The notes under the pieces were generated by a model. That model saw nothing but the letters and a program-made list of their open reading frames with translations. It was not told the DNA's origin and searched no databases. DNA of 64,000 nucleotides, taken from assembly GCF_000185905.1 (NCBI RefSeq), contig NC_014923.1:558001-622000 (forward strand), in the 5' to 3' direction. The position numbers and the translations under genes are program-made. Positions 1 to 64,000 of the stretch are shown one piece after another; the stretch's first letter is position 1, and every line of letters begins with the position of its first letter. Source of the stretch: Mesorhizobium ciceri biovar biserrulae WSM1271. GTDB taxonomy: Bacteria > Pseudomonadota > Alphaproteobacteria > Rhizobiales > Rhizobiaceae.

Positions 1-2
1 CA

Positions 3-971
3 GGGATCAAGCTGTCGCAGCAGACCCGCGAACGGGTGATCGAGGCCGCACGGACGCTTGGCTACACCGCGCCCGCTTTCGAGGCGCTTCACCCGGCATT
101 GCCTGCCTTCGAGGGGCCCGCCTTCGAAGGGCTGGACGGGGTGATCGGCTTTGCCGTAGACCAGCTCGCCACCAGCCCCGAAGCCGTGGTCGCCATCGAG
201 GGCGCGCGCCAGGCCTCGTGGAATGCCGGCAACGTGCTTCTGGTGGCGCAGACGCTGGGCGATTCCGTCATGGAGCCGCGCGCCATTTCAGCGCTGACCA
301 AGCGGGGCATTTCGGCGCTGATCTACATGACCATCTTCACCCGCGAGATCACAGCGCCCGACTATCTCTACGGCCTCGACATCCCGGTGATCCTGCTCAA
401 CTGCTACACGGCGGACTACGCCTTCCCGGCCGTGGTGCCGAGCGAGATCGCCGGCGGCCAGAGCTCGACCCGCCATTTGATCAGCCACGGCCACCGCCGC
501 ATCGCCACCATCACCGGCGAGCCGTGGATGCAGGCCGCACAGGATCGGCTGAAGGGCTACCGCCGCGCGCTCGCCACGGCCGACATCCCGTTCGATCCCG
601 AGCTGGTGGTCGAAGGCGACTGGTCGGCCAGCGCCGGCTATGCCGCCACCGTCAAGCTGCTGGCGCTCAGGGATAAGCCCACCGCCATCTTCTGCCAGAA
701 CGACCGCACCGCGATCGGCTGCTACGAAGCGCTGAAGGAAGCCGGCCTGCACATTCCGCAGGACATCTCCGTGGTCGGCTACGACGACGAGGAAATCGCC
801 AGGCATCTGTTCCCGCCGCTGACGACCTCGATCCTGCCGCACATGGCGATGGGCCAATGGGCGATCGAACAGCTGGAAGCGCCGGCGGCGCCTGGACGGG
901 GGCGGTATCCGATCACGAAGCTGGAGTGTCCGCTGGTGGAGCGGGAGAGTGTGCGGGCGGTGGCGGGGTAA
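3..971 (+). CDS. LacI-family transcriptional regulator, 5' end outside the window
   Basis: This is a DNA-binding repressor of the LacI/GalR family, presumably sugar-responsive. The frame is already open at base 3, and its first residues (SQQTRERVIEAA) match the end of the LacI helix-turn-helix headpiece, so the true start lies upstream. The GTG at 36 is only an internal codon. The rest is a periplasmic-binding-protein-like effector domain. It ends with the usual LacI pattern of a PTAIFCQNDRTAIG segment, a VVGYDDEEIA segment and a PPLTTSILP segment. The effector and target genes cannot be read here because the upstream neighbours are missing. The family assignment is firm and the ligand is unknown. 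Confidence 0.9.
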   Translation, partial: GIKLSQQTRERVIEAARTLGYTAPAFEALHPALPAFEGPAFEGLDGVIGFAVDQLATSPEAVVAIEGARQASWNAGNVLLVAQTLGDSVMEPRAISALTKRGISALIYMTIFTREITAPDYLYGLDIPVILLNCYTADYAFPAVVPSEIAGGQSSTRHLISHGHRRIATITGEPWMQAAQDRLKGYRRALATADIPFDPELVVEGDWSASAGYAATVKLLALRDKPTAIFCQNDRTAIGCYEALKEAGLHIPQDISVVGYDDEEIARHLFPPLTTSILPHMAMGQWAIEQLEAPAAPGRGRYPITKLECPLVERESVRAVAG

Positions 972-1521
972 CGCGACTCGGCGGGCCCGCGCTGGCTTAC
1001 CTTCGACCGTTAGGGAAACCTGACCAGTGGGACGAAGAGCTGATGGCGGCAATGCAGACAATTCTTGCGCGGAAGGGGGTCAAGGTCGAAGTCCGAGACA
1101 TTCATTCCCATTGGTGCAACAGACCGGCACGGTTGCGAATTTGGGGTTGGACACGCCGTGCCGGCCAGTGCTGGACACCCCAGCCCGATTACGCTACCGG
1201 CACAACAGGAATCCAGCAATTAAGCCTGATGGTCTAGATCGCGAGTGCAGAGCCTGTTCTCGCGCTTCAGGGGGCCTTTTTACCACGGGCATTACTTCTC
1301 CTCCGGGCAGTCCAGCAGCTTCGCATGGCGATGCATTTCTTCGCACCCGTCCGACAAGGCCGGGCTTGAACCATTCCGCCTTGTCTTTCTTCAGGCCTTC
1401 GGCACTGGTCCGCTAACCTTGCCCTGCACGCGGTCCCACAGGCAGTTGCGTCTGCCGAACTTGAAATTGAGGTTGACGGAGCCGACTTGCGGAATCGGCT
1501 GTCGTTTCCTGGAGAAAGCAA
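972..1521. other. gene-poor stretch after the LacI gene
   Basis: I see no convincing gene here. The open frames on both strands have no good ribosome site and no recognisable protein pattern. A short minus-strand frame around 1370-1420 reads plausibly (LKKDKAEWFKPGL) but is flanked by stops and frame changes, so it is at most a decayed remnant. Confidence 0.4.
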
Positions 1522-1551
1522 AAAGCCCGCCACCTTTCGGCAGCGGGCTTT
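1522..1551 (-). terminator. rho-independent terminator of the small RiPP-like gene
   Basis: A perfect 9-bp stem (AAAGCCCGC at 1522-1530 with GCGGGCTTT at 1543-1551) closes a 12-nt loop. Read on the minus strand it ends in a T-rich run. It lies 21 bp after the stop codon of the 30-residue gene at 1573-1665, so it fits that transcript. Confidence 0.75.
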
Positions 1552-1572
1552 CCAAAACTGTAACTCTCTTGG

Positions 1573-1665
1573 TTAATCGATAATCCCGGATGAGCTGGGC
1601 GAAGCCGTCACTGACGACAGTCGCTCACGCTTCGTGAAAACGGGCTTCTGATAGATTTTCTTCAT
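1573..1665 (-). CDS. 30-residue RiPP (lasso-type leader) precursor-like peptide
   Basis: This very short gene encodes a 30-residue peptide beginning MKKIYQKPVFTKRERL. The start is well supported: AAGGGGA lies 7 bases before the ATG on the minus strand, and a strong terminator follows the TAA. The N-terminal half fits the leader pattern Tyr-x-x-Pro seen in lasso-peptide precursors and in the short proteins often labelled putative RiPP precursor in rhizobia: Tyr5, Pro8, basic KRER at 12-15 and Thr20. The remaining residues, SPSSSGIID after Ala21, would be a nine-residue core ending in Asp9, with no tail. No cyclase, protease or RRE protein is encoded nearby, so it is an orphan. The gene is likely real. 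The RiPP role is inferred from the leader pattern only. Confidence 0.6.
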   Translation of the reverse strand: MKKIYQKPVFTKRERLSSVTASPSSSGIID

Positions 1666-1981
1666 CGACATTCCCCTTTGCCAATAATGTGTCACTCTTT
1701 GCCTTCCGCCGGGCAGCGTGTCAATCGCGCAACAAAATGCCGCCACCTTTCGGCAGCAGGCCGGTCACGGCGGTATGTCGATGGCCATCACCGCCTCCAC
1801 GGAAGGAACGCTGATGGCATTCCAACTTGCCCATCGTTTTCGGATGATTAACAAAAAGGGCAATTATGTAACTGACAACCCCGCTCTTATTGGCGCTGGC
1901 TGTCAGGAAAGATCTGCCTGCGCCTTGCCCTTGCCGATAACCTTTGCTTGCCTACTGTCCCGACCATGAGAGGAGGCAAAC
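1666..1981. other. intergenic region with a second terminator-like hairpin
   Basis: No gene is supported here. A 17-base sequence at 1741-1757 is identical to 1528-1544 inside the terminator of the small gene. It forms a weaker hairpin (about 1739-1758) with a T-rich tract on the minus strand. A TTGACA lies on the minus strand near 1716-1721, upstream of the small gene, but has no well-placed -10 partner. Confidence 0.45.
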
Positions 1982-2374
1982 ATGGAACGGCTTTACCCGG
2001 TAGCTCTCGTGACGCTGTTTTGTAGCTTGATGATATTCGGAATGGCGGTGACGGTCGCGAGAACCCACAAGAAGACTGGCATACTGGCGCCCGCAATGAC
2101 CGGCGACCCGCTCCTTGAACGAACCATCCGGGCACATGCCAACGCGGTGGAATGGTTTCCTATCTTTATGCCGTCGATGTGGCTGTTCGCGATCTACTGG
2201 AATGCCGCGTGGGCTTCCGGCCTTGGGCTGCTCTGGATGATAGGTCGGATTGCATATTTCGTAGGGTATCGCACCGCGCCCTTGAAGCGCTATCCCGGCT
2301 TCTTCGTCCAGTCGATTGCAGCCTTCGCGCTGCTTTTTGGCGCTCTGGGCCGGATCATCTATCTGATGCTCTAG
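1982..2374 (+). CDS. MAPEG-family membrane protein
   Basis: This 130-residue integral membrane protein belongs to the MAPEG family (membrane-associated proteins in eicosanoid and glutathione metabolism). Bacterial members are mostly uncharacterised and may act as glutathione-dependent transferases or peroxidases. The family core is visible as GDPLLERTIRAHANAVEW at about 40-57, followed by the GYRTAPLKRYPG loop near 94-105. About four hydrophobic segments are predicted, at 5-25, 58-78, 80-96 and 108-129. The length is typical. An AGAGGAGG sequence ends 5 bases before the ATG. The gene stands alone, and the following bases hold a broken DUF899 gene. Confidence 0.85.
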   Translation: MERLYPVALVTLFCSLMIFGMAVTVARTHKKTGILAPAMTGDPLLERTIRAHANAVEWFPIFMPSMWLFAIYWNAAWASGLGLLWMIGRIAYFVGYRTAPLKRYPGFFVQSIAAFALLFGALGRIIYLML

Positions 2375-2424
2375 GCGCTCCCCAGCCACGGGAGAATGGC
2401 ACAGTACCTCATAAGTGGAGATAG

Positions 2425-2737
2425 GGCGCACCCACTCCGGTCGGTGTCGGGTCGGTAACATTGCTGGACGCGTTCGAGGGGCGCCAAATGCTCATCGCCT
2501 ACTATTACATGTGGTTCGACGGCCGGCCGGCAGCCGAGCAATGAGGGGTGCACCTTCTTCACGACGCAGGTGGCCCATTCGCGGGCTCGCGACACCCTCG
2601 CCGCCGAACGCTGGCGGTTGCCCTGGCTGGCGGTTGAGAAGAATTATGCCTTTGAAGGGCTGAAGGGCCGCGTGAGCCTGCTCGACCGCAAAGCTGCCCA
2701 CGACAAACGCAGTGCCCCGAAACGGTCCCAGAAATAA
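2425..2737 (+). pseudogene. scrambled remnant of a DUF899 (thioredoxin-like) gene
   Basis: Two pieces of a DUF899-family protein are readable. The first (frame of 2461) gives TLLDAFEGRQMLIAYYYMW and then GRPAAEQ before a TGA at 2542-2544. One missing base there explains the stop, because the next frame continues EGCTFFTTQVAH, the expected Cys-containing motif. The frame then passes directly into AERWRLPWLAVEKNYAFEGL and ends LLD, which in intact proteins lies before the first piece. It ends at a TAA at 2735-2737, one base from the tRNA. The order is therefore permuted, as if two decayed copies had recombined. No functional product is expected. Confidence 0.7.
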
Positions 2738-2738
2738 T

Positions 2739-2815
<77 letters not shown>

Positions 2816-2946
2816 TTTCCGGAATCCGGAAAACGAACCAGCCGGTGAACCGGCAAGTCACGGCTTCTTAGCGGAAGCAGGCGCGGGCTTCAACGGGCAA
2901 TTGGCGATTGGCGTAGCGACTTGGCCGGGTGCGTCCAGGCTGCGGC

Positions 2947-3873
2947 CTATGAGGTTCCCGCCCCCGCCTTCACCGTCCGCCTTCCACGCACCGCCCGCTT
3001 CGGCTTCTTGGCGCCCGCCAGTTCGTGCATCGCGTCCAGCTGCATCTGCTGCATTTCGGCCAGGCGCGTCCATTGGCGCGAGATGAGGTAGTCGAGCTTT
3101 TCGTGCAGATGGCGCACTTCGAGCTCGGCCTTGAGGTTGACGCGGTAGTCGTTGAAGGAGCGCAGGCGGTCCTTGGACTCCTGCCGCCGCTGGCTCATCA
3201 TGATGATCGGCGCCTGGATGGCGGCAATGCAGGAGAGCAGCAGGTTGAGCAGGATGAAGGGATAGGGATCGAAAGCGGCGCTCATGCCGGCGACCAGATT
3301 GATGCCGATCCACACCAGAAGCACGCTGCCGAACGAGATCAGGAACCACCAGCTGCCGCCGAATGCCGCCATGTTGTCGGAGACGCGGTCGGCGAAGGTG
3401 CGGTGCTCCTCGAATTCTTCTTCCGAGTTTTCGGAAATCGTGTCCTGCCTGGCGATCGATTCGACCACCTGGCGGTCGAGCTCGGAGAATTCGCCGTGCT
3501 CCTGCTGCAGCAACTCCTCCATGTAGCGCATGCGGTAGCGGCCGAGCTCGGCGCGGCTGATGCGGGCGCCCGCCGGCAGGTCGGGATGGTCCGAGCGGAT
3601 GCGGTCAGCGAGGCTCGGGCGCAGCGTGTCGATGCGCACCAGGTCGCGCTTGCGGAATTTGCGGCCCGATATCGCCGACGGCTTTTTCTTCGGCTTGCCA
3701 CGGTGGGCGCCTGGACCAGCGGGGTCGGAGTCCGGCACTTCGGGCGTGTCGAAGTGTTCGTCCGATACCGGATCGGCCTCCAGCTCACCGACGATCGGCG
3801 CCTCGAAATACTCGCCGCCGTCATCGTTCTGATTGTCTGCCGCCTGTTCGGGCGTTTTGGGGACGGTGCTCAT
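2947..3873 (-). CDS. DUF1003 membrane protein
   Basis: This 308-residue protein of the DUF1003 family has no established function. It has an acidic, low-complexity N-terminus (1-60), a Lys/Arg-rich stretch (60-80), a soluble region, and two membrane segments at about 172-194 and 203-226. A charged helical part follows, with QRRQESKDRLRS at 228-239, and then a basic tail. The WWFLISFGSVLLVW and PIIMMSQRRQ segments are the conserved core. I chose the ATG at 3873 because CAGGAG lies 6 bases upstream. The frame extends 22 codons further to 3939 without a ribosome site. The tRNA lies downstream on the same strand. Confidence 0.85.
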   Translation of the reverse strand: MSTVPKTPEQAADNQNDDGGEYFEAPIVGELEADPVSDEHFDTPEVPDSDPAGPGAHRGKPKKKPSAISGRKFRKRDLVRIDTLRPSLADRIRSDHPDLPAGARISRAELGRYRMRYMEELLQQEHGEFSELDRQVVESIARQDTISENSEEEFEEHRTFADRVSDNMAAFGGSWWFLISFGSVLLVWIGINLVAGMSAAFDPYPFILLNLLLSCIAAIQAPIIMMSQRRQESKDRLRSFNDYRVNLKAELEVRHLHEKLDYLISRQWTRLAEMQQMQLDAMHELAGAKKPKRAVRGRRTVKAGAGTS

Positions 3874-4072
3874 GGTGGGCTCCTGAGGGTGCTGGGCGAC
3901 GATAGACAGAGGTGGCGGCGCATAGCCAGCGCCGGGCACGGATTTCGCAGGCCGGACAAGTGTTTTTGATCGGAGAAGGCGATGTGGCTGGCGGCGGCTC
4001 GCCCCTCAGGGCGGGTGGAGACGTTCCAGATTGGCCGGAGCGGGAAGAACTTGCCCGATGTTTGCGCCAATC

Positions 4073-4284
4073 ACCCCCCTCTCTCCTGCCGGACATCTCC
4101 CCCCTCAAGGGGGAGATTGGCTGTTGTCCCGGCTTTCGCCAATTTCCACCGTCACAGGAGTGAGCGGAGCGCCGAAGCTGCCAATCTCCCCCCTGCGGGG
4201 GTTGAGGAGCGGTCCGCGCAGCGGGTGGAAAGCCAATTGCTTGGCTTTCCGAGCGACGAAGATCCGGCAGGACAGAGGGGGGCG
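4073..4284. repeat. palindromic intergenic mosaic repeat, copy A
   Basis: The outer ends are inverted copies of CCCCCCTCT...CCTGCCGGACATC and CCGGCAGGACAGAGGGGGG. Internal hairpins are built from CTCCCCCCTCAAGGGGGAG. The same ends occur at 52987-53143 and 56027-56181. This copy is longer because it contains an extra segment with the hairpin GGAAAGCCAA-TTGC-TTGGCTTTCC (4227-4250). It is a non-coding element of the rhizobial palindromic or mosaic type. Confidence 0.8.
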
Positions 4285-4324
4285 CTGTCCCGCCAACGTG
4301 CACAAGGTTCTGCAGGGCGGCGGG

Positions 4325-4352
4325 CAACAAAAAACCCGCCTTGCGGGCGGGG
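4325..4352 (-). terminator. terminator-like hairpin, minus strand
   Basis: The stem CCCGCC (4335-4340) with GGCGGG (4346-4351) is followed on the minus strand by TTTTTTGTTG. It lies about 210 bases beyond the stop of the carboxypeptidase gene and could be a backup terminator. Confidence 0.5.
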
Positions 4353-4520
4353 CACGTTTCCAGTCGATCAATTGGCGCGACTCAGCACCATACCGAAAAT
4401 AGTAGCATAGCTGCCCTCAGGGTCAAGAAAAAATTCCTATCGACATCCATCCCCGCGCAGCCAAGCGCGATGCTTGCTACCGGCAGCTCGCCCTTCGCAG
4501 GCTCAGGGCGTTCGTCGTTC

Positions 4521-4544
4521 AAAAAGCCAAGCAATTGGCTTTTT
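4521..4544 (-). terminator. rho-independent terminator of the D,D-carboxypeptidase gene
   Basis: AAAAAGCCAA (4521-4530) pairs perfectly with TTGGCTTTTT (4535-4544) around a four-base loop. On the minus strand it lies 21 bases past the stop codon at 4566 and ends in five T residues. Confidence 0.7.
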
Positions 4545-4565
4545 GTCCGCTACGGGGACCACTCC

Positions 4566-5453
4566 TCACTGTTCCGCGAACATCAGCCTGGTCTTGGCGC
4601 CGTCCGTGGTCGGCGACAGGCTGCGCTGGATCAGCGCTTCGACATGGTCGTTGCGCTGGCGGGCTGAGTCGGCGCCCATCACCACGACGATCAAATTGCG
4701 GCCGTCGGCATTGTAGGAGGTGACGATGTTGAAGCCGGACGCCCTGATGTAGCCGGTCTTGATGCCGTCGACGCCGCGCACGCGGCCGAGCATGTCGTTG
4801 TGGCCGCGCACCAGCCGGCCGCGGAACATGAAGTCGCTTTCGGAGAAGTAGTGGAACTGCTGGGGAAAGCGCTGATGCAGCGCCATGCCGAGCACCGCCA
4901 TGTCGCGCGCCGTCGTCATCTGGCCATCGTCGGGCAGGCCCGACGCGTTGCGGAAGGTGGTGCTGGTCATGCCGAGCTGGCGCGCCTTGGATGTCATCAT
5001 GGCGGCGAACTGATCCTCCGAGCCGCCGAGATATTCGCCGACCGCCACCGCCACGTCGTTGGCCGATTTGACGACGATGGCGCGGATCGCGGAATCGACG
5101 TCGATGCTTTCGCCGCGGCGGAAGCGCATCTTGGTCGGCGGCTGCGAGGCGGCATGGTCCGAAACCGGGATCTGCGTTTGCTTGCTGACGCGGCCGGACT
5201 CCAGTGCCTCGAACAAAAGATACAGCGTCATCATCTTGGTCAGCGAGGCGGGGTAGCGCTGCGCCGTCGAGCTGACCTCGAACAGCTGCTTGCCGGTCCT
5301 GGCGTCGACCACGATGGCCGCATATTTCTGCGCCGGCGCGGGCACGGCCAGCACGCTGTCGGGCGGCGTCGTGGCGCAGCCGGCCAGCAGCACCAGCAGG
5401 GCTAGTGCCGCAAAAACTCTCTGGATGAGCGGAAGGGGACGCAGGTAGGACAA
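4566..5453 (-). CDS. D-alanyl-D-alanine carboxypeptidase (S11 family), predicted lipoprotein
   Basis: This penicillin-binding serine peptidase trims the terminal D-Ala from peptidoglycan stem peptides. All three active-site motifs are present: SLTK at 70-73 (nucleophile Ser70, base Lys73), SAN at 130-132 and KTG at 232-234. The N-terminus has a hydrophobic signal ending in a lipobox (LAGC, Cys26), which predicts lipid anchoring. At 295 residues it stops soon after the catalytic domain. It therefore lacks the C-terminal beta domain and amphipathic anchor of PBP5/6, and the lipid probably replaces that anchor. It is a single gene with terminators downstream. Confidence 0.92.
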   Translation of the reverse strand: MSYLRPLPLIQRVFAALALLVLLAGCATTPPDSVLAVPAPAQKYAAIVVDARTGKQLFEVSSTAQRYPASLTKMMTLYLLFEALESGRVSKQTQIPVSDHAASQPPTKMRFRRGESIDVDSAIRAIVVKSANDVAVAVGEYLGGSEDQFAAMMTSKARQLGMTSTTFRNASGLPDDGQMTTARDMAVLGMALHQRFPQQFHYFSESDFMFRGRLVRGHNDMLGRVRGVDGIKTGYIRASGFNIVTSYNADGRNLIVVVMGADSARQRNDHVEALIQRSLSPTTDGAKTRLMFAEQ

Positions 5454-5669
5454 GGGCTGGACTGTTCTGGGTCGGCTGTTGCTGAGATGAGACGACGCTA
5501 ACGTAACGCGGCTGTTGCGTCCATTTGGTTAATGCCGGTTAGCCCCAGGATTGTCGAGCCTCGCAAGCTTGGCATCCGCCCCGAAAACGCCGGTTTTCCC
5601 GTGTCTTTGCTTGCCAAGGCCGCGTTTCCCGTGGGAAGGGGCGTGGTATCGAGGGCTTGGGGGCTTGGC

Positions 5670-7484
5670 ATGACGAACATCGGGGCCGGGGGCGCTGCGC
5701 CCTCGCTTATCAGGGCATCACTCAGCCGCACCGGCAAATGGGCCGGCAGCGTCGCCTTTGTCGGGGGTGCCGTATCCGACATCCTCAATCCGCTGGCGCC
5801 GTTCGCCGCCTATATCGCGCTGGTCGCCGCGGTGGCCGCAATCATCATCGCCATTGCCATCGTGCTCAGGCTGGTGCTGGCGGCCAAGGCGCTGCCGGCC
5901 TTGATCTTCGCCACCAGTGCGGCGGCCGTCGCCGGCGGCGTCTACGGCCTGCAGCAGCAGACCAACGCCCAGCACGGGGTGATCGCCAGCCTGGTGCCGG
6001 CCGTTGCCGGGCTGCAGCAGTCGATGGGCATCGTTACCGAGAAAGTTGCGAAGATCGAGCAGACCGTCACGCAGACGCAAAAGACGGTGGAGGCGGTCAA
6101 GCAGTCGACCGACACGGTGGCGAAAAAGACCGACGAGATCGCGTCCGTCCAGCAGCAGCAGACTGAGCAGACGGCGGAAGTGCAGAAGACCACCGACGAG
6201 GTGAAGAAGGAGACCGAGACGCTGGTCGCCGGCCAGGCGCAGCAGCAGGCCCAGACCGAGAAGCTGCAAGCGACGACCGTGCAGATCGCCGCCTCGATCG
6301 ACATCATCGCCAAGGGCTTTGCCGCCTTGGCCGCGCAGGGCGGGGCGATCGCCGAGCCGAAGCGGCCGGACGAGTTCTACCACAATGCCCGAGTCTACGA
6401 GTTGTCCGGCGACATGCTCAATGCGCGGCGCTCCTACCTCGCCTTTGCCGGCTTCGACGTCGACGCCATCGACCCCTATACGCGCTTTGCCACGCTGCTT
6501 CGGGTGCAGGACGGCAAGGCCGGCGCGCGCGAGGTGTTCGGCGCGCTTGCCGACAAGGGCAAGGCGCTGTCGATCAAGCTCGTGCATATCCAGCAGTTCG
6601 ACGACGCCCAGCGCCTCGACAAGCTCAACGCCTTCATATCAGCCAATCCAGATTTCGCGCCGGCCTATTTCCTGTTGGCGCAGGAGTTTTCCGAAGACCG
6701 CCTCGGCGCCCAGACGCTGGCCGACAAGCGCAACGAGGCCAAGGCGCTGACCAAGTTCACGTCCTACGAAAAGGATGGCGGGTTGCTCAAATATTTCGTC
6801 GACCAGACGCAGTTGGCCGACTGGCTGGACCGCAGCCGCAGCCGGCTGGCGGCGCTTGGCGACGTGCTCGACCCCGCCCGCTTCGTGCCTTCGCTGACGC
6901 CGATGCGCTCCAACCAGGGCTGGTCGATGACCATCTCGCTGCCCGAGCCGGCGACCGCCATCTCCTGGCGCATGGGCGACAGCGGTCCGTTCACCGACAC
7001 CGGTTTCCTGGCCATGAACGACCAGACGACCGGCAAGCCGATGGCCAATCCGAGCTTCGAGATGCCCGACAGCACGGTGGCGGGGATCATTGCGATCAAA
7101 TATCTCGACATCAGGGGCCGCGAGACCGGCCCGTTCGACATCCGCTTCGACCCCGAGACAGCGCTTCAGCAAGGCAACAAGCAGATCCTCGACCAGTTCT
7201 GGACCTCGTGGATCGCCTTCGATGCCAGCGGCAACCACGGCCTGGTCTATTTCACCCAGATGCTGTCCTACCGCTGCGCCATCAAACAGGTGCATTACGG
7301 CCTGAACGGCGCGGCCCTCGACAAGGAGATCAAGATGCCGCCTTGCGACAAGAAGGACCCCTACGCCATCCCCTACGATTACCAACCCTATTTCAAGGTC
7401 GCCGACAGCGTGAAATCGATGTCGGTGCAGGTTACCTACACCGACGACACCAAGTCGCCGGTGCGGGAATACAAGCGACAGTAG
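5670..7484 (+). CDS. membrane-anchored coiled-coil protein of unknown function
   Basis: I do not recognise this 604-residue protein. Two adjacent hydrophobic segments (about 42-71 and 74-94) would anchor it in the inner membrane. They are followed by a long Gln/Thr/Glu/Lys-rich region (about 113-225) with repeated TQ..., KKT and QQQ stretches that should form a coiled coil. Residues 235-300 (EFYHNARVYELSGDMLNARR) resemble a tetratricopeptide-type helical hairpin, and the remaining 300 residues look globular. The ATG at 5670 has a G-rich stretch (GGGGGC) about 8 bases before it. The frame extends 46 codons further upstream without a better start. The neighbours give no clue. Confidence 0.75.
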   Translation: MTNIGAGGAAPSLIRASLSRTGKWAGSVAFVGGAVSDILNPLAPFAAYIALVAAVAAIIIAIAIVLRLVLAAKALPALIFATSAAAVAGGVYGLQQQTNAQHGVIASLVPAVAGLQQSMGIVTEKVAKIEQTVTQTQKTVEAVKQSTDTVAKKTDEIASVQQQQTEQTAEVQKTTDEVKKETETLVAGQAQQQAQTEKLQATTVQIAASIDIIAKGFAALAAQGGAIAEPKRPDEFYHNARVYELSGDMLNARRSYLAFAGFDVDAIDPYTRFATLLRVQDGKAGAREVFGALADKGKALSIKLVHIQQFDDAQRLDKLNAFISANPDFAPAYFLLAQEFSEDRLGAQTLADKRNEAKALTKFTSYEKDGGLLKYFVDQTQLADWLDRSRSRLAALGDVLDPARFVPSLTPMRSNQGWSMTISLPEPATAISWRMGDSGPFTDTGFLAMNDQTTGKPMANPSFEMPDSTVAGIIAIKYLDIRGRETGPFDIRFDPETALQQGNKQILDQFWTSWIAFDASGNHGLVYFTQMLSYRCAIKQVHYGLNGAALDKEIKMPPCDKKDPYAIPYDYQPYFKVADSVKSMSVQVTYTDDTKSPVREYKRQ

Positions 7485-7485
7485 C

Positions 7486-7512
7486 TCACCCTCCCCTTTG
7501 TGGGGAAGGTGA
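7486..7512. repeat. small palindromic hairpin after the coiled-coil gene
   Basis: TCACCCTCCCC pairs with GGGGAAGGTGA around a short loop with one mismatch. It belongs to the same general style of intergenic hairpin as those at 21755-21789 and 30199-30219, and could act as a terminator or an mRNA stabiliser. Confidence 0.45.
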
Positions 7513-7602
7513 AAGGGCGCTGATGCAAAATGCCTGTCGCGGCGCTTGCGCAACCGCCGCCGAACGGTTCAGTTTGCGCCTTCAGAGTCGGTGACAGCGC
7601 AA

Positions 7603-8703
7603 ATGACCATCCACACCATCAAGGCCAGAGGCATTTCGGTTTCGCTCGACCTCACGGTCGGCCACATCGCCGACATGGTCGTCGAGGGCGGTGGGCGGCA
7701 GCTGAAGCCGCTGCATCGCGCGCCCTGGGTCGATGCGAACGAGACGCTGCCGAAAGACCTGCCGGAAGGCACGGTTCGGCTGTCCGGCGATTTTCTCTGC
7801 GCGCCGTTTTCGCGCAGCGATGTCGAGGAAGCGCCGCTGCATGGCTGGCCGGCCAACAGCGCCTGGGATGTCGTCGAAAGTGTCGCGACCGACGATGGCT
7901 GGCGCGCCGTCTACCGCCTGCGGCACGAGGTGATGGGCGCTTCGGTCGACAAGATCCTGACGCTGCACGACGGCCATCCCTTCCTCTACCAGGAGCATGT
8001 ATTTTCCGGCGGTCATGGTGCGATCTCGGTCGCCCATCACCCGATGACGGCCATGACCGGCGGCGGCAGGCTGGCCTTTTCGCCGAAGCGTTTTGCCGCG
8101 ACGCTGGACGATCCGCTGGAGCCCGATCCCGCACGCGGCCGCTTCATGCTCGCCTATCCGGCGCGCTCCACCGATCTCGGCCATTTTCCCGCCGCCGGCG
8201 GCGGCACGCTCGACCTGACGGAATACCGCATGGATGACCGCCGCGAGGATTTCATCACGCTGGTCGAAGCCGACCATGGCGGGCCGGGATGGACCGCGCT
8301 TGCACGACAGGCCGAGGACGATCTGGTGCTGGTGCTGAAGAACCCGGCCGAACTGCCAATCACCATGCTGTGGTTCAGCAATGGCGGGCGCGACTACGCC
8401 CCATGGAGCGGCCGCCACCTTGGCGTGCTCGGCATCGAGGATGGCCGCGCTGCCGTCGGCCATGCCGCCTCGATCGGCGACAACTGGCTGAAGCGCGAAG
8501 GGGTGGCGACCGCTTTTGCGCTGGGCGAAGGCCAAAGCGTGTCCTTTCGCCACGTCATCGGCGTCCTGCCGCTGTCGGGCGGCGAGCCGCCGCGGGACGT
8601 CATGACGGCGGATGGCCGCATGCGGCTGCAAGCCGGTGGTTCGACGCGGGAGGTTCCCTTCGACAGCGATTTCCTGCGCATCGGCCAGCCGCTGGCCTCG
8701 TAG
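7603..8703 (+). CDS. aldose 1-epimerase-like protein
   Basis: This 366-residue protein has the galactose mutarotase fold, which interconverts alpha and beta anomers of sugars or related compounds. Family traits include the LSGDFLCAPF segment near 60-70, the PLHGWPAN segment near 78-85 with its His, and the FLYQEHVF strand near 127-134. Because the active-site details differ from GalM, the substrate may not be galactose. I chose the ATG at 7603 because MTIHTIKARG matches a normal family N-terminus. The frame is open for 19 more codons. A kinase gene follows 110 bases later. Confidence 0.75.
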   Translation: MTIHTIKARGISVSLDLTVGHIADMVVEGGGRQLKPLHRAPWVDANETLPKDLPEGTVRLSGDFLCAPFSRSDVEEAPLHGWPANSAWDVVESVATDDGWRAVYRLRHEVMGASVDKILTLHDGHPFLYQEHVFSGGHGAISVAHHPMTAMTGGGRLAFSPKRFAATLDDPLEPDPARGRFMLAYPARSTDLGHFPAAGGGTLDLTEYRMDDRREDFITLVEADHGGPGWTALARQAEDDLVLVLKNPAELPITMLWFSNGGRDYAPWSGRHLGVLGIEDGRAAVGHAASIGDNWLKREGVATAFALGEGQSVSFRHVIGVLPLSGGEPPRDVMTADGRMRLQAGGSTREVPFDSDFLRIGQPLAS

Positions 8704-8813
8704 GTGTGATTGCGCGGCCGCAGGGTTTGAAATTTCCCTGAACTGTCGCCAAGATGTGGCCGAAATCATCATGCGGAACATGGTGGATCTGAAGCTCTGC
8801 CAGAGAGGCTCTC

Positions 8814-9434
8814 ATGTCCGAAATCGCCCATCTCGCCGCCACCATCTTCAAGCGTGCCGGCAAGGCAAACCGCTTCATCGTCGCCATTGCCGGTCCACCG
8901 GGCGCCGGCAAGTCGACGCTGTCGGCAAGGCTGCATGAACTGCTGCCCGAAGGTGCAGCGGAGGTCGTACCGATGGACGGCTTCCACTATGACGACGCCG
9001 TGCTCGAGCGGCGCGGTCTGCGCGCGCGCAAGGGCGCGCCGGAAACCTTCGACTTTGCCGGTTTTGAGGCCTTGCTGAAGCGTATCCGTGCCGGTGAACC
9101 CGACATCGCCATTCCGGTCTTCGACCGCAGCATGGAACTGTCGCGCGCCGCAGCCTCGATCGTCGCCACAGAAACCAAGTTCATCCTGGTCGAAGGCAAT
9201 TACCTGCTGCTCGACGAAGAGCCGTGGTCGCGGCTGGCGCCGCTGTTCGATTTCTCGATCTTCGTCGACGTGCCGCGCAACGAGCTCGAGCGCCGCCTGA
9301 TGGAGCGCTGGCACGAGCATGGCCGCTCCGATGAAGATGCGCGCGCCTGGATCGCTTCCAACGACCTGCCCAACATCGAGCGCGTGCTCGCGCGGCGCAG
9401 TGCCGCCGATCTGGTGATCGGCCTTTCCGCTTGA
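8814..9434 (+). CDS. P-loop kinase of the uridine kinase/phosphoribulokinase type (FrcK-like)
   Basis: This 206-residue nucleoside-triphosphate-binding protein has a Walker A motif, GPPGAGKS at 27-34. PMDGFHYDDAVLERRG at 53-68 is the substrate-binding segment of the pantothenate kinase/uridine kinase superfamily, and LVEGNYLLLDEEPW near 126-139 is the Walker B-like strand. Proteins of this length and layout include FrcK, encoded with the fructose importer of Sinorhizobium. No importer lies beside it here, so the substrate is open. GAGAGGC lies before the ATG. Confidence 0.8.
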   Translation: MSEIAHLAATIFKRAGKANRFIVAIAGPPGAGKSTLSARLHELLPEGAAEVVPMDGFHYDDAVLERRGLRARKGAPETFDFAGFEALLKRIRAGEPDIAIPVFDRSMELSRAAASIVATETKFILVEGNYLLLDEEPWSRLAPLFDFSIFVDVPRNELERRLMERWHEHGRSDEDARAWIASNDLPNIERVLARRSAADLVIGLSA

Positions 9435-9519
9435 TTCGACGGATTGTGCAAGGGGAACCTTAAGACTTTCAGGCCGTTATCCCGACACGACAATTGTGCC
9501 AAAAGAGGGATTCGGTCCA

Positions 9520-9867
9520 ATGGCAACCAAGGCAAAAAAGCCTGCGCCCGCCAAGGGCAAGGCGACCCAATCCAAAACCGGCGCCGGCCCGGCAATGACA
9601 GGCCGTTCCAAGGACGCCAAGCCGGCTTTCGGCAAGGCAGCGCCGAAGAAAGTGGTGCCAGCCGCAGCGAAAGCCGCGCCAAAAGCCGCAAAGCCGAAGA
9701 AGCCCGCGAGTTCCAGCGACTCCTTAGGCGGCAGTGCGATGCGCACGGCCAAGGCCACGGCCAACGTCGCTGCCGGCGCGGTCATGGTCGCCGCCCGAGG
9801 TGCTGCGTCGCTCGCTGCTTCCGTCATGGGCAAAGGCGGTTCGAAAGCCAAAGCGAAGGCGAAATAG
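9520..9867 (+). CDS. Lys/Ala/Pro-rich basic protein, histone H1-like composition
   Basis: This 115-residue protein is dominated by Lys, Ala and Pro up to about residue 68, in a pattern like AAPKAAKPKK. A helix-prone Ala-rich segment follows (MRTAKATANVAAGAVMVAAR), and then a basic tail (SKAKAKAK). The composition resembles bacterial histone H1-like, DNA-binding proteins, but no defined domain is visible and the role is inferred only from charge. AGAGGGA precedes the ATG by about 9 bases, which is better than the earlier frame start at 9496. It converges on the glutathione transferase gene with a 23-bp gap. Confidence 0.65.
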   Translation: MATKAKKPAPAKGKATQSKTGAGPAMTGRSKDAKPAFGKAAPKKVVPAAAKAAPKAAKPKKPASSSDSLGGSAMRTAKATANVAAGAVMVAARGAASLAASVMGKGGSKAKAKAK

Positions 9868-9890
9868 CCGCGCTTCGGAGGCTGGTTTTG

Positions 9891-10595
9891 CTATCCCTTG
9901 GCCGGGACGGTCAGGCCTTTTTGCACCGCCGGCCGCGCCAGGCCGCGCTCCAGCCATGTTCCCAGATGGGCGAAATCGTCAAAGCCGACGAGTTCGCGCG
10001 CTTCGTAGAATCCGATCAGGTTGCGCACCCAACCGAGCAGCGAGATGTCGGCGATGGTGTAGTCATTGCCCATGATCCACTTGCGCCCTTTCAGCCGGCC
10101 GTCGAGCACGCCGAGCAGTCGCTTTGACTCGTCGCGATAGCGCTCCAGAGGGCGTTTGTCGGCGATTTCGCGGCCGGCGAATTTGTGGAAGAAGCCGACC
10201 TGGCCGAACATCGGCCCGACCGAGGCCATCTGGAAGAACACCCACTGGATGGTCTCGTAGCGGCGCGCGCCATCAATGGGCATGAGCAGGCCGGTCTTTT
10301 CAGCAAGGTAGAGCAGGATGGCGCCGGATTCGAACAGGCCGATCGGCTGGCCGTCCGGGCCGTTGGGATCGATGATCGCCGGTATCTTGCCGTTGGGATT
10401 GAGCGACAGGAATTCCGGTGTCCAGCTTTCGTTCTGGCCGATGTTGACCCAATGCGGCTCGTAAGGAAGGCCGAGTTCCTCCAGGGCGATCGATATCTTC
10501 ACCCCGTTCGGCGTTGTCGCCGAATAGAGCTGGAGCTGGTCCGGATGCTTGGCCGGCCAACGCGTTGCGATCGGAAAGGCGGACAGGTCTGCCAT
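9891..10595 (-). CDS. glutathione S-transferase, YfcG/Ure2p type
   Basis: This 234-residue cytosolic enzyme of the Nu class is expected to act as a disulfide-bond reductase or peroxidase with glutathione. The N-terminal thioredoxin fold carries the ATTPNG motif (residues 26-31), in which Thr and Asn bind glutathione in YfcG. The LFESGAILLYLAEKTG segment contains the glutathione-binding ESGAI. The helical C-terminal domain contains GNDYTIADIS, the N-capping box. The length is normal for the family, and AGGAG sits upstream of the ATG. No obvious operon partner is present. Confidence 0.9.
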   Translation of the reverse strand: MADLSAFPIATRWPAKHPDQLQLYSATTPNGVKISIALEELGLPYEPHWVNIGQNESWTPEFLSLNPNGKIPAIIDPNGPDGQPIGLFESGAILLYLAEKTGLLMPIDGARRYETIQWVFFQMASVGPMFGQVGFFHKFAGREIADKRPLERYRDESKRLLGVLDGRLKGRKWIMGNDYTIADISLLGWVRNLIGFYEARELVGFDDFAHLGTWLERGLARPAVQKGLTVPAKG

Positions 10596-10758
10596 GGAAA
10601 CTCCTGGATGAGGATTCGCGCCGAGCGGCGCGGTTTTGGCGGGTCGGCCAAGGATTAGACGCGGCGCACGGCACGATCAATATGGCGGCGAAGGGTTTCA
10701 TCGTGCACGGACAGTCAACGGAATGGCCGGCCTGGGGCAGATCCGCCCGCCCCCTAGA

Positions 10759-11967
10759 TCAGACAGCCTTGAAGGCCAGCACGGCATTGGTGCCGCCGAA
10801 CGCGAAGCCGTTGCTGATCGCGGCGCGCACCTTGCGCTCGCGCGGCACATTCGGCGTGACGTCGAGGTCGCAATCGGGATCGGGCTCACGAAAATTGGCC
10901 GTCGGCGGCACGATGCCTTCGCGGATCGCCATCACGCAGGCGATCATCTCCAGCGCACCCGATGCGCCGAGGCAGTGGGCATGCATCGACTTGGTCGACG
11001 ACACCGAAAGCTTGTAGGCATGGTCGCCGAAGACGCGCTTGATCGCTGCCGTCTCGATCTGGTCGTTGGCCTTGGTGCCGGTGCCATGGGCATTGAGGTA
11101 GTCGACATCCTCGGGATTGAAGCCGGCATCGGCGAGGCAGGCGCGCATGGCCGCCGTCGGCCCTTCGACGGTCGGCGCGACAATGTCGGAGGCGTCGGCG
11201 GAGAGGCCGGCGCCGGCGACCTCGGCAAGGATGGTGGCGCCGCGCGCCATGGCGTGCTCGTACGTCTCCAGGACCGCCATGCCGGCGCCCTCGCCGAGCG
11301 ACAGTCCCTGGCGGTCGGCCGAGAATGGGCGGCAGGTGTCGGGCGCCAGCACGCGCAGTGCTTCCCAGCCCTTCAGGATGCCCCAGACCAGCGGCGCATC
11401 GGTGCCGCCGGCGACCATCACGTCGGCGCGGCCAAGCCTGATCTGGTCGACGGCCGAGGCGATGGCGTGGTTGGACGATGAGCAGGCCGAGGTGACGCCG
11501 AAGACCGGGCCGCGCAGGCCCAGATTCATGCTGACGTGGCCGGAGGCCGCGCTTGGCATGACCTTTGGCACGGTGAAGATGCCGGCGCGGTTCTTGCCCT
11601 CGACCAGGATGGCGCGATAGCTCTCCTCGATCGCCTCCCAGCCGCAGACGCCGACACCGACGACGGTGCCCATCCGATAAGTGGTGGCTTCATTCGAAAC
11701 CAGGCCGGCGTGCTGCATGGCTTCCCTGGCTGCGATCGTCGCCAGCAGGCTGAAGCGGTCCATCGACACGGTCTGCTTGCGGTCGATGCCGTGATCGGGA
11801 AGCGTCTTGATTTCGCAGCCGACCTTGACCTTCAAATCATGCAGTTGGGGACTTGTGATCTGGCCTATGGCCGAGCGGCCGGCGCGCATCTCATTCCAGA
11901 TCGCGGGCGCGCTGGTGCCGAGCCCGCAAATGCCGCCCATGCCGGTGATGACAACGCGCTGCCGCAT
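10759..11967 (-). CDS. beta-ketoacyl-ACP synthase, NodE-like
   Basis: This 402-residue condensing enzyme elongates an acyl chain on an acyl carrier protein. The Cys-His-His triad is complete: Cys162 ([12 protein letters not shown]), His294 (LNAHGTGTK) and His331 ([13 protein letters not shown]), with Lys326. The sequence closely recalls the nodulation protein NodE in [31 protein letters not shown] and the unusual HAHCLGA, where ordinary FabF has TGHLLGA. It starts 5 bases after the stop of the NodF-like carrier protein. No other nod gene or nod box is in the window, so a housekeeping or lipid role is as likely as a nodulation role. Confidence 0.88.
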
Positions 11968-11972
11968 TCAGT

Positions 11973-12227
11973 TCAGGCTTTTTTCGCGATCAGCGCGCGC
12001 ACAGCTTCGACCATGTCGCCGACGTTCTTCAGATTGCTCCAGGCGTCGACCGTGTTCATCTCGATCTCGATGCCATACTCTTCCTCAAGATCGAAGATAA
12101 TCTCCGTCAGCTCGAGCGAATGGATGCCAAGCGAGGTCAATTCGGTGGTGGTGGTGATTTCTTCGCCGCCCGGCTCGGCATGAGCCTTGATCTTCGCGAT
12201 GATATCCGTTGCCAGCTGGTCGGCCAT
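11973..12227 (-). CDS. acyl carrier protein, NodF-like, with HSL instead of DSL
   Basis: This 84-residue carrier protein resembles NodF at its start (MADQL), in TELTSLG and in EIEMNTVDAWSNL. Ser37 is in the position that accepts 4'-phosphopantetheine, but the preceding residue is His36 (codon CAT) where almost all carrier proteins have Asp. It is the first gene of a two-gene operon with the NodE-like synthase. GGGAAGGAA lies just before the ATG. A possible promoter (TTGCTT, 16 bases, CTATAG; 12387 down to 12360 on the minus strand) lies about 130 bases upstream, in the region shared with divergent ureD. Confidence 0.88.
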   Translation of the reverse strand: MADQLATDIIAKIKAHAEPGGEEITTTTELTSLGIHSLELTEIIFDLEEEYGIEIEMNTVDAWSNLKNVGDMVEAVRALIAKKA

Positions 12228-12442
12228 TCGGTTCCTTCCCCACTATCTCGCGTTTCCCGACGCCGACTGAGCAGCGCCCCTTTTTCTCCTGGTATCAAGC
12301 CGCCGTCGTCGTTTAATACCCCCGCCAAGCGCAGCATGACCGTACCAAGGTGGTTCCCTCTATAGAAACCGAAACGTTGTCAAGCAACAAGCTATATCGA
12401 ACTCCATATCGACAAAGCCGCCGGAGTGCTTAACGTGCAGGC

Positions 12443-13276
12443 ATGGATATGGGCGAACATGGCGGGATTTCGACGCAGCGCGTTGCGGGCGTGGCGCGGC
12501 TTTCCTGTGCGCTTGGCGAGGGCCGCACGCGCCTGCGGCGCCTCTATCAGGACGGCGCCGCCAAGATAAGAATGCCGGCCGTCTCGGCCGATCCGCTCGA
12601 AGCGGTGCTGATCAACACCGCCGGCGGAATGACGGGCGGCGACCGTATCGCCTGGGACGTGAATGTCGGCGCGGCCGCTTCGGCATCGATCACCACGCAG
12701 GCCTGCGAGAAGATCTACCGGGCGGCATCCGACCATGCCGAAGTGCGGGTCAATTTGTCGGTAGGCGAAAACGGCCGCATCGCCTGGCTGCCGCAGGAAA
12801 CCATCGTCTTCGACCGGGCGGCCTTTGCCCGCACGCTCGACGTCGAGCTTGCCGTCGGCGCCGAGGCGCTGGTGCTGGAAGCCGCCGTCTTCGGCCGCCT
12901 GGCGATGGGCGAACGCGCCACGCAGGGCAACTTCCATGACCGCTGGCGTGTGCGTCAGGATGGCGCCCTCGTTCATGCCGAGGATTTCCGCATCGGGCCC
13001 GATATCGCCGCAACGCTCGATCGCCCGGCGGTTGCCGGCGGCGCGATCGCGGTGGCGACATTGCTTCTGGTGTCGCCGCGCGCCGAAGCCCTGCTCGATC
13101 CGGTTCTGGAGATCGTCGGCGACCAGGGCAGCGCCAGCGCCTGGCGCGTGAAGAAATCTGGCAAGCTTCTTGCGAGGCTCTACGCCGGGGATGGCTACCG
13201 GCTGCGCCAGCGGCTGGTTCCACTCGTCGAATTGCTCAACGGAAGGGCGGGGTTGCCCAAATTATGGTCACTATAG
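12443..13276 (+). CDS. ureD: urease accessory protein UreD (UreH)
   Basis: UreD is the scaffold that binds apo-urease and, with UreF and UreG, delivers nickel to the active site. The 277-residue length is normal. Family segments include [13 protein letters not shown] at about 55-67, [11 protein letters not shown] at about 80-90 and [12 protein letters not shown] at about 115-126. It opens the urease cluster, diverges from the NodF-like gene, and is followed by ureA after 28 bases. The first ATG (12443) is used here. An ATG two codons later is also possible. Confidence 0.95.
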
Positions 13277-13304
13277 GCCTGCCTCTACCAATCCAGGGAA
13301 ACGC

Positions 13305-13607
13305 ATGAACCTGACGCCGAGGGAAAAGGACAAGCTGCTGATCGCCATGGCGGCGATGGTGGCGCGCAAGCGGCTCGAACGCGGCGTCAAGCTCAACCAT
13401 CCGGAAGCGATTGCGCTGATCACCGATTTCGTCGTCGAAGGCGCCCGCGACGGCCGTCCGGTTGCCGAACTGATGGAAGCCGGCGCTCATGTCGTCAGCC
13501 GCGCGCAAGTCATGGAAGGCATCGCCGAGATGATCCATGACGTGCAGGTCGAGGCGACGTTTCCCGACGGCACCAAGCTGGTGACCGTGCACGAACCGAT
13601 CCGTTGA
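13305..13607 (+). CDS. ureA: urease gamma subunit
   Basis: This 100-residue subunit is the smallest part of the (UreABC)3 urease trimer. The whole length matches the family, starting [13 protein letters not shown] and including [20 protein letters not shown] and the C-terminal [14 protein letters not shown]. The frame is open upstream into ureD, but the ATG at 13305 gives exactly the family length. It lies 28 bases after ureD and 10 bases before the DUF1272 gene, consistent with one transcript. Confidence 0.97.
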
Positions 13608-13617
13608 GGAGGACAGG

Positions 13618-13872
13618 ATGCTGGAGCTGCGTCCCAACTGCGAATGCTGCGACAAGGACCTGCCGCCCGAGGCGACGGATGCGCTGATCTGCACCTTCGA
13701 GTGCACCTTTTGCGCCGGATGCGTGGAACAGGTGTTGGGCGGCATCTGCCCCAATTGCGGCGGTGGTTTTTCGGCGCGGCCGATCCGCCCGGCAGCGATG
13801 CTGAAGAAATATCCGGCGTCAGCCAAACGCGTTCTCAAGGCCGAAGGCTGCGGCCCCCGCAAGGCGGCGTGA
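13618..13872 (+). CDS. DUF1272 cysteine-rich protein
   Basis: This 84-residue protein of the DUF1272 family has no known function. Nine cysteines (8, 10, 11, 25, 29, 32, 35, 44, 47) lie in the first 47 residues and suggest zinc or another metal site, in the pattern CxCC, CxxxCxxCxxC and CxxC. The C-terminal part is basic. It sits between ureA and ureJ with short gaps, and GAGGAGGACAGG overlaps its start. A link to metal handling for urease is conceivable from position but not shown. Confidence 0.85.
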   Translation: MLELRPNCECCDKDLPPEATDALICTFECTFCAGCVEQVLGGICPNCGGGFSARPIRPAAMLKKYPASAKRVLKAEGCGPRKAA

Positions 13873-13905
13873 ACACCAGACCGAGCAAAACGAAAGGCAA
13901 ACAGA

Positions 13906-14493
13906 ATGATATCCGCCAAACGCCTCTGCCTGTCGGCGATCCTGCTGCTGGCCGCCGCCCTGCCGGCCTATGCCCATGTCGGCCTGGGTACCACCTCCTC
14001 CTTCACGGCCGGCTTCATGCACCCGCTCTCCGGCCTCGATCACATGACGGTGATGATCGCGGTCGGGCTGTGGGCGGCGCTCAAGGGCGGCAAGGCGGTT
14101 CTTGCCTGGCCGGCTGCCTTTGTCGGCGTCATGCTGGTCGGCGGCGCGCTGGGCATGCTGCATATGCCGCTGCCCTTCGTCGAACCGGGCATACTGGCAT
14201 CGGTCGTGACACTCGGACTGCTGGTGGCGCTGGCGATCGATCTGCCGGTCTCGGCCGGCGTCGCCATCATCGGCCTGTTCGCACTTTTCCACGGCCACGC
14301 GCATGGCACCGAGGTGCCGGAGAATGCCGGCGGGCTTGAATACATGGCCGGCTTTGCCATCGCCACGCTGTTGCTGCATGCCACCGGCATCGCCGCCGGT
14401 CTCGGTCTCGGCATCCGGTTTCGTGGCCTGGCCCGCGCTGCCGGTGCCGCCTGCGCGGCGATCGGCATCGGTCTCGCCTTCGGCATCGTGTGA
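13906..14493 (+). CDS. ureJ: HupE/UreJ-family membrane protein, probable nickel permease
   Basis: This 195-residue protein of the HupE/UreJ family occurs in hydrogenase and urease clusters, and some members transport nickel. It has a cleavable-looking signal (ending PAYAHVG at about 18-24) and about six hydrophobic segments. The family motif [19 protein letters not shown] starts near residue 38, and HGHAHGTE lies near 125-132. It is flanked by ureA/DUF1272 and ureB, so its task is probably to supply nickel for the urease centre. Transport itself is inferred from the family. Confidence 0.9.
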
Positions 14494-14501
14494 GGGTGAC
14501 C

Positions 14502-14807
14502 ATGATCCCCGGTGAAATCATCACGGTGGGCGGCGACATCGAGCTCAACAAGGGCCTGCAGACCGTCACCCTGAAAGTCGCCAACAGCGGCGACCGGCCG
14601 ATCCAGGTCGGCAGCCACTACCATTTCTTCGAAACCAATGAGGGGCTGAAATTCGACCGCGAACGGGCGCGTGGCATGCGCCTCGACATTGCCGCGGGCA
14701 CGGCCATGCGCTTCGAGCCGGGCCAGGAGCGCGACGTCACGCTGGTGCCGCTCGGCGGGAAGCGCGAGGTCTACGGATTTCAGCAGAAGGTGATGGGCAA
14801 GCTGTGA
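14502..14807 (+). CDS. ureB: urease beta subunit
   Basis: This 101-residue urease subunit begins [16 protein letters not shown]. The [17 protein letters not shown] and [18 protein letters not shown] segments are diagnostic. The ATG at 14502 follows ureJ by 8 bases, with GAGGGTGA upstream. A GTG four codons earlier also opens the frame but overlaps ureJ. The usual next gene, ureC, is displaced by about 1.2 kb containing two genes on the other strand. Confidence 0.97.
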
Positions 14808-14827
14808 AATCTTCCGGCGCGCTCAGC

Positions 14828-15316
14828 TCAGTTCGATGGCTTGGCCGCGGCGTAGATGACGATCTTTCCGGGATTGTCGAATTCGACGGCGAGGACATCC
14901 TGCGCCTGCACGCGCCGCGATTCGATGGCGTTGAACAGCAGCGCGTTGGCCTCGATCTCCTTGCGCAGCTCCGTAATGTCGTCCTGATGCTGCTTGACCT
15001 TGGCCTCGATCTCCGGCGGCGGGCCGCCTTCGCTGCGCGCGGCGTCGGTGAGGAACACGATGTCGACCTTGTCGAGCTTGGATGTCTTGCGCACCGTGCC
15101 GATGTTTTCACGCGTGCGGTCGATCGCCGTGTTGACGTTGCCGGCCTCAGTGTTGGCCTTGGCCTCTTCCTGCTTGACCTGCGAGCCAACGATGCGATTG
15201 ACGGTCTCCGTGCTTTCCAGTCCTTGCGCCTTCAGTCCGGCAGCAGGACCAGCCGCCGCCAGGAACGCCACGGCGGCGACTGCCTGCATTCTGGTCGAGA
15301 AAGAAGAGATCGCCAT
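14828..15316 (-). CDS. exported protein of unknown function
   Basis: This 162-residue protein is not recognised. Its N-terminal hydrophobic stretch (about 9-29) looks like a signal peptide, so it should be periplasmic. The mature part is hydrophilic and helical, with EIEAKVKQHQDDITELRKEIEANALLFN predicted as a short coiled coil, then a short strand-like end. It faces against the urease genes, between ureB and ureC, with 20 bases to the ureB stop. The next minus-strand gene is also exported, and the two may be unrelated to urease. Confidence 0.75.
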   Translation of the reverse strand: MAISSFSTRMQAVAAVAFLAAAGPAAGLKAQGLESTETVNRIVGSQVKQEEAKANTEAGNVNTAIDRTRENIGTVRKTSKLDKVDIVFLTDAARSEGGPPPEIEAKVKQHQDDITELRKEIEANALLFNAIESRRVQAQDVLAVEFDNPGKIVIYAAAKPSN

Positions 15317-15445
15317 CGCTCGCTCCTGAGAGAAATCGTTTCGGGGCGCGGGTTAGCGCGAAAAGAACAAAACGAATCCGGCCCGGCGAAGGTTCCTTTC
15401 CCGATGCGGCCGGCCGGCCGGATGCCGGCCCGCCATGCCGTGGCG

Positions 15446-15829
15446 TTAGCTCGCCTTCTTGGTGATCAGGGTCAGTGCGCCATTGGGTTCCATACTGGCT
15501 GCGACCACCTGCGCCGAGGTCATTCCCTTGGCTTCGAGCGCCGACTTGACCTTGGGTGTGGCGTCGATCGAGCTGCGCAGTTTCTTCAAGCCGTCATCGC
15601 CGCGCTGGGCGATCACCTGGTTGACCTGCGTCTGGGTGTCCTTTGGCAGCTCCGTGATGTCGACGATGTTGACGCTCTGGATCGTCGGAACGGCCGGCTG
15701 AGCCTGGGGCGTGGCTGGAGCAGGCGTTGCCGGCGCCGGAGCGGGCTGTGGCGCGGGTTGCTGCTGGGCACTGGCGGCGCCCGCCAGCATCAGGCTGGCT
15801 GCGGCGGCAAGAACTATCGTTTTGCGCAT
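15446..15829 (-). CDS. small exported protein with a Pro/Ala/Gln-rich linker
   Basis: This 127-residue protein is not recognised. A clear signal peptide (residues 1-21, ending AGAASA) is followed by a low-complexity stretch of Gln, Pro and Ala (22-47). A compact 80-residue domain follows, with VNIVDITELP and a helical DDGLKKLRSSIDATPKVKSALEAKG pattern. It is encoded opposite to the urease genes, upstream of ureC, with 129 bases to the previous minus-strand gene. It probably works in the periplasm. Confidence 0.75.
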   Translation of the reverse strand: MRKTIVLAAAASLMLAGAASAQQQPAPQPAPAPATPAPATPQAQPAVPTIQSVNIVDITELPKDTQTQVNQVIAQRGDDGLKKLRSSIDATPKVKSALEAKGMTSAQVVAASMEPNGALTLITKKAS

Positions 15830-16011
15830 GGATTTTCCTTTCCATCGATTGGCAAACGGTCGGTCTGGGGTGACCCCCTAACCTCAACCGCCAAATGGGA
15901 TCAGAAGGTGTCGCCCAGCAGGTCATTGCGTGACCATAGGATGGCAGCAATGTGCAGCCGCGCTTCAATCCAACCGCATTTCGGCAAACCGCATTTCGGG
16001 AGCAATCGCTG

Positions 16012-17724
<1,713 letters not shown>

Positions 17725-17816
17725 AGCGGCGCTTCCACCGGGCGAGCATTATCCGTTGCAGCCCTTGGTGGAAGGCAGCACTATGCGGCCAACCAACAGC
17801 TGCATTGTGATCGAGC

Positions 17817-18410
17817 ATGACCACCGAAATCGCTTCCGCCCACGACATCTTCCCGCACATCCGCATCGTCATGGGCATGGTGATCGGGCTTGGTGTCGCC
17901 CGCCTGCTGTCGGGGGTGGCGCGCATCGTCCAGCATCCCGGCCAGTACAAGCTCTATACCGTGCATCTGGCCTGGGTCGTCTCGGTGCTCCTGATGCTGG
18001 TGCATTTCTGGTGGTGGGAGTTCGGCCTCTACGCCGTCGAGACCTGGACCTTCGGCAAATATTTGTTCATCATTTTCTACGCGATCACGCTGTTCCTGCT
18101 GTGCGCGCTTTTGTTTCCCGATTCGATGCTGGACTACACCAGCTACGAGGATTTCTTCTATTCGCGCCGGGCGTGGTTCTTCGGCCTGCTGGCGGCGACC
18201 TATCTGCTCGACGTGGTCGACACGCTGCTGAAGGGTCCGGAGCATTTCGCCCGCTTCGGCAGCGAGTATCTGTTCCGCACGCCGGTCTTCGTCGCGCTCT
18301 GCATCATCGCGATCCTGGTGCGCGACCGCCGCTTCCACATCGCCTTTGTCACGGCGGCGCTTATCTACCAGATATCGTTCATCCTGCGGCTCTTCGACAC
18401 CATCGTCTGA
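17817..18410 (+). CDS. multi-pass membrane protein of unknown function in the urease cluster
   Basis: This 197-residue protein is not recognised. About five to six hydrophobic segments are visible (near 16-36, 48-72, 80-102, 118-137, 153-167 and 172-192), with aromatic-rich HFWWWEFGLYA in the second. It sits between ureC and ureE with gaps of 92 and 159 bases. It may be carried with the cluster without working in it. There are no motifs for transport or catalysis. Confidence 0.75.
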   Translation: MTTEIASAHDIFPHIRIVMGMVIGLGVARLLSGVARIVQHPGQYKLYTVHLAWVVSVLLMLVHFWWWEFGLYAVETWTFGKYLFIIFYAITLFLLCALLFPDSMLDYTSYEDFFYSRRAWFFGLLAATYLLDVVDTLLKGPEHFARFGSEYLFRTPVFVALCIIAILVRDRRFHIAFVTAALIYQISFILRLFDTIV

Positions 18411-18569
18411 ACGAACGCGATGATCTAGCTTGTTGGGGAAAGGCAGGGTTCGACATGTACAAGGCCGTTGGATCCGCGTGGATCCCGGGTCAGCCGCGCG
18501 TCAACGCTTATTTCGACCGCTGGCGCGGCCTGCGCGTGTGCGGGCACAAGCAAATGGGAAATCCATGAA

Positions 18570-19163
18570 ATGAAACTCAACCTCAACACCGACTTCACCA
18601 AATTCCCGCGCGCCGTCTCGGTGCTGTCCGCCGGCGCTGCCGGAACCACCCTACCGTCCGGCCGGGCCATTCTCGCCCATGACGAGCGGCATCTGCGCCG
18701 CCGGGCCATCGAACTTGCCGACGGCGGCAAGGTGCTGGTCGACCTGCCCGAACCCGTCGCCTTGAACGATGGCGACCGGCTGGTGCTGGAGAATGGCGGC
18801 CATATCGAGATCATCGCGGCACCGGAAGAGGTCTACGACATCCGCGCCCGCGATGGCGTGCATCTGGCCGAGCTCGCCTGGCATATCGGCAACCGCCATC
18901 TCGCGGCAGGCATCGAGGCCGGACGCATCCTCATCCTGCGCGACCATGTCATCAAGGCGATGCTGGAGGGGCTGGGCGCCACGGTGAGCGACGTTTCCGA
19001 ACCGTTCAAGCCGGTGCGCGGCGCCTATTCCGGGCATGGCGGGCAAAGCCACGATCACGGCCATGCGCATGCCCACAGCCACGCCGAAGCGCACAGCCAT
19101 TCTCATGGCGAAGCGCATTCCCATTCGCACAGTCATGCCGGCCATCACCACGATCATGACTGA
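18570..19163 (+). CDS. ureE: urease accessory protein UreE with a long His-rich tail
   Basis: UreE is the nickel-binding metallochaperone that passes nickel to UreG. The 197-residue protein has the N-terminal peptide-binding domain, the metal-binding domain ([24 protein letters not shown] near 88-111) and a C-terminal tail with 18 His in the last 46 residues. The tail alternates His with Asp, Ser, Ala and Gly and is a nickel store. The ATG at 18570 fits the family. The frame reaches upstream to 18468 without similarity. The end overlaps ureF by 8 bases. Confidence 0.93.
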
Positions 19164-19827
19164 CCAGCCTTCGAACATCGCCCTGCTGCGGCTGATGGCG
19201 TGGCTGTCGCCTGCCTTTCCGGTCGGCGGCTTTTCCTACAGCCATGGTCTCGAGCGGGCGGTGCATGACGGGTTGGTTGCCGATGCCGGGAGCCTCGCCG
19301 GCTGGCTGGAGACGCTGGTCGAGATGGGCTCGGGCTGGAACGACGCCGTGCTGTTCGCCGAGAGCTGGCGCCGAGCATGCGGCACCGGTGATCTCGATGA
19401 AGTGGCGGCACTCGCCGAAGCCCTGGCCGGCTCGCGCGAACGCCATACCGAGACCATGCTGCAGGGTGGAGCCTTCCTCAAAGCGGCGGCCGCCTGGCCT
19501 AATCCGGTGCTGGAGCGCCTGCCGGCCGAATGCGCCTATTGCGTCGCCGTCGGCGCCATTGCGGGTGGCAACGGCATCGCGCTTCAGGATGCGCTGTCAG
19601 CCTTCCTGCAAACCTTCTTCTCCAACCTTGTGCAGGCAGCGATCCGGCTTGGCATCGTCGGCCAGAGCGGCGCGACCACGTTGTTAGCCGGCTTCGAGCC
19701 GCTGGCCCTGGCGACCGCAAGCCGCGCCGCGCGCTCGACACTCGACGATCTCGGTGGCTGCGCCTTCGTCTCCGATGTCATGGCGATGAAGCATGAAACC
19801 CAATATTCGCGACTGTTCCGCTCATGA
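19156..19827 (+). CDS. ureF: urease accessory protein UreF
   Basis: UreF binds UreD-urease and guides UreG-dependent nickel insertion. The 223-residue protein shows the family segments [22 protein letters not shown] (about 9-30), [18 protein letters not shown] and the C-terminal [18 protein letters not shown], which is needed for complex formation. Its start overlaps the ureE end by 8 bases and its stop overlaps the DUF3995 gene start (ATGA), so translation is coupled on both sides. Confidence 0.95.
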
Positions 19828-20264
19828 TGTTTCTCGCCTTCTCGCTATCCTTTGTCCTGCTGCTGATCACCGTTCTGCATGTCTATTGGGGCCTTGGCGG
19901 CATCTGGCCGGGCCAGGACGCAGCCTCCTGCGCTCGCGCCGTGGTCGGCTTTCGCGGCGTCGATGAGATGCCAACGCCGTTTGCCAGTTTCGCCGTTGCC
20001 GCGTGCTTGTGCCTGGCGACACTATGGCCGCTGGCGCTCATGGGAGTCTTCGCTTCACCCTTCCCCAAGGAGGGTCTCGCCGCCACGTCGCTGCTCATCG
20101 GTCTGGTGTTCCTGGGGCGCGGCATAGCCGGCTTCACGCCATGGTGGCAGCGGCTGACGCCGGAACAGCCTTTCGCGCGGCTCGATGTCCGCTATTATTC
20201 GCCGCTGTGCCTGTTGATCGGGCTCGGCTTTGCCATCCTCGCCATCACGGAGTTTCCCGCATGA
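19824..20264 (+). CDS. DUF3995 membrane protein embedded between ureF and ureG
   Basis: This 146-residue integral membrane protein is of the DUF3995 type, function unknown. It has four hydrophobic segments (near 4-25, 52-77, 83-103 and 126-144). The [12 protein letters not shown] segment near 19-30 is family-typical. Both ends overlap neighbours by four bases (ATGA with ureF and with ureG), so it is translated together with the nickel-insertion proteins. That coupling hints at a role in urease maturation or in coping with its product, but no direct evidence is visible. Confidence 0.85.
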
Positions 20265-20905
20265 CACAGACAAATGGTCCGCTGCGCGTCGGCATTGGCG
20301 GCCCGGTCGGTTCGGGCAAGACGACTCTGACCGAAAAACTGTGCAAGGCGCTGCGCGACGAGTTTTCCATCGCCGTCGTCACCAACGACATCTACACCAA
20401 GGAAGACGCCATGATGCTGGCGCGGCTGCAGGCGCTGCCCGAGGACCGCATCATGGGTGTCGAGACCGGCGGCTGCCCGCATACCGCGATCCGCGAGGAT
20501 GCCTCGATCAATCTGCAGGCGATCGCGCAGATGAACAGGAAGTTCCCGGACCTCGACATCGTCTTCATCGAATCCGGCGGCGACAACCTTGCCGCCACCT
20601 TCTCGCCGGATCTCGCCGACCTGACGCTCTATGTCATCTCGGTCTGCCAGGGCGAGGAGATTCCGCGCAAGGGCGGGCCGGCGATCACCCGCTCCGATTT
20701 CCTGGTCATCAACAAGAGCGATCTGGCTCCCTACGTGAACGTCAATCTCGATGTCATGGAGAGCGACGCCGGCCGCATGCGCGGCAAGCGGCCGTTCGGC
20801 TTCACCGACCTGTCGCGCGGCAAGGGACTGCAGGAGGTGATCGATTTCATCATCGAGCATGGCGGCCTGCGAGCCGGCGCTGCCGCTGCCAGCACGGCGG
20901 CGTGA
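20261..20905 (+). CDS. ureG: urease accessory GTPase UreG
   Basis: UreG hydrolyses GTP to drive nickel delivery into UreC. The 214-residue protein has the P-loop GPVGSGKT (14-21), the metal-binding CPH motif (Cys72-Pro73-His74 in [13 protein letters not shown]), the ESGGDN switch near 111-116 and the guanine-specificity NKSD near 148-151. The ATG at 20261 overlaps the stop of the DUF3995 gene. The frame is open to 20003, but that part is the shadow of its neighbour. The C-terminal Ala-rich tail is slightly longer than usual. Confidence 0.97.
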
Positions 20906-20982
20906 GCATCCCTGCACCAACCAAAACCGGTTGCGGGGATCGACTGGCCACGGCATTCTTGCCGAAACCGGAGGATTTTTCG

Positions 20983-21750
20983 ATGAGCATCGCCCGCCTG
21001 CAAAAGGAAACGCTGACCAACCTGCCCTACTATGAGGAGCGCGTCGATCTCGCCTGCGCCTTCCGCTGGACGGCGCGGCTCAACATGCACGAGGCGGTGG
21101 CCAATCATTTCTCGCTGGCCGTCAACGATGAGGGCACACAATTCCTCATGAACCCCAACCAGGTGCATTTCTCGCGCATCAAGGCGAGCGACCTTCTGAT
21201 GATCGACGCCAACGATTCGGAAACGCTCTCCGGCCCCAATGCGCCCGACCCGACGGCGTGGGGGCTGCATGGCGCCATCCATCGCAATGTGCGCCACGCG
21301 CGCTGTGTCATGCATGTGCACTCGATCCACGCCACGGTGCTGGCATCGCTCGCTGACTCGACATTGCCGCCGATCGACCAGAATTCGGCTATGTTCTTCA
21401 ACCGCCATGTCGTCGACGCGCACTATGGCGGGCTGGCCTTCGAGGAGGAGGGCGAGCGCTGCTCGCAGCTTCTCGTCGATCCCAAGGTCAAGGTGATGGT
21501 GATGGGCAATCACGGCGTGCTGGTCATCGGCGACACGGTCGCCGATGCCTTCAACCGCATGTTCTATTTCGAACGCGCCGCCGAGACCTACATCAAGGCG
21601 CTGTGGACCGGCCGCCCGCTGCGCACGCTGTCCGACGCGATCGCCGAAAAGGCGGCGAGCGAGATGGACGATTATCCCGGCCAGGCCGAACGCCATCTCA
21701 GCGAGTTGAAGGCGATCCTCGACGAGCAGGAACCGGTCTACCGGAATTGA
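20983..21750 (+). CDS. class II aldolase/adducin-domain protein
   Basis: This 255-residue zinc-dependent class II aldolase family member is of the type that splits sugar phosphates or acts on related hydroxy compounds. His residues in CVMHVHSIHATVLAS (around 108-122) are the likely metal ligands, with a third His in HYGGLAF near 147 or NHGVLVIG near 173. TARLNMHEAVANHFSLAVND near 28-47 is the conserved N-terminal part. GGAGG precedes the ATG by about 8 bases. It follows ureG by 77 bases, and no link to urea metabolism is evident. The substrate is unknown. Confidence 0.85.
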   Translation: MSIARLQKETLTNLPYYEERVDLACAFRWTARLNMHEAVANHFSLAVNDEGTQFLMNPNQVHFSRIKASDLLMIDANDSETLSGPNAPDPTAWGLHGAIHRNVRHARCVMHVHSIHATVLASLADSTLPPIDQNSAMFFNRHVVDAHYGGLAFEEEGERCSQLLVDPKVKVMVMGNHGVLVIGDTVADAFNRMFYFERAAETYIKALWTGRPLRTLSDAIAEKAASEMDDYPGQAERHLSELKAILDEQEPVYRN

Positions 21751-21754
21751 GCGT

Positions 21755-21789
21755 CCTTCTCCCCGTGCCGTCACTATACGGGGAGAAGG
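21755..21789. repeat. palindromic hairpin, possible terminator
   Basis: CCTTCTCCCCGT (21755-21766) pairs perfectly with ACGGGGAGAAGG (21778-21789). It lies just after the aldolase stop and between converging genes. It lacks a clear T-run, so it is probably a small palindromic intergenic repeat that may stop or stabilise both transcripts. Confidence 0.6.
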
Positions 21790-21834
21790 TGCCGGCAGGC
21801 GGATGAGGGACGGCGCCGACCTGGGCGGTTTTCC

Positions 21835-22467
21835 TCAGAGCCCCAGCTCTTTCCCCAATTCCTCGGCGCTGTTGATGACGACGGCGCCGGGCGGGCCTTC
21901 CATCGGCTTTTCCGGCCAGAAAATCGTCTTCATTCCCGCCGCCAGCCCTGCCATGGCGCCCGGCCAGCTATCGTCGATCGCCACCGCCTGCGCGGGGTCG
22001 ACATCGGCCAGATACGCGGCGCGCAGGAATGGCTCGGCATGCGGCTTGCCTTCGCGCACGTCGTTGCGGCTGATCGTCTTCATGCCGGGGTAGATCAGGC
22101 CGACCATGCTCAAATTGGCGTCGACGATCATCCGGTCCGAATTCGAGACCACGGCCTGCTGGATGCCTCTTGTACGCAGTTCGTTGAAGATCTCGATCGC
22201 GCCGGGGCGCGGCTTCAAGCTCTCCACCAGCGGCAGGTAGTGTTCGTATTTGCGCAGGATCCAGTCGTCGAAAGGCAGGTTCAGGCCGAACTCGTCGCGC
22301 ATCATCTCGTAGACCGGCCAGGCGGCGACGCCGAGCACGCGCTCATGCAGATCGTCCGGCGGGACAAGGCCGACATTGCGCATCGCCGCCACCAGGGCAG
22401 CTTCGTGCAGCGGTTCGCTGTCGACCAGCGTGCCGTCCATGTCCCAGAAAACCGCTTTCGGCGTCAT
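21835..22467 (-). CDS. HAD-superfamily hydrolase (phosphatase), subfamily IA
   Basis: This 210-residue phosphatase of the haloacid dehalogenase superfamily is probably active on a sugar phosphate. Motif I is FWDMDGTLVDSEP with nucleophile Asp9 and acid Asp11. Motif II is AVVSNSD near 103-109, motif III is the Lys in EGKPHAEPF, and motif IV is VAIDDSWPG. The ATG at 22467 has AAGGAG 6 bases upstream. The frame extends 96 codons further but that part is not similar to the family. It diverges from the SorC regulator, and a second HAD gene ends the same polyol locus. Confidence 0.88.
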   Translation of the reverse strand: MTPKAVFWDMDGTLVDSEPLHEAALVAAMRNVGLVPPDDLHERVLGVAAWPVYEMMRDEFGLNLPFDDWILRKYEHYLPLVESLKPRPGAIEIFNELRTRGIQQAVVSNSDRMIVDANLSMVGLIYPGMKTISRNDVREGKPHAEPFLRAAYLADVDPAQAVAIDDSWPGAMAGLAAGMKTIFWPEKPMEGPPGAVVINSAEELGKELGL

Positions 22468-22628
22468 GCGAGGCTCCTTTTTGCCATCCCTTAAAGGGTT
22501 TGAGCCGGGAGATAAACCTTCGGAGCGCAAGAACGTGCCGCCTGCCGGGACCGCAGCCAAGTCTCTTGGCGAGACAGACATCGTGGGGAGACGAGAAACT
22601 GGGCCGTGCCTACGCCGAGGGACAGCAA

Positions 22629-22656
22629 GCAATTGCCCCCGAGATTTGACAATTGC
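22629..22656. promoter_or_regulatory. dyad GCAATTG-N14-CAATTGC upstream of the SorC regulator
   Basis: Perfect inverted 7-bp arms at 22629-22635 and 22650-22656 lie about 70 bases upstream of the SorC-family start. The half site AATTGCCC recurs at 25099-25106 before smoE, which makes it a candidate operator for this regulator. Confidence 0.4.
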
Positions 22657-22726
22657 GCAGCAGGCCGTTCCCTGCGAAAGTGGGCATGGGCCGCTCTCAT
22701 GACCGGCGGTCTCGGGAGGCAGTACT

Positions 22727-23686
22727 TTGAATAGCCGGCAGGATGGTGGCAGCAACAGGCTGGACGATGCGGCACGCGCCGGCTGGCTTTATTATGTTGC
22801 CGGCAACACACAGGACCAGATCGCTTCGACGCTTGGCATCTCGCGGCAAACGGCGCAGCGGCTGGTATCGCTGGCGGTGTCGGAGGGCTTGATCAAGGTT
22901 CGCGTCGACCATCCGATCGCCAACTGCCTCGATCTGGCGGCACGGCTGAGATCGCGCTTTGCGCTCGATCTGGTCGAAGTGGTGCCGAGCGATCCCAACT
23001 CGTCCTCGACCACGATCGGCATCGCCGAGGCGGCTGCCGCCGAGATCGAGCGACGGTTGCGTTCACCGACGCCGATCGTCATGGCGATCGGCACCGGGCG
23101 CACGCTGAAGGCGGCGATCGAGCAGCTGCCGCCGATGGAATGCCCGCAGCACAAGGTGGTGTCGTTGACCGGCAACATCTCGCCGGACGGCTCGGCCGCC
23201 TTCTACAACGTCATCTTCACCATGGCCGACAGGGTCAAGGCACGTTCTTTCCCGATGCCGCTGCCGGTCATCGCCTCGTCGCCGGAGGAGCGCGAGATGC
23301 TGCTCAACCAGCCGATGATCCAGCCGACGCTTGCGCTTGCGGCCGAGGCCGACGTCACCTTCATCGGCATCGGCGACCTCGGCCCCAAGGCGCCGCTCTA
23401 CGAGGACGGCTTCATTTCGGAGAGCGAATTGAAGGCGCTGCAGAAGGCCGGCGGCATCGCCGAGATCGTCGGCTGGGTGTTCGATAGGGAAGGCCGCATG
23501 ATCGAGGGGATCACCAACGACCGGGTGTCGTCGGCGTCGCTGCCGTCACGCGAGAAATCGCTGGTCATCGCACTGGCGATGGGAGAACGAAAGCTGCCGG
23601 GCATTCTGGCGGCCGCGAACCGGCGGCTGATCAACGGCCTCATCACCGATGAACGGACCGCCGCCGCGCTGCTCGCCAGCATCTGA
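22727..23686 (+). CDS. SorC/DeoR-type sugar-binding transcriptional regulator
   Basis: This 319-residue regulator has an N-terminal helix-turn-helix (NTQDQIASTLGISRQTAQRLVSLA, about 27-50) and a SorC sugar-binding domain (VVEVVPSD onward, with GTGRTLKAAIEQL near 125-137 and IGIGDLG near 216-222). In related bacteria the regulator of the smo sorbitol/mannitol operon is of this type and adjacent, so it probably senses a polyol or its phosphate. The start is TTG at 22727, with GGGAGG 8 bases before it. It is read towards the smo operon but separated by a DUF1127/LysR pair. Confidence 0.88.
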   Translation: MNSRQDGGSNRLDDAARAGWLYYVAGNTQDQIASTLGISRQTAQRLVSLAVSEGLIKVRVDHPIANCLDLAARLRSRFALDLVEVVPSDPNSSSTTIGIAEAAAAEIERRLRSPTPIVMAIGTGRTLKAAIEQLPPMECPQHKVVSLTGNISPDGSAAFYNVIFTMADRVKARSFPMPLPVIASSPEEREMLLNQPMIQPTLALAAEADVTFIGIGDLGPKAPLYEDGFISESELKALQKAGGIAEIVGWVFDREGRMIEGITNDRVSSASLPSREKSLVIALAMGERKLPGILAAANRRLINGLITDERTAAALLASI

Positions 23687-23723
23687 CCGGAAGCACAACT
23701 GATCTGCGATAAAACCAACCGCG

Positions 23724-23909
23724 CTAGCTGTGCCGCCCGAAAGGGTCGTTGCCATCGAGAAAACCGAGATCGCGCTGCAGATGCGGCGACAGGTCCCTGA
23801 TGTCGAGATGTGCCCGTTTTTTGGCTGCGAACCAGCCGAATCCATCCGTCAGCCACGAAAACCAGCGATGATCGGGTGCGGAAGTGCATTTTTGCTGCGC
23901 CATGGTCAT
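23724..23909 (-). CDS. small DUF1127-like protein
   Basis: This 61-residue protein has an aromatic central part (HRWFSWLTDGFGWFAAKK) and the end LDIRDLSPHLQRDLGFLDGND. The end fits the conserved arm of DUF1127 proteins (LSDxxLRDIGL). Such small Arg-rich proteins are common in alphaproteobacteria and some bind RNA. Of several starts, the ATG at 23909 is preferred because GAAGG lies 8 bases upstream. It diverges from a GcvA-type LysR gene, a pairing often seen for DUF1127 genes. Confidence 0.7.
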   Translation of the reverse strand: MTMAQQKCTSAPDHRWFSWLTDGFGWFAAKKRAHLDIRDLSPHLQRDLGFLDGNDPFGRHS

Positions 23910-24019
23910 GATCGTCAACCTTCGCTATCCTGAACCCGAATGACGGGTTGACTGGAAATGTCGGTCTTGACGGCGGCCTTTGCCAATCGAACGTCGATAA
24001 GGACCCATAAGGAGGCTTT

Positions 24020-24925
24020 ATGCCGGACCTCAGCTCTCGGCAGGTTTCACAGCTTCCGCCGCTGCAGGCGATCCGGGTGTTCGAAGCGGTGGCGCGGCAT
24101 CTTTCCTTCACCAAGGCGGCCGAGGAACTTGCCATGACGCAAGCGGCGGTCAGCTATCAGATCAAGGTGCTGGAGGAACGGGTCGGCGCGCCGCTGTTCC
24201 TGCGCCGGCCGCGCCAGATCGCACTCACCGAGGCTGGACAGCGCCTTGCGCCAGCGGTCAGCGAGGCCTTCGCCATTCTCGGCCAGGCCTATGCGGCGGC
24301 GCGTGGCGGCGCCGACGGATTGCTGTGCGTCACGACGGTGCTGACCTTTGCCTCGAACTGGCTGGCGCACCATCTGGGCTCATTCCAGATCGCTCATCCC
24401 TCCCTTGCCGTGCGGCTCGAAACATCGAGCCGGCTGACGGATTTCGCCCGCGAGGATGTCGACCTCGCCATCCGGTCGGGCGGCGGCAAATGGCCGGGGC
24501 TGGAAGCCTACAAGCTGCTCGATGCCGATTTCACGCCGATGCTGAGCCCGAAGCTCGCGGCAAGCATCGGCGGCGTCAGGGAACCGGCGGACCTGTTGCG
24601 GCTGCCGATCCTCGATCCCGGCGACATCTGGTGGACGCAATGGTTCGAGGCTGCCGGCGTGCACTCGCACGATCTCGCCAAACGGCCCGGCAGCAGCATG
24701 GGCGCGCAGGCCTATGAGGCCAATGCGGCGATCGCCGGTCATGGCGTCGCGATCCTGACCAGGGCGCTGTTCAAGGCGGAACTTGCCGGTGGGCGCCTGA
24801 TCCAGCCTTTCGATCTGGTTGGCGACGACGGCCATGCCTTTTGGCTGGTCTACCCCGAAGCGCGCCGCAACGTGCCGAAGATCCGTGCCTTCCGCGACTG
24901 GCTGCTGGCCGAGATCGCCTGCTGA
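24020..24925 (+). CDS. LysR-family regulator, GcvA-like
   Basis: This 301-residue LysR-type regulator has an N-terminal winged helix (AIRVFEAVARHLSFTKAAEELAMTQAAVSYQIK; recognition helix about 35-50) and a C-terminal effector domain (VDLAIRSGGGKWPGLEAYKL near 151-170). The start and the DVDLAIR segment place it in the GcvA/AmpR group. AAGGAGG precedes the ATG. It faces away from the DUF1127-like gene and probably controls it. The inducer is unknown. Confidence 0.88.
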   Translation: MPDLSSRQVSQLPPLQAIRVFEAVARHLSFTKAAEELAMTQAAVSYQIKVLEERVGAPLFLRRPRQIALTEAGQRLAPAVSEAFAILGQAYAAARGGADGLLCVTTVLTFASNWLAHHLGSFQIAHPSLAVRLETSSRLTDFAREDVDLAIRSGGGKWPGLEAYKLLDADFTPMLSPKLAASIGGVREPADLLRLPILDPGDIWWTQWFEAAGVHSHDLAKRPGSSMGAQAYEANAAIAGHGVAILTRALFKAELAGGRLIQPFDLVGDDGHAFWLVYPEARRNVPKIRAFRDWLLAEIAC

Positions 24926-25073
24926 CCGGCAGGCTTGCGGGCTGCACCTGGCCTCACAGATCTATCCGCTGTTGCCGCACTGTATCCGGCCGGGACGCTC
25001 TTCGTCCTGGCAATTTCCGCTCGTCCCGGCCTGCGGTGTCGCCCGGGTGCTGCGCTGCAGCATCGAATCCGAC

Positions 25074-25106
25074 TTGACATAATTCACGCCAAGTGAGTAA
25101 TTGCCC
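25074..25106 (+). promoter_or_regulatory. possible promoter and regulator half site upstream of smoE
   Basis: TTGACA at 25074-25079 is followed after 18 bases by TAATTG at 25098-25103. The latter overlaps AATTGCCC (25099-25106), which matches half of the dyad upstream of the SorC gene. The -10 match is weak. Confidence 0.4.
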
Positions 25107-25149
25107 AAAGCCAAGGCAAATGCTCATCTTGGTTCAAGGGAGGAATTTG

Positions 25150-26460
25150 ATGAAACTTCGCACGCTCACCCTGGGCTTGTTGTCGGCCAGCACGCTTGCG
25201 TTCGCCGCACATGCCGAATCCATCACCATCGCCACCGTCAACAATGGCGATATGGTCCGCATGCAAAAGCTGACCGAGGACTTCACCAAGGCGAACCCCG
25301 ACATCCAGCTCAACTGGGTTACGCTCGAAGAGAATGTGCTGCGCGAGCGCGTCACCACCGACATCGCCACCAAGGGCGGCCAGTACGACGTGATGACCAT
25401 CGGCACCTATGAGGTTCCGATCTGGGCCAAGCAGAGCTGGCTTTTGCCGCTCGACAAGCTCGGCGACGACTACGACGCCAAGGACATCATCCCGGCCATT
25501 GCTGGCGGCCTTTCGGTCGACGGCAAGCTCTATGCCGCGCCCTTCTACGGCGAAAGCTCCTTCGTCATGTACCGCAAGGACCTGATGGACAAGGCCGGGC
25601 TGAAGATGCCCGACGCGCCGACCTGGGACTTCATCAAGCAGGCCGCCGACAAGATGACCGACCGCGCCAATGGCGTGAACGGCGTGTGCCTGCGCGGCAA
25701 GGCCGGCTGGGGCGAGAACATGGCTTTCCTGACCGCCATGTCGAACTCCTTCGGCGCCCGCTGGTTCGACGAGAACTGGAAGCCGCAGTTCGATCAGCCG
25801 GAATGGAAGAACACGTTGCAGTTCTATGTCGACCTGATGAAGGCCGACGGCCCCGAGGGGGCTTCCTCCAACGGCTTCAACGAAAACCTGGCGCTGTTCC
25901 AGCAGGGCAAATGCGGCATGTGGATCGACGCCACGGTCGCCGCGTCCTTCGTTTCGGACCCGAAGAACTCGACTGTCGCCGATAAGGTCGGCTATGCGCT
26001 GGCGCCCGACAATGGCCTGGGCAAGCGCGGCAACTGGCTGTGGGCCTGGTCGCTGGCCATCCCCGCCGGCACGCAGAAAGCGGATGCCGCCGAGAAGTTC
26101 GTCTCCTGGGCGACCAGCAAGCACTATGCGGAGCTCGTCGCTTCGAAGGAAGGCTGGGCCAACGTTCCTCCGGGCACGCGCTCCTCGCTCTACGCCAATG
26201 CCGAGTACCAGAAGGCGGCTCCGTTCGCCAAGATGACGCTGGACTCCATCAACGCCGCCGACCCGACGCATCCGACGGTCAAGCCGGTGCCCTATGTCGG
26301 CGTCCAGTTCGTCGCCATCCCTGAGTTCCAGGGCCTTGGCACCACGGTCGGCCAGCTCTTCTCGGCGGCTCTTGCCGGCCAGTCGAGCGTCGACGACGCG
26401 CTGAAGCAGGCCCAGGACGCTGCCACCGCGGCAATGACCGAGGGCGGATACATCAAGTAA
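25150..26460 (+). CDS. smoE: polyol ABC transporter, substrate-binding protein SmoE
   Basis: This 436-residue periplasmic binding protein of the carbohydrate ABC family 1 should bind sorbitol, mannitol or arabitol. The signal peptide is residues 1-22 (ending FAAHAES). LEENVLRERVTTDIATKGGQYDV near 50-72 and APFYGESSFVMYRKDL near 120-135 are typical of the sorbitol/mannitol binding-protein group. The ATG at 25150 has GGGAGGAA 6 bases upstream. It is first in the order smoE-F-G-K-smoS-mtlK, known from Sinorhizobium and Rhodobacter, which is the main reason for the name. Confidence 0.88.
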   Translation: MKLRTLTLGLLSASTLAFAAHAESITIATVNNGDMVRMQKLTEDFTKANPDIQLNWVTLEENVLRERVTTDIATKGGQYDVMTIGTYEVPIWAKQSWLLPLDKLGDDYDAKDIIPAIAGGLSVDGKLYAAPFYGESSFVMYRKDLMDKAGLKMPDAPTWDFIKQAADKMTDRANGVNGVCLRGKAGWGENMAFLTAMSNSFGARWFDENWKPQFDQPEWKNTLQFYVDLMKADGPEGASSNGFNENLALFQQGKCGMWIDATVAASFVSDPKNSTVADKVGYALAPDNGLGKRGNWLWAWSLAIPAGTQKADAAEKFVSWATSKHYAELVASKEGWANVPPGTRSSLYANAEYQKAAPFAKMTLDSINAADPTHPTVKPVPYVGVQFVAIPEFQGLGTTVGQLFSAALAGQSSVDDALKQAQDAATAAMTEGGYIK

Positions 26461-26504
26461 GGCTCCTCCCGGTGCCGACTGCCGGTCGCCTCCTTGACCG
26501 GCAA

Positions 26505-26535
26505 CGGCCGCCCGAGTTCCCAGTTCGGGCGGCCG
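26505..26535 (+). promoter_or_regulatory. intercistronic hairpin between smoE and smoF
   Basis: CGGCCGCCCGA (26505-26515) pairs perfectly over 11 bp with TCGGGCGGCCG (26525-26535). It has only a short T tract after it. Such hairpins after a binding-protein gene commonly protect its mRNA or reduce read-through, giving more binding protein than permease. Confidence 0.65.
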
Positions 26536-26583
26536 CCTTTAACGCCTTTGAAAATTCCGTCTGACCAGTGAAGGGTGACCGTC

Positions 26584-27456
26584 ATGGCTACTCAGCAGAC
26601 CCGTTCGCTTGCCCGTTTCATGATGGCGCCATCCGTGGTGCTGCTGTTCGTCTGGATGATCGTGCCGCTGGTCATCACCATCTGGTTCTCCTTCCAGCAG
26701 TACAACCCGCTCAATCCGATCCGCGACGGCTTCGTCGGCTTCTCGAATTACGCGCTGTTCTATTCCAACCCGGCCTTCCTGCAGTCGATCCTCAACACGC
26801 TCACCTTGGTGGTCAGCGTGCTCCTGATCACGGTGATCGGCGGTATCCTTCTGGCGCTGCTGATCGACCAGCCGATGTGGGGCCAGGGCATCGTGCGCAT
26901 CCTCGTCATCTCTCCGTTCTTCGTCATGCCGCCGGTGGCCGCATTGGTCTGGAAGAACATGATCATGCACCCGCAATACGGGGTGTTCGCCGACATAGCC
27001 CGCTTCTTCGGGGCCCAGCCGATCGACTGGTTCGGGCAACATCCCATGCTGGCGATCATCATCATCGTCGCCTGGCAGTGGCTGCCCTTCGCGACGCTCA
27101 TTCTTCTGACCGCGCTGCAGTCGCTCGACGGCGAGCAGAAGGAAGCCGCCGAGATGGACGGCGCCGGCTTCATCAGCCGCTTCATCTATCTGACGCTGCC
27201 GCACATGTCGCGCGCCATCACGGTCGTCATCCTGATCCAGACGATCTTCCTTCTCTCGGTCTATGCCGAGATCCTCGTCACCACCAATGGCGGCCCGGGA
27301 TACGCCTCCACCAACCTGCCCTTCCTCGTCTACCAGAAGGCGTTGCTGGAGTTCAAAATCGGCCAGGCATCCGCCGGCGGTGTGATCGCCGTCATTCTCG
27401 CCAATATCGTTGCCTTCTTCGCCATGCGCGCCGTCGGCAAGAACCTGGACAAGTAA
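26584..27456 (+). CDS. smoF: polyol ABC transporter permease SmoF
   Basis: This 290-residue inner-membrane permease is one of two that form the polyol channel. Six membrane segments are visible (about 13-35, 69-95, 103-125, 152-175, 199-225 and 258-280). The cytoplasmic EAA loop that docks on the ATPase is EAAEMDGAGFISRFIYLTLP at about 187-206. AAGGGTGA precedes the ATG at 26584. A GTG three codons earlier also fits the frame. It is followed by smoG after 11 bases. Confidence 0.9.
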   Translation: MATQQTRSLARFMMAPSVVLLFVWMIVPLVITIWFSFQQYNPLNPIRDGFVGFSNYALFYSNPAFLQSILNTLTLVVSVLLITVIGGILLALLIDQPMWGQGIVRILVISPFFVMPPVAALVWKNMIMHPQYGVFADIARFFGAQPIDWFGQHPMLAIIIIVAWQWLPFATLILLTALQSLDGEQKEAAEMDGAGFISRFIYLTLPHMSRAITVVILIQTIFLLSVYAEILVTTNGGPGYASTNLPFLVYQKALLEFKIGQASAGGVIAVILANIVAFFAMRAVGKNLDK

Positions 27457-27467
27457 GGGAGGCTACG

Positions 27468-28292
27468 ATGGCACGCTCAGTCACCACCCGGCACAAGACG
27501 ATCGCGACGGTTGCCGCCTGGATCGTCGCCCTGCTGATCTTCTTCCCGATCCTCTACACGATCATCACCTCGTTCAAGTCGGAGCAGGAAGCCATCCAGG
27601 GCTTCAGCATCATCCCGTCGGGAACGTTCGAGAGCTATACCGAGGTCCAGGCACAGAGCGGCTACTTCAAGTTCTTCTTCAACTCGGTGCTGCTCTCGGT
27701 CGGCTCGACCATCCTGGCCCTGCTGGTCGCCATACCCGCGGCATGGTCGATGGCCTTCTCGCCGACCAAGCGGACCAAGGACATCTTGATGTGGATGCTG
27801 TCCACCAAGATGATGCCGGCGGTCGCGGTGCTGTTCCCGATCTACCTGATCTTCCGCGACACAGGCCTGCTCGACAGCCGCATCGGCCTCATGATCATGC
27901 TGATGCTGATCAACCTGCCGATCGTGGTGTGGATGCTCTACACCTATTTCCGCGAAATCCCTGGCGAGATCCTGGAAGCGGCGCGCATGGACGGCGCATC
28001 GCTGTGGAACGAGATCGTCTATGTGCTGACGCCGATGGCGGTGCCGGGCATCGCCTCGACAATGCTGCTCAACATCATCCTGGCCTGGAACGAGGCGTTC
28101 TGGACGATCCGGCTGACGACGACGGAAGCCGCACCCCTGACCGCCTTCATCAGCTCGTTCTCAAGCCCGCAAGGCCTGTTCTGGGCCAAGCTTTCGGCCG
28201 CCTCGACGCTGGCCATCGCGCCGATCCTGATCATGGGCTGGTTCAGCCAGAAGCAGCTGGTGCGCGGCCTGACATTTGGTGCGGTGAAATAA
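27468..28292 (+). CDS. smoG: polyol ABC transporter permease SmoG
   Basis: This second polyol permease has 274 residues. It has six membrane segments and the docking loop EAARMDGASLWNEIVYVLTP at about 169-188, which mirrors that of SmoF. The N-terminal FFPILYTIITSFKSEQEA is typical of the MalG side of these transporters. GGGAGG lies before the ATG at 27468. The next gene, smoK, starts 49 bases later. Confidence 0.9.
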   Translation: MARSVTTRHKTIATVAAWIVALLIFFPILYTIITSFKSEQEAIQGFSIIPSGTFESYTEVQAQSGYFKFFFNSVLLSVGSTILALLVAIPAAWSMAFSPTKRTKDILMWMLSTKMMPAVAVLFPIYLIFRDTGLLDSRIGLMIMLMLINLPIVVWMLYTYFREIPGEILEAARMDGASLWNEIVYVLTPMAVPGIASTMLLNIILAWNEAFWTIRLTTTEAAPLTAFISSFSSPQGLFWAKLSAASTLAIAPILIMGWFSQKQLVRGLTFGAVK

Positions 28293-28341
28293 CGGAATTG
28301 CCCGAAGCAATCGGCAGAAATAACCCCTCGGGGAGGAAACC

Positions 28342-29340
28342 ATGGGAAACATCACGCTCAAGAACGTCTCGAAATCCTTCGGAGCGACGTCCATCATCCC
28401 CGGTCTCGACCTGGTGATCGAGAATGGCGAGTTCGTCGTCTTTGTCGGCCCGTCGGGTTGCGGCAAGTCAACGCTGCTGCGCCTGATCGCCGGGCTCGAG
28501 GACACCAGCGGCGGCTCCATCAACATCGACGGCCGCGACGTCACCGGCGAGGCACCGGCCAAGCGCAAGCTCGCCATGGTGTTCCAGTCTTACGCGCTCT
28601 ATCCGCACATGACGGTGGCCAAGAACATCGGCTTCCCGCTGAAGATGGCCGGTGAGGACAAGGCGACCATCGACAAGAAGGTGGGAGACGCGGCGCGCGT
28701 GCTCAACCTGACCAACTATCTCGAACGCCGGCCCGGCCAGCTTTCAGGCGGCCAGCGCCAGCGCGTCGCGATCGGCCGCGCCATCGTGCGTCAGCCGACC
28801 GCCTTCCTGTTCGACGAACCGCTGTCCAATCTCGATGCGGCACTGCGCGGCACCATGCGGCTGGAGATCAGCGAGCTGCACCATCAGCTCAAGACCACCA
28901 TGATCTACGTTACCCACGATCAGGTCGAAGCGATGACCATGGCCGACAAGATCGTCGTGCTGAACGCCGGCAACATCGAGCAGGTCGGCTCGCCGATGGA
29001 GCTCTACAAGACGCCGAAGAACCTGTTCGTCGCCAGCTTTATCGGCTCGCCGAAGATGAACCTGATCGAGGGCGCGCCGGCTGCCAAAAACGGCGCCAAG
29101 ACCATCGGCATCCGTCCCGAACACCTGGAGATCTCGACCACGGCGGGCGAATGGAAGGCGGTCGTCGGCGTCGCCGAGCATCTCGGCTCCGACACCTTCC
29201 TGCACGTCCAGGCCGACGGCGTCGGTCCGCTGACCGTGCGCGCCGACGGCGAACTCGGCGTCCATCACGGCGACACCATTTACCTGACACCAGACAAGGC
29301 CAAGCTGCATCGCTTTGGCGCCGACGGAAAGGCAATCTGA
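28342..29340 (+). CDS. smoK: polyol ABC transporter ATP-binding protein SmoK
   Basis: This 332-residue ATPase energises the SmoEFG importer. Motifs are Walker [10 protein letters not shown] (36-44), the Q-loop [12 protein letters not shown] (81-92), the signature LSGGQ (134-138), Walker B FLFDEP (155-160) and a D-loop SNLD. A C-terminal TOBE-type regulatory domain begins near 235 ([21 protein letters not shown]). GGGGAGGAAACC precedes the ATG. smoS starts 2 bases after its stop. Confidence 0.93.
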
Positions 29341-29342
29341 AC

Positions 29343-30113
29343 ATGCGACTGGCCGGCAAATCCGCGCTGATCACGGGTTCGGCCCGCGGCATCGGCAGAG
29401 CCTTCGCCGAAGCCTATGCCGGCGAAGGCGCAACCGTCGCCATCGCCGACATCAATCTCGAGGCTGCGCAGAAGACCGCCGCAGAGATTGGCGGCAAGGC
29501 CTATGCGGTCAAGCTCGACGTCACCGACCTCGCCTCGATCGAGGCGGCAGTGAAAGCCGTCGAGACGAAGACCGGTGGCCTCGATATCCTGATCAACAAC
29601 GCCGCCCTGTTCGACCTGGCGCCGATCGTCGAAATCACCAGGGCAAGCTACGACAAGTTGTTTTCCGTCAATGTCGCCGGCACGCTGTTCATGCTGCAGG
29701 CAGCCGCCCGCTCGATGATCGCGCGAGGCAAGGGCGGCAGGATCATCAACATGGCGAGCCAGGCCGGACGGCGCGGCGAGGCGCTGGTCGGCGTCTATTG
29801 CGCCACCAAGGCCGCCGTCATCTCGCTGACCCAGTCGGCGGGGCTCGACCTGATCAAGCACCGCATCAACGTCAACGCGATTGCCCCTGGCGTCGTCGAC
29901 GGCGAGCACTGGGATCACGTCGATTCGCTGTTCGCCAAATATGAGAACCGGCCGAGGGGCGAGAAGAAGAAACTGGTCGGCGAGGCAGTGCCGTATGGCC
30001 GCATGGGCACGGCGCAGGACCTCACCGGCATGGCTGTGTTTCTCGCCAGCAGCGACGCCGAATACATCGTCGCCCAGACCTACAATGTCGATGGCGGCCA
30101 GTGGATGAGTTGA
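29343..30113 (+). CDS. smoS: sorbitol dehydrogenase SmoS (L-iditol 2-dehydrogenase), SDR family
   Basis: This 256-residue short-chain dehydrogenase oxidises D-glucitol to D-fructose (and galactitol to tagatose in the Rhodobacter homologue) with NAD. The cofactor motif TGSARGIG is at 11-18 and NNAA at 85-88. The catalytic residues are Ser139, Tyr152 and Lys156 (YCATK). IADIN at 34-38 puts an acidic residue after the second strand, which favours NAD. It starts 2 bases after smoK, and the match in order supports the identity. Confidence 0.92.
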   Translation: MRLAGKSALITGSARGIGRAFAEAYAGEGATVAIADINLEAAQKTAAEIGGKAYAVKLDVTDLASIEAAVKAVETKTGGLDILINNAALFDLAPIVEITRASYDKLFSVNVAGTLFMLQAAARSMIARGKGGRIINMASQAGRRGEALVGVYCATKAAVISLTQSAGLDLIKHRINVNAIAPGVVDGEHWDHVDSLFAKYENRPRGEKKKLVGEAVPYGRMGTAQDLTGMAVFLASSDAEYIVAQTYNVDGGQWMS

Positions 30114-30124
30114 GGGCGGGGGAC

Positions 30125-30219
30125 GGCCTCTGCTCCTCGTCCCTCCGCGGGGAGCAGAGGCCGACTTCAGCGGGCGCGTAGCAAGTGCCACCCCTTATCC
30201 TCTCCCCGACGGGGAGAGG
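30125..30219. repeat. two palindromic hairpins between smoS and mtlK
   Basis: The first hairpin pairs GGCCTCTGCTCC (30125-30136) with GGAGCAGAGGCC (30151-30162). The second pairs CCTCTCCCCG (30199-30208) with CGGGGAGAGG (30210-30219). Both are palindromic intergenic elements of the style found at 7486 and 21755. They may partly separate mtlK expression from smoS. Confidence 0.65.
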
Positions 30220-30259
30220 AGCGTAACGAAGGCCGAAACCCGGCCAAAGGGTAAAACAG

Positions 30260-31738
30260 ATGACCGTGAAACTCTCGTCCTCTAACCTCTCCAAGCTGCC
30301 CGCCAACGTCGCAGGTCCGAAGTATGACCGCGCGACGCTGAAGGCCGGCATCGTGCATTTCGGCGTCGGCAATTTCCACCGCTCGCATCAGGCCGTCTAT
30401 CTCGACGATCTGTTCAATGCGGGCATCGGCCATGACTGGGCGCTGATCGGTGCCGGCGTGTTCGACGGTGAAAAGATCGGCCGCGCCAAGCTGGAAGAGC
30501 AGGACTGGCTGACCACGGTGGTCGAGCAGGACTCTGGCCATATGAATGCCCGTGTGACCGGCGCGATGATCGACTTCCTGATGCCCGGCGATGCGGCCGC
30601 TATCATCGAACGGCTTACCGACCCGGCGATCAAGATCGTTTCGCTGACCATCACCGAAGGCGGCTACTTTATCGATCCGGCCTCCGGCGTGTTCAACCCG
30701 ATCCATCCCGACATCGTCGCCGACGCGCAGGCCGGCGCCACGCCGAAGACGGTGTTCGGCATCATTCTTGCTGGGCTGATGCGCCGCCGCGATGAAGGCA
30801 CCGTGCCGTTCACCGTGATGTCGTGCGACAACATTCCCCACAACGGCCATGTCACCTCGGATGGCGTCATCGGCCTGGCCCGTTTGATCGACGAGGATCT
30901 GGCGAACTGGGTCAGCGAGCATGTCGCCTTTCCGAACGGCATGGTCGATCGCATCACGCCGGCCACCACCGACCGCGAGCGCGGCATCCTGGCCAAGGAT
31001 TTCGGCCTTGAGGACAACTGGCCGGTGTTCTGCGAGCCGTTCCGGCAGTGGGTGCTGGAGGACCATTTCACCGATGGCCGGCCGCCGCTGGAAAAGGTCG
31101 GCGTGCAGTTCGTCAAGGACGTTGCGCCTTATGAACTGATGAAAATCCGCATCCTCAATGGCGGCCATGCAGCAATCGCCTATCCGGCCGGCCTGATGGA
31201 TATTCATTTCGTGCATGAGGCGATGCAGGAGCCGCTGGTGAGCGGTTTTCTGGCCAAGCTCGAACGGGACGAAATCATCCCGACGGTGCCGCCGGTGCCG
31301 GACACGGTTCTGGAAGACTATTACCAGCTCATCGAGAGCCGCTTCTCCAACCCGAAGATCGGCGACACGGTGCGCCGGCTCTGCCTCGACGGCTCCAACC
31401 GCCAGCCGAAGTTCATCATCCCGACCATCGCCGACCGGCTGAAGGTCGGGAAAGGCGTCGCCGGCCTGGCGCTGGAATCGGCATTGTGGTGCCGCTATTG
31501 CTTCGGCACGACGGACAGCGGCGCCGTCATCGAGCCCAACGACCCGAGTTGGGACCGGCTGCAGGCGACGGCAAAGGCAGCAAAGGACGCTCCCGCCGCC
31601 TGGCTCGCCATGGAGGACATCTATGGCGATGTCGGCCGCGCAACGGCGTTTGTCGAGGCCTTTGCCCATGCGCTCAACGTGCTGTGGGCGAATGGCGCGC
31701 GCGCCACGCTGACGCGCTACCTCGCCGGCAAGCTCTGA
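30260..31738 (+). CDS. mtlK: mannitol 2-dehydrogenase MtlK
   Basis: This 492-residue polyol-specific long-chain dehydrogenase oxidises D-mannitol to D-fructose, or D-arabinitol to D-xylulose. The N-terminal Rossmann part shows IVHFGVGNFHRSHQAVYLDDL starting near residue 32. The catalytic segment ELMKIRILNGGHAAIAY near 293-309 carries the Lys base and the Asn/His pair. Length and order after smoS match the polyol operon of rhizobia. AAAGGGT lies upstream of the ATG. Confidence 0.93.
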   Translation: MTVKLSSSNLSKLPANVAGPKYDRATLKAGIVHFGVGNFHRSHQAVYLDDLFNAGIGHDWALIGAGVFDGEKIGRAKLEEQDWLTTVVEQDSGHMNARVTGAMIDFLMPGDAAAIIERLTDPAIKIVSLTITEGGYFIDPASGVFNPIHPDIVADAQAGATPKTVFGIILAGLMRRRDEGTVPFTVMSCDNIPHNGHVTSDGVIGLARLIDEDLANWVSEHVAFPNGMVDRITPATTDRERGILAKDFGLEDNWPVFCEPFRQWVLEDHFTDGRPPLEKVGVQFVKDVAPYELMKIRILNGGHAAIAYPAGLMDIHFVHEAMQEPLVSGFLAKLERDEIIPTVPPVPDTVLEDYYQLIESRFSNPKIGDTVRRLCLDGSNRQPKFIIPTIADRLKVGKGVAGLALESALWCRYCFGTTDSGAVIEPNDPSWDRLQATAKAAKDAPAAWLAMEDIYGDVGRATAFVEAFAHALNVLWANGARATLTRYLAGKL

Positions 31739-31753
31739 GAGCCATTCTCGGCC

Positions 31754-32437
31754 ATGACGCCTGAACTGGTCATTTTCGACTGCGATGGCGTGCTGGTCGA
31801 CAGCGAGGCGCTCTCCGTCTCGGCGCTGCTCGGCATGGTCAGGCTTGCCGGCGGCAGCGTCAGTGAGGATGCCGCCTACGAGCATTTCCTCGGCAGGAGC
31901 ATGAAAAGCGTGCGCGAGATCCTCGGCCGCGACTTCGGGCTCGATATCACCGACCTGCACCTGACCGAGATGCGCGTCGAATTGATGCGCAAATTCCGCG
32001 AGGAGCTGAAGCCGATCGCCGGTGTCAAGAAGATGCTGCCGAAGCTTGGGCTGCCGTTCTGTGTCGCGTCCTCGGGCACGCTCGACCGCATCCGCTACGC
32101 GCTCGACGTCACCGGATTGCTTGGGCTGATGGAACCGCATCTGTTCAGTGCCACCATGGTGGCCAAGGGAAAGCCCGCGCCGGACCTGTTCCTGCATGCC
32201 GCCGCCAGCATGCGGGCCCATCCACGCAAATGCCTCGTCATCGAGGACAGCCCGGCCGGCATCATTGCCGCGCGGGCGGCGGGGATGCGCGTGTTTGCCT
32301 TCACCGGCGGCTCGCATGCCGGCAACCCAACCTTGAAAGCGCGGCTTGCGTCGAGTGAACCGGACTTTATATTCGCTGACATGCTGCAATTGCCCGATCT
32401 GATTGCAGGCCTGGGAGCGAGAGACAGAGCATCTTGA
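31754..32437 (+). CDS. HAD-superfamily hydrolase (phosphatase) in the polyol operon
   Basis: This 227-residue sugar phosphatase-like protein has motif I VIFDCDGVLVDSE (Asp9 nucleophile, Asp11). Motif II is CVASSGTL near 97-104, motif III lies in AKGKPAPDLFL (Lys near 135), and motif IV is VIEDSPAGI. It starts 15 bases after mtlK and its TGA overlaps the TTG start of the kinase gene. It may dephosphorylate a by-product of ketose phosphorylation. Its pair at 21835-22467 begins the same locus. Confidence 0.9.
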   Translation: MTPELVIFDCDGVLVDSEALSVSALLGMVRLAGGSVSEDAAYEHFLGRSMKSVREILGRDFGLDITDLHLTEMRVELMRKFREELKPIAGVKKMLPKLGLPFCVASSGTLDRIRYALDVTGLLGLMEPHLFSATMVAKGKPAPDLFLHAAASMRAHPRKCLVIEDSPAGIIAARAAGMRVFAFTGGSHAGNPTLKARLASSEPDFIFADMLQLPDLIAGLGARDRAS

Positions 32438-34020
32438 CGAAACAGTTCGTTTGCGCGGTCGATGTCGGCACCGGGAGCGCTCGCGCGGGCATTCTCGACA
32501 CCAACGGCACCTTGCTCGGCCGCGCCGAGCGGCCGATCGCCATGAACCAGCCGAAGCCCGATCACGCCGAACATGATTCGCGCGATATCTGGTCGGCCGT
32601 CTGCGCCGCCGTGCGCGCTGCCCGCGAAAAGGCCGGCATAGCTGCCGAGGAGGTCGTCGGCATCTCCTTCGATGCCACCTGTTCGCTGGTGGTGCGCGAC
32701 CGGCAAGGCGGCCAGCTCAGCGTCTCGACCACGGGCGACAAGCGCTGGGACACCATCGTCTGGCTCGACCACCGCGCCATCGCGGAGGCCGACGAATGCA
32801 CGGCAAGCGGCCATGCCGTGCTGAATTACGTCGGTGGCGTCATGTCGCCGGAAATGGTGACACCGAAGCTGATGTGGCTGAAGCGCAATTTGCCGGAGAC
32901 CTGGAATGAAGCCGGCTATTTATTCGATCTCACCGATTTCCTGACCTGGCAAGCGACAGGTTCGCTGGCCCGCTCGCAATGCACGCTGACCGCCAAATGG
33001 ACCTATCTGGCGCATGAAGAGGCCGGCTGGCGGCGCGACTTCTTTGCGCTCGTCGGCCTCGGCGATCTTTTCGAGCACGGCAATTTGCCGGAAAAGGCCA
33101 GCCCGGTCGGCGCTTATATTGGCCAACTGACCGCCCAGGCAGCGGCCGAGCTTGGGCTGAGCGAGAAATGCCGGGTCGGCGCCGGCGTCATCGATGCCTA
33201 TGCCGGTGCGCTTGGCGTGCTCGGCGGCTTTGCCGGCGACCAACAGGACATCGGCCGGCATTTGGCGCTGATCGCCGGCACGTCGAGCTGCGTCATGGCG
33301 ATGTCACCGGATCCGCAGCCCTTCGCCGGCGTCTGGGGTCCCTATTACGGCGCGGCGCTGCCCAGGCTGTGGCTGTCGGAAGGCGGCCAGTCGGCGACCG
33401 GCGCCCTGCTCGACCACATCATCCGCTGGCACGGCGCCGGCGGCGAGCCTGATGCCGCCATGCATGCGAAGATCGCCAGGCGTGTCGCCGAGCTGCGCGC
33501 CACCGAGGGCGACAACCTTGCCGCGCGGCTGCATGTGCTGCCCGATTTTCATGGTAACCGCTCACCGCTCGCCGATCCGCATGCCGTCGGCGTCGTCAGC
33601 GGGCTGACGCTGGACTCCTCCTTCGACAGCCTGTGCAAGCTCTACTGGCGCACCGCCGTCGGCATCGCGCTCGGCGTGCGCCACGTGCTGGAGGCGCTGA
33701 ACGAGAACGGCTATCTGATCGATACGCTGCACGTCACCGGCGGCCACACCAAGAACCCGCTGTTGATGGAGCTCTATGCCGACGCCACCGGCTGCACGGT
33801 GATCGAGCCGCTGGCCGACGAGGCGGTGCTGCTCGGCACCGGCATGATCGCCGCCACCGCGGCCGGGCTGTTTCCCGACCTCAACGCGGCCTGTCTTGCC
33901 ATGCAGCAAGGCGGCAGGAAGCGCGCGTCGAACCCGAAATCATCAGGGCGTTTCGACCGCGACTACAAGGTTTTCCTCGAGATGCACCGCCAGCGGCGGA
34001 TGCTGGACGCGATCCGCTAG
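32434..34020 (+). CDS. FGGY-family carbohydrate kinase, ribulokinase-type
   Basis: This 528-residue sugar kinase phosphorylates a ketose or polyol formed by the dehydrogenases upstream. Domain I begins VCAVDVGTGSARAGILD (phosphate-binding loop, 5-21). The catalytic Asp lies in GVIDAYAGALG near 250-260. The second FGGY signature includes LHVTGGHTKNPLLMELYAD near 431-449. The SLCKLYWRTAVGIALGVRHVLEAL segment resembles D-ribulokinases rather than xylulokinases. The start is TTG, overlapping the HAD stop by four bases (TTGA), so it is translationally coupled. Confidence 0.88.
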   Translation: MTKQFVCAVDVGTGSARAGILDTNGTLLGRAERPIAMNQPKPDHAEHDSRDIWSAVCAAVRAAREKAGIAAEEVVGISFDATCSLVVRDRQGGQLSVSTTGDKRWDTIVWLDHRAIAEADECTASGHAVLNYVGGVMSPEMVTPKLMWLKRNLPETWNEAGYLFDLTDFLTWQATGSLARSQCTLTAKWTYLAHEEAGWRRDFFALVGLGDLFEHGNLPEKASPVGAYIGQLTAQAAAELGLSEKCRVGAGVIDAYAGALGVLGGFAGDQQDIGRHLALIAGTSSCVMAMSPDPQPFAGVWGPYYGAALPRLWLSEGGQSATGALLDHIIRWHGAGGEPDAAMHAKIARRVAELRATEGDNLAARLHVLPDFHGNRSPLADPHAVGVVSGLTLDSSFDSLCKLYWRTAVGIALGVRHVLEALNENGYLIDTLHVTGGHTKNPLLMELYADATGCTVIEPLADEAVLLGTGMIAATAAGLFPDLNAACLAMQQGGRKRASNPKSSGRFDRDYKVFLEMHRQRRMLDAIR

Positions 34021-34187
34021 AGCATCGGGGCCGGTCCCTGGCTCAATCCGTTCCCGTCCCTCCTCTCTTGCCTTCATGTCGCGTTTCGTCCAGAAGCTGA
34101 CGCAAACGCCGCGAAACCGAAGGTTTTGCCGTTTGACATGCGGCTTCCGGCTCTGGCCGACGCGCCGTAGCTGGAAAGAGCGGAACA

Positions 34188-35591
34188 ATGTCTGCGATCG
34201 AAGCCGGCGCTCGCGCGCCGGAAAATCTTTGGCGTCAGGAAATCAGGGCGACGCTGGCGCTCGCCTGGCCGATGGTGCTGACCAATCTCGGTCAGACCGC
34301 GATGACGGCCACCGACGTCATGATGATGGGCCGGCTGGGGCCGGATACGCTGGCCAGTGGCGCGCTTGGCGCCAACCTCTATTTCATGCCGCTGATCTTC
34401 GGCCTCGGCCTGATGCTGGCGACATCGCCGATGATCGCCACCGAGCTTGGCCGCCGCCGCTATTCGGTGCGCGACCTGCGCCGCACCGTGCGCCAGGGCC
34501 TGTGGCTGGCGATCCTGATCTCGATCCCGATCTGGCTCGTGCTTTGGCACGGCGAAGGCATTCTGCTGGCCATGGGCCAGGAACCGGCACTGGCGCATCA
34601 GGCCGGCATCTATCTGCGCTGGCTCGAATGGGCGGTGCTGCCCTTCTACTTCTATATCGTGCTGCGCTCGTTCATCTCGGCGCTGGAGCGGCCGGGCTGG
34701 GCGCTGGTCATCGTCTTTGTTGCCGTCGCCTGCAATGCCTTCTTCAACTGGGTGTTCATGTTCGGCAATCTCGGCGTGCCGTCGATGGGCATTGCCGGGT
34801 CGGGCCTTGCCACCTCGCTGTCCTCAACGCTGATGTTCATCGGCCTGGCTGCCGTGGTGATGCTGGAGAAGAAGTTCCGCCGTTATCGTCTGTTCGGACG
34901 GTTCTGGCGATCGGACTGGCCACGCTTCAAGGGCCTGTTGCGGCTCGGCCTGCCGATTGCCGGCATTCTCGCCTTCGAGGTGACTATCTTCAATGCGGCC
35001 GCCCTGCTGATGGGCCTGATCGACGCGGATTCGCTGGCCGCGCACGCGATCGCCATCCAGATCGCCTCGATCTCCTTCATGGTGCCGCTTGGCCTCAACC
35101 AGGCGGTGACGGTGCGCGTCGGCCTTGCGCATGGCGCCGGCAATCCGCAAGGCGTGTCGCGCGCCGGCTGGACCGCCTTCGTCATCGGCGTTTCCTTCAT
35201 GGCGCTGATGGGGCTGGTGATGATCCTGTGGCCGCATCCGCTGATCAGCGCCTTCATCGATCTGAGCAATCCGGCCAATGCCAGGGTGATCGAACTTGCC
35301 GTGTCGTTCCTGGTCTTCGCGGCGCTGTTCCAGGTCTTCGACGGCGCCCAGGCGGTGGCCGCCGGCATGCTGCGCGGCCTGCACGACACCAAGGTGCCGA
35401 TGATCTATGCCGCGATCGGCTATTGGGGCGTCGGCCTGCCGCTTGGGGTGCTGCTCGCCTTCCATTTCGGCCTGCATGGCGTCGGCATCTGGATCGGCCT
35501 GTCGACGGGGCTGGCCGTGGTGGCCGCGCTGCTGCTGGCGCGCTGGCTGCGGCGCGACCGACTGGCGCCGCCGCTCGCGTTCGGGCATTGA
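34188..35591 (+). CDS. MATE-family efflux protein (NorM-like)
   Basis: This 467-residue exporter of the MATE family extrudes drugs or metabolites in exchange for Na+ or H+. About twelve hydrophobic segments occur as two homologous halves. The family pattern is clear in LALAWPMVLTNLGQTAMTATDVMMMGRLG near 22-50 and LRLGLPIAGILAFEVTIFNAAALLMG near 248-273. GGAAAGAG precedes the ATG. It follows the polyol operon after 167 bases and is probably separate. The substrate is unknown. Confidence 0.92.
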   Translation: MSAIEAGARAPENLWRQEIRATLALAWPMVLTNLGQTAMTATDVMMMGRLGPDTLASGALGANLYFMPLIFGLGLMLATSPMIATELGRRRYSVRDLRRTVRQGLWLAILISIPIWLVLWHGEGILLAMGQEPALAHQAGIYLRWLEWAVLPFYFYIVLRSFISALERPGWALVIVFVAVACNAFFNWVFMFGNLGVPSMGIAGSGLATSLSSTLMFIGLAAVVMLEKKFRRYRLFGRFWRSDWPRFKGLLRLGLPIAGILAFEVTIFNAAALLMGLIDADSLAAHAIAIQIASISFMVPLGLNQAVTVRVGLAHGAGNPQGVSRAGWTAFVIGVSFMALMGLVMILWPHPLISAFIDLSNPANARVIELAVSFLVFAALFQVFDGAQAVAAGMLRGLHDTKVPMIYAAIGYWGVGLPLGVLLAFHFGLHGVGIWIGLSTGLAVVAALLLARWLRRDRLAPPLAFGH

Positions 35592-35690
35592 ACAGGACGG
35601 TTGGGCTCGGCGGCTGTTGTCCTGTGGACGTTGGCTCATTGAACGACGTCTTCAGAACTCCCTCGAAATCCGGCGCCGCGCTGGAGGCGG

Positions 35691-36272
35691 TCAGAATGTC
35701 GGCGGCGTGTTGACCCAGAGGATGCGGACCGTGGTCGAACCGATATTGCGGTAGCCGTGGCCGAGTTCGGAGTTGAAATAGAACGCGTCGCCTGCCTCGA
35801 GCGCCACCACGTTCGCCTCGACCAGCAATTCGACGGAACCTTCGAGCACGTAGCCGAACTCCTGTCCCTTGTGGCTGATCAACTCGGGGCTGCCGCCGCC
35901 GGCCTCGATCACATGAACGTTGATCTGCAGCAGATATTCCGGACCGGACGGCACCAATTGCTCGAGCACGACATGGTTGCCCGAACGCCGATGTCCCGTC
36001 TCCATGTGCGGACGCTCGTTCTGCCGCAAAACGAATACTTCCGAGGCATTGTGCTGCAGCGTGCCGAACATCGCGTTCATGTTGATGCCCAGTGCCTGCA
36101 CCAGCCGGTGCAGAGCCGCCATGGACGGCGTAGCGCGGTCGTTTTCGATCTTCGAGAGATAACCCTCTGTCAGCCCGATGCGGGCGCCGAGCTCTTCCAG
36201 GCTGAGGCCAAGCACCTGTCTGGCATGGCGCAGCTTGACGCCGATCCTCGGGGTTCCGTTTCTGTCGCGCAT
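35691..36272 (-). CDS. XRE-family regulator with cupin domain
   Basis: This 193-residue regulator has an N-terminal helix-turn-helix (LGLSLEELGARIGLTEGYLSKIENDRATPS, about 21-50) and a C-terminal cupin domain (residues 110-190, with HKGQEFGYVLEGSVELLVE). This two-domain type commonly represses amino acid, polyamine or amine catabolic operons and senses the metabolite through the cupin. It is the last gene of an eight-gene minus-strand operon, one base after the PLP enzyme, and probably controls the promoter near 43060. Confidence 0.9.
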   Translation of the reverse strand: MRDRNGTPRIGVKLRHARQVLGLSLEELGARIGLTEGYLSKIENDRATPSMAALHRLVQALGINMNAMFGTLQHNASEVFVLRQNERPHMETGHRRSGNHVVLEQLVPSGPEYLLQINVHVIEAGGGSPELISHKGQEFGYVLEGSVELLVEANVVALEAGDAFYFNSELGHGYRNIGSTTVRILWVNTPPTF

Positions 36273-36273
36273 G

Positions 36274-37530
36274 TCAGGTCCGCGTCTTCATCCAGTCCGC
36301 CAGCTTCGCCAGCAGGAAATCGACTTCCGCCTCGGTGTTGTAATGAGCCAGCCCGATGCGGACGACACCGTTGCGGTCCGCAAGCCCCAGCCGCTTGATT
36401 GGCTCCAAACCGTAATTGTGACCGTGCCAGAGATAGATGCCTTCCTCTGCCATCGCCTTGGCGATGTCCGCGGGATCGGTTCCGTCAACGGTGATCGACA
36501 CGGTAGGCACACGGCGCGCCAGCGCCGCCACATCGGATATGCCCTGGATCAAGACGCCATCAATTCTGGACAATCCGGCAATCAGCCGTGCTGTCAGGAC
36601 ACGCTCATAACGGTCGGCGACTTCAATGCCGGCGACGATTCGCTCCCGCCGCGTCGCCTGCGGGTGGACGTTGCCGAAGGACTGTCCGAGCCAGGCATAG
36701 TGCTCGACGGCGCCAAGCACCCCGGCAAGCGCCTCGCGGCTTGTCGTTCCCGTCTCGAATTTTCCAGGTGGCGTATTGGAAGCCGCGCGCACCTTATAGG
36801 CGGTCAGCGCCTGCAGCAGATCGAAACGGCCCCACAACACCCCGTGATGCGGTCCAAAAAATTTGTAGGCCGAGCAAACCAGGAAATCACAGCCGATCTC
36901 CTGGACGTCGATCACCCCATGCGGCGCGAACTGCACCGCGTCGATATAGCTCAGCGCCCCGATCGCGCGGGCGCGCTGCGCGATCCGCTTCACGTCGTTG
37001 ATCGTGCCGGTAACGTTGCTGGCATAGCCGACAGCGACCAGCTTGACGTCCTCGTCGATAGTCGCCTCCAGCGTCGACAGGTCGAGTTCGAAGGTTTTTG
37101 GATCGAGGTCGATCCAGCGTACTTCAAGCCCCCGATCCTCCGCCAGCATCAGCCAGGGTGCGACGTTGGCGTCATGATCCATGCGCGTCAGCACGATGGC
37201 GTCGCCGGCGTTCAGATCGCGGCCGATGGCGCGCGAGACGGCGAAAGTCAGAGTTGTCATGTTCTGGCCGAACACCACCTCACGCCGGTCGGCGGCATTG
37301 AAGAAATCGGCCATCGCCTGATGCGCGTCGTCGACCATCGCCTGGGCCGCGAGTGAGGTTTCGAAATAGCCACCAAGATTGGCGTTGGTTTCGATCATGG
37401 CACGCGTCATACGCTCGATCGAACGGCTCGCCATCTGGGTTCCCGCGGGATTGTCGAAGAAAATCCGCTTCTTCGGCTCGGCACCTCTCGCCATCGCCGG
37501 AAAAGCATCGCGGACTGTATCTATATCCAT
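36274..37530 (-). CDS. class V aminotransferase-fold PLP enzyme, desulfurase-like but lacking the catalytic Cys
   Basis: This 418-residue PLP enzyme is in the group named cysteine desulfurase-like. Lys223 in CSAYKFFGPHHG binds PLP. SNVTGTINDVKRI near 171-183 and YIDAVQFAPHG near 195-205 are the cofactor-binding segments. True desulfurases have a Cys in a C-terminal RxGxHCA-type loop; here the equivalent is RIGLAHYNT, with no Cys. It more likely catalyses a lyase, epimerase or transaminase reaction on the imported compound. The start has only a weak CGGA upstream. It lies between the cyclase and regulator genes. Confidence 0.85.
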   Translation of the reverse strand: MDIDTVRDAFPAMARGAEPKKRIFFDNPAGTQMASRSIERMTRAMIETNANLGGYFETSLAAQAMVDDAHQAMADFFNAADRREVVFGQNMTTLTFAVSRAIGRDLNAGDAIVLTRMDHDANVAPWLMLAEDRGLEVRWIDLDPKTFELDLSTLEATIDEDVKLVAVGYASNVTGTINDVKRIAQRARAIGALSYIDAVQFAPHGVIDVQEIGCDFLVCSAYKFFGPHHGVLWGRFDLLQALTAYKVRAASNTPPGKFETGTTSREALAGVLGAVEHYAWLGQSFGNVHPQATRRERIVAGIEVADRYERVLTARLIAGLSRIDGVLIQGISDVAALARRVPTVSITVDGTDPADIAKAMAEEGIYLWHGHNYGLEPIKRLGLADRNGVVRIGLAHYNTEAEVDFLLAKLADWMKTRT

Positions 37531-37600
37531 GTCTGAATTCCGTGTCTGATGATCGTTGTGCGGCGGCCCCTAGACCGTCGCCAGCAGCGGCTTCACGCGT

Positions 37601-38365
37601 TCAGCCGGCCGCTTCATGGATGGCGACAGCGCGAGCCGGGAAGCCAGATCCGGCCTTTGGCTTTGGCCAGCTTGCCATTATCAACGCGCCGGCTTCGGGC
37701 ACCTTGTCGAGATTGGCCAAGAGCTCGATCTGCCAGCAGTCGCGCGACAGCACATAGTATTCCAGGCTTGCGTCACCTGCGGAAGTGGCACGGCCGGGAT
37801 CAGTGTCCATGCCCTCGTGCCCGATCGCAGCGACACCGCGGCGTTCCAAAAGTTCCTCCAGCACCGGCTTCGACCAACCCGGCGCATGGGAGATACCGTC
37901 GGCCGACTTGTTCCGAAATGCCACGGGGTCCGGCCAGCGCGGCCACCAGCCGGTGCGAAGTGCGACAAAACACTTTTCCGGGATACGGCCGTTCCGCGTC
38001 TCCCAGGCCGAAATATCGTCGAGCGTCGGCGTCGCGTCGGGATCGGCGGCGACCCTGTCGCTGATGTCGAGGATGACCAGCGGCAGAAGCATCTCCGCCA
38101 CCGGCAGTTGGTCGATCGAGCGGCCGCCGTCGATGAAGTGCACCGGTGGATCGACATGGGTGCCCCACTGTCCGACGAAGGCGTAGTGGTGGACCTGGAA
38201 GGCATCGCCCTTCGAAAAATCGAGCAACGCACTGCGCTCCTCGTCCGGGAAGGCCGGGAAATGCGGCTGACCCGGATGAAACGCATGCGTCAGGTCGGTG
38301 AAGGTCGCGGCGGAGAGCCGCGACCTGTAGATGTCCCAAAGCGAGCCCGGAGTGGACAAGATCAC
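37601..38365 (-). CDS. cyclase-family (kynurenine formamidase-like) hydrolase
   Basis: This 254-residue metal-dependent hydrolase belongs to the family that includes KynB formamidase and isatin hydrolase. The metal site is in GQWGTHVDPPVHF (His70, Asp72, His76). The first His of the classic HxGTHxDxPxHF motif is Gln66 here, which marks a subfamily. It probably opens or hydrolyses an amide bond in the substrate of this operon. Its ATG overlaps the binding-protein stop by four bases, while 70 bases separate it from the PLP gene. Confidence 0.87.
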   Translation of the reverse strand: MILSTPGSLWDIYRSRLSAATFTDLTHAFHPGQPHFPAFPDEERSALLDFSKGDAFQVHHYAFVGQWGTHVDPPVHFIDGGRSIDQLPVAEMLLPLVILDISDRVAADPDATPTLDDISAWETRNGRIPEKCFVALRTGWWPRWPDPVAFRNKSADGISHAPGWSKPVLEELLERRGVAAIGHEGMDTDPGRATSAGDASLEYYVLSRDCWQIELLANLDKVPEAGALIMASWPKPKAGSGFPARAVAIHEAAG

Positions 38366-39540
38366 GGCTCCGCGACGAAGGTCGGTGCCGCTTCACTTGC
38401 CAGGACAAGCTTGCCGTCCTTGACACCAATGACCGAAACCGACTTGTCCGGCACCGAAATGCCCGGGCGGTAGGTGATCGTGCCGGTCACGCCGTCGAGC
38501 CCGGACGTAGCGGCCAGCGCGTCACGTATCTTGGCCGGATCCGGCGCACCGGCACGCTTGATCGCGTCGGCCATCAGCTTGACCGAGTCGTAGCCGAGCG
38601 CAGCGAACGCGTTCTCCGGGGCATTGCCGACCGACTTGGTGTAGGCGTCGATAAAGGCCTGCACCTTCGGGGTGGCGCCCTCACCGATGTAGGCGTGGGT
38701 GGTGAAGTAGGTGTCCTTGGCCGCGTCGCCGCCGACCTGGATCAGCAAGGGCGTGTCGTAGCCGTCGCCGCCGACCACCGGCAGGTTGATGCCGGCCTGG
38801 CGCATCTGCTTCAAGATCAGGCCGATTTCCTCGGCATTCGACGAGGCATAGACGAAGTCGGGCTGCGGCGACAGCGCCTTCAGTTTGGCGATCTGCGCGG
38901 TAAAGGTCTTGTCGCCGATCTTGTAGGTGTCGCGCTCCAAAATCTTGCCCCCGCCATGCTCGTAGGCGGTGACGAAGTAGTCCGACAGCAGCGTTGTGTA
39001 TTCAGTGCCGATGTCGGTCAGCAGGTAGGCGGTTTTGCCGTTCAGCTTGTTCAGCGCAAATTCCGCGCCAACCGCAGCCTGAACGTTGTCGCCGAAGGCG
39101 GCGAGGAAGATCTCGTTGCCGAGCTGGCTAGGCAATTTCGGCGAGGTCGCGCCTGGCGTTATGAACGGTATCTGCGCCGTCTGGACCTGCGGTCCGATGG
39201 CCAGCACCGAGTCGGAATCGGCGAAGCCGATGATGCCGACGACCTTGTCGCTGTCGATCAACTGGCTGGCGACGGTCGAGATCGTCGTCGAATCGCTCTT
39301 GGAATCGTAGATCACCAGTTCTATCTGCTGGCCGAGCACGCCGCCGGCGGCGTTGATTTCGCTCGCTGCCAGCTTGGCGCCATTCAGCATCGGACCGTCG
39401 AGCGAGGCCTGGATGCCGGTCAGGTTTGCCGGATAGCCGATCTTGATGGTGTCGGCAGCAAGTGCCGTGCTGGCCGAGGCAAGCGCGAAGAATGCGCCCA
39501 GTCCCAGGCCGATGGTACCGCGTCGAGTGAGTTTGATCAT
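38362..39540 (-). CDS. branched-chain-type ABC transporter substrate-binding protein
   Basis: This 392-residue periplasmic binding protein of the Leu/Ile/Val family also fits aromatic compounds, amides and urea-like ligands. It has a signal peptide with basic RR and hydrophobic core (residues 1-28, ending STALA). KIGYPANLTGIQASLDGPMLNGAKLA and IVGIIGFADSDSVLAIGP-like segments follow. It is the fifth gene of the minus-strand operon and overlaps both the permease (ATGA) and the cyclase. The ligand is unknown. Confidence 0.9.
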   Translation of the reverse strand: MIKLTRRGTIGLGLGAFFALASASTALAADTIKIGYPANLTGIQASLDGPMLNGAKLAASEINAAGGVLGQQIELVIYDSKSDSTTISTVASQLIDSDKVVGIIGFADSDSVLAIGPQVQTAQIPFITPGATSPKLPSQLGNEIFLAAFGDNVQAAVGAEFALNKLNGKTAYLLTDIGTEYTTLLSDYFVTAYEHGGGKILERDTYKIGDKTFTAQIAKLKALSPQPDFVYASSNAEEIGLILKQMRQAGINLPVVGGDGYDTPLLIQVGGDAAKDTYFTTHAYIGEGATPKVQAFIDAYTKSVGNAPENAFAALGYDSVKLMADAIKRAGAPDPAKIRDALAATSGLDGVTGTITYRPGISVPDKSVSVIGVKDGKLVLASEAAPTFVAEP

Positions 39541-40586
39541 CGTTTTCGTTCCTCTGTCTGGTTCACCGTTGCCGATCTTTGGGTTGATCCGAACGTAAGT
39601 TCCCGGTCCCCCATGATCCCCTTCGGCCGGAAGATCATGACTAGAATGAAGATGAAGCCGAGCACGATCTGGCTGGCGCCAAACAGGGCCGGCACCGCGA
39701 AATCGCCGATCGTGAAGCCGCGTTCGACCGAGCGCAGGACCTCCGACAACAGCGAAACGCAGATGACGCCGACCACCGCGCCGGTCAGGGAGCCCATGCC
39801 GCCCAGCACCAGCATTGTGATCAGACTCATCGTCAGCGCGAAGTAGAACGTGTTCGGCGAAAACGAGCCGAGATAATGCGCATAGAGCGACCCGCCGACG
39901 CCCGAGAAGAACGCGCCGATGACGAAGGCGATCAGTCTGGTCCGCAACACGCCGATTCCGACAGCGCTGGCCGCGATCGTGTCGTCGCGCACCGCCTTCA
40001 TGGCGCGCCCGAAAGGCGAATAAACCAGGCGTGCCAGAACGAACACCGTGATGGCGAGCCAACCCATCACCCAGGGCAACGTCGTCTCCAGCGGCACGCC
40101 GGTAAACGTGCGGGCGCCTCGGGTGAAATCCGACGCATTGATCAGCACCACGTTGACGATAATCAAGAATCCCATCGTCGCCACCGAAACGAAATAGCCC
40201 GACAGGCGCATCAAGGGATAACCGACGACCACCGCAAGCAGTGCCGTCAGAACGCCTGCCACCAGCGTCGCCGGCAGGAAGGGGAGGCTGAAAGCATGCA
40301 GAAACCCCGGCAGATGCGGCAGCAGTGCCATCTTCTGCTGCACCGGGATCGACAGGATCCCCGAAATATACGCGCCGGCGCCGATGAAGCCGACATGACC
40401 GAGCGAAAACACGCCCGTAAAACCGTTGCTCAGCGACAGCGCCAGCACCAGGATTGCATTCAGCGCGATCAGCAGGATAATCCGGACGAAATAGTCGCTC
40501 AGCACGTGCGGCGCACCGAAAGCGACAACTGCTCCCGCCACCACGGCGACGAGGACGAGGAGTGTGATCCGCGCTTCCCGGCTCAC
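39537..40586 (-). CDS. branched-chain-type ABC transporter permease, LivM type
   Basis: This 349-residue inner-membrane permease has about ten hydrophobic segments. LALSLSNGFTGVFSLGHVGFIGAGAY near 48-73 and the C-terminal GGMGSLTGAVVG are the LivM signatures. AVRDDTIAASAVGI near 198-211 is the ATPase-docking loop. The start is GTG at 40586, overlapping the stop of the preceding permease (GTGA), with GGGAGA about 6 bases upstream. The same frame stays open through the neighbour, but that is shadow sequence. The tail is unusually hydrophilic. Confidence 0.9.
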   Translation of the reverse strand: MSREARITLLVLVAVVAGAVVAFGAPHVLSDYFVRIILLIALNAILVLALSLSNGFTGVFSLGHVGFIGAGAYISGILSIPVQQKMALLPHLPGFLHAFSLPFLPATLVAGVLTALLAVVVGYPLMRLSGYFVSVATMGFLIIVNVVLINASDFTRGARTFTGVPLETTLPWVMGWLAITVFVLARLVYSPFGRAMKAVRDDTIAASAVGIGVLRTRLIAFVIGAFFSGVGGSLYAHYLGSFSPNTFYFALTMSLITMLVLGGMGSLTGAVVGVICVSLLSEVLRSVERGFTIGDFAVPALFGASQIVLGFIFILVMIFRPKGIMGDRELTFGSTQRSATVNQTEERKR

Positions 40587-41485
40587 AGCTTTATCTCCCG
40601 GTTTGGCTGGAGCAGCCCGCCCGGGCGCACCAGGAGAAAGGCGATCAGCACGGCGAAGACGATTGCGTCGCGATAAGACGAGACGCTGCTCGGCAGGAAT
40701 GCGACGATGAAGATCTCCAGCGCGCCCAATATGTAGCCGCCGACCAGGGCGCCCGCGATCGACCCGAAGCCGCCGATGATTGCCGCCACGAAAGCCTTCA
40801 GGAGCGGCGTGAAGCCCATCTGCGGCTGCACCACGCCGGCCTGCGCCGCCCACAAAATGCCGGCGAGGCCGGCATAGGCGGATGCGACGATGAAGGCGAC
40901 GATGATCAGCCGGTTGACGTTCAGACCGACAAGGTGTGCCGCCGACATGTCCTCGGCTGCGGCGCGCATGCCGAGCCCAGTCGTGGTGCGCGTGATAAAC
41001 CAGCCGAGGAGCAGCAGCGACACGAAGGTCAGCGCGATGGTCAGGAGATTGATGCTGGTGAAGGTGATGGCGCCGTTCGACATTTCCCAGGAGGTGTTGA
41101 GAATATCGGGGAGTGGAAAATTGCGCGGCGAGGAGGTGAACACCAGGATGCCGACATTCTCGATGATGTAGGTGACGGCGAGGCTGGTCAGCAGTCGCGC
41201 GACGTCGGGCGCGTCGCGGATCGGGCGATAGGCGATGCGTTCGATGAGGAAGCCGGCGACGGCGGCCGCGGCGATGCCGCAGATCACGGCGACCGGGAAC
41301 GGAACGCCGATGCCGACCAGCAAGGCAACCCCGAAGGCACCTACCATCATGACGTCGCCATGCGCGAAATTGGTGAGCTTGAGGACGCCGAAGACGATCG
41401 ACAGACCGACCGCCACCAGTGCGTAGAGGCTGCCGAGGCTCACCGCATTGACGATCTGCTGCAGGATATAGTCCAGCTGGGTCAT
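40583..41485 (-). CDS. branched-chain-type ABC transporter permease, LivH type
   Basis: This 300-residue permease pairs with the LivM-type protein. Eight or so hydrophobic segments are present. GSLYALVAVGLSIVFGVLKLTNFAHGD near 18-44 is the LivH hallmark, and GGFGSIAGALVGGYILGALE near 239-258 is its C-terminal counterpart. Its start overlaps the LivF-type gene by four bases and its end overlaps the LivM-type gene, so the four transporter genes are tightly coupled. Confidence 0.92.
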   Translation of the reverse strand: MTQLDYILQQIVNAVSLGSLYALVAVGLSIVFGVLKLTNFAHGDVMMVGAFGVALLVGIGVPFPVAVICGIAAAAVAGFLIERIAYRPIRDAPDVARLLTSLAVTYIIENVGILVFTSSPRNFPLPDILNTSWEMSNGAITFTSINLLTIALTFVSLLLLGWFITRTTTGLGMRAAAEDMSAAHLVGLNVNRLIIVAFIVASAYAGLAGILWAAQAGVVQPQMGFTPLLKAFVAAIIGGFGSIAGALVGGYILGALEIFIVAFLPSSVSSYRDAIVFAVLIAFLLVRPGGLLQPNREIKL

Positions 41486-42213
41486 GTTGCCGCCCCGAGA
41501 TATGCCTGCGCCACGCGTTCGCTGTCGCGCAGTTCCGCGGACCGGCCAGACAGCGCCACCTGGCCCGTGCGCAGCACATAGGCGCGGTCGGCGAGGTCCA
41601 GCGCGAGCGTGATGTTCTGTTCCACCAGAAGCATCGTCATGCCCTGGCGCTTCAGTTCGGCAAGCGCGCTGAAGATGTGGCGCACCAGCAGCGGCGCAAC
41701 GCCGAGCGAAGGCTCGTCGAGCAGCAGCAGGCGCGGCGCCGCCATCAGCGCGCGCGCCAAAGCAAGCTGCTGCTGTTCGCCGCCCGACAGCGTCCCGGCC
41801 AGCTGCTTCAGCCGCTGCTTGAGAATCGGGAACAGCATGAACATGCGCTCGCTGTCTCTGAGGATGGCATCCTTGTCGGTGCGGGTGCAGGCGCCGAGCC
41901 GCAGATTGTCAGCCACCGTCAGGCCGCCGAACAGGCGCCTGCCCTCCGGGCTCTGCGCGATGCCCAGACTTACGATGCGCGACGGAGCGACACCTCCAAT
42001 CGGCTTGCCATCGAAGATGATCCTGCCGCCGCGCGGCCGCGACAGGCCGGAAATGGTGCGCAAGGTCGTGCTCTTGCCGGCGCCGTTGGCGCCCACCAAC
42101 GCCACCACCTCGCCGGCATGGACGTCGAGCGAAATGCCCTTCAGCGCACGCACCGCGCCGAAATTGACCTCGAGGTTCTCGACACTGAGCAGAACGGGGC
42201 TAGGCGTGGCCAA
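41482..42213 (-). CDS. branched-chain-type ABC transporter ATP-binding protein, LivF type
   Basis: This 243-residue ATPase has Walker A GANGAGKST (about 37-45), the Q-loop, LSGGEQQQLALARAL (signature, about 141-155) and Walker B LLLLDEPSLGVAP (about 160-172). The short length and the LVEQN switch region near 197 are typical of LivF. The first 14 bases overlap the end of the LivG-type gene. Together they energise the importer encoded downstream. Confidence 0.93.
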   Translation of the reverse strand: MATPSPVLLSVENLEVNFGAVRALKGISLDVHAGEVVALVGANGAGKSTTLRTISGLSRPRGGRIIFDGKPIGGVAPSRIVSLGIAQSPEGRRLFGGLTVADNLRLGACTRTDKDAILRDSERMFMLFPILKQRLKQLAGTLSGGEQQQLALARALMAAPRLLLLDEPSLGVAPLLVRHIFSALAELKRQGMTMLLVEQNITLALDLADRAYVLRTGQVALSGRSAELRDSERVAQAYLGAAT

Positions 42214-42979
42214 GATACGCCTCCCGCACTTTCGGGTGTTCGCGTACCTGCTCCGGTGTTCCGACGCAGATCACCTCGCCAGTCGCCAGCACCTGGATGC
42301 GTTCGCACAGCGCCATGATCAGGTCCATGTCGTGCTCGACAACGACCACCGTTACGCCATAGCGGTCACGGATCGTCCGGATCAGCGCTGCCAACACCTT
42401 GGTCTCGTTGGAATCAAGACCGGCAGCGGGCTCATCGAGCAACAGCAGTTGCGGGCCGGTCGCCAACGCACGCGCAATCTCCAGCCGCCGCTGATCGCCG
42501 TAGGGAAGATCCGCGGCGACCCTGCCGGCCTGATCTGTCAGGCCCATGAGGTCGAGGAGTTCGTCGGCCTTCTGCCGGGTCGCGGCCACCCGCTCGCGAT
42601 AACGCCGACCGCGCAGCACGGTATCGGCGGCGCCGACAGGATGGCGCAACTGCGCCGCCGTCAGCACGTTCTGCGCGACGCTGAGGCTGCCGAACAGGCG
42701 AGAGCCCTGGAAGGTGCGGGCGATGCCCATCGCGACGATCTGCGATGTGCGCAGGCCGACGATCGACCGGCCCTCCATCTCGATGCTACCGGAATTCGGC
42801 TGGGAGAAGCCGGTGATCAGGTTGAAAAGCGTGCTCTTGCCCGAGCCATTCGGCCCGATTACCCCAATGATTTCACGTTCGTGGAGCTCGATGGAATGAT
42901 CACGCAGGGCAACTAGCCCTCGAAAGGCTTTTGTCAGCCCGACCGTCCTCAACAGCACTCGACTCGACTGTCTATCCAC
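42200..42979 (-). CDS. branched-chain-type ABC transporter ATP-binding protein, LivG type
   Basis: This 259-residue ATPase is the first gene of the eight-gene operon. Walker A is GPNGSGKST (about 42-50) and Walker B LLLLDEPAAGLDSNE (about 172-186). The signature reads LPYGDQRRLEIARAL, a LivG feature in place of LSGGQ. The start is GTG at 42979 with a GC-rich region upstream, so it is less certain than the rest. A likely promoter lies about 55-80 bases upstream. Confidence 0.9.
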   Translation of the reverse strand: MDRQSSRVLLRTVGLTKAFRGLVALRDHSIELHEREIIGVIGPNGSGKSTLFNLITGFSQPNSGSIEMEGRSIVGLRTSQIVAMGIARTFQGSRLFGSLSVAQNVLTAAQLRHPVGAADTVLRGRRYRERVAATRQKADELLDLMGLTDQAGRVAADLPYGDQRRLEIARALATGPQLLLLDEPAAGLDSNETKVLAALIRTIRDRYGVTVVVVEHDMDLIMALCERIQVLATGEVICVGTPEQVREHPKVREAYLGHA

Positions 42980-43031
42980 CCGCCGGTTTGCCCCTGTCCC
43001 TCGCCGCCCCGTTCGGCCCGGTCAAGCTTCA

Positions 43032-43060
43032 AATGGACAATTCGAACGGCAAGATGTCAA
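43032..43060 (-). promoter_or_regulatory. probable promoter of the eight-gene catabolic operon
   Basis: On the minus strand TTGACA (43060-43055) is followed after 17 bases by TCCATT (43037-43032). The -35 is perfect and the -10 poor. The spacer holds the nearly palindromic TTCGAA, where the XRE-cupin repressor could bind. Confidence 0.4.
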
Positions 43061-43149
43061 GTCCTATTCCCAAGAGGAAAGCTGTATGCCTGCCTCGGCT
43101 CGACCGTTGCCGCGACAGCACCGGCATCGATGCAGGGCCTGCAGTCCAG

Positions 43150-43256
43150 CGCGCCAGCGCTCGCTTCTCGAGCCTGCGCGCATAGTGCGTGGGCGCAAGG
43201 CACGAGACGAAGACGATCGGCGCCACCGGCCCGTAGACCTTGGGCGTCCTCGGACC
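43150..43256 (-). pseudogene. 3' remnant of an amino acid ABC permease gene
   Basis: The minus strand reads KVYGPVAPIVFVSCLAPTHY and then ARRLEKRALAR. This matches the end of the intact permease at 47070-47717 (KVYGLVALIFFVMCFPLTQY and ARRLEKQAAAR). Over 78 bases (43165-43242 against 47089-47166) about 65 are identical. Only the last third of a domain remains, no stop is present at the equivalent place, and no start or upstream part exists. It is a decayed fragment that marks the left edge of the cassette at 43.27-47.05 kb. Confidence 0.75.
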
Positions 43257-43265
43257 GCGCTTGTG

Positions 43266-43724
43266 CTAGCTTGTTATCTGTTCGGCGACAGCCTCTTCGA
43301 GGCCGGCTGCGGCCTGGGCGGCGAGAGCGCGCGCCGCCGCCTGTGAATCGTAGAATTCCTCGAGCGCATGAACCCTGCCCCACCGCAGCGTGAACACGTG
43401 GAGACCACGGTTGACGTAGGACGTATCGCCATTGAGCAGGGTAGCGGTGCCATCCCACTGGGCAAACACGGTGGTATGCCAGGGCCAGCCCTTCACCCAC
43501 ACGTGGTTGACCGTGAGATGGAGAGTGGGCAGAACACGGCCGAGGCGCTCGAACCACCGGCGCAGGGCTTGCTTGTCGTGACGCTCGCCACCAAGCGCGT
43601 GTGCGCCACCAACCCGGTGATGGACATGCGGCGCGATGGCCTTCACCGCCGCATCCCAGCGATGGTTGTTGACGTCGTCGAAGCTCTGCCGGATCGATTT
43701 CTCGACAAAATAGCTGTAAAGCAT
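43266..43724 (-). CDS. NTF2/SnoaL-like domain protein
   Basis: This 152-residue protein of the nuclear-transport-factor-2-like fold occurs in polyketide cyclases, isomerases and many unknown proteins. The shape is helix-rich N-terminus (FVEKSIRQSFDDVNNHRW) followed by a curved sheet (LHLTVNHVWVKGWPWHTTVFAQWDGTATL, then YVNRGLHVFTLRWGRVHALEEFYD). GGAGAGAGG precedes the ATG at 43724. It is the leftmost gene of the cassette, downstream of the small exported protein and in the same direction. Confidence 0.78.
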   Translation of the reverse strand: MLYSYFVEKSIRQSFDDVNNHRWDAAVKAIAPHVHHRVGGAHALGGERHDKQALRRWFERLGRVLPTLHLTVNHVWVKGWPWHTTVFAQWDGTATLLNGDTSYVNRGLHVFTLRWGRVHALEEFYDSQAAARALAAQAAAGLEEAVAEQITS

Positions 43725-43810
43725 GTGACCTCTCTCCAAACTTATCGGTGGCGCGCCGTTCCGACGCGAGACCCCGGCCAGCATCGCTCGGCCGCGGCCT
43801 GCGCGTCAGG

Positions 43811-44170
43811 TCAGGGCATTGTCGCGTCGGCTCGCAGGGATGTGTCCGTCTCGGTCGAGACCGTCACCTCCTCACCGGACCTTGAGAACGCGTAGAGCGA
43901 GCCCGGGTGGCCAGGTATGGAAAACGCCACGGAGTCACTGTTGGCGAGGCCCATGACAACCCGCAGCGGATCACCCCCGGCCTTCGGTGCGAAAGTGGCG
44001 GTGACCTCAAGCAGGTCGCCGCGCGGAACGTAGTAGGCCACCATGTCCAGGTGTCCCTGGTGCAGGCTACCGCCTTCGATCGGGCGCCCGATGGTGGCTT
44101 CCTCGGCAAGAGCCGGGGTTGCAAGAAACAGCGCCGCCAGCAGCGAGGCGCCCAAGGTTTTGCGGATCAT
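43811..44170 (-). CDS. small exported protein of unknown function, divergent from tetR
   Basis: This 119-residue protein has a clear signal peptide (1-22, ending TPALAEE). The mature part seems beta-rich, with RGDLLEVTATFAPKAGGDPLRVVMGLANSD and a Ser/Thr-rich end. I do not recognise the family. Its start lies 80 bases from the TetR gene, and the gap is filled by a large inverted repeat, so it is probably repressed by that regulator together with the NTF2-like gene that follows 86 bases later. Confidence 0.72.
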   Translation of the reverse strand: MIRKTLGASLLAALFLATPALAEEATIGRPIEGGSLHQGHLDMVAYYVPRGDLLEVTATFAPKAGGDPLRVVMGLANSDSVAFSIPGHPGSLYAFSRSGEEVTVSTETDTSLRADATMP

Positions 44171-44180
44171 CTCATTTGTC

Positions 44181-44241
44181 CTTTTTTAGATTGCGTTCAC
44201 CCTCTATATAGGGTATAGATTACGAATGCAATCTAAAAAAG
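44181..44241. promoter_or_regulatory. nested inverted repeats: TetR operator array in a divergent promoter region
   Basis: An 18-bp inverted repeat with one mismatch joins CTTTTTTAGATTGCGTTC (44181-44198) and GAATGCAATCTAAAAAAG (44224-44241). Inside are two 20-bp sites that begin TAGATT and end TCTA: 44187-44206 and 44216-44235. The second is nearly symmetrical (TAGATT, eight bases, AATCTA). Between them lies ACCCT-CTATAT-AGGGT (44199-44214), which holds AT-rich -10 candidates for both directions. Binding of the adjacent TetR protein is an inference from position. Confidence 0.7.
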
Positions 44242-44250
44242 GAGATGACG

Positions 44251-44829
44251 ATGCGTGTAAGTCGCACTCAGGCCGCGGAAAACCGTGAGACCGTGATCAA
44301 TGTGGCAAGCCGGCTTTTTCGGGAGCGCGGGTTCGACGGCATCGGCCTCAAGGATCTGATGAAAGGGGCCGGGCTGACCCAGGGCGCCTTTTACAAGCAA
44401 TTCGAGTCGAAGGACGATCTGGCGGCGCTGGCGTCCAGGCGGGCTATGGAAAGCGCCACCCACAAATGGTCGGCCGCGACCGCGGCAAATCCCGGGAACC
44501 CGCTCGACGGGGTGATCTCATTCTACCTCAGCATGGATCATCGCGGAGAAAAGATGGACGGCTGCCCGGTCGTTGCGCTCGGCTCGGATGCGGCCAGGCA
44601 AGGTGCCGAGGTGAAGGCATCATTCGAAGCCGGCATCAAGGCGTACCTCGGGATGCTCGGCGGTTGGGTTGGCGAGGGCGACAGCGAAAAGACCGGCAAC
44701 AAGGCAATGGCCGTTCTCTCGACGATGGTCGGCGCGGTCGTGTTGTCGCGGGTCGTCAACGACCCCGACCTTGCGCAGGCTTTTCTGGATGCGGCGGCCG
44801 ATCAGGTTCGCGAAGCAGTCGCTACTTGA
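44251..44829 (+). CDS. TetR-family transcriptional regulator
   Basis: This 192-residue repressor has an N-terminal helix-turn-helix (RLFRERGFDGIGLKDLMKGAGLTQGAFYKQFESKDDL, about 21-57) and a C-terminal ligand-binding helical domain. The GAFYKQF turn and the CPVVALGSD-like segment near 107-115 place it in the group often coupled to reductases or dehydrogenases and sensitive to reactive compounds. GGAG lies 6 bases before the ATG at 44251. An ATG at 44245 is too close to it. The KAS gene follows after 41 bases in the same direction. Confidence 0.88.
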   Translation: MRVSRTQAAENRETVINVASRLFRERGFDGIGLKDLMKGAGLTQGAFYKQFESKDDLAALASRRAMESATHKWSAATAANPGNPLDGVISFYLSMDHRGEKMDGCPVVALGSDAARQGAEVKASFEAGIKAYLGMLGGWVGEGDSEKTGNKAMAVLSTMVGAVVLSRVVNDPDLAQAFLDAAADQVREAVAT

Positions 44830-44870
44830 ACGGCGCGAGCAGCGCCAGCACAGCAAGGATAGGAGAGCAG

Positions 44871-46136
44871 ATGGAACGGATTGTCGTCACGGGCATGGGT
44901 GCGGTCACGCCCCTTGCCGCCAATGTCGAAGCGTCCTGGTCACGCCTGCTTGCCGGCCGGTCTGGCGTTCGCAGGCTTCCTGACGATGTGGTGGGAGAGC
45001 TGCCGGCTAAGATTGGCGGCGTGGTTCCCTCCCTGGGCGAAGACCCCGAGGCTGGTTTCGATGCCGATGCCGTCCTGTCCGCGAAGGATCAGCGCAAGGT
45101 AGACCGGTTCATTCTCTTCGCGCTGGCGGCGGCGGAAGAGGCGCTTGCGCAGGCGCAATGGAAGCCTGCCTTGGAGACGGATCGCCTGCGCACGGCCACG
45201 ATCATCGCTTCAGGTGTCGGCGGGTTCCCGGCCATCACCGAGGCGGTGCGCACGGTGGACCTGCGTGGCGCCCGCCGCCTGTCTCCCTTTACGGTGCCGT
45301 CCTTCCTGGTGAACCTCGCGGCGGGCCACATCTCGATCCGTCATGGCTTCAAAGGTCCACTCGGCGCACCGGTGACGGCGTGCGCGGCGGGCATCCAGGC
45401 GATCGGCGACGCCGCCCGCCTGATCCGCGCCAACGAAGCCGACATCGCCGTGTGCGGCGGAACGGAAGCGTGCATCAATACCGTCAGTCTCGGCGGTTTC
45501 GCCGCCGCTCGTTCTCTTTCAACCGGCTTCAATTGGGCGCCGGCCCAAGCCTCGCGCCCTTTCGACACATCGCGGGACGGCTTCGTCATGGGCGAAGGGG
45601 CCGGCGTGCTGGTCATCGAGGCGTTGAGCCACGCGTTGGCGCGCGGCGCAAAACCGATTGCTGAGCTCGTCGGCTACGGCACGACGGCGGATGCCCATCA
45701 CGTCACCTCCGGGCCAGAGGACGGCGACGGCGCGCGCCGGGCCATGCAGATCGCGATTGCCCAGGCAGGGATTTCGCCACGCGACGTTCGTCATCTCAAT
45801 GCGCATGCGACCTCCACGTCAGTCGGCGACCTGGGTGAGATCGAAGCGATCAAGAGCGTGTTCGGGCGCGATTTCGCGATAGCTGTCAGTGCCACGAAAT
45901 CGGCGACCGGACACCTGCTCGGAGCGGCCGGCGGGCTTGGTGCGATCTTCGCAATCCTGGCGCTCAGGGATCAGGTCGCCCCGCCAACCCTCAACCTGGG
46001 CGAGGCCGATCCGGCCGGCGACGGAATCGACTTCGTCGCCAACGCGCCCCGGCCCATGGAGATGGAGTACGCGATCTCCAATGGCTTCGGCTTTGGCGGC
46101 GTGAATGCCAGCGCCCTGTTCAGACGCTGGAACTAA
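44871..46136 (+). CDS. beta-ketoacyl-ACP synthase II, FabF-like
   Basis: This 421-residue condensing enzyme has a complete triad: Cys171 (VTACAAGIQAIG), His312 (LNAHATSTSVGD) and His348 (SATKSATGHLLGAAG), with Lys343. TGMGAVTPLAANVEASW at the start and NGFGFGGVNASALFRRW at the end are standard FabF. It differs clearly from the NodE-like paralogue at 10759. The ATG at 44871 has AGGAG before it. No carrier protein is encoded beside it, so it would use a general ACP. It is part of the TetR-controlled cassette. Confidence 0.9.
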   Translation: MERIVVTGMGAVTPLAANVEASWSRLLAGRSGVRRLPDDVVGELPAKIGGVVPSLGEDPEAGFDADAVLSAKDQRKVDRFILFALAAAEEALAQAQWKPALETDRLRTATIIASGVGGFPAITEAVRTVDLRGARRLSPFTVPSFLVNLAAGHISIRHGFKGPLGAPVTACAAGIQAIGDAARLIRANEADIAVCGGTEACINTVSLGGFAAARSLSTGFNWAPAQASRPFDTSRDGFVMGEGAGVLVIEALSHALARGAKPIAELVGYGTTADAHHVTSGPEDGDGARRAMQIAIAQAGISPRDVRHLNAHATSTSVGDLGEIEAIKSVFGRDFAIAVSATKSATGHLLGAAGGLGAIFAILALRDQVAPPTLNLGEADPAGDGIDFVANAPRPMEMEYAISNGFGFGGVNASALFRRWN

Positions 46137-46231
46137 CCGGTGGCCAGACGCAGTCATGACCGACGCCCTTTGCCCCGGCCTCTCTCAATGCTTTTCCCAA
46201 TCCGATCCAACGCAAAGAAGGATATGAATCC

Positions 46232-47047
46232 ATGAACAAGACCAATCCCGGCGTCGCCCTTGTCACAGGGGCATCCTCCGGCATCGGGCGCGCTACCGCC
46301 GACGCCTTGCTAGGCGCCGGCTTTCGCGTCTTCGGAACCAGCCGTCGCACGGCCTCACAGCAATCCGCCGGCGTGACCATGCTGACCTGCGACGTGACCG
46401 ACGACGCGTCCGTCGCGACAATGGTCGATGACGTTCTGGCCGCGGCCGGACGCATCGACGTGCTTGTCAACAATGCCGGCATGGGGCTGTTTGGCGGCGC
46501 GGAGGAGTCCTCGACCGCCCAGGCCAAGGCGCTGTTCGACGTGAACGTCTTCGGCGTCTTGCGCGTGACCAACGCGGTGCTGCCGGCAATGCGGCGCCAA
46601 GGGAAGGGCAGAATCGTAAATTTGAGCTCGGTACAGGGGTTCATCCCCGCTCCCTATTTCGCGCTTTACTCGTCGACCAAACACGCCATCGAAGGGTATT
46701 CCGAGTCGCTCGATCACGAATTGCGCCCCTTCGGCATTCGCGTTTCGCTGGTGGAGCCCGCCTATACCCGCACATCATTCGAGGACAATCTTGCCGCCCC
46801 CGACCGGTCGCTCGAAATCTACGACTCCGCGCGCGCCGGGATGACTATGTCAGTGCGGAAATCGATGGAAAAAGGCGATGCGCCCGAAGTGGTCGCCAAG
46901 ACCATTTTGGCAGCAGCGACCGATCCCGCGCCGAAGAAACGCTATGCGGCGGGAAAAATGGCGCGCCAGGTCAGTTTCCTGCGCCGTTTCGTCCCCGCAT
47001 CCGCATTCGACAAGAGCCTGCGCAAGCAGCTTGGGTTGCCGGTCTGA
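46232..47047 (+). CDS. SDR-family oxidoreductase
   Basis: This 271-residue classical short-chain dehydrogenase has TGASSGIG at 12-19, NNAG at 80-83, Ser132/Ser133 and the catalytic Tyr146 with Lys150 (YSSTK). GTSRR near 35-39 suggests NADP(H) preference. The C-terminus is about 20-25 residues longer than the shortest SDRs. It may reduce the ketone made by the neighbouring synthase or act on an unrelated small molecule. GAAGGA lies before the ATG. It ends 22 bases from the converging permease gene at the right edge of the cassette. Confidence 0.9.
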   Translation: MNKTNPGVALVTGASSGIGRATADALLGAGFRVFGTSRRTASQQSAGVTMLTCDVTDDASVATMVDDVLAAAGRIDVLVNNAGMGLFGGAEESSTAQAKALFDVNVFGVLRVTNAVLPAMRRQGKGRIVNLSSVQGFIPAPYFALYSSTKHAIEGYSESLDHELRPFGIRVSLVEPAYTRTSFEDNLAAPDRSLEIYDSARAGMTMSVRKSMEKGDAPEVVAKTILAAATDPAPKKRYAAGKMARQVSFLRRFVPASAFDKSLRKQLGLPV

Positions 47048-47069
47048 AATCGGGCGCTGCCTTGGCGCG

Positions 47070-47717
47070 TCAGCGAGCAGCCGCCTGTTTCTCGAGCCTG
47101 CGGGCGTATTGCGTCAGCGGAAAGCACATGACGAAGAAGATCAGCGCCACCAGCCCGTATACCTTGAACGGTTCGAAGGTCGCATTGTTGATGGCGTTGG
47201 AGGTCCGCACCAGCTCCTCGAAGCCGATGATCGAGGTCAGCGCCGTCGATTTGATGAGCTGCACCAGGAAGCCGACCGTGGGTGCGCGGGTGATCGAAAA
47301 CGCCTGCGGCAGGATGATCAGCCTCAGCTCCTGCAGATAGTGCAAGCCGAGGCTGGCGCCGGCGTCCCATTGGCCGAGGGGCAGCGCCGCGACGCCGGAG
47401 CGCCAGATTTCGGCAAGATAGGCGCTGGCGAAGAAGGTGAGGCCGAGCGCCGCCGCCGTCCAGGGTTCGATGCGCAGGCCGAGCATCGGTAGGCCGAAGA
47501 ACATCAGGAACAGCTGCATCAAGAGCGGCGTTCCCTGGAACAGGGCGATGTAGCCGGAGGCGACACGCCTGCTCCACTTATTCTTGGCGATCCTGAAGAA
47601 CAGCACGATCATGCCGACGATGCCGCCGCCGATAAAGGCGGCCAGCGATAGCAGCACCGTCCACCGGGCGGCGAGCAGTAGGTTGCGGACGATGTCCCAG
47701 AAGGTGAACTCGATCAT
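47070..47717 (-). CDS. polar amino acid ABC transporter permease (HisM/GlnP type)
   Basis: This 215-residue permease of the His/Glu/Gln/Arg family has four to five membrane segments. The TVLLSLAAFIGGGIVGMIVLF segment near 19-39 is typical. The EAA-like docking loop is ASLGLHYLQELRLIILPQA near 121-139. It overlaps the upstream permease gene by four bases (ATGA). The last 30 codons are duplicated, in decayed form, at 43150-43256. No ATPase gene follows, which is unusual for this operon type. Confidence 0.9.
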   Translation of the reverse strand: MIEFTFWDIVRNLLLAARWTVLLSLAAFIGGGIVGMIVLFFRIAKNKWSRRVASGYIALFQGTPLLMQLFLMFFGLPMLGLRIEPWTAAALGLTFFASAYLAEIWRSGVAALPLGQWDAGASLGLHYLQELRLIILPQAFSITRAPTVGFLVQLIKSTALTSIIGFEELVRTSNAINNATFEPFKVYGLVALIFFVMCFPLTQYARRLEKQAAAR

Positions 47718-48370
47718 GACACACCGGCTCCGAGCGCGCGGCGCCCGCCTGACATCAGCAGCCGGCGCAAGGCCATCGACAGAGCGAGATAGACCAGCGT
47801 CACGACGAAATAGGTCTCGAAGGAGCGGAAGGTGCGTGCCTGCAGCATGTCGGCCTCGTAGGTCAGCTCACGCACGGCGATCTGCGACACGACGGCGGAC
47901 TCCAGCATCATGATGACGATCTGGCTGGTGAGCGCGGGGTAGATGATCTTGAGCGCCTGCGGCAGCACGATCTTGACGAACACCTGGCGTGGCCGCAGCC
48001 CAAGGGCCAGCGCTGCTTCCGTCTGCCCGCCGGGCACGGCGTCAAGCCCGGCGCCGACGATCTCGATGGTGTAGGCCGCCATGTTGAGCGTCATCGCCAG
48101 CATCGCGGCCAGGAGCGGGTCGAGCCGGACGCCCAGGCTGGGCAGCCCGAAGAAGATGAAGAACAACTGCACCAGGAACGGCGTGTTGCGCATCACCTCG
48201 ACATAGCAGGCGATTGCCCGCTTGAGCAGCACCGGGCCGTTTCGCCGCCCCGCGGCACCCAGGATGCTGAGCAGCGTTCCGGCCAGCGTGGTCACGGCGA
48301 TCAGCAGGATCGTCGTGGCCGCGCCATGCGCGATGTCGCCCAGGGCACCCGGGAGCCAGCCAAAGGCCAC
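47714..48370 (-). CDS. polar amino acid ABC transporter permease (HisQ type)
   Basis: This 218-residue permease is the partner of the one that follows. TILLIAVTTLAGTLLSILGAA near 19-39 and the docking loop EAALALGLRPRQVFVKIVLPQAL near 118-140 are typical. MRNTPFLVQLFFIFFGLP near 60-77 is a hallmark of polar amino acid permeases. It starts 6 bases after the binding-protein stop, so the genes form one transcript. Confidence 0.9.
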   Translation of the reverse strand: MAFGWLPGALGDIAHGAATTILLIAVTTLAGTLLSILGAAGRRNGPVLLKRAIACYVEVMRNTPFLVQLFFIFFGLPSLGVRLDPLLAAMLAMTLNMAAYTIEIVGAGLDAVPGGQTEAALALGLRPRQVFVKIVLPQALKIIYPALTSQIVIMMLESAVVSQIAVRELTYEADMLQARTFRSFETYFVVTLVYLALSMALRRLLMSGGRRALGAGVS

Positions 48371-48376
48371 GGAAAC

Positions 48377-49183
48377 TCAATCCTTGAGATTGTCGGGATT
48401 GAGCGGCGTCTTCAGCCAGGCTTTCGAGCTTTCGTCCAGCTTGCCGTCGGCCAGCATCTTGGCGACCGCATCGTTGACGGCCTTCTTCAGGCCGTCTTCG
48501 TTCTTGTTGAGGCCGATATGCGAAGGCGAGGTCAGAAGCTGGAACTTCTGCTCCGGCTTCAGTGCGTCCTGCTTGGCCAGCACCTGCGCGCCGACGTCGT
48601 TGCCGACGACCATCAGCTGCGTCTGGCCGGAGATGAAGGCCTGGATCACCGAATTGTAGTTGTCGAAGCGCTTTATGTCGGCCGATGCCGGTGCTGCCTC
48701 GGTGAGCGAGGTGTCTTCCAGCGTGCCGCGATTGACGGCGATCGACTTGTCGGCGAGGTCTTCCTTGCCTTTGACGGCAAGCGCTGCCGGACCGATCACG
48801 GCGATGTAGTAGGGCGCGTAGGCAGCGGCGAAGTCGATGACCTGCTCGCGTTCCTTCGAATAGCCGACGCTCATCAGCAGGTCGACGCGATGATCGTTCA
48901 GATACGGGATGCGGTTCTGGCCGGTGACGGCGATGGGATTGAGCTTCACCTTGAGCGTATCGGCGATGTATTGCGCGACATCCATGTCATAGCCCTTGAG
49001 GCTCATGTCGGCGCTGGCCGAGGAGAAGGGCGGAAAGTCGGCGAAGACGCCGACATTGATGGTGCCGGCCTTGGTGATGTCCGCCAGCGCATCGGCGCTA
49101 GCGGCCTGAACTGCGAGGCCGAAACCGGCCGTGCCGAGCATCAGCACGGCGGCGATGGAGGCAAATGTCTTACGGATTGTCAT
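48377..49183 (-). CDS. polar amino acid ABC transporter substrate-binding protein
   Basis: This periplasmic binding protein of family 3 has about 268 residues, with a signal peptide at the N-terminus (hydrophobic stretch ending AASADA). The core shows TINVGVFADFPPFSSASADMSLKGYDMDVA, a LNPIAVTGQNRIPYLNDHRVDLLMS segment and the C-terminal VAKMLADGKL. The ligand is likely a basic or polar amino acid, or a guanidino compound, given the ureohydrolase upstream. ATGs at 49189 and 49183 are both possible. The latter is better spaced (6 bases) from AGGGGA. Confidence 0.9.
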   Translation of the reverse strand: MTIRKTFASIAAVLMLGTAGFGLAVQAASADALADITKAGTINVGVFADFPPFSSASADMSLKGYDMDVAQYIADTLKVKLNPIAVTGQNRIPYLNDHRVDLLMSVGYSKEREQVIDFAAAYAPYYIAVIGPAALAVKGKEDLADKSIAVNRGTLEDTSLTEAAPASADIKRFDNYNSVIQAFISGQTQLMVVGNDVGAQVLAKQDALKPEQKFQLLTSPSHIGLNKNEDGLKKAVNDAVAKMLADGKLDESSKAWLKTPLNPDNLKD

Positions 49184-49265
49184 TGTCATTCCCCTGTCTG
49201 GAAGCTTTGTTTGTTCGGGTCGGCCGCCGGCTCCAGCGCGGCGGCTGCCTTTGCTTTTCTAGACG

Positions 49266-50327
49266 TCAGGCGCCCTTGCCTGTTATCGCCGGGCTGAACA
49301 CCATCAGGCTCAGTATCTCGAACAGCACCTGTGCGGCGGCATGCGCCGTGTTGGTGGTCGAGTCGTATTGCGGCGCCACCTCGACGACGTCGCCGCCGAC
49401 GATGTTGAGACCTTTGAGGCCGCGCAGGAGTTCAAGCACTTCGCGCGTCGTCAGCCCGCCGACCTCCGGCGTGCCGGTGCCCGGCGCGAAGGCCGGATCG
49501 ACGCTGTCGATGTCGAAGGACACATAGGTCGGGCCGTCGCCGACGATCTTGCGCGCCTTCTCGATGATCGCCGGAATGCCGAGGCCGGTCACCTCCTCGG
49601 CATGCACCACGGTCATGCCGGACTCGTAGGTGAACTCCCACAGATATTCGGCCGAGCCGCGGATGCCGATCTGGATCGTGCGCGTCGGGTCGAGCACGCC
49701 GTCAAGCACCGCGTTGCGGAACGGGCCGCCATGGTGGAACTTGGTCATGTCGAACAGGCCGCTGGTGTCGCAGTGGGCGTCGATATGGATCAACCCCACC
49801 GGAGCTTTCTTGCCGACGGCCTTCAGAATTGGATGGCTGATCGAATGGTCGCCGCCGATCGACAGCGGAATGACCCCGGCATCGACGATCTGGTTGGTGC
49901 GGCGCTCGATATCCTCATGGCTGGTCTCGAGCCGGTAGCGGCTGCGGAACGGCGTGTCACCAATGTCGGCGACCCTGAGCTCATGCGTCGGCGCGCATTC
50001 CAGCACGTGATTGTAGGGCCCGATGCGCTCGATGGCGCGCAACGCCCTTGGCCCGAAGCGCGAGCCTGGGCGGTTGGTGACGCCGAGATCCATCGGCACG
50101 CCGATCATCGCCACCTGCAAATCGCCGAAATCCGGATTGTCGGCCGATATTTCGCGGTAGGGCGCGGCGAGAAAGGTCGGGATGCCTGAATAGGGCGCCA
50201 GCCGCGTGCCGCTCTTGGAGAAGATCTTGTCGGCGACCTTGCGGAATTTCGGGTCGAACATCTCGCCGCCATGGCTTTCACCATATTTGCGACGCAACGC
50301 ATCGAGCTTGCCGCGATCGTATCCCAT
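49266..50327 (-). CDS. agmatinase/ureohydrolase-family enzyme
   Basis: This 353-residue dimanganese hydrolase of the arginase family removes urea from a guanidino compound. The metal ligands are His161 (SIGGDHSISHP), Asp183, His185 and Asp187 (IDAHCD), and Asp272 and Asp274 (SFDIDSVDPAFAPGTGTPE). The long N-terminus (about 60 residues before the core) is seen in guanidinobutyrase- and guanidinopropionase-like members, so agmatine is not the certain substrate. It heads the amino acid transporter genes on the same strand, 76 bases apart, and diverges from a LysR gene. The urea released could feed the urease in this window. Confidence 0.9.
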   Translation of the reverse strand: MGYDRGKLDALRRKYGESHGGEMFDPKFRKVADKIFSKSGTRLAPYSGIPTFLAAPYREISADNPDFGDLQVAMIGVPMDLGVTNRPGSRFGPRALRAIERIGPYNHVLECAPTHELRVADIGDTPFRSRYRLETSHEDIERRTNQIVDAGVIPLSIGGDHSISHPILKAVGKKAPVGLIHIDAHCDTSGLFDMTKFHHGGPFRNAVLDGVLDPTRTIQIGIRGSAEYLWEFTYESGMTVVHAEEVTGLGIPAIIEKARKIVGDGPTYVSFDIDSVDPAFAPGTGTPEVGGLTTREVLELLRGLKGLNIVGGDVVEVAPQYDSTTNTAHAAAQVLFEILSLMVFSPAITGKGA

Positions 50328-50503
50328 GTCCGCTCCTCCTGGGCTGATGCAGTGCCGGCGCGGGTGACGCCTGCGAACCGACCGTCATCCGGCCGGGCCG
50401 CTGTCCCGCTGGCTGCCTGCAGATTTCATGTCTTGATGCTGTTCTGAACTCGAGTGTCTGGCAGTGGCATTGAAAAATCAATTGATATTGTTAGGGTGTT
50501 TTC

Positions 50504-50520
50504 TGTGAGAAAATCTCACA
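50504..50520. promoter_or_regulatory. perfect palindrome, probable LysR operator
   Basis: TGTGAGA-AAA-TCTCACA is a perfect 7-bp dyad containing the T-N11-A pattern typical of LysR sites. It lies 13 bases before the lysR start and about 180 bases upstream of the ureohydrolase start, so it may serve autorepression as well as activation of the divergent genes. Confidence 0.7.
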
Positions 50521-50533
50521 ACAAAGTGGTACC

Positions 50534-51508
50534 ATGACCAAGCGCCTGCCACCGCTCAATCCGCTGCGCGCCTTCGAGGCAACGGCTCGCCATGGTTCAC
50601 TGACCAAGGCGGCCACTGAGCTGAACGTCACGCATGGCGCCGTCAGCCACCAGATCAAGGCGCTCGAGCAGTCGCTCGGTGTCAAGCTGTTCGAGCGGGT
50701 CGGCCAGCGGGTCAAGCTGACACCGCATGGCGCGGAGCTTCTGCCGGCGGTGTCGACCGCGTTCGACGGCATCGCCGCCGCCACCCAGCGCATGACAAGG
50801 CCGGCGAGCAGCGGCACACTTTCGGTCTCCTGCGTGCCGGCGCTACTGTTGCTGTGGATGACACCGCGGCTCGGCAGTTTCATGGCGCAATATCCCGACA
50901 TAAGGCTGACGCTTATTCCGTCCAACGATCCCAAGGATTTGCGGGCGCCCAATATCGATGTCTGCGTGCATTATGGCGACGGCAGCTGGACCGATTGCTG
51001 GATGCGCAAATGGTCGGGCCTCGAACTGTTCCCCGTGGTCAGCCCGACCTTGATCAACAACCGGCCGATCCGCAGCGTCAGGGATCTCGCCGATCATGTC
51101 TTCCTGCATGGCGATGACGGCCGCGAATGGCACACCTGGCTGGCTGCCGCCGATGCGCTGGACCTGGAGCGGGGCCGCCGCCATCACCTCGGCGATGCGC
51201 GTATGGCGACCGAGGCAGCGGTGCACGGCCATGGCGTGGCGCTGGGCGACTCGGTGACGGCAAGCGCGCTGCTGGCCAGGGGCATGCTGGTCGCGCCATT
51301 CAGCCTGTCGGTGCCGGCGGTCGACGATTTCTATGTCGTCTGCCGCAACGAGATGCGGGCGACGCCGATCGTGCAGGTGTTCATCGACTGGCTGTTTGCC
51401 GAGAAAGCGGCGGACGACGGGCGCGCCGACGCCCCTGTGGCCGGCCGCATCGTCAGCCGCCGCAAGCGTCCGGCGCTCAGGGTGATGGGCGGCAAATCCG
51501 CAAGCTGA
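50534..51508 (+). CDS. LysR-family regulator divergent from the ureohydrolase operon
   Basis: This 324-residue LysR-type regulator is of the GcvA group. Its winged helix is LRAFEATARHGSLTKAATELNVTHGAVSHQIKAL (about 11-44). The effector domain has NIDVCVHYGDGSWTDCWMRKW near 139-159 and a basic tail of about 30 residues. Its position opposite the ureohydrolase and amino acid importer, with a palindrome directly upstream, makes it their probable regulator. The inducer may be a guanidino compound or basic amino acid. Confidence 0.9.
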   Translation: MTKRLPPLNPLRAFEATARHGSLTKAATELNVTHGAVSHQIKALEQSLGVKLFERVGQRVKLTPHGAELLPAVSTAFDGIAAATQRMTRPASSGTLSVSCVPALLLLWMTPRLGSFMAQYPDIRLTLIPSNDPKDLRAPNIDVCVHYGDGSWTDCWMRKWSGLELFPVVSPTLINNRPIRSVRDLADHVFLHGDDGREWHTWLAAADALDLERGRRHHLGDARMATEAAVHGHGVALGDSVTASALLARGMLVAPFSLSVPAVDDFYVVCRNEMRATPIVQVFIDWLFAEKAADDGRADAPVAGRIVSRRKRPALRVMGGKSAS

Positions 51509-51644
51509 TGCCGGGCTGCGCGCCGCCGCATGCAGGCAGCTCTTTTTGTCGGGCCAGCCTGAAAGCGGGCAGCGTTGCGGCCGATTCGATGCTATGAGGC
51601 CTGTCGCAATTGTGGATGGCAGGCAGCGAAGGCGGTGTTGAAAC

Positions 51645-52949
51645 ATGGCTAAGACCGATATTGCGCGGCGCGTCTACAACCACACCTGGAAGCTCGACCC
51701 GATCGTGCGCAGCCTGCTCGACACGGATTTCTACAAGCTTTTGATGCTGCAGATGATCTGGGGCATGTATCCCAAGGTCGACGCAACCTTCTCGCTGATC
51801 AACCGCACGACCTCGGTGCGCCTTGCCGACGAGATCGACGAGGGCGAATTGCGCGAACAACTCGACCATGCCCGCACCTTGCGCTTCTCCAAGAAGGAGA
51901 TGATCTGGCTCGGCGGTAACAATTTCTACGGCCGCAAGCAGATCTTCGAACCGGAATTCCTCGCCTGGCTGGAAGGCTTCCGGCTGCCCGAATACGAGCT
52001 GTCGAAGTGCGACGGGCAGTATGAACTGACCTTCAGCGGGCCGTGGATGTACACCACGCTGTGGGAAATCCCGGCGCTCGCCATCATCAATGAACTCCGA
52101 TCTCGCGCGGCGATGCGGGCGTTCGGGCCTTTCGCGCTCGACGTGCTCTATGCCCGCGCCAAATCCAAGATGTGGGCCAAGACCGAGCGGCTGAAGGCGC
52201 TGCCCGGCATCCGCATCTCTGACTTCGGCACGCGCCGGCGCCATTCCTTCCTATGGCAGCGCTGGTGTGTCGAAGCGTTGAAGGAAGGCATCGGCGAGGC
52301 GTTCACCGGCACCTCCAACGTGCTTCTGGCCATGGACAACGACCTCGAAGCGCTCGGCACCAACGCACATGAGCTGCCGATGGTGTTTGCCGCGCTTGCC
52401 GACTCGGAAAAAGAGCTGAGACAGTCGCCTTACAAGGTGCTGCAGGACTGGCAGCGCTACTATGGCGGCAATCTGCTGATCGTGCTGCCCGACGCCTTCG
52501 GCACAGCATCGTTCCTGCGCGATGCGCCGGACTGGGTGGCCGACTGGACGGGCTTTCGCCCCGACAGCGCGCCGCCGATCGAAGGCGGCGAAAAAATCCT
52601 GTCCTGGTGGCGCGACAAGGGCAAGGACCCCAAGCAGAAACTGCTGATCTTCTCCGACGGGCTCGAGGTCGAGACCATCGAGGAGACCTATCGCCACTTC
52701 AAGGGCAAGGTGCGCATGTCGTTCGGCTGGGGCACCAATCTGACCAATGATTTCGAAGGCTGCGCGCCGACGGAAACCAACAGCCTCGACGCCATATCGC
52801 TGGTTTGCAAGGTCACCGAGGCCAATGGCAGGCCAGCGGTCAAGCTGTCGGACAATCCGGCCAAGGCGACCGGCGATGTGAAAGAGATCGAGCGGTATCT
52901 CAGGATTTTTGGCGAGAAGGACCGGGTGGAGCAATTGGTCAAGGTGTGA
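51645..52949 (+). CDS. pncB: nicotinate phosphoribosyltransferase
   Basis: PncB converts nicotinate and phosphoribosyl pyrophosphate to nicotinate mononucleotide in NAD salvage. The 434-residue protein begins with the family segment [20 protein letters not shown] (about 25-44). It has [16 protein letters not shown] near 189-204, with the His that is transiently phosphorylated in the family, and GTSNVLLA near 222-229. [10 protein letters not shown] near 345-354 and GTNLTND near 366-372 bind the phosphoribosyl group. It stands alone, before a palindromic repeat. pncA, the preceding pathway step, is 8 kb away. Confidence 0.95.
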
Positions 52950-52986
52950 GGGTGCCGGGGTTCTTGGATAGGCCGAGTTCCTTGGC

Positions 52987-53143
52987 GCCCCCCTCTGTCC
53001 TACCGGACATCTCCCCCTCAAGGGGGGAGATTGGACTTGGTCTCTGCTTTCGCCAATCTCCAACGCTTGAAGAATGGCGCCAACAGGCCGTTCTGCCGAT
53101 CTCCCCCCTTGAGGGGGAGATGTCCGGCAGGACAGAGGGGGGC
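52987..53143. repeat. palindromic intergenic mosaic repeat, copy B
   Basis: It begins GCCCCCCTCTGTCCTACCGG and ends with its inverted copy CCGGCAGGACAGAGGGGGGC, enclosing a centre of about 70 bases. The next-inner parts CTCCCCCTCAAGGGGGGAG and CTCCCCCCTTGAGGGGGAG form hairpins of their own. The right end lies only 25 bases from the start of the next gene. Copies A and C share the same arms. Confidence 0.85.
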
Positions 53144-53167
53144 CTCGTAGAGCACTGCCATCAGCTG

Positions 53168-54559
53168 TTGGCGTTATTATCTGCGGCGCTGTTTGCCCTC
53201 CTCCCCACCCCAGCCTTCGCCCATGCCTCCGACCGTGGTCATGTCCTGCTGCTGCCGACCGGCTATTATCTCGCCGGCGGCGCTTTTGCAGTGGCCGTCA
53301 GCTTCCTCGTGCTGGCCCTGCTGCCGCCCGTGGCTCTCGACAAATTCTGGCGTCGGCGCTTGCAACTCTTCACCATCAGCGACGGCGCCCGCACCGCCGT
53401 CAGTCTGATATCCTTTGCCGGCTTTGCAAATCTCATTGCCGCCGGCCTGTTCGGCAGCCGCGACCCACTCTCCAATCCGCTGCCGCTGCTGATCTGGACA
53501 CTGATGTGGGCCGGCCTCACGCTGCTGCAGGGCGTCTTCGGCGACCTCTGGTCGTGGCTCAATCCCTGGTACGGGCCCTGGCGTCTGATCTCACGTCTCT
53601 TGCGCGCGGGCGATGAAGGGATACCGCGGCTTCCCCGATGGCTCGGTTGCTGGCCAGCGTTCATCCTGTTTTTCGCCTTTGCCTGGTTCGAACTCATCGA
53701 TCCGGCGCCCGACGATCCGGCGCGGCTGGCATATGCTGCCGGCTTCTATTGGCTGCTCACCCTCATTGCCATGCTGGCGTTCGGCTATCGCGGCTGGAGC
53801 CGCAGCGGCGAATTCCTGACGGTCTTCTTCTCCATGGTGGCGCGTTTCGCAATTGTGGTACGGAACGAACATGGCCGGCTTGCCCTGTGCTGGCCGGGCG
53901 CCAAGCTGCTGGCCGCGGAGCCCTTGCCGGCCAGCGGCATGGCTTTCCTGCTGCTCGCCCTGTCGTCGGTGTCCTTCGACGGCCTGTCGAAAACCTTCTT
54001 CTGGCTCGGCCTGTTCGGCATCAACCCGCTCGAATTTCCCGGCCGCACGGCGGTGATCGGCAGCGGCACTTTCGGGCTGATCCTGACATTCGCGCTGCTG
54101 GCGGCGGTGTTCCTGCTTGCCGTCTGGCTCGGCCAACGTCTTGCCGGCAGCGACCACATTCTTAACCAGGCGGCCGGTCAGCTGGTGTGGTCGATCGTGC
54201 CGATCGCGCTTGCCTATCACATTGCGCATTATCTGACGGCGCTGCTCGTCGACGGCCAATATGCGCTTGCGGCACTTTCCGATCCGTTCGCGATGGGCTG
54301 GAACCTGTTCGGCACCGCCGATATGCAGATCGAGGCCGGCATCGTTGCGGGGGCGGACTCTGCGTGGTGGCTGTGGAATATCCAGGCCGGCGCCATCATC
54401 CTGGGCCATGTGCTCGCCGTCCTCGTCGCTCACGGCTTCGCCTGGCGCCTGCACCCACAGCCCTCCCGCGCGGCCCTCAGCCAGTTCCCGCTTACCTTGC
54501 TGATGATCGCCTACACCGTCTTCGGCCTCTGGTTGCTTGCCACGCCGACTGTCGGATGA
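53168..54559 (+). CDS. multi-pass membrane protein of unknown function
   Basis: This protein has about 463 residues, a signal-like N-terminus (ALLSAALFALLPTPAFAHASD) and ten or more hydrophobic segments. RLQLFTISDGARTAVSLISF, GDLWSWLNPWYGPWRLISRLL and FFWLGLFGINPLEFPGRTAV are distinctive. It resembles integral membrane proteins that databases sometimes label fenitrothion hydrolase, but I see no proof of that activity. No ATG fits. TTG at 53168 is the best available, with no ribosome site, and the frame stays open back through the repeat into pncB. The original start may have been displaced by the repeat. Confidence 0.6.
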   Translation: MALLSAALFALLPTPAFAHASDRGHVLLLPTGYYLAGGAFAVAVSFLVLALLPPVALDKFWRRRLQLFTISDGARTAVSLISFAGFANLIAAGLFGSRDPLSNPLPLLIWTLMWAGLTLLQGVFGDLWSWLNPWYGPWRLISRLLRAGDEGIPRLPRWLGCWPAFILFFAFAWFELIDPAPDDPARLAYAAGFYWLLTLIAMLAFGYRGWSRSGEFLTVFFSMVARFAIVVRNEHGRLALCWPGAKLLAAEPLPASGMAFLLLALSSVSFDGLSKTFFWLGLFGINPLEFPGRTAVIGSGTFGLILTFALLAAVFLLAVWLGQRLAGSDHILNQAAGQLVWSIVPIALAYHIAHYLTALLVDGQYALAALSDPFAMGWNLFGTADMQIEAGIVAGADSAWWLWNIQAGAIILGHVLAVLVAHGFAWRLHPQPSRAALSQFPLTLLMIAYTVFGLWLLATPTVG

Positions 54560-54687
54560 GAAAAGGCGACCAGTATGCCTTCGGGGAAAGCCCGCTTGCC
54601 ACGTCGGGGCTTTGGTGATTTAGTTTGTACACATGCGATTTTTTGCCTCGTTGCAGCCAGTCAAAACTCAAAAACAGGGGAACTGCC

Positions 54688-55992
54688 GTGACTGACAAGA
54701 ATGGGTTTTTCGATCTCTCCAGATCCACGCTCACCCGCCGCACCGCACTGAAAGGTCTGGCCGCAGGCGCCGGCCTCGGCCTTGCCCCTGGCTTCGTCCG
54801 CTATTCCCAGGCGCAGAGTTCGGCGCCGATCAAGATCGGCTTCCAGTCGCACCGCACCGGCATCGGCGCTGCCTATGGCCGCTGGTACGAAAAGACCACG
54901 GCTGCCGCGGTCAAGGCGATCAATGCCGCCGGCGGCATCAATGGCCGTCAGGTCGAGGTGATCATCGAGGATGACGGCACCGATCCCGGCCGTGGCGCCG
55001 AGGTGGTCGGCAAGTTCGCCACCCAGCACAAGACCGACATCGTCTTCGGCACGCTGTTCTCGCATGTCGTCATCGGCTCGGCGCCCGCCGCCGGCGAAAA
55101 CAAGATGCCCTATTTCGTCGTCAGCGAAGGCCATCACGTCGCCTCGACCAAGCTGAACCGCTATGTCTTCCAGCCCGGCATCACCGACGTGAAGAGTCAG
55201 ATCCAGTCGATGGCGCCGTGGATCGCGGCTAACGCCGGCAAGAAGGTGACGCAGATCTTCCCGGATTTCGCCTTCGGCTACGACCACCGCGACTACCTGC
55301 CGCCGGCGCTGAAGGCGCAAGGCGGCGAGGTCATCGCGCAGATCGCCATCCCGCCGACGGAATCGTCCTTCACCAAGTATTTTCCGCAGATCCCGGCCGA
55401 GACCGAGGTGATCTACCACGTCATGGTCGGCCCGGCCGTGCTCACCTTCGTCAAGGAGCTTGGTGAGTTCTACGGCTCCAACCGGCCGCAATTGTTCGGC
55501 TTCATCGATTCGCTCGAGGCCACCGACATCAACAGCCCCGGCCTCGAATTCCTCGACGGCAGCCATTTCTGGGAAGGTTCGCCGCGCTATGCGCAGGCCG
55601 ATGATTCCGAGGCGCAGAAGGCCTATCGCGCTGCTGTCGGCATCGACGACAATGGCGCCGCCGTCGGCGACCCCAAGGACGTCTCCACCGCAGCCCACAT
55701 GTTCGGCTGCTGGGAAACGCTCTACGTCGTCAAGAAGGCGATGGAGGACGCCGGCTACAAGGGACCGGAAGACCGCGCCAAGCTGGTCGAGGCGACCGAG
55801 GCGCTGACCGAGTTCGCCGAAGGTCCGGAACATCCGCAGGGACCGAAGACCTTCAACGGCAAGATCCACCAGTGCTTTGGCATCCAGAACATCTCCAAGA
55901 TCGAAGGCGGCAAGCTCAAGGTCGTGCACAAGACCAAGATCGAGGACGGACTTTACGAGGCCGAGGGGGATTACACGACGCAGGCGCTGTAG
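54688..55992 (+). CDS. branched-chain-type ABC transporter substrate-binding protein, Tat-exported
   Basis: This 434-residue binding protein has a twin-arginine signal (STLTRRTALKGLAAGAGLGLAP, about 11-32), so it is probably exported folded. The mature part shows IKIGFQSHRTGIGAAYGRWYEK, INAAGGINGRQVEVIIEDDGTDPGRGAE and FGTLFSHVVIG-like segments of the Leu/Ile/Val family. The start is GTG at 54688 with CAGGGGAA upstream. An ATG at 54625 in the same frame gives a non-matching extension. The permease genes follow after a palindromic repeat. The ligand is unknown. Confidence 0.88.
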   Translation: MTDKNGFFDLSRSTLTRRTALKGLAAGAGLGLAPGFVRYSQAQSSAPIKIGFQSHRTGIGAAYGRWYEKTTAAAVKAINAAGGINGRQVEVIIEDDGTDPGRGAEVVGKFATQHKTDIVFGTLFSHVVIGSAPAAGENKMPYFVVSEGHHVASTKLNRYVFQPGITDVKSQIQSMAPWIAANAGKKVTQIFPDFAFGYDHRDYLPPALKAQGGEVIAQIAIPPTESSFTKYFPQIPAETEVIYHVMVGPAVLTFVKELGEFYGSNRPQLFGFIDSLEATDINSPGLEFLDGSHFWEGSPRYAQADDSEAQKAYRAAVGIDDNGAAVGDPKDVSTAAHMFGCWETLYVVKKAMEDAGYKGPEDRAKLVEATEALTEFAEGPEHPQGPKTFNGKIHQCFGIQNISKIEGGKLKVVHKTKIEDGLYEAEGDYTTQAL

Positions 55993-56026
55993 GTTTAGCT
56001 GCGCCAATCAGCGTGAGCGCCAAGCC

Positions 56027-56181
56027 GCCCCCCTCTGTCCTGCCGGACATCTCCCCCTCATGGGGGGAGATTGGCAGTTTTGACGTTTCGCCCGGTCTTG
56101 CTACGGCAGAGATTGGCGAAAACCGCGATGTCAGCCGATCTCCCCCCTTGAGGGGGAGATGCCCGGCAGGGCAGAGGGGGG
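56027..56181. repeat. palindromic intergenic mosaic repeat, copy C
   Basis: The arms GCCCCCCTCTGTCCTGCCGG and CCCGGCAGGGCAGAGGGGGG are inverted copies and enclose a distinct centre of about 70 bases. It sits between the binding-protein gene and the first permease gene of the same operon, where it may act as an mRNA processing or attenuation element. It matches copies A (4073) and B (52987). Confidence 0.85.
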
Positions 56182-56210
56182 TGCCTCGCGCATCCGCTGG
56201 TGTCTAGCCG

Positions 56211-57092
56211 ATGCACTTCGGACCCCACCTCCTCCTCGCCGCCCTCGAAGGCCTTGTCACCTCCGCCGTGCTGGCTCTGACGGCGCTGGGCTTATCGCTG
56301 GTGTTCGGCGTCATGCGTGTCGTCAATGTCGCGCATGGTGAGTTCTTCATGCTGGGCGCCGTGCTCGCCTGGGCGATCACCACAGCCATTGGCGGCCACC
56401 CCGCGCTCGGCTTCCTGGCCGCACTTGTGATTGCTCCGCTGATCGTCGGCGCCATTGCGCTGGTCGCCGAACGGCTGGTGCTGCGCCGGCTCAACTACAA
56501 TCCGGAAGCCACCATCGTCGCCACCATCGGCATGCTTTACATCATCCAGCAGCTGGCGCTGACCTTCTACGGTCCGGAGGCGCGGCCGGTGGAGCCGCCG
56601 TTCAGCTACCGTATCCTTTTGCCGTGGTTCGGCTACTCCGGCTACAAACTGTCTGTCATCGCCGCCTCCGCGCTGCTGCTCACCGCGACATGGCTGGTGC
56701 TGACGCGCACCAGGATCGGCCTCGTCATGCGCGCCACGCAGTATGACAGCGAGACGGCGCAGGCCTTCGGCATCCCCGTCGGCCGCGTCTATGGCGGCGT
56801 CTTCGCGCTTGGCGCCATGCTGGCGGCCATTGCCGCAGTGCTGATCGTGCCGATCAGCCAGGCGCATTATCTGATGGGGCAGGACCCGCTGCTGCTCTCC
56901 TTCATCGTCGTCATCATCGGCGGCCTCGGCTCGCTGCGCGGCACGGTCGTCGCCGCCGTGCTGATCGGTCTCTCCGACGGCATCATCTCGATGTTCTTCT
57001 CGCCGACGCTGGCCAAGATCATCGCCACGCTGCTGGTCGCCATGGTGCTGGTGTTCCGTCCGCAAGGCTTGTTCGGGACGAGGTCGCGATGA
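56211..57092 (+). CDS. branched-chain-type ABC transporter permease, LivH type
   Basis: This 293-residue permease has about eight hydrophobic segments. GLVTSAVLALTALGLSLVFGVMRVVNVAHGE near 11-41 is the LivH signature, and GGLGSLRGTVVAAVLIGLSDG near 241-261 is its C-terminal part. The ATG at 56211 lies 30 bases after the palindromic repeat and has no strong ribosome site. It overlaps the LivM-type gene by four bases. Confidence 0.9.
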   Translation: MHFGPHLLLAALEGLVTSAVLALTALGLSLVFGVMRVVNVAHGEFFMLGAVLAWAITTAIGGHPALGFLAALVIAPLIVGAIALVAERLVLRRLNYNPEATIVATIGMLYIIQQLALTFYGPEARPVEPPFSYRILLPWFGYSGYKLSVIAASALLLTATWLVLTRTRIGLVMRATQYDSETAQAFGIPVGRVYGGVFALGAMLAAIAAVLIVPISQAHYLMGQDPLLLSFIVVIIGGLGSLRGTVVAAVLIGLSDGIISMFFSPTLAKIIATLLVAMVLVFRPQGLFGTRSR

Positions 57093-58051
57093 GCGAAGCT
57101 TCGCCGGTAAAAGCCTATGCCCTGCATCTCGGCGTCGTCGGGCTGCTTTTCGTGCTGAGCTTCCTTCTGCCGGAATACTATCACGGCCTGCTCGCCCGCA
57201 TCATGGTGCTGGCAGTGTTCGCCATGGGCTACAACATGCTGTTCGGCTATGTCGGCCTGCTCAGCCTCGGCCATGCCATGTTCTTTGCCGCCGGGCTCTA
57301 TGGCGCCGGCCTTGCCGTCATCCAGCTCGGCTGGAGCGTACCAGCGGCGTTCGCCGCGGGGCTTGCCTGTGGTGTTGTTGTGTCACTCGTGATCGGCCTG
57401 CTGGCGCTGCGCACCACGGGCGTCGCCTTCATGATCGTCACCATGATGTTCGCGCAAGTGTTCTACCTCCTCATCCTCTACTTCGCGACGTGGACCGGCG
57501 GCGACCAGGGCATGGTCGTGCCGCAGCCGGCGCGGGTGCTCAGCTTCGGCGCGACATCGCTCGAGCTCACCAATCCGACCGTTCGCTACATGACGGCGCT
57601 GGCGCTGTTTTCGATCGTGCTTCTCGTCACATTGGCCATCGTCCGCTCCCGGTATGGCCGCGTGCTGGTCGCCATCCGCGAGAATGAGGAGCGCACGAAG
57701 ATGCTCGGCTACGACACGTTTTCGAACAAGCTCGCCGCCGTCGTCATCTCCGGCATCATCTGCGCGGCCTCGGGTGCCGCCTATGCGCTGCTGTTCGGCT
57801 ATGTCGGATCGAGCTTCGCGTCGGTGCAGTATTCGATCCTGCCGCTGCTGTGGGTGCTGCTGGGCGGTGCTGCAACAACGCTCGGGCCGCTGATCGGCAC
57901 GCTGTTCATGTACTATGTCATCGATATCACCAGCGGCTACACCTCCGCCTATCTGCTGATCGTCGGCATCGCGCTGATCCTTCTGGTGCTGTTCTTCCCC
58001 AAAGGCATTCTGGGCAGCATTAGGCAGCGCTGGCTTGGGTGGCTGCCATGA
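57089..58051 (+). CDS. branched-chain-type ABC transporter permease, LivM type
   Basis: This 320-residue permease is the partner of the LivH-type protein. AMGYNMLFGYVGLLSLGHAMFFAAGLYGAG near 46-75 is the LivM hallmark. The docking loop is AIRENEERTKMLGYDTFSNKL near 194-214. LLWVLLGGAATTLGPLIGTLFMYY ends the last repeats. Start and stop both overlap neighbours by four bases (ATGA). Confidence 0.92.
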   Translation: MSEASPVKAYALHLGVVGLLFVLSFLLPEYYHGLLARIMVLAVFAMGYNMLFGYVGLLSLGHAMFFAAGLYGAGLAVIQLGWSVPAAFAAGLACGVVVSLVIGLLALRTTGVAFMIVTMMFAQVFYLLILYFATWTGGDQGMVVPQPARVLSFGATSLELTNPTVRYMTALALFSIVLLVTLAIVRSRYGRVLVAIRENEERTKMLGYDTFSNKLAAVVISGIICAASGAAYALLFGYVGSSFASVQYSILPLLWVLLGGAATTLGPLIGTLFMYYVIDITSGYTSAYLLIVGIALILLVLFFPKGILGSIRQRWLGWLP

Positions 58052-58773
58052 TGCCGCTGCTGACAACCAAGGGCCTTTCTCGCGACTTCGGCGGCCTGCG
58101 TGCCGTCGACAGTGTGGATTTCTCCTTGATGCCGGGCGAAATCCGCGCCGTCATCGGCCCCAACGGGGCCGGGAAGACCACTTTCGTCAGCCTGGTCAGC
58201 GGCCGCATCCAGCCGTCTTCCGGCATGATCGTCTTCGACGGGACCGACATCACCACCCAGCCGGCCTGTGTCCGGGTGCGCCGGGGCATCGCCTACACGT
58301 TCCAGATCACCAGCGTGTTTGCCAATCTCTCGGCCTACGACAATGTCGCGCTGCCGGTGCAGCGGACCTTGAGCGATGGTCGCTCGAAGGGTGCGGTGCG
58401 GGCTGGCGTCATGTCGGCGCTCGAACGCACCGGCCTGGCCGATCGTGCCCACATGCCGGCCGGGCAGTTGTCCTACGGCCATCAACGCCTGCTGGAAGTG
58501 GCGATGGGCCTGGCGCTGAAGCCGCGCCTGCTGATCCTCGATGAGCCGACGCAAGGCCTGGCCGACAGCGAGATCGACAATTTCATCAGCTTGGTGCGCG
58601 ATATCGCCAAAAACGCCACTGTGCTCCTGATCGAGCACAACATGCCTGTCGTCATGCAACTGGCCGACCGCATCACCGTCTTCAACGCCGGCAAGATCCT
58701 CGCCGAAGGCACGCCTGAAGCGATCCGCGACAACGCCGCGGTGCAGGAAGCTTATCTGGGGACGGCCCCATGA
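58048..58773 (+). CDS. branched-chain-type ABC transporter ATP-binding protein, LivG type
   Basis: This 241-residue ATPase has Walker A GPNGAGKTT near 37-45 and Walker B LLILDEPTQGLADSE. The signature LSYGHQRLLEVAMGL is LivG-like rather than LSGGQ. The VLLIEHNMPVVMQLADRI switch is typical. The ATG at 58048 overlaps the permease stop (ATGA). A GTG three codons upstream (58039) is less likely. The LivF-type gene overlaps its end by four bases. Confidence 0.92.
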   Translation: MMPLLTTKGLSRDFGGLRAVDSVDFSLMPGEIRAVIGPNGAGKTTFVSLVSGRIQPSSGMIVFDGTDITTQPACVRVRRGIAYTFQITSVFANLSAYDNVALPVQRTLSDGRSKGAVRAGVMSALERTGLADRAHMPAGQLSYGHQRLLEVAMGLALKPRLLILDEPTQGLADSEIDNFISLVRDIAKNATVLLIEHNMPVVMQLADRITVFNAGKILAEGTPEAIRDNAAVQEAYLGTAP

Positions 58774-59504
58774 CCGAGACAAACAAGGCCGAGGCGACGT
58801 CTCAAGCACTCACCATCGCGGGGCTGGACTGCTTCTATGGTGAGGTCCAGGTGCTCTATGGCCTCGACCTGGTGCTGAACAAGGGCGAGGTGCTGTGCCT
58901 GTTCGGCCGCAATGGCGCTGGCAAGACGACGACGCTCAAAGCCATCATGGGGCTGGTTCCCGCAAGTGCCGGTTCGATCAGGCTCGATGACCAGGAGTTG
59001 ACCGGGTTGCCGGCGCACGAGGTGCCCAAGGCCGGCATTGCCTATGTGCCGCAAGGAAGACGGCTGTTCGCCGAGATGACGGTGGCGGAAAACATCGAGA
59101 TCGGCCTGATGGCGCGCGGCAAGGGCAAGGCGACGCGTGAAAACGTGCTCGACCTGTTCCCGCTACTGCGCCAACGGCTGCGGCAGCGCTCCGGTACGCT
59201 GTCCGGCGGCGAGCAGCAGATGCTGGCGATGGCGCGTGCGCTCTGCCTTGAACCGCAGGTGCTGCTGCTCGACGAGCCGACCGAAGGGCTGATGCCGTCG
59301 ATGATCGCCAAGATCCGCGAGACGGTGGCGAAGCTGCGCGACATGGGCGTCTCGACCATCCTCGTCGAACAGCGTGTCGATGCGGTGCTTTCGGTCGCCG
59401 ACCGCGTCGCCTTCATCGAAAACGGCCGCAACCGCGAGACGGTCGATGTCCAAGAACTGCGCGCCGATCCGTCAGCGGTGCGCCGTTATGTCGGCGTGGG
59501 TTGA
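58770..59504 (+). CDS. branched-chain-type ABC transporter ATP-binding protein, LivF type
   Basis: This 244-residue ATPase has Walker A GRNGAGKTT near 47-55, the signature LSGGEQQMLAMARAL near 147-161 and Walker B LLLLDEPTEGLMPSM. It begins after an ATGA overlap with the LivG-type gene and ends the importer operon. Its stop is immediately followed by the stop of the converging antiporter gene, with no bases between. Confidence 0.93.
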   Translation: MTETNKAEATSQALTIAGLDCFYGEVQVLYGLDLVLNKGEVLCLFGRNGAGKTTTLKAIMGLVPASAGSIRLDDQELTGLPAHEVPKAGIAYVPQGRRLFAEMTVAENIEIGLMARGKGKATRENVLDLFPLLRQRLRQRSGTLSGGEQQMLAMARALCLEPQVLLLDEPTEGLMPSMIAKIRETVAKLRDMGVSTILVEQRVDAVLSVADRVAFIENGRNRETVDVQELRADPSAVRRYVGVG

Positions 59505-60944
59505 TCAGCCGAAGAACAGAAAACCCGCTGCCAAAAATGTCGGGATCAGCATCAGGCCCGACCATGCCATATAGCCGAAAAAGCCCGGCATCTTCACGCC
59601 GCGATGTCGGGCGATGGCGTAGACCATGAAGTTCGGCGCATTGCCGATATAGGTGTTGGCGCCCATGAACACCGCACCGGCCGAGATCGCGGCAAGCGTC
59701 GAAGCGAACTCCGTCATCAGGTGCCGGGGGTCACCGCCGGCAAGCTCGAAGAACACCAGATAAGTCGGCGCATTGTCGAGGAAGGATGACAGCGCCCCGG
59801 TCAGCCAGAAATAGGCGAGATCGTTGGGCTGGCCGGAGGAAGAACTCACAAGCGACACCAGCGGCGCCAGCGCACCCTCATGGCCTGCCCTGAGGATGGC
59901 GATGACCGGCACGATGCAGATGAAGATGCCGGCAAACAATTTGGCCACCTCTGCTATCGGACCCCAGTTGAAGCCATTGGCCTCGCGGTATTCCTTGCGC
60001 GAAATGACAAGTGAAACGAGGGCGAGCGCCAGGATCATGGCGTCGCGCACCAGATTCTGCAGTTCCAGGCTGACGCCGAACACGGAGAAGCTGACGCCCG
60101 GCTTCCAAGCCGCCGATAGCAGGATGGCGCCGATCACCCCCCCCAGCAGCGGAAGGTTGGCCAGGCCGCGCAGGCGCACCTTGGTATCCGGTGTCGGGTC
60201 CTTGATCTTCGGCGCGCCAGCCTCGCGCCGGTGCAGGATGTTGTCGATCACCAGAAAAATGCCCAGCACGACACCGCCGACGAACAGCGTCTCGCGCCAG
60301 AGGTTCGTCGTCGTCCAGAAGAAGTCGACGCCGCGCAGGAAGCCGACGAACAGCGGCGGATCGCCAAGCGGCGTCAGCGAGCCGCCGATGTTGGACACCA
60401 GGAAGATGAAGAAGATGACGACATGGGCGTTGAACGGCCTGTTATCGTTGGCGCGGATGATCGGCCGGATCAGGATCATCGAGGCACCGGTCGTGCCGAT
60501 CACCGAGGCCAGCAGCGCGCCGACCAGCAGCAGGCCGGCATTCACCAGCGGCGTGCCGTGAATGTTGCCGGCAAGGAGAATGCCGCCGGAAATGGTGAAC
60601 AGCGCAAACAGCAGGATGATGAACGACATGTATTCGGTGAGCAACGCATGCAGCACCGCTTCGGTCGCTGTGGGGACACCGAAGGCAACCGCCAGCGGCA
60701 GGACCACCAGAGCGCCCCAAAGGGCCGCGATCTTGCCGTAGTGATGCTCCCAGACATGAAGAAACAGCAGCGGACCAGTGGCGATCGACAACAGCAGCCC
60801 GGCAAAGGGCAGCGCCCACCACAGCGACATCGAAGCGCCGGGCAGGCCGTGTTCCTCCGCCCCGAAAGCCTGTGCCGGAAACAGCACGGCCACAACGATT
60901 GCCGCCTTCGTCGCGACCCACAAAAAGCCCCTCTTGCGCCTCAC
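59505..60944 (-). CDS. sodium:proton antiporter, NhaD/ion-transporter superfamily
   Basis: This 479-residue inner-membrane transporter of the ion transporter superfamily exchanges Na+ for H+. About twelve to thirteen hydrophobic segments are present, preceded by a signal-like start (ending PAQAFGAEEHG). GTTGASMILIRPIIRANDNR near 149-168, SNIGGSLTPLGDPPLFVGFLRG near 185-206 and FLDNAPTYLVFFELAGG near 392-408 are the conserved cation-site segments. PncA is encoded just upstream on the same strand with a 6-base gap, so the two are probably cotranscribed. Confidence 0.9.
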   Translation of the reverse strand: MRRKRGFLWVATKAAIVVAVLFPAQAFGAEEHGLPGASMSLWWALPFAGLLLSIATGPLLFLHVWEHHYGKIAALWGALVVLPLAVAFGVPTATEAVLHALLTEYMSFIILLFALFTISGGILLAGNIHGTPLVNAGLLLVGALLASVIGTTGASMILIRPIIRANDNRPFNAHVVIFFIFLVSNIGGSLTPLGDPPLFVGFLRGVDFFWTTTNLWRETLFVGGVVLGIFLVIDNILHRREAGAPKIKDPTPDTKVRLRGLANLPLLGGVIGAILLSAAWKPGVSFSVFGVSLELQNLVRDAMILALALVSLVISRKEYREANGFNWGPIAEVAKLFAGIFICIVPVIAILRAGHEGALAPLVSLVSSSSGQPNDLAYFWLTGALSSFLDNAPTYLVFFELAGGDPRHLMTEFASTLAAISAGAVFMGANTYIGNAPNFMVYAIARHRGVKMPGFFGYMAWSGLMLIPTFLAAGFLFFG

Positions 60945-60950
60945 GATCCG

Positions 60951-61565
60951 TCAGTCCGACAAAGGGTCTTCGAGCCTCACGCCGGCGTCGCGCATGCGCT
61001 GCAGCATGGCATTGAGCGAACCGTTGAGATCGATGCCGCGGCAGGCATCCAGCCGCACTGTGGTTTTGAAGCCCTGGCTGACGGCATCCAGCGCCGAAAA
61101 GCCGACGCAGAAATCGGTCGCCAGCCCGACCAGGGTCAGCGTGTCGATGCCGCGCTCCCGGAGGTAGCCGGCAAGGCCGGTCTGGGTCGTGCGGTCGTTC
61201 TCGAAGAAGGCCGAGTAGCTGTCGATATCAGGCCGAAATCCCTTGCGAATGACGAGCTCGGCCTTGGTCCAGGCGAGGCCGGAATGGAAATCCGAGCCCA
61301 GGCTGCCCTGGATACAGTGGTCCGGCCACAGCGTCTGCTGGCCGTAAGGCATTTCGATCATGGTGAAGGGCTGCGCGCCCGGATGGCTGGAAGCAAAGCT
61401 GGAGTGACCGGCGGGATGCCAGTCCTGCGTCAGCACGACATGGTCGGTTCGCCGGATCAGGTCGTTGACCAGCGGCACGATCTCGTCGCCGCCGGCAACC
61501 GCCAGCGCGCCGCCGGGACAAAAATCGTTCTGCAGGTCGATGACGACAAGCGCTTCGTCGGCCAT
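60951..61565 (-). CDS. pncA: nicotinamidase (bifunctional nicotinamidase/pyrazinamidase type)
   Basis: PncA hydrolyses nicotinamide to nicotinate and ammonia in NAD salvage. The 204-residue protein has the catalytic triad Asp10 (VVIDLQNDFCPGG), Lys108 (VIRKG) and Cys153 (GLATDFCV). The metal-binding residues are in QDWHPAGH (Asp48, His50) and WPDHC (His83). The ATG at 61565 fits the family N-terminus. The frame is open 288 codons further upstream, but only as a shadow of the opposite gene. The product is the substrate of PncB, encoded in this window. Confidence 0.95.
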   Translation of the reverse strand: MADEALVVIDLQNDFCPGGALAVAGGDEIVPLVNDLIRRTDHVVLTQDWHPAGHSSFASSHPGAQPFTMIEMPYGQQTLWPDHCIQGSLGSDFHSGLAWTKAELVIRKGFRPDIDSYSAFFENDRTTQTGLAGYLRERGIDTLTLVGLATDFCVGFSALDAVSQGFKTTVRLDACRGIDLNGSLNAMLQRMRDAGVRLEDPLSD

Positions 61566-61707
61566 GGGCTTTCCTCTTCCGTATGCAGGCTCCAGTGGAA
61601 AATGCCGCTGACGCGACCGGACGCAGAAACTTGACCAGATGGCCGGCCGCGTCAACCTCTCAAGCCATAACAAATGCGTGCCGGCGGCGCCGCGGCAAAC
61701 TCCGGCT

Positions 61708-61735
61708 TTGACAAATCCTGCCAGCTTGATATCAT
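61708..61735 (+). promoter_or_regulatory. probable promoter of the molybdenum hydroxylase operon
   Basis: TTGACA (61708-61713), a 16-base spacer and TATCAT (61730-61735) make a good sigma-70-type promoter. An imperfect palindrome CATTTGCATACGAATG (61733-61748) overlaps the -10 and start point, where a repressor could act. Confidence 0.6.
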
Positions 61736-61823
61736 TTGCATACGAATGAATTTTCCGACCCCTGTGCTGGAAGGATCTTTCGAAGTACCAGCTCTGGAAG
61801 GCCTCTTTTCGGGAAGGCAAAGC

Positions 61824-62678
61824 GTGATCCGTTACGCGAAACCCACCTCGGTCGACGAAGCGCTCGCTTTGCTTGGCGAGGGCGCCTGGCGCATCCTTGC
61901 CGGTGGCACCGATTTCTATCCGGCACAGGGCAGCAAACCGATCCGCGACAATGTTCTCGACATTAACGGCCTGGCGGCGCTTTGCGGCATTGCCGAGACG
62001 AGCGACCATTTCGTCATCGGCGCGCGCGCGACCTGGACCGACATCGTCCGCCATCCCTTGCCGCCGGCCTTCGAGGCGCTGAAGCAGGCGGCGCGAGAGG
62101 TCGGCTCGGCGCAGATCCAGAACGTCGCCTCGGTCGCCGGCAATCTCTGCAACGCCTCGCCTGCCGCCGACGGCGTGCCGGCCCTGCTCGTCCTCGACGC
62201 CGAGGTCGAGCTGCGCTCGGTGGCAGCGACGCGGCACCTGCCGTTGCAGGACTTCATTCTCGGCAATCGCCGCACGGCTCTGCTGCCCGGTGAGATGGTC
62301 ACGGCGATCCGCGTGCCGAAGCCCAGCGGCACGTCGGCTTTCGTCAAGCTCGGCGCCCGGCGCTACCTCGTCATTTCCATTGCCATGGTGGCGGCACGTC
62401 TGGCCATCGACAATGGCACCGTCCGGCAAGCGGCGGTCGCGGCCGGCTCCTGTTCGGTGGTGGCCAAGCGGCTGGCCGGCGTCGAAGCCGCGTTGTGCGG
62501 GCTGCCGGTGGATGGCGAGCTTGCCGATGCGGTCCTGTCCGCGCCGATGAGCGAACTGTCGCCGATCGCCGATGTGCGCGGCAGCGCCGAATACCGGCTC
62601 GATGCAGTGCGCGAGATTGTTGCCCGCGCCGTGCTTGCGGCTGTGGGGCGGACGACTGGCGAAGAGGTGGCGGCATGA
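61824..62678 (+). CDS. FAD-binding subunit of a xanthine dehydrogenase/CO dehydrogenase-type molybdenum hydroxylase
   Basis: This subunit of about 284 residues carries FAD and passes electrons from the iron-sulfur centres to the acceptor. LAGGTDFYP near 25-33 and [20 protein letters not shown] near 109-128 are the two FAD-binding segments of the CoxM/XdhA family. The preferred start is GTG at 61824: GGGAAGG lies 7 bases before it and the family begins [13 protein letters not shown]. An in-frame ATG at 61746 is only about 11 bases past the -10. The next gene overlaps by four bases. Confidence 0.85.
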
Positions 62679-64000
62679 GCCAGGTTCAACCTGACGTGCG
62701 TGAAGCAGTGCCCGACCTGGGCGCCGTTCGGCCTGCTCGCGGCCCGGAGCGCGTTGACATCGCCTTCGAGGTCAATGGCAGCGCCGTATCGGTCAATGTG
62801 CCGCCGCTGCGCCGACTGTCCCTGGTGCTGCGCGACGAACTGGGGCTGACCGGCACCAAGGTCGGCTGCGATGCCGGCGATTGCGGCGCCTGTACGGTGC
62901 TGGTCGACGGCGATCCCGTCTGCGCCTGCCTGATGTCGGCGGCGTCCGCTGCCGGCGTATCGGTGACGACAGTTGAAGGGCTTGCCAACGGCCGGCTGTC
63001 GGCGTTGCAGGCCTCTTTCCTTGCCCACGGCGCGGCGCAGTGCGGGATTTGCACGCCCGCCCTGTTGGTTGCGGCGACGGCGTTGCTGGAGAAGAAGGCG
63101 AGCCCCACCGAGGTCGAGGTACAGGACGCGCTCGGCGGAATTCTGTGCCGCTGCACCGGCTACCGGAAGATCATTGCCGCAGTGATGGATGCCTCCCTGC
63201 AGGCAGCAAGCCTGGATTTCCGCTTGCCCCGGTCAGGCCACGCGATCGGTTCCTCGCCCATCCGGCTCGACGGCGTGCCGAAAGTCACCGGGGCTGAGAA
63301 ATTCGGCAGCGATTCCTTCCCCGCCGATGCGCTGGCGGTACTGGTGATCCGCTCTCCGCATTATCACGCCAGCTTCGCCTTCGGTGACCTCGATGGCTGG
63401 GCGAAGGCACAGCCCGGTGTCGCCGGCGTCTTCACCGCAGCCGACATTCCGGGAAAAAACTGTTTCGGCGTCATCGGCCCCTTCGCCGACCAGCCGGCAC
63501 TGGCCGAAGGGTTTGCCCGCCTTCGCGGTGAGGCGGTGGCGTTGGTCGCTGGCGAGCGCGAGGCGATGCTCGATATCGACCTCTCGGATTTTCCGATCCG
63601 CTGGACCGAATTGCCGCATGTTCTCCAATCCTGCGAAGCGCGCGCCGGCGGTGCCAAGCTCATCCATGAGAACAGACCGGCAAACCTGCTGACCTCCGGC
63701 TTCGTCGAACGCGGCGATCCGGAAGGGGCCCTTGCCGGTGCAGCGTTCACGGTTTCCGGCGTCATCGACACCTCCTATGTCGAGCACGCCTATATCGAAC
63801 CGGAAGCCGGCTATGCCTATGTGGACGGCGACACGCTGGTCGTCGTCGCCTGCACCCAGGCGCCCTATATGGACCGCGACGAGACGGCGAAGGTGCTCGG
63901 CCTTGCCGTCGACAAGGTGCGCATCGTGCCGACCGCGACCGGCGGCGGTTTCGGCTCGAAGCTCGACGTCTCGCTGCAGCCGCTGATCGGCCTAGTGGCG
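62675..64000 (+). CDS. molybdenum hydroxylase: [2Fe-2S] domain fused to molybdopterin-binding subunit, 3' end outside the window
   Basis: This protein is open to the window end. Residues 25-180 form the [2Fe-2S] part: plant-ferredoxin-like Cys65, Cys70, Cys73 and Cys83/85 ([14 protein letters not shown]), then Cys123, Cys126, Cys158 and Cys160 (QCGICTP, CRCTGY). From about 195 ([14 protein letters not shown]) the molybdopterin-binding subunit begins, with [14 protein letters not shown] and [11 protein letters not shown] of the catalytic domain. In many relatives these are separate genes. The electron path Mo-FeS-FAD is completed by the upstream subunit. The substrate (purine, nicotinate or another heterocycle or aldehyde) cannot be read. 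Confidence 0.88.

Follow-up and report, generated by a model that had tools for sequence, protein, structure and literature searches.

The stretch of DNA analysed here, referred to as the window, comprises 64,000 nucleotides of Mesorhizobium ciceri biovar biserrulae WSM1271 (NC_014923.1, positions 558,001 to 622,000). On its minus strand, an open reading frame running from 1665 to 1573 translates to MKKIYQKPVFTKRERLSSVTASPSSSGIID followed by a stop codon, and both a leader profile and homologues identify it as the gene for a precursor peptide of 30 residues (1573..1665). Residues 1-21 (MKKIYQKPVFTKRERLSSVTA; 1603..1665) constitute the predicted leader, with a lasso-type YxxPx[F/L] motif and a Thr at position −2, as judged from codon-position entropies and comparison with the leader of the organism's own lasso precursor. 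Residues 22-30 (SPSSSGIID; 1576..1602) constitute the predicted core, in which Ser5 is the predicted phospho-acceptor. A ribosome-binding site, AAGGGGA, lies at 1672..1678 and is similar in related units; the original prediction had placed it there with a spacing of 7 bases to the ATG, and the sequence holds while the spacing is in fact 6 bases. An earlier in-frame ATG (MSMKK...) and a 57-residue GTG extension of the frame also exist. Because the earlier ATG is missing in two of three related copies, those on the organism's second replicon and in genome G030 (AAGATCGATG), and is kept only in the copy of M. ciceri WSM4083 (genome G057), translation probably begins at the ATG at 1665. The strong terminator that had been claimed for the gene is borne out by folding: a hairpin at 1517..1552 (pattern match 1525-1548) folds at −24.9 kcal/mol (z = −4.67) and is followed by a T-run. 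The same hairpin serves as the downstream boundary of a larger unit, and a second copy of the sequence with a weak fold (1738..1761; z = −0.82) marks the upstream boundary.

The window gene is one of seven family members in its own genome. A tblastn search gave ten candidates, seven with the leader pattern; three others (C1:2173052, C1:3091303 and C1:2889785; E 1-4) were rejected, as the pattern is missing from them. Residues M1, K2, Y5, K7, P8, K12, L16, S17, V19, T20, A21 and S26 are invariant among the own-genome members, and the leader consensus for the genus is MKKxYxKPxLxKRxxLSxVTA. At E <= 0.01, at least one member was found in 83 of 119 Mesorhizobium genomes, WSM1271 included, with 1-20 copies in each and 687 matches in total; some members are arranged in tandem with a spacing of ~180 bp. 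The overlapping loci that were fetched contained 116 matches, which were reduced to 80 unique peptides of 28-39 residues. An SD-like stretch stands at the proper distance before 78 of the 80, versus 22 of 80 for an interval further upstream. A terminator-like hairpin within ~70-80 nt was seen for 14 of the 80 only, and so a terminator is not general to the family.

With merely 30 codons, the frame might be taken for a chance ORF, a notion that we find barely credible. A leader profile made solely from peptides of other genomes, run against the six frames of the window, gave E = 5.8e-14 for the ORF and 0.19 for the second-best segment, and the family recurs across the genus as described above. 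Moreover, the entropies at codon positions 1, 2 and 3 of 71 leaders are 0.48, 0.45 and 1.27 bits, respectively, and this concentration of variability at third positions argues for constraint at the protein level. The drift of codons free of such constraint, against which the original prediction had cautioned, was therefore not seen, and the 30-codon gene is, to judge from these comparisons, a genuine one, as had been proposed. Inspection by eye of the ORFs of locus L020, which cover ~10 kb on one side of the gene and 8 kb on the other, revealed no modifying enzyme, in line with the earlier description of the gene as an orphan. That term suits the locus but not the genome, where six paralogues are present. 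Elsewhere in the window, Rfam matches were recorded for 5_ureB_sRNA (16162-16453, minus strand) and MH_s36 (18417-18507, plus strand).

The leader supports the proposal that the gene encodes a RiPP-type precursor with a lasso-type leader. The Tyr, the Pro and the Thr at −2 occupy the same columns in the window leader and in the leader of the organism's own true lasso precursor, with 5 of 20 residues identical, and, by sequence criteria, a lasso-type leader with YxxPx[L/F] and a conserved −2 residue is found in the family. The window peptide had no match in Pfam or NCBIfam at E <= 10, and hence none to NF033521 (lasso_leader_L3) or NF033528 (lasso_cyano), so the search of RiPP and lasso models suggested by the original prediction failed for the peptide itself but gave hits among its relatives. 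Three of 31 genus members, scanned singly, passed NF033521, the leader-domain model named "lasso RiPP family leader peptide-containing protein" (22.1, 19.7 and 23.3 bits; cut-off 19), as did the own lasso precursor (24.6 bits). None of the 31 passed the lasso precursor models, the best NF033528 score being 22.5 versus a cut-off of 33 bits; the own lasso precursor passed NF033528 with 38.9 bits. In three matched plasmid records, the place is annotated "hypothetical protein" or left unannotated. Because of these annotations, and because NF033521 catches only 3 of 31 members, most of the family has apparently been overlooked.

The window gene resides in a hairpin-bounded unit of ~240 bp (1514-1757) that shares 89.6% identity over 249 bp with a unit elsewhere in M. 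ciceri WSM4083 and 81% identity over 257 bp with the copy on its own second replicon. The leader part is ~81% identical to that of the G030 unit, the core of which differs (SPISSTVSG). The same hairpin flanks the window unit on both sides (1525-1548, 0 mismatches; 1738-1761, 3 mismatches), whereas none was seen in shuffled sequences. It likewise stands on both sides of the second-replicon and WSM4083 copies and only downstream in G030, and further copies of it are located in the own genome away from any family member found. From this arrangement, the window copy looks like a small, putatively mobile unit. One might then ask if the copy still works. Beside it lies a decayed fragment (1299-1441), 74.7% identical to sequence close to an ORF for a LigD-like ligase on the second replicon, and the corresponding locus of M. 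ciceri WSM4083 is occupied by another family member, so that the gene, lying in a stretch with decayed sequence, could be silent, a relic of an otherwise working family. We think this quite unlikely. The frame, the SD and the terminator are intact, and the leader DNA differs from the WSM4083 copy by two synonymous and no nonsynonymous changes.

Where the modifying enzymes are to be found is a separate question. The genome contains two PF13471 loci, so lasso-type enzymes, which the original prediction had supposed might lie elsewhere in the genome, do occur there. One of the loci is a four-gene block at C1:234802-237545, ~322 kb from the window gene. It consists of N, an NTP_transf_5 protein (PF14907); K, an HprK-like kinase; B2, a lasso-type peptidase (PF13471; NF033537, 71.5 bits, cut-off 33); and B1, a PqqD-like RRE (PF05402). 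No macrolactam cyclase is present in this block. The order dhaK-N-K-B2-B1 was found in all 11 Mesorhizobium loci examined, the own locus included, among the 80 genomes with the kinase. In one Mesorhizobium locus (L080), a formyltransferase-like gene lies inside the block between N and K; at L012 and L071, inspection by eye shows that the block neighbours dhaK together with a Dha-PTS region containing an HPr-like ORF. The other PF13471 locus (L011; C1:262516-268518) is a complete lasso cluster with precursor, B1, B2, cyclase (794.7 bits) and ABC exporter, the precursor having the core GGGGSTAID... (GGGGSTAIDASFPAHTPIGDLTFS).

The designation of K as HprK-like comes from weak profile matches, the fold class and a P-loop/Asp motif. 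A profile of five kinases run against PDB sequences matched HPr kinases best, though weakly (E 8e-4) and over the P-loop region; the score against HprK_rel_A (TIGR04352) was 33.6 bits, below the cut-off of 200, and Pfam gave no match. For the homologue from M. carmichaelinearum, AlphaFold gives a confident model with a mean pLDDT of 94.2, and the best 50 PDB fold matches listed for it are all PEP carboxykinases, with no HPr kinase among them. HprK shares the PEP carboxykinase fold. Across 20 sequences, no variation occurs at H135, G157, K158, T159, D175 and D176, residues that resemble in kind those reported for BsfK (PMC10368454).

The occurrence of precursors follows that of the kinase. All 80 of the 119 genus genomes that have the kinase hold at least three precursors, while 36 of the 39 that lack it hold none and the other three have a single match each: an intact one in G115, a diverged one in G113 and one lacking the YxxP part in G096 (Fisher p 2.4e-27, phylogeny ignored). 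We located dhaK in six of nine kinase-negative genomes searched, and in none of the six does the block stand beside it. In five, sequence that the own genome has 3.0 kb farther along begins within 77-174 bases after dhaK; in G016, the match with the own genome resumes ~1.2 kb beyond that point. B1, B2, K and N are therefore absent together, and they are the only genes of the block between the bounds of the empty sites.

An alternative to maturation by this block is that the window gene specifies a true lasso precursor and that the cyclase from the own lasso cluster (C1:262.5-268.5k) acts in trans to close the core on Asp9. That the key leader residues align with those of the own lasso precursor, that the own cyclase scores 794.7 bits and that the window core ends in Asp9 would all accord with this. 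So would the second PF13471 (B2-type) match in 76 of the 80 kinase-positive genus genomes, on account of which most of these genomes probably also hold a lasso cluster. The distribution of the cyclase speaks against it. A search with the lasso cyclase model NF033535 covered 17 genomes, 14 of them kinase-positive, and in 11 of these 14 no match exceeded the cut-off. Among the 11 are four Mesorhizobium genomes with 6-8 precursors each (G040, G068, G069 and G117), which were picked for their single PF13471 match and of which G068 is 79% complete; the other seven are non-genus genomes of the order sample described below. Conversely, 15 genus genomes are PF13471-positive but kinase-negative, and 12 of them have no precursor. 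Within the genus, it is these 12 and the four picked genomes that separate the family from the lasso cluster. Maturation by the own lasso cluster is thus not supported by co-occurrence, which follows the kinase block.

The tails bear on the same issue. Those of the genus are 7-18 residues long and variable apart from Ser5: 76 of the 80 have a Ser at position 5, against a mean of 12.4 and a maximum of 23 after shuffling, and all 80 have one at positions 4-6 (shuffled mean 33.4). Outside the genus, a Ser or Thr is at position 5 in 40 of 58 tails (shuffled mean 10.5, maximum 20) and at positions 4-6 in 54 of 58, not strictly at 5 and often as Ser-Gly. A conserved core residue of this kind suits a kinase substrate. 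An Asp or Glu at positions 7-9, on the other hand, was seen in only four of the 80 genus tails, none with at least five residues after it, and in 14 of the 58 others, of which four, all from one genome (L188), have at least five residues after it. In the window core itself, Asp9 is the last residue and leaves no tail to thread. The lasso ring closed on Asp9 that the original prediction had contemplated is therefore not supported, because the cyclase is not part of the system and so few genus tails offer an acid at the required positions; a true lasso precursor strikes us as highly improbable.

The leader is far better conserved than the tail, and related units with nearly identical leaders can differ in their tails. 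One reading of this is that the peptides never become matured products: they would act intact as short proteins, or would sit on the RRE (B1) as decoys or regulators. We hold this to be very unlikely, given that Ser5 is conserved within the tail, that the B2 peptidase adjoins the kinase in 26 of 26 loci, and that some linked arrays have tails conserved from copy to copy (GANFSGKK in L186, KPVSG in L205). The conservation of Ser5 and of these array tails indicates that the tail matters.

Outside the genus, precursors physically linked to the enzymes occur. In a sample of 297 genomes of the order, the kinase was present in 13, six of them Mesorhizobium. At E <= 0.001, precursors were detected in 11 of the 13 and in none of the 284 kinase-negative genomes (Fisher p 2.4e-18, phylogeny again ignored), counts that are lower bounds with at most 27 candidates scored per genome; the remaining two, G194 and G393, have three and six weak-scoring precursors, respectively, beside the block. 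A scan of named genomes yielded 80 loci from Mesorhizobium and relatives, other Alphaproteobacteria and one planctomycete-labelled MAG. Twenty-four of these (L209-L232) were weak partial matches, which were set aside and reused as controls for the leader profile. In the 25 non-Mesorhizobium context loci plus L166, B2 and N stand beside the kinase in 26 of 26 and B1 in 24 of 26. When the order sample and the named scan were merged, the non-genus set amounted to 29 genomes (three being in both), and in 24 of the 29, precursor-like peptides lie close to the block or form arrays at other places in the genome, 18 of these genomes being recognised by the leader profile and six (G194, L197, L199, L200, L202 and L203) by pattern and eye only. 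No precursor was found in the fetched stretch of L192, L195, L196, L206 or L207, the last two being contigs shorter than 7 kb. With the leader-only profile, 58 matches were obtained in 19 of 32 kinase-genome stretches (412 kb), compared with zero across the 25 control loci (301 kb), which are mostly Actinobacteria and not matched by phylum. The pattern scan of the non-genus loci ran without a control, and chance matches that lacked the leader pattern (MTWVGQYSDAVAALIMSLSP... among them) were discarded by eye. Together with the co-occurrence, this linkage supports the suggestion, made originally as one of two options, that enzymes act in trans on the window peptide.

Several of the non-genus loci have features of their own. 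L186 carries ten precursor copies around G[A/T]NFSGKK. A Rhizobiaceae MAG has an array of ten precursors (L188:7029-8967), in which several tails have a Thr replacing Ser5 (GPGGTEPDIRPQ, INVGTEVR). Some 1.4 kb from its B1-B2-K-N block, G276 encodes a Peptidase_S74 domain that carries a precursor-like leader (LKPYHKPTLTKGSVLSDVTA) as a fusion (L123:6857-7252). Close to the Roseovarius block (L165) there is an asparagine-synthase-like gene, outside the NF033535 scoring, whose identity to the lasso cyclase is 26%. The fetched stretch includes both an AMP-ligase and a GNAT at 14 of the 25 non-genus loci (L165, L174, L175, L181, L186-L188, L192, L195, L196, L199, L202, L203 and L205), eight of which also have a carrier-protein match, and a formyltransferase-like gene is found at seven (L189, L194, L195, L200, L204, L205 and L206). 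These neighbours suggest a later acylation or formylation of the products at these loci.

The nearest known system is that of the linear polyphosphorylated peptides (LPP) of Bacillota, in which, according to PMC13381572 (Nat Commun 2026), an RRE, a kinase and an NTP transferase act without a cyclase to give linear phosphorylated peptides. The common features are a discrete RRE, an HprK-like kinase, an NTP transferase, the lack of a macrolactam cyclase, a YxxP leader, a conserved core Ser and a predicted linear product that is phosphorylated and glycosylated. LPP has precursors of 35-200 aa that bear the leader motif YxxPxVLxHQxIxFETxxS and phospho-Ser3, along with a signal-peptidase-I-like LppS and an MsbA-like exporter, and the authors of that paper call LPP restricted to Bacillota. 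Here, in contrast, a lasso-type B2 takes the place of LppS within the bounds of the empty sites, the block has no exporter, the genus precursors are of 28-39 aa, the conserved residue is Ser5, and the system is found mainly in Alphaproteobacteria, with Mesorhizobium precursors that are multicopy, scattered and remote from the enzymes. The LPP leader motif was not seen, by eye, in the family consensus, and in the search for an MsbA-like exporter, the own lasso ABC exporter matched (E <= 1e-8) at only one of 25 non-genus loci. Phosphorylated lasso peptides (paeninodin, pseudomycoidin, Bsf), as presented in PMC9266682 and PMC10368454, share with the present system B1, B2, K and in some cases N, as well as a YxxPxL leader with a conserved −2 residue. 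They differ in that the block described here has no cyclase and its peptides no general ring acceptor and no threading tail; the conserved core Ser is at position 5 here and at the C-terminus or position 3 there. In the literature covered, which leaves aside most subscription journals and all bioRxiv preprints, we found no paper on such a system in Mesorhizobium.

Two reactions on record are instructive. BsfK phosphorylates Ser3 of the core with the help of B1, which also assists B2 (PMC10368454), and in pseudomycoidin, PsmK phosphorylates and the nucleotidyltransferase homologue PsmN leads to hexoses on the phosphate (PMC9266682). We think it quite probable, reasoning from sequence, that the window gene encodes a RiPP precursor matured in trans by the B1-B2-K-N block, with no cyclase, to a short linear phosphopeptide or phosphoglycopeptide. 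The leader would be bound by the RRE B1, encoded ~322 kb away, which would hand the precursor to K for phosphorylation of the conserved Ser5 and also to the cysteine peptidase B2 for a predicted cut after Thr-Ala (VTA|SPSSSGIID). N may then add a sugar or a nucleotide to the phosphate. As no cyclase takes part, the product would be short and linear; a function as a signal or surface peptide is our guess. In Mesorhizobium, the precursors are scattered and the enzymes stay beside dhaK, from where they would act in trans; the window copy forms a small unit between hairpins, and among its relatives the leader is retained and the core can vary.

The gene belongs to a large family of precursors, those of a system that resembles LPP, has no cyclase and is present mainly in Alphaproteobacteria, and there is a fair chance that this system is a class of its own. 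A broader proposal, to which we give somewhat less than even odds, is that of a distinct alphaproteobacterial RiPP class in which one fixed B1-B2-K-N block matures in trans a changing set of up to ~20 tiny precursors per genome, and in which these multiply through tandem arrays and as mobile mini-cassettes bounded by hairpins, with the leader retained and the core exchanged. The outcome would be strain-specific linear phosphopeptides or phosphoglycopeptides, further acylated or formylated in part of the genera. If this is true, then the AMP-ligase/GNAT/ACP set or the formyltransferase would carry out the extra modification, and the set of products could serve as signals or surface decorations. 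The link to an enzyme set makes the substrate prediction testable, and the known range of linear phosphorylated RiPPs would widen past Bacillota. Precursors that lie remote from their enzymes are likely missed by genome mining limited to the neighbourhoods of enzyme genes, and with 687 matches in the 119-genome sample alone, the family is large and has been little noticed.
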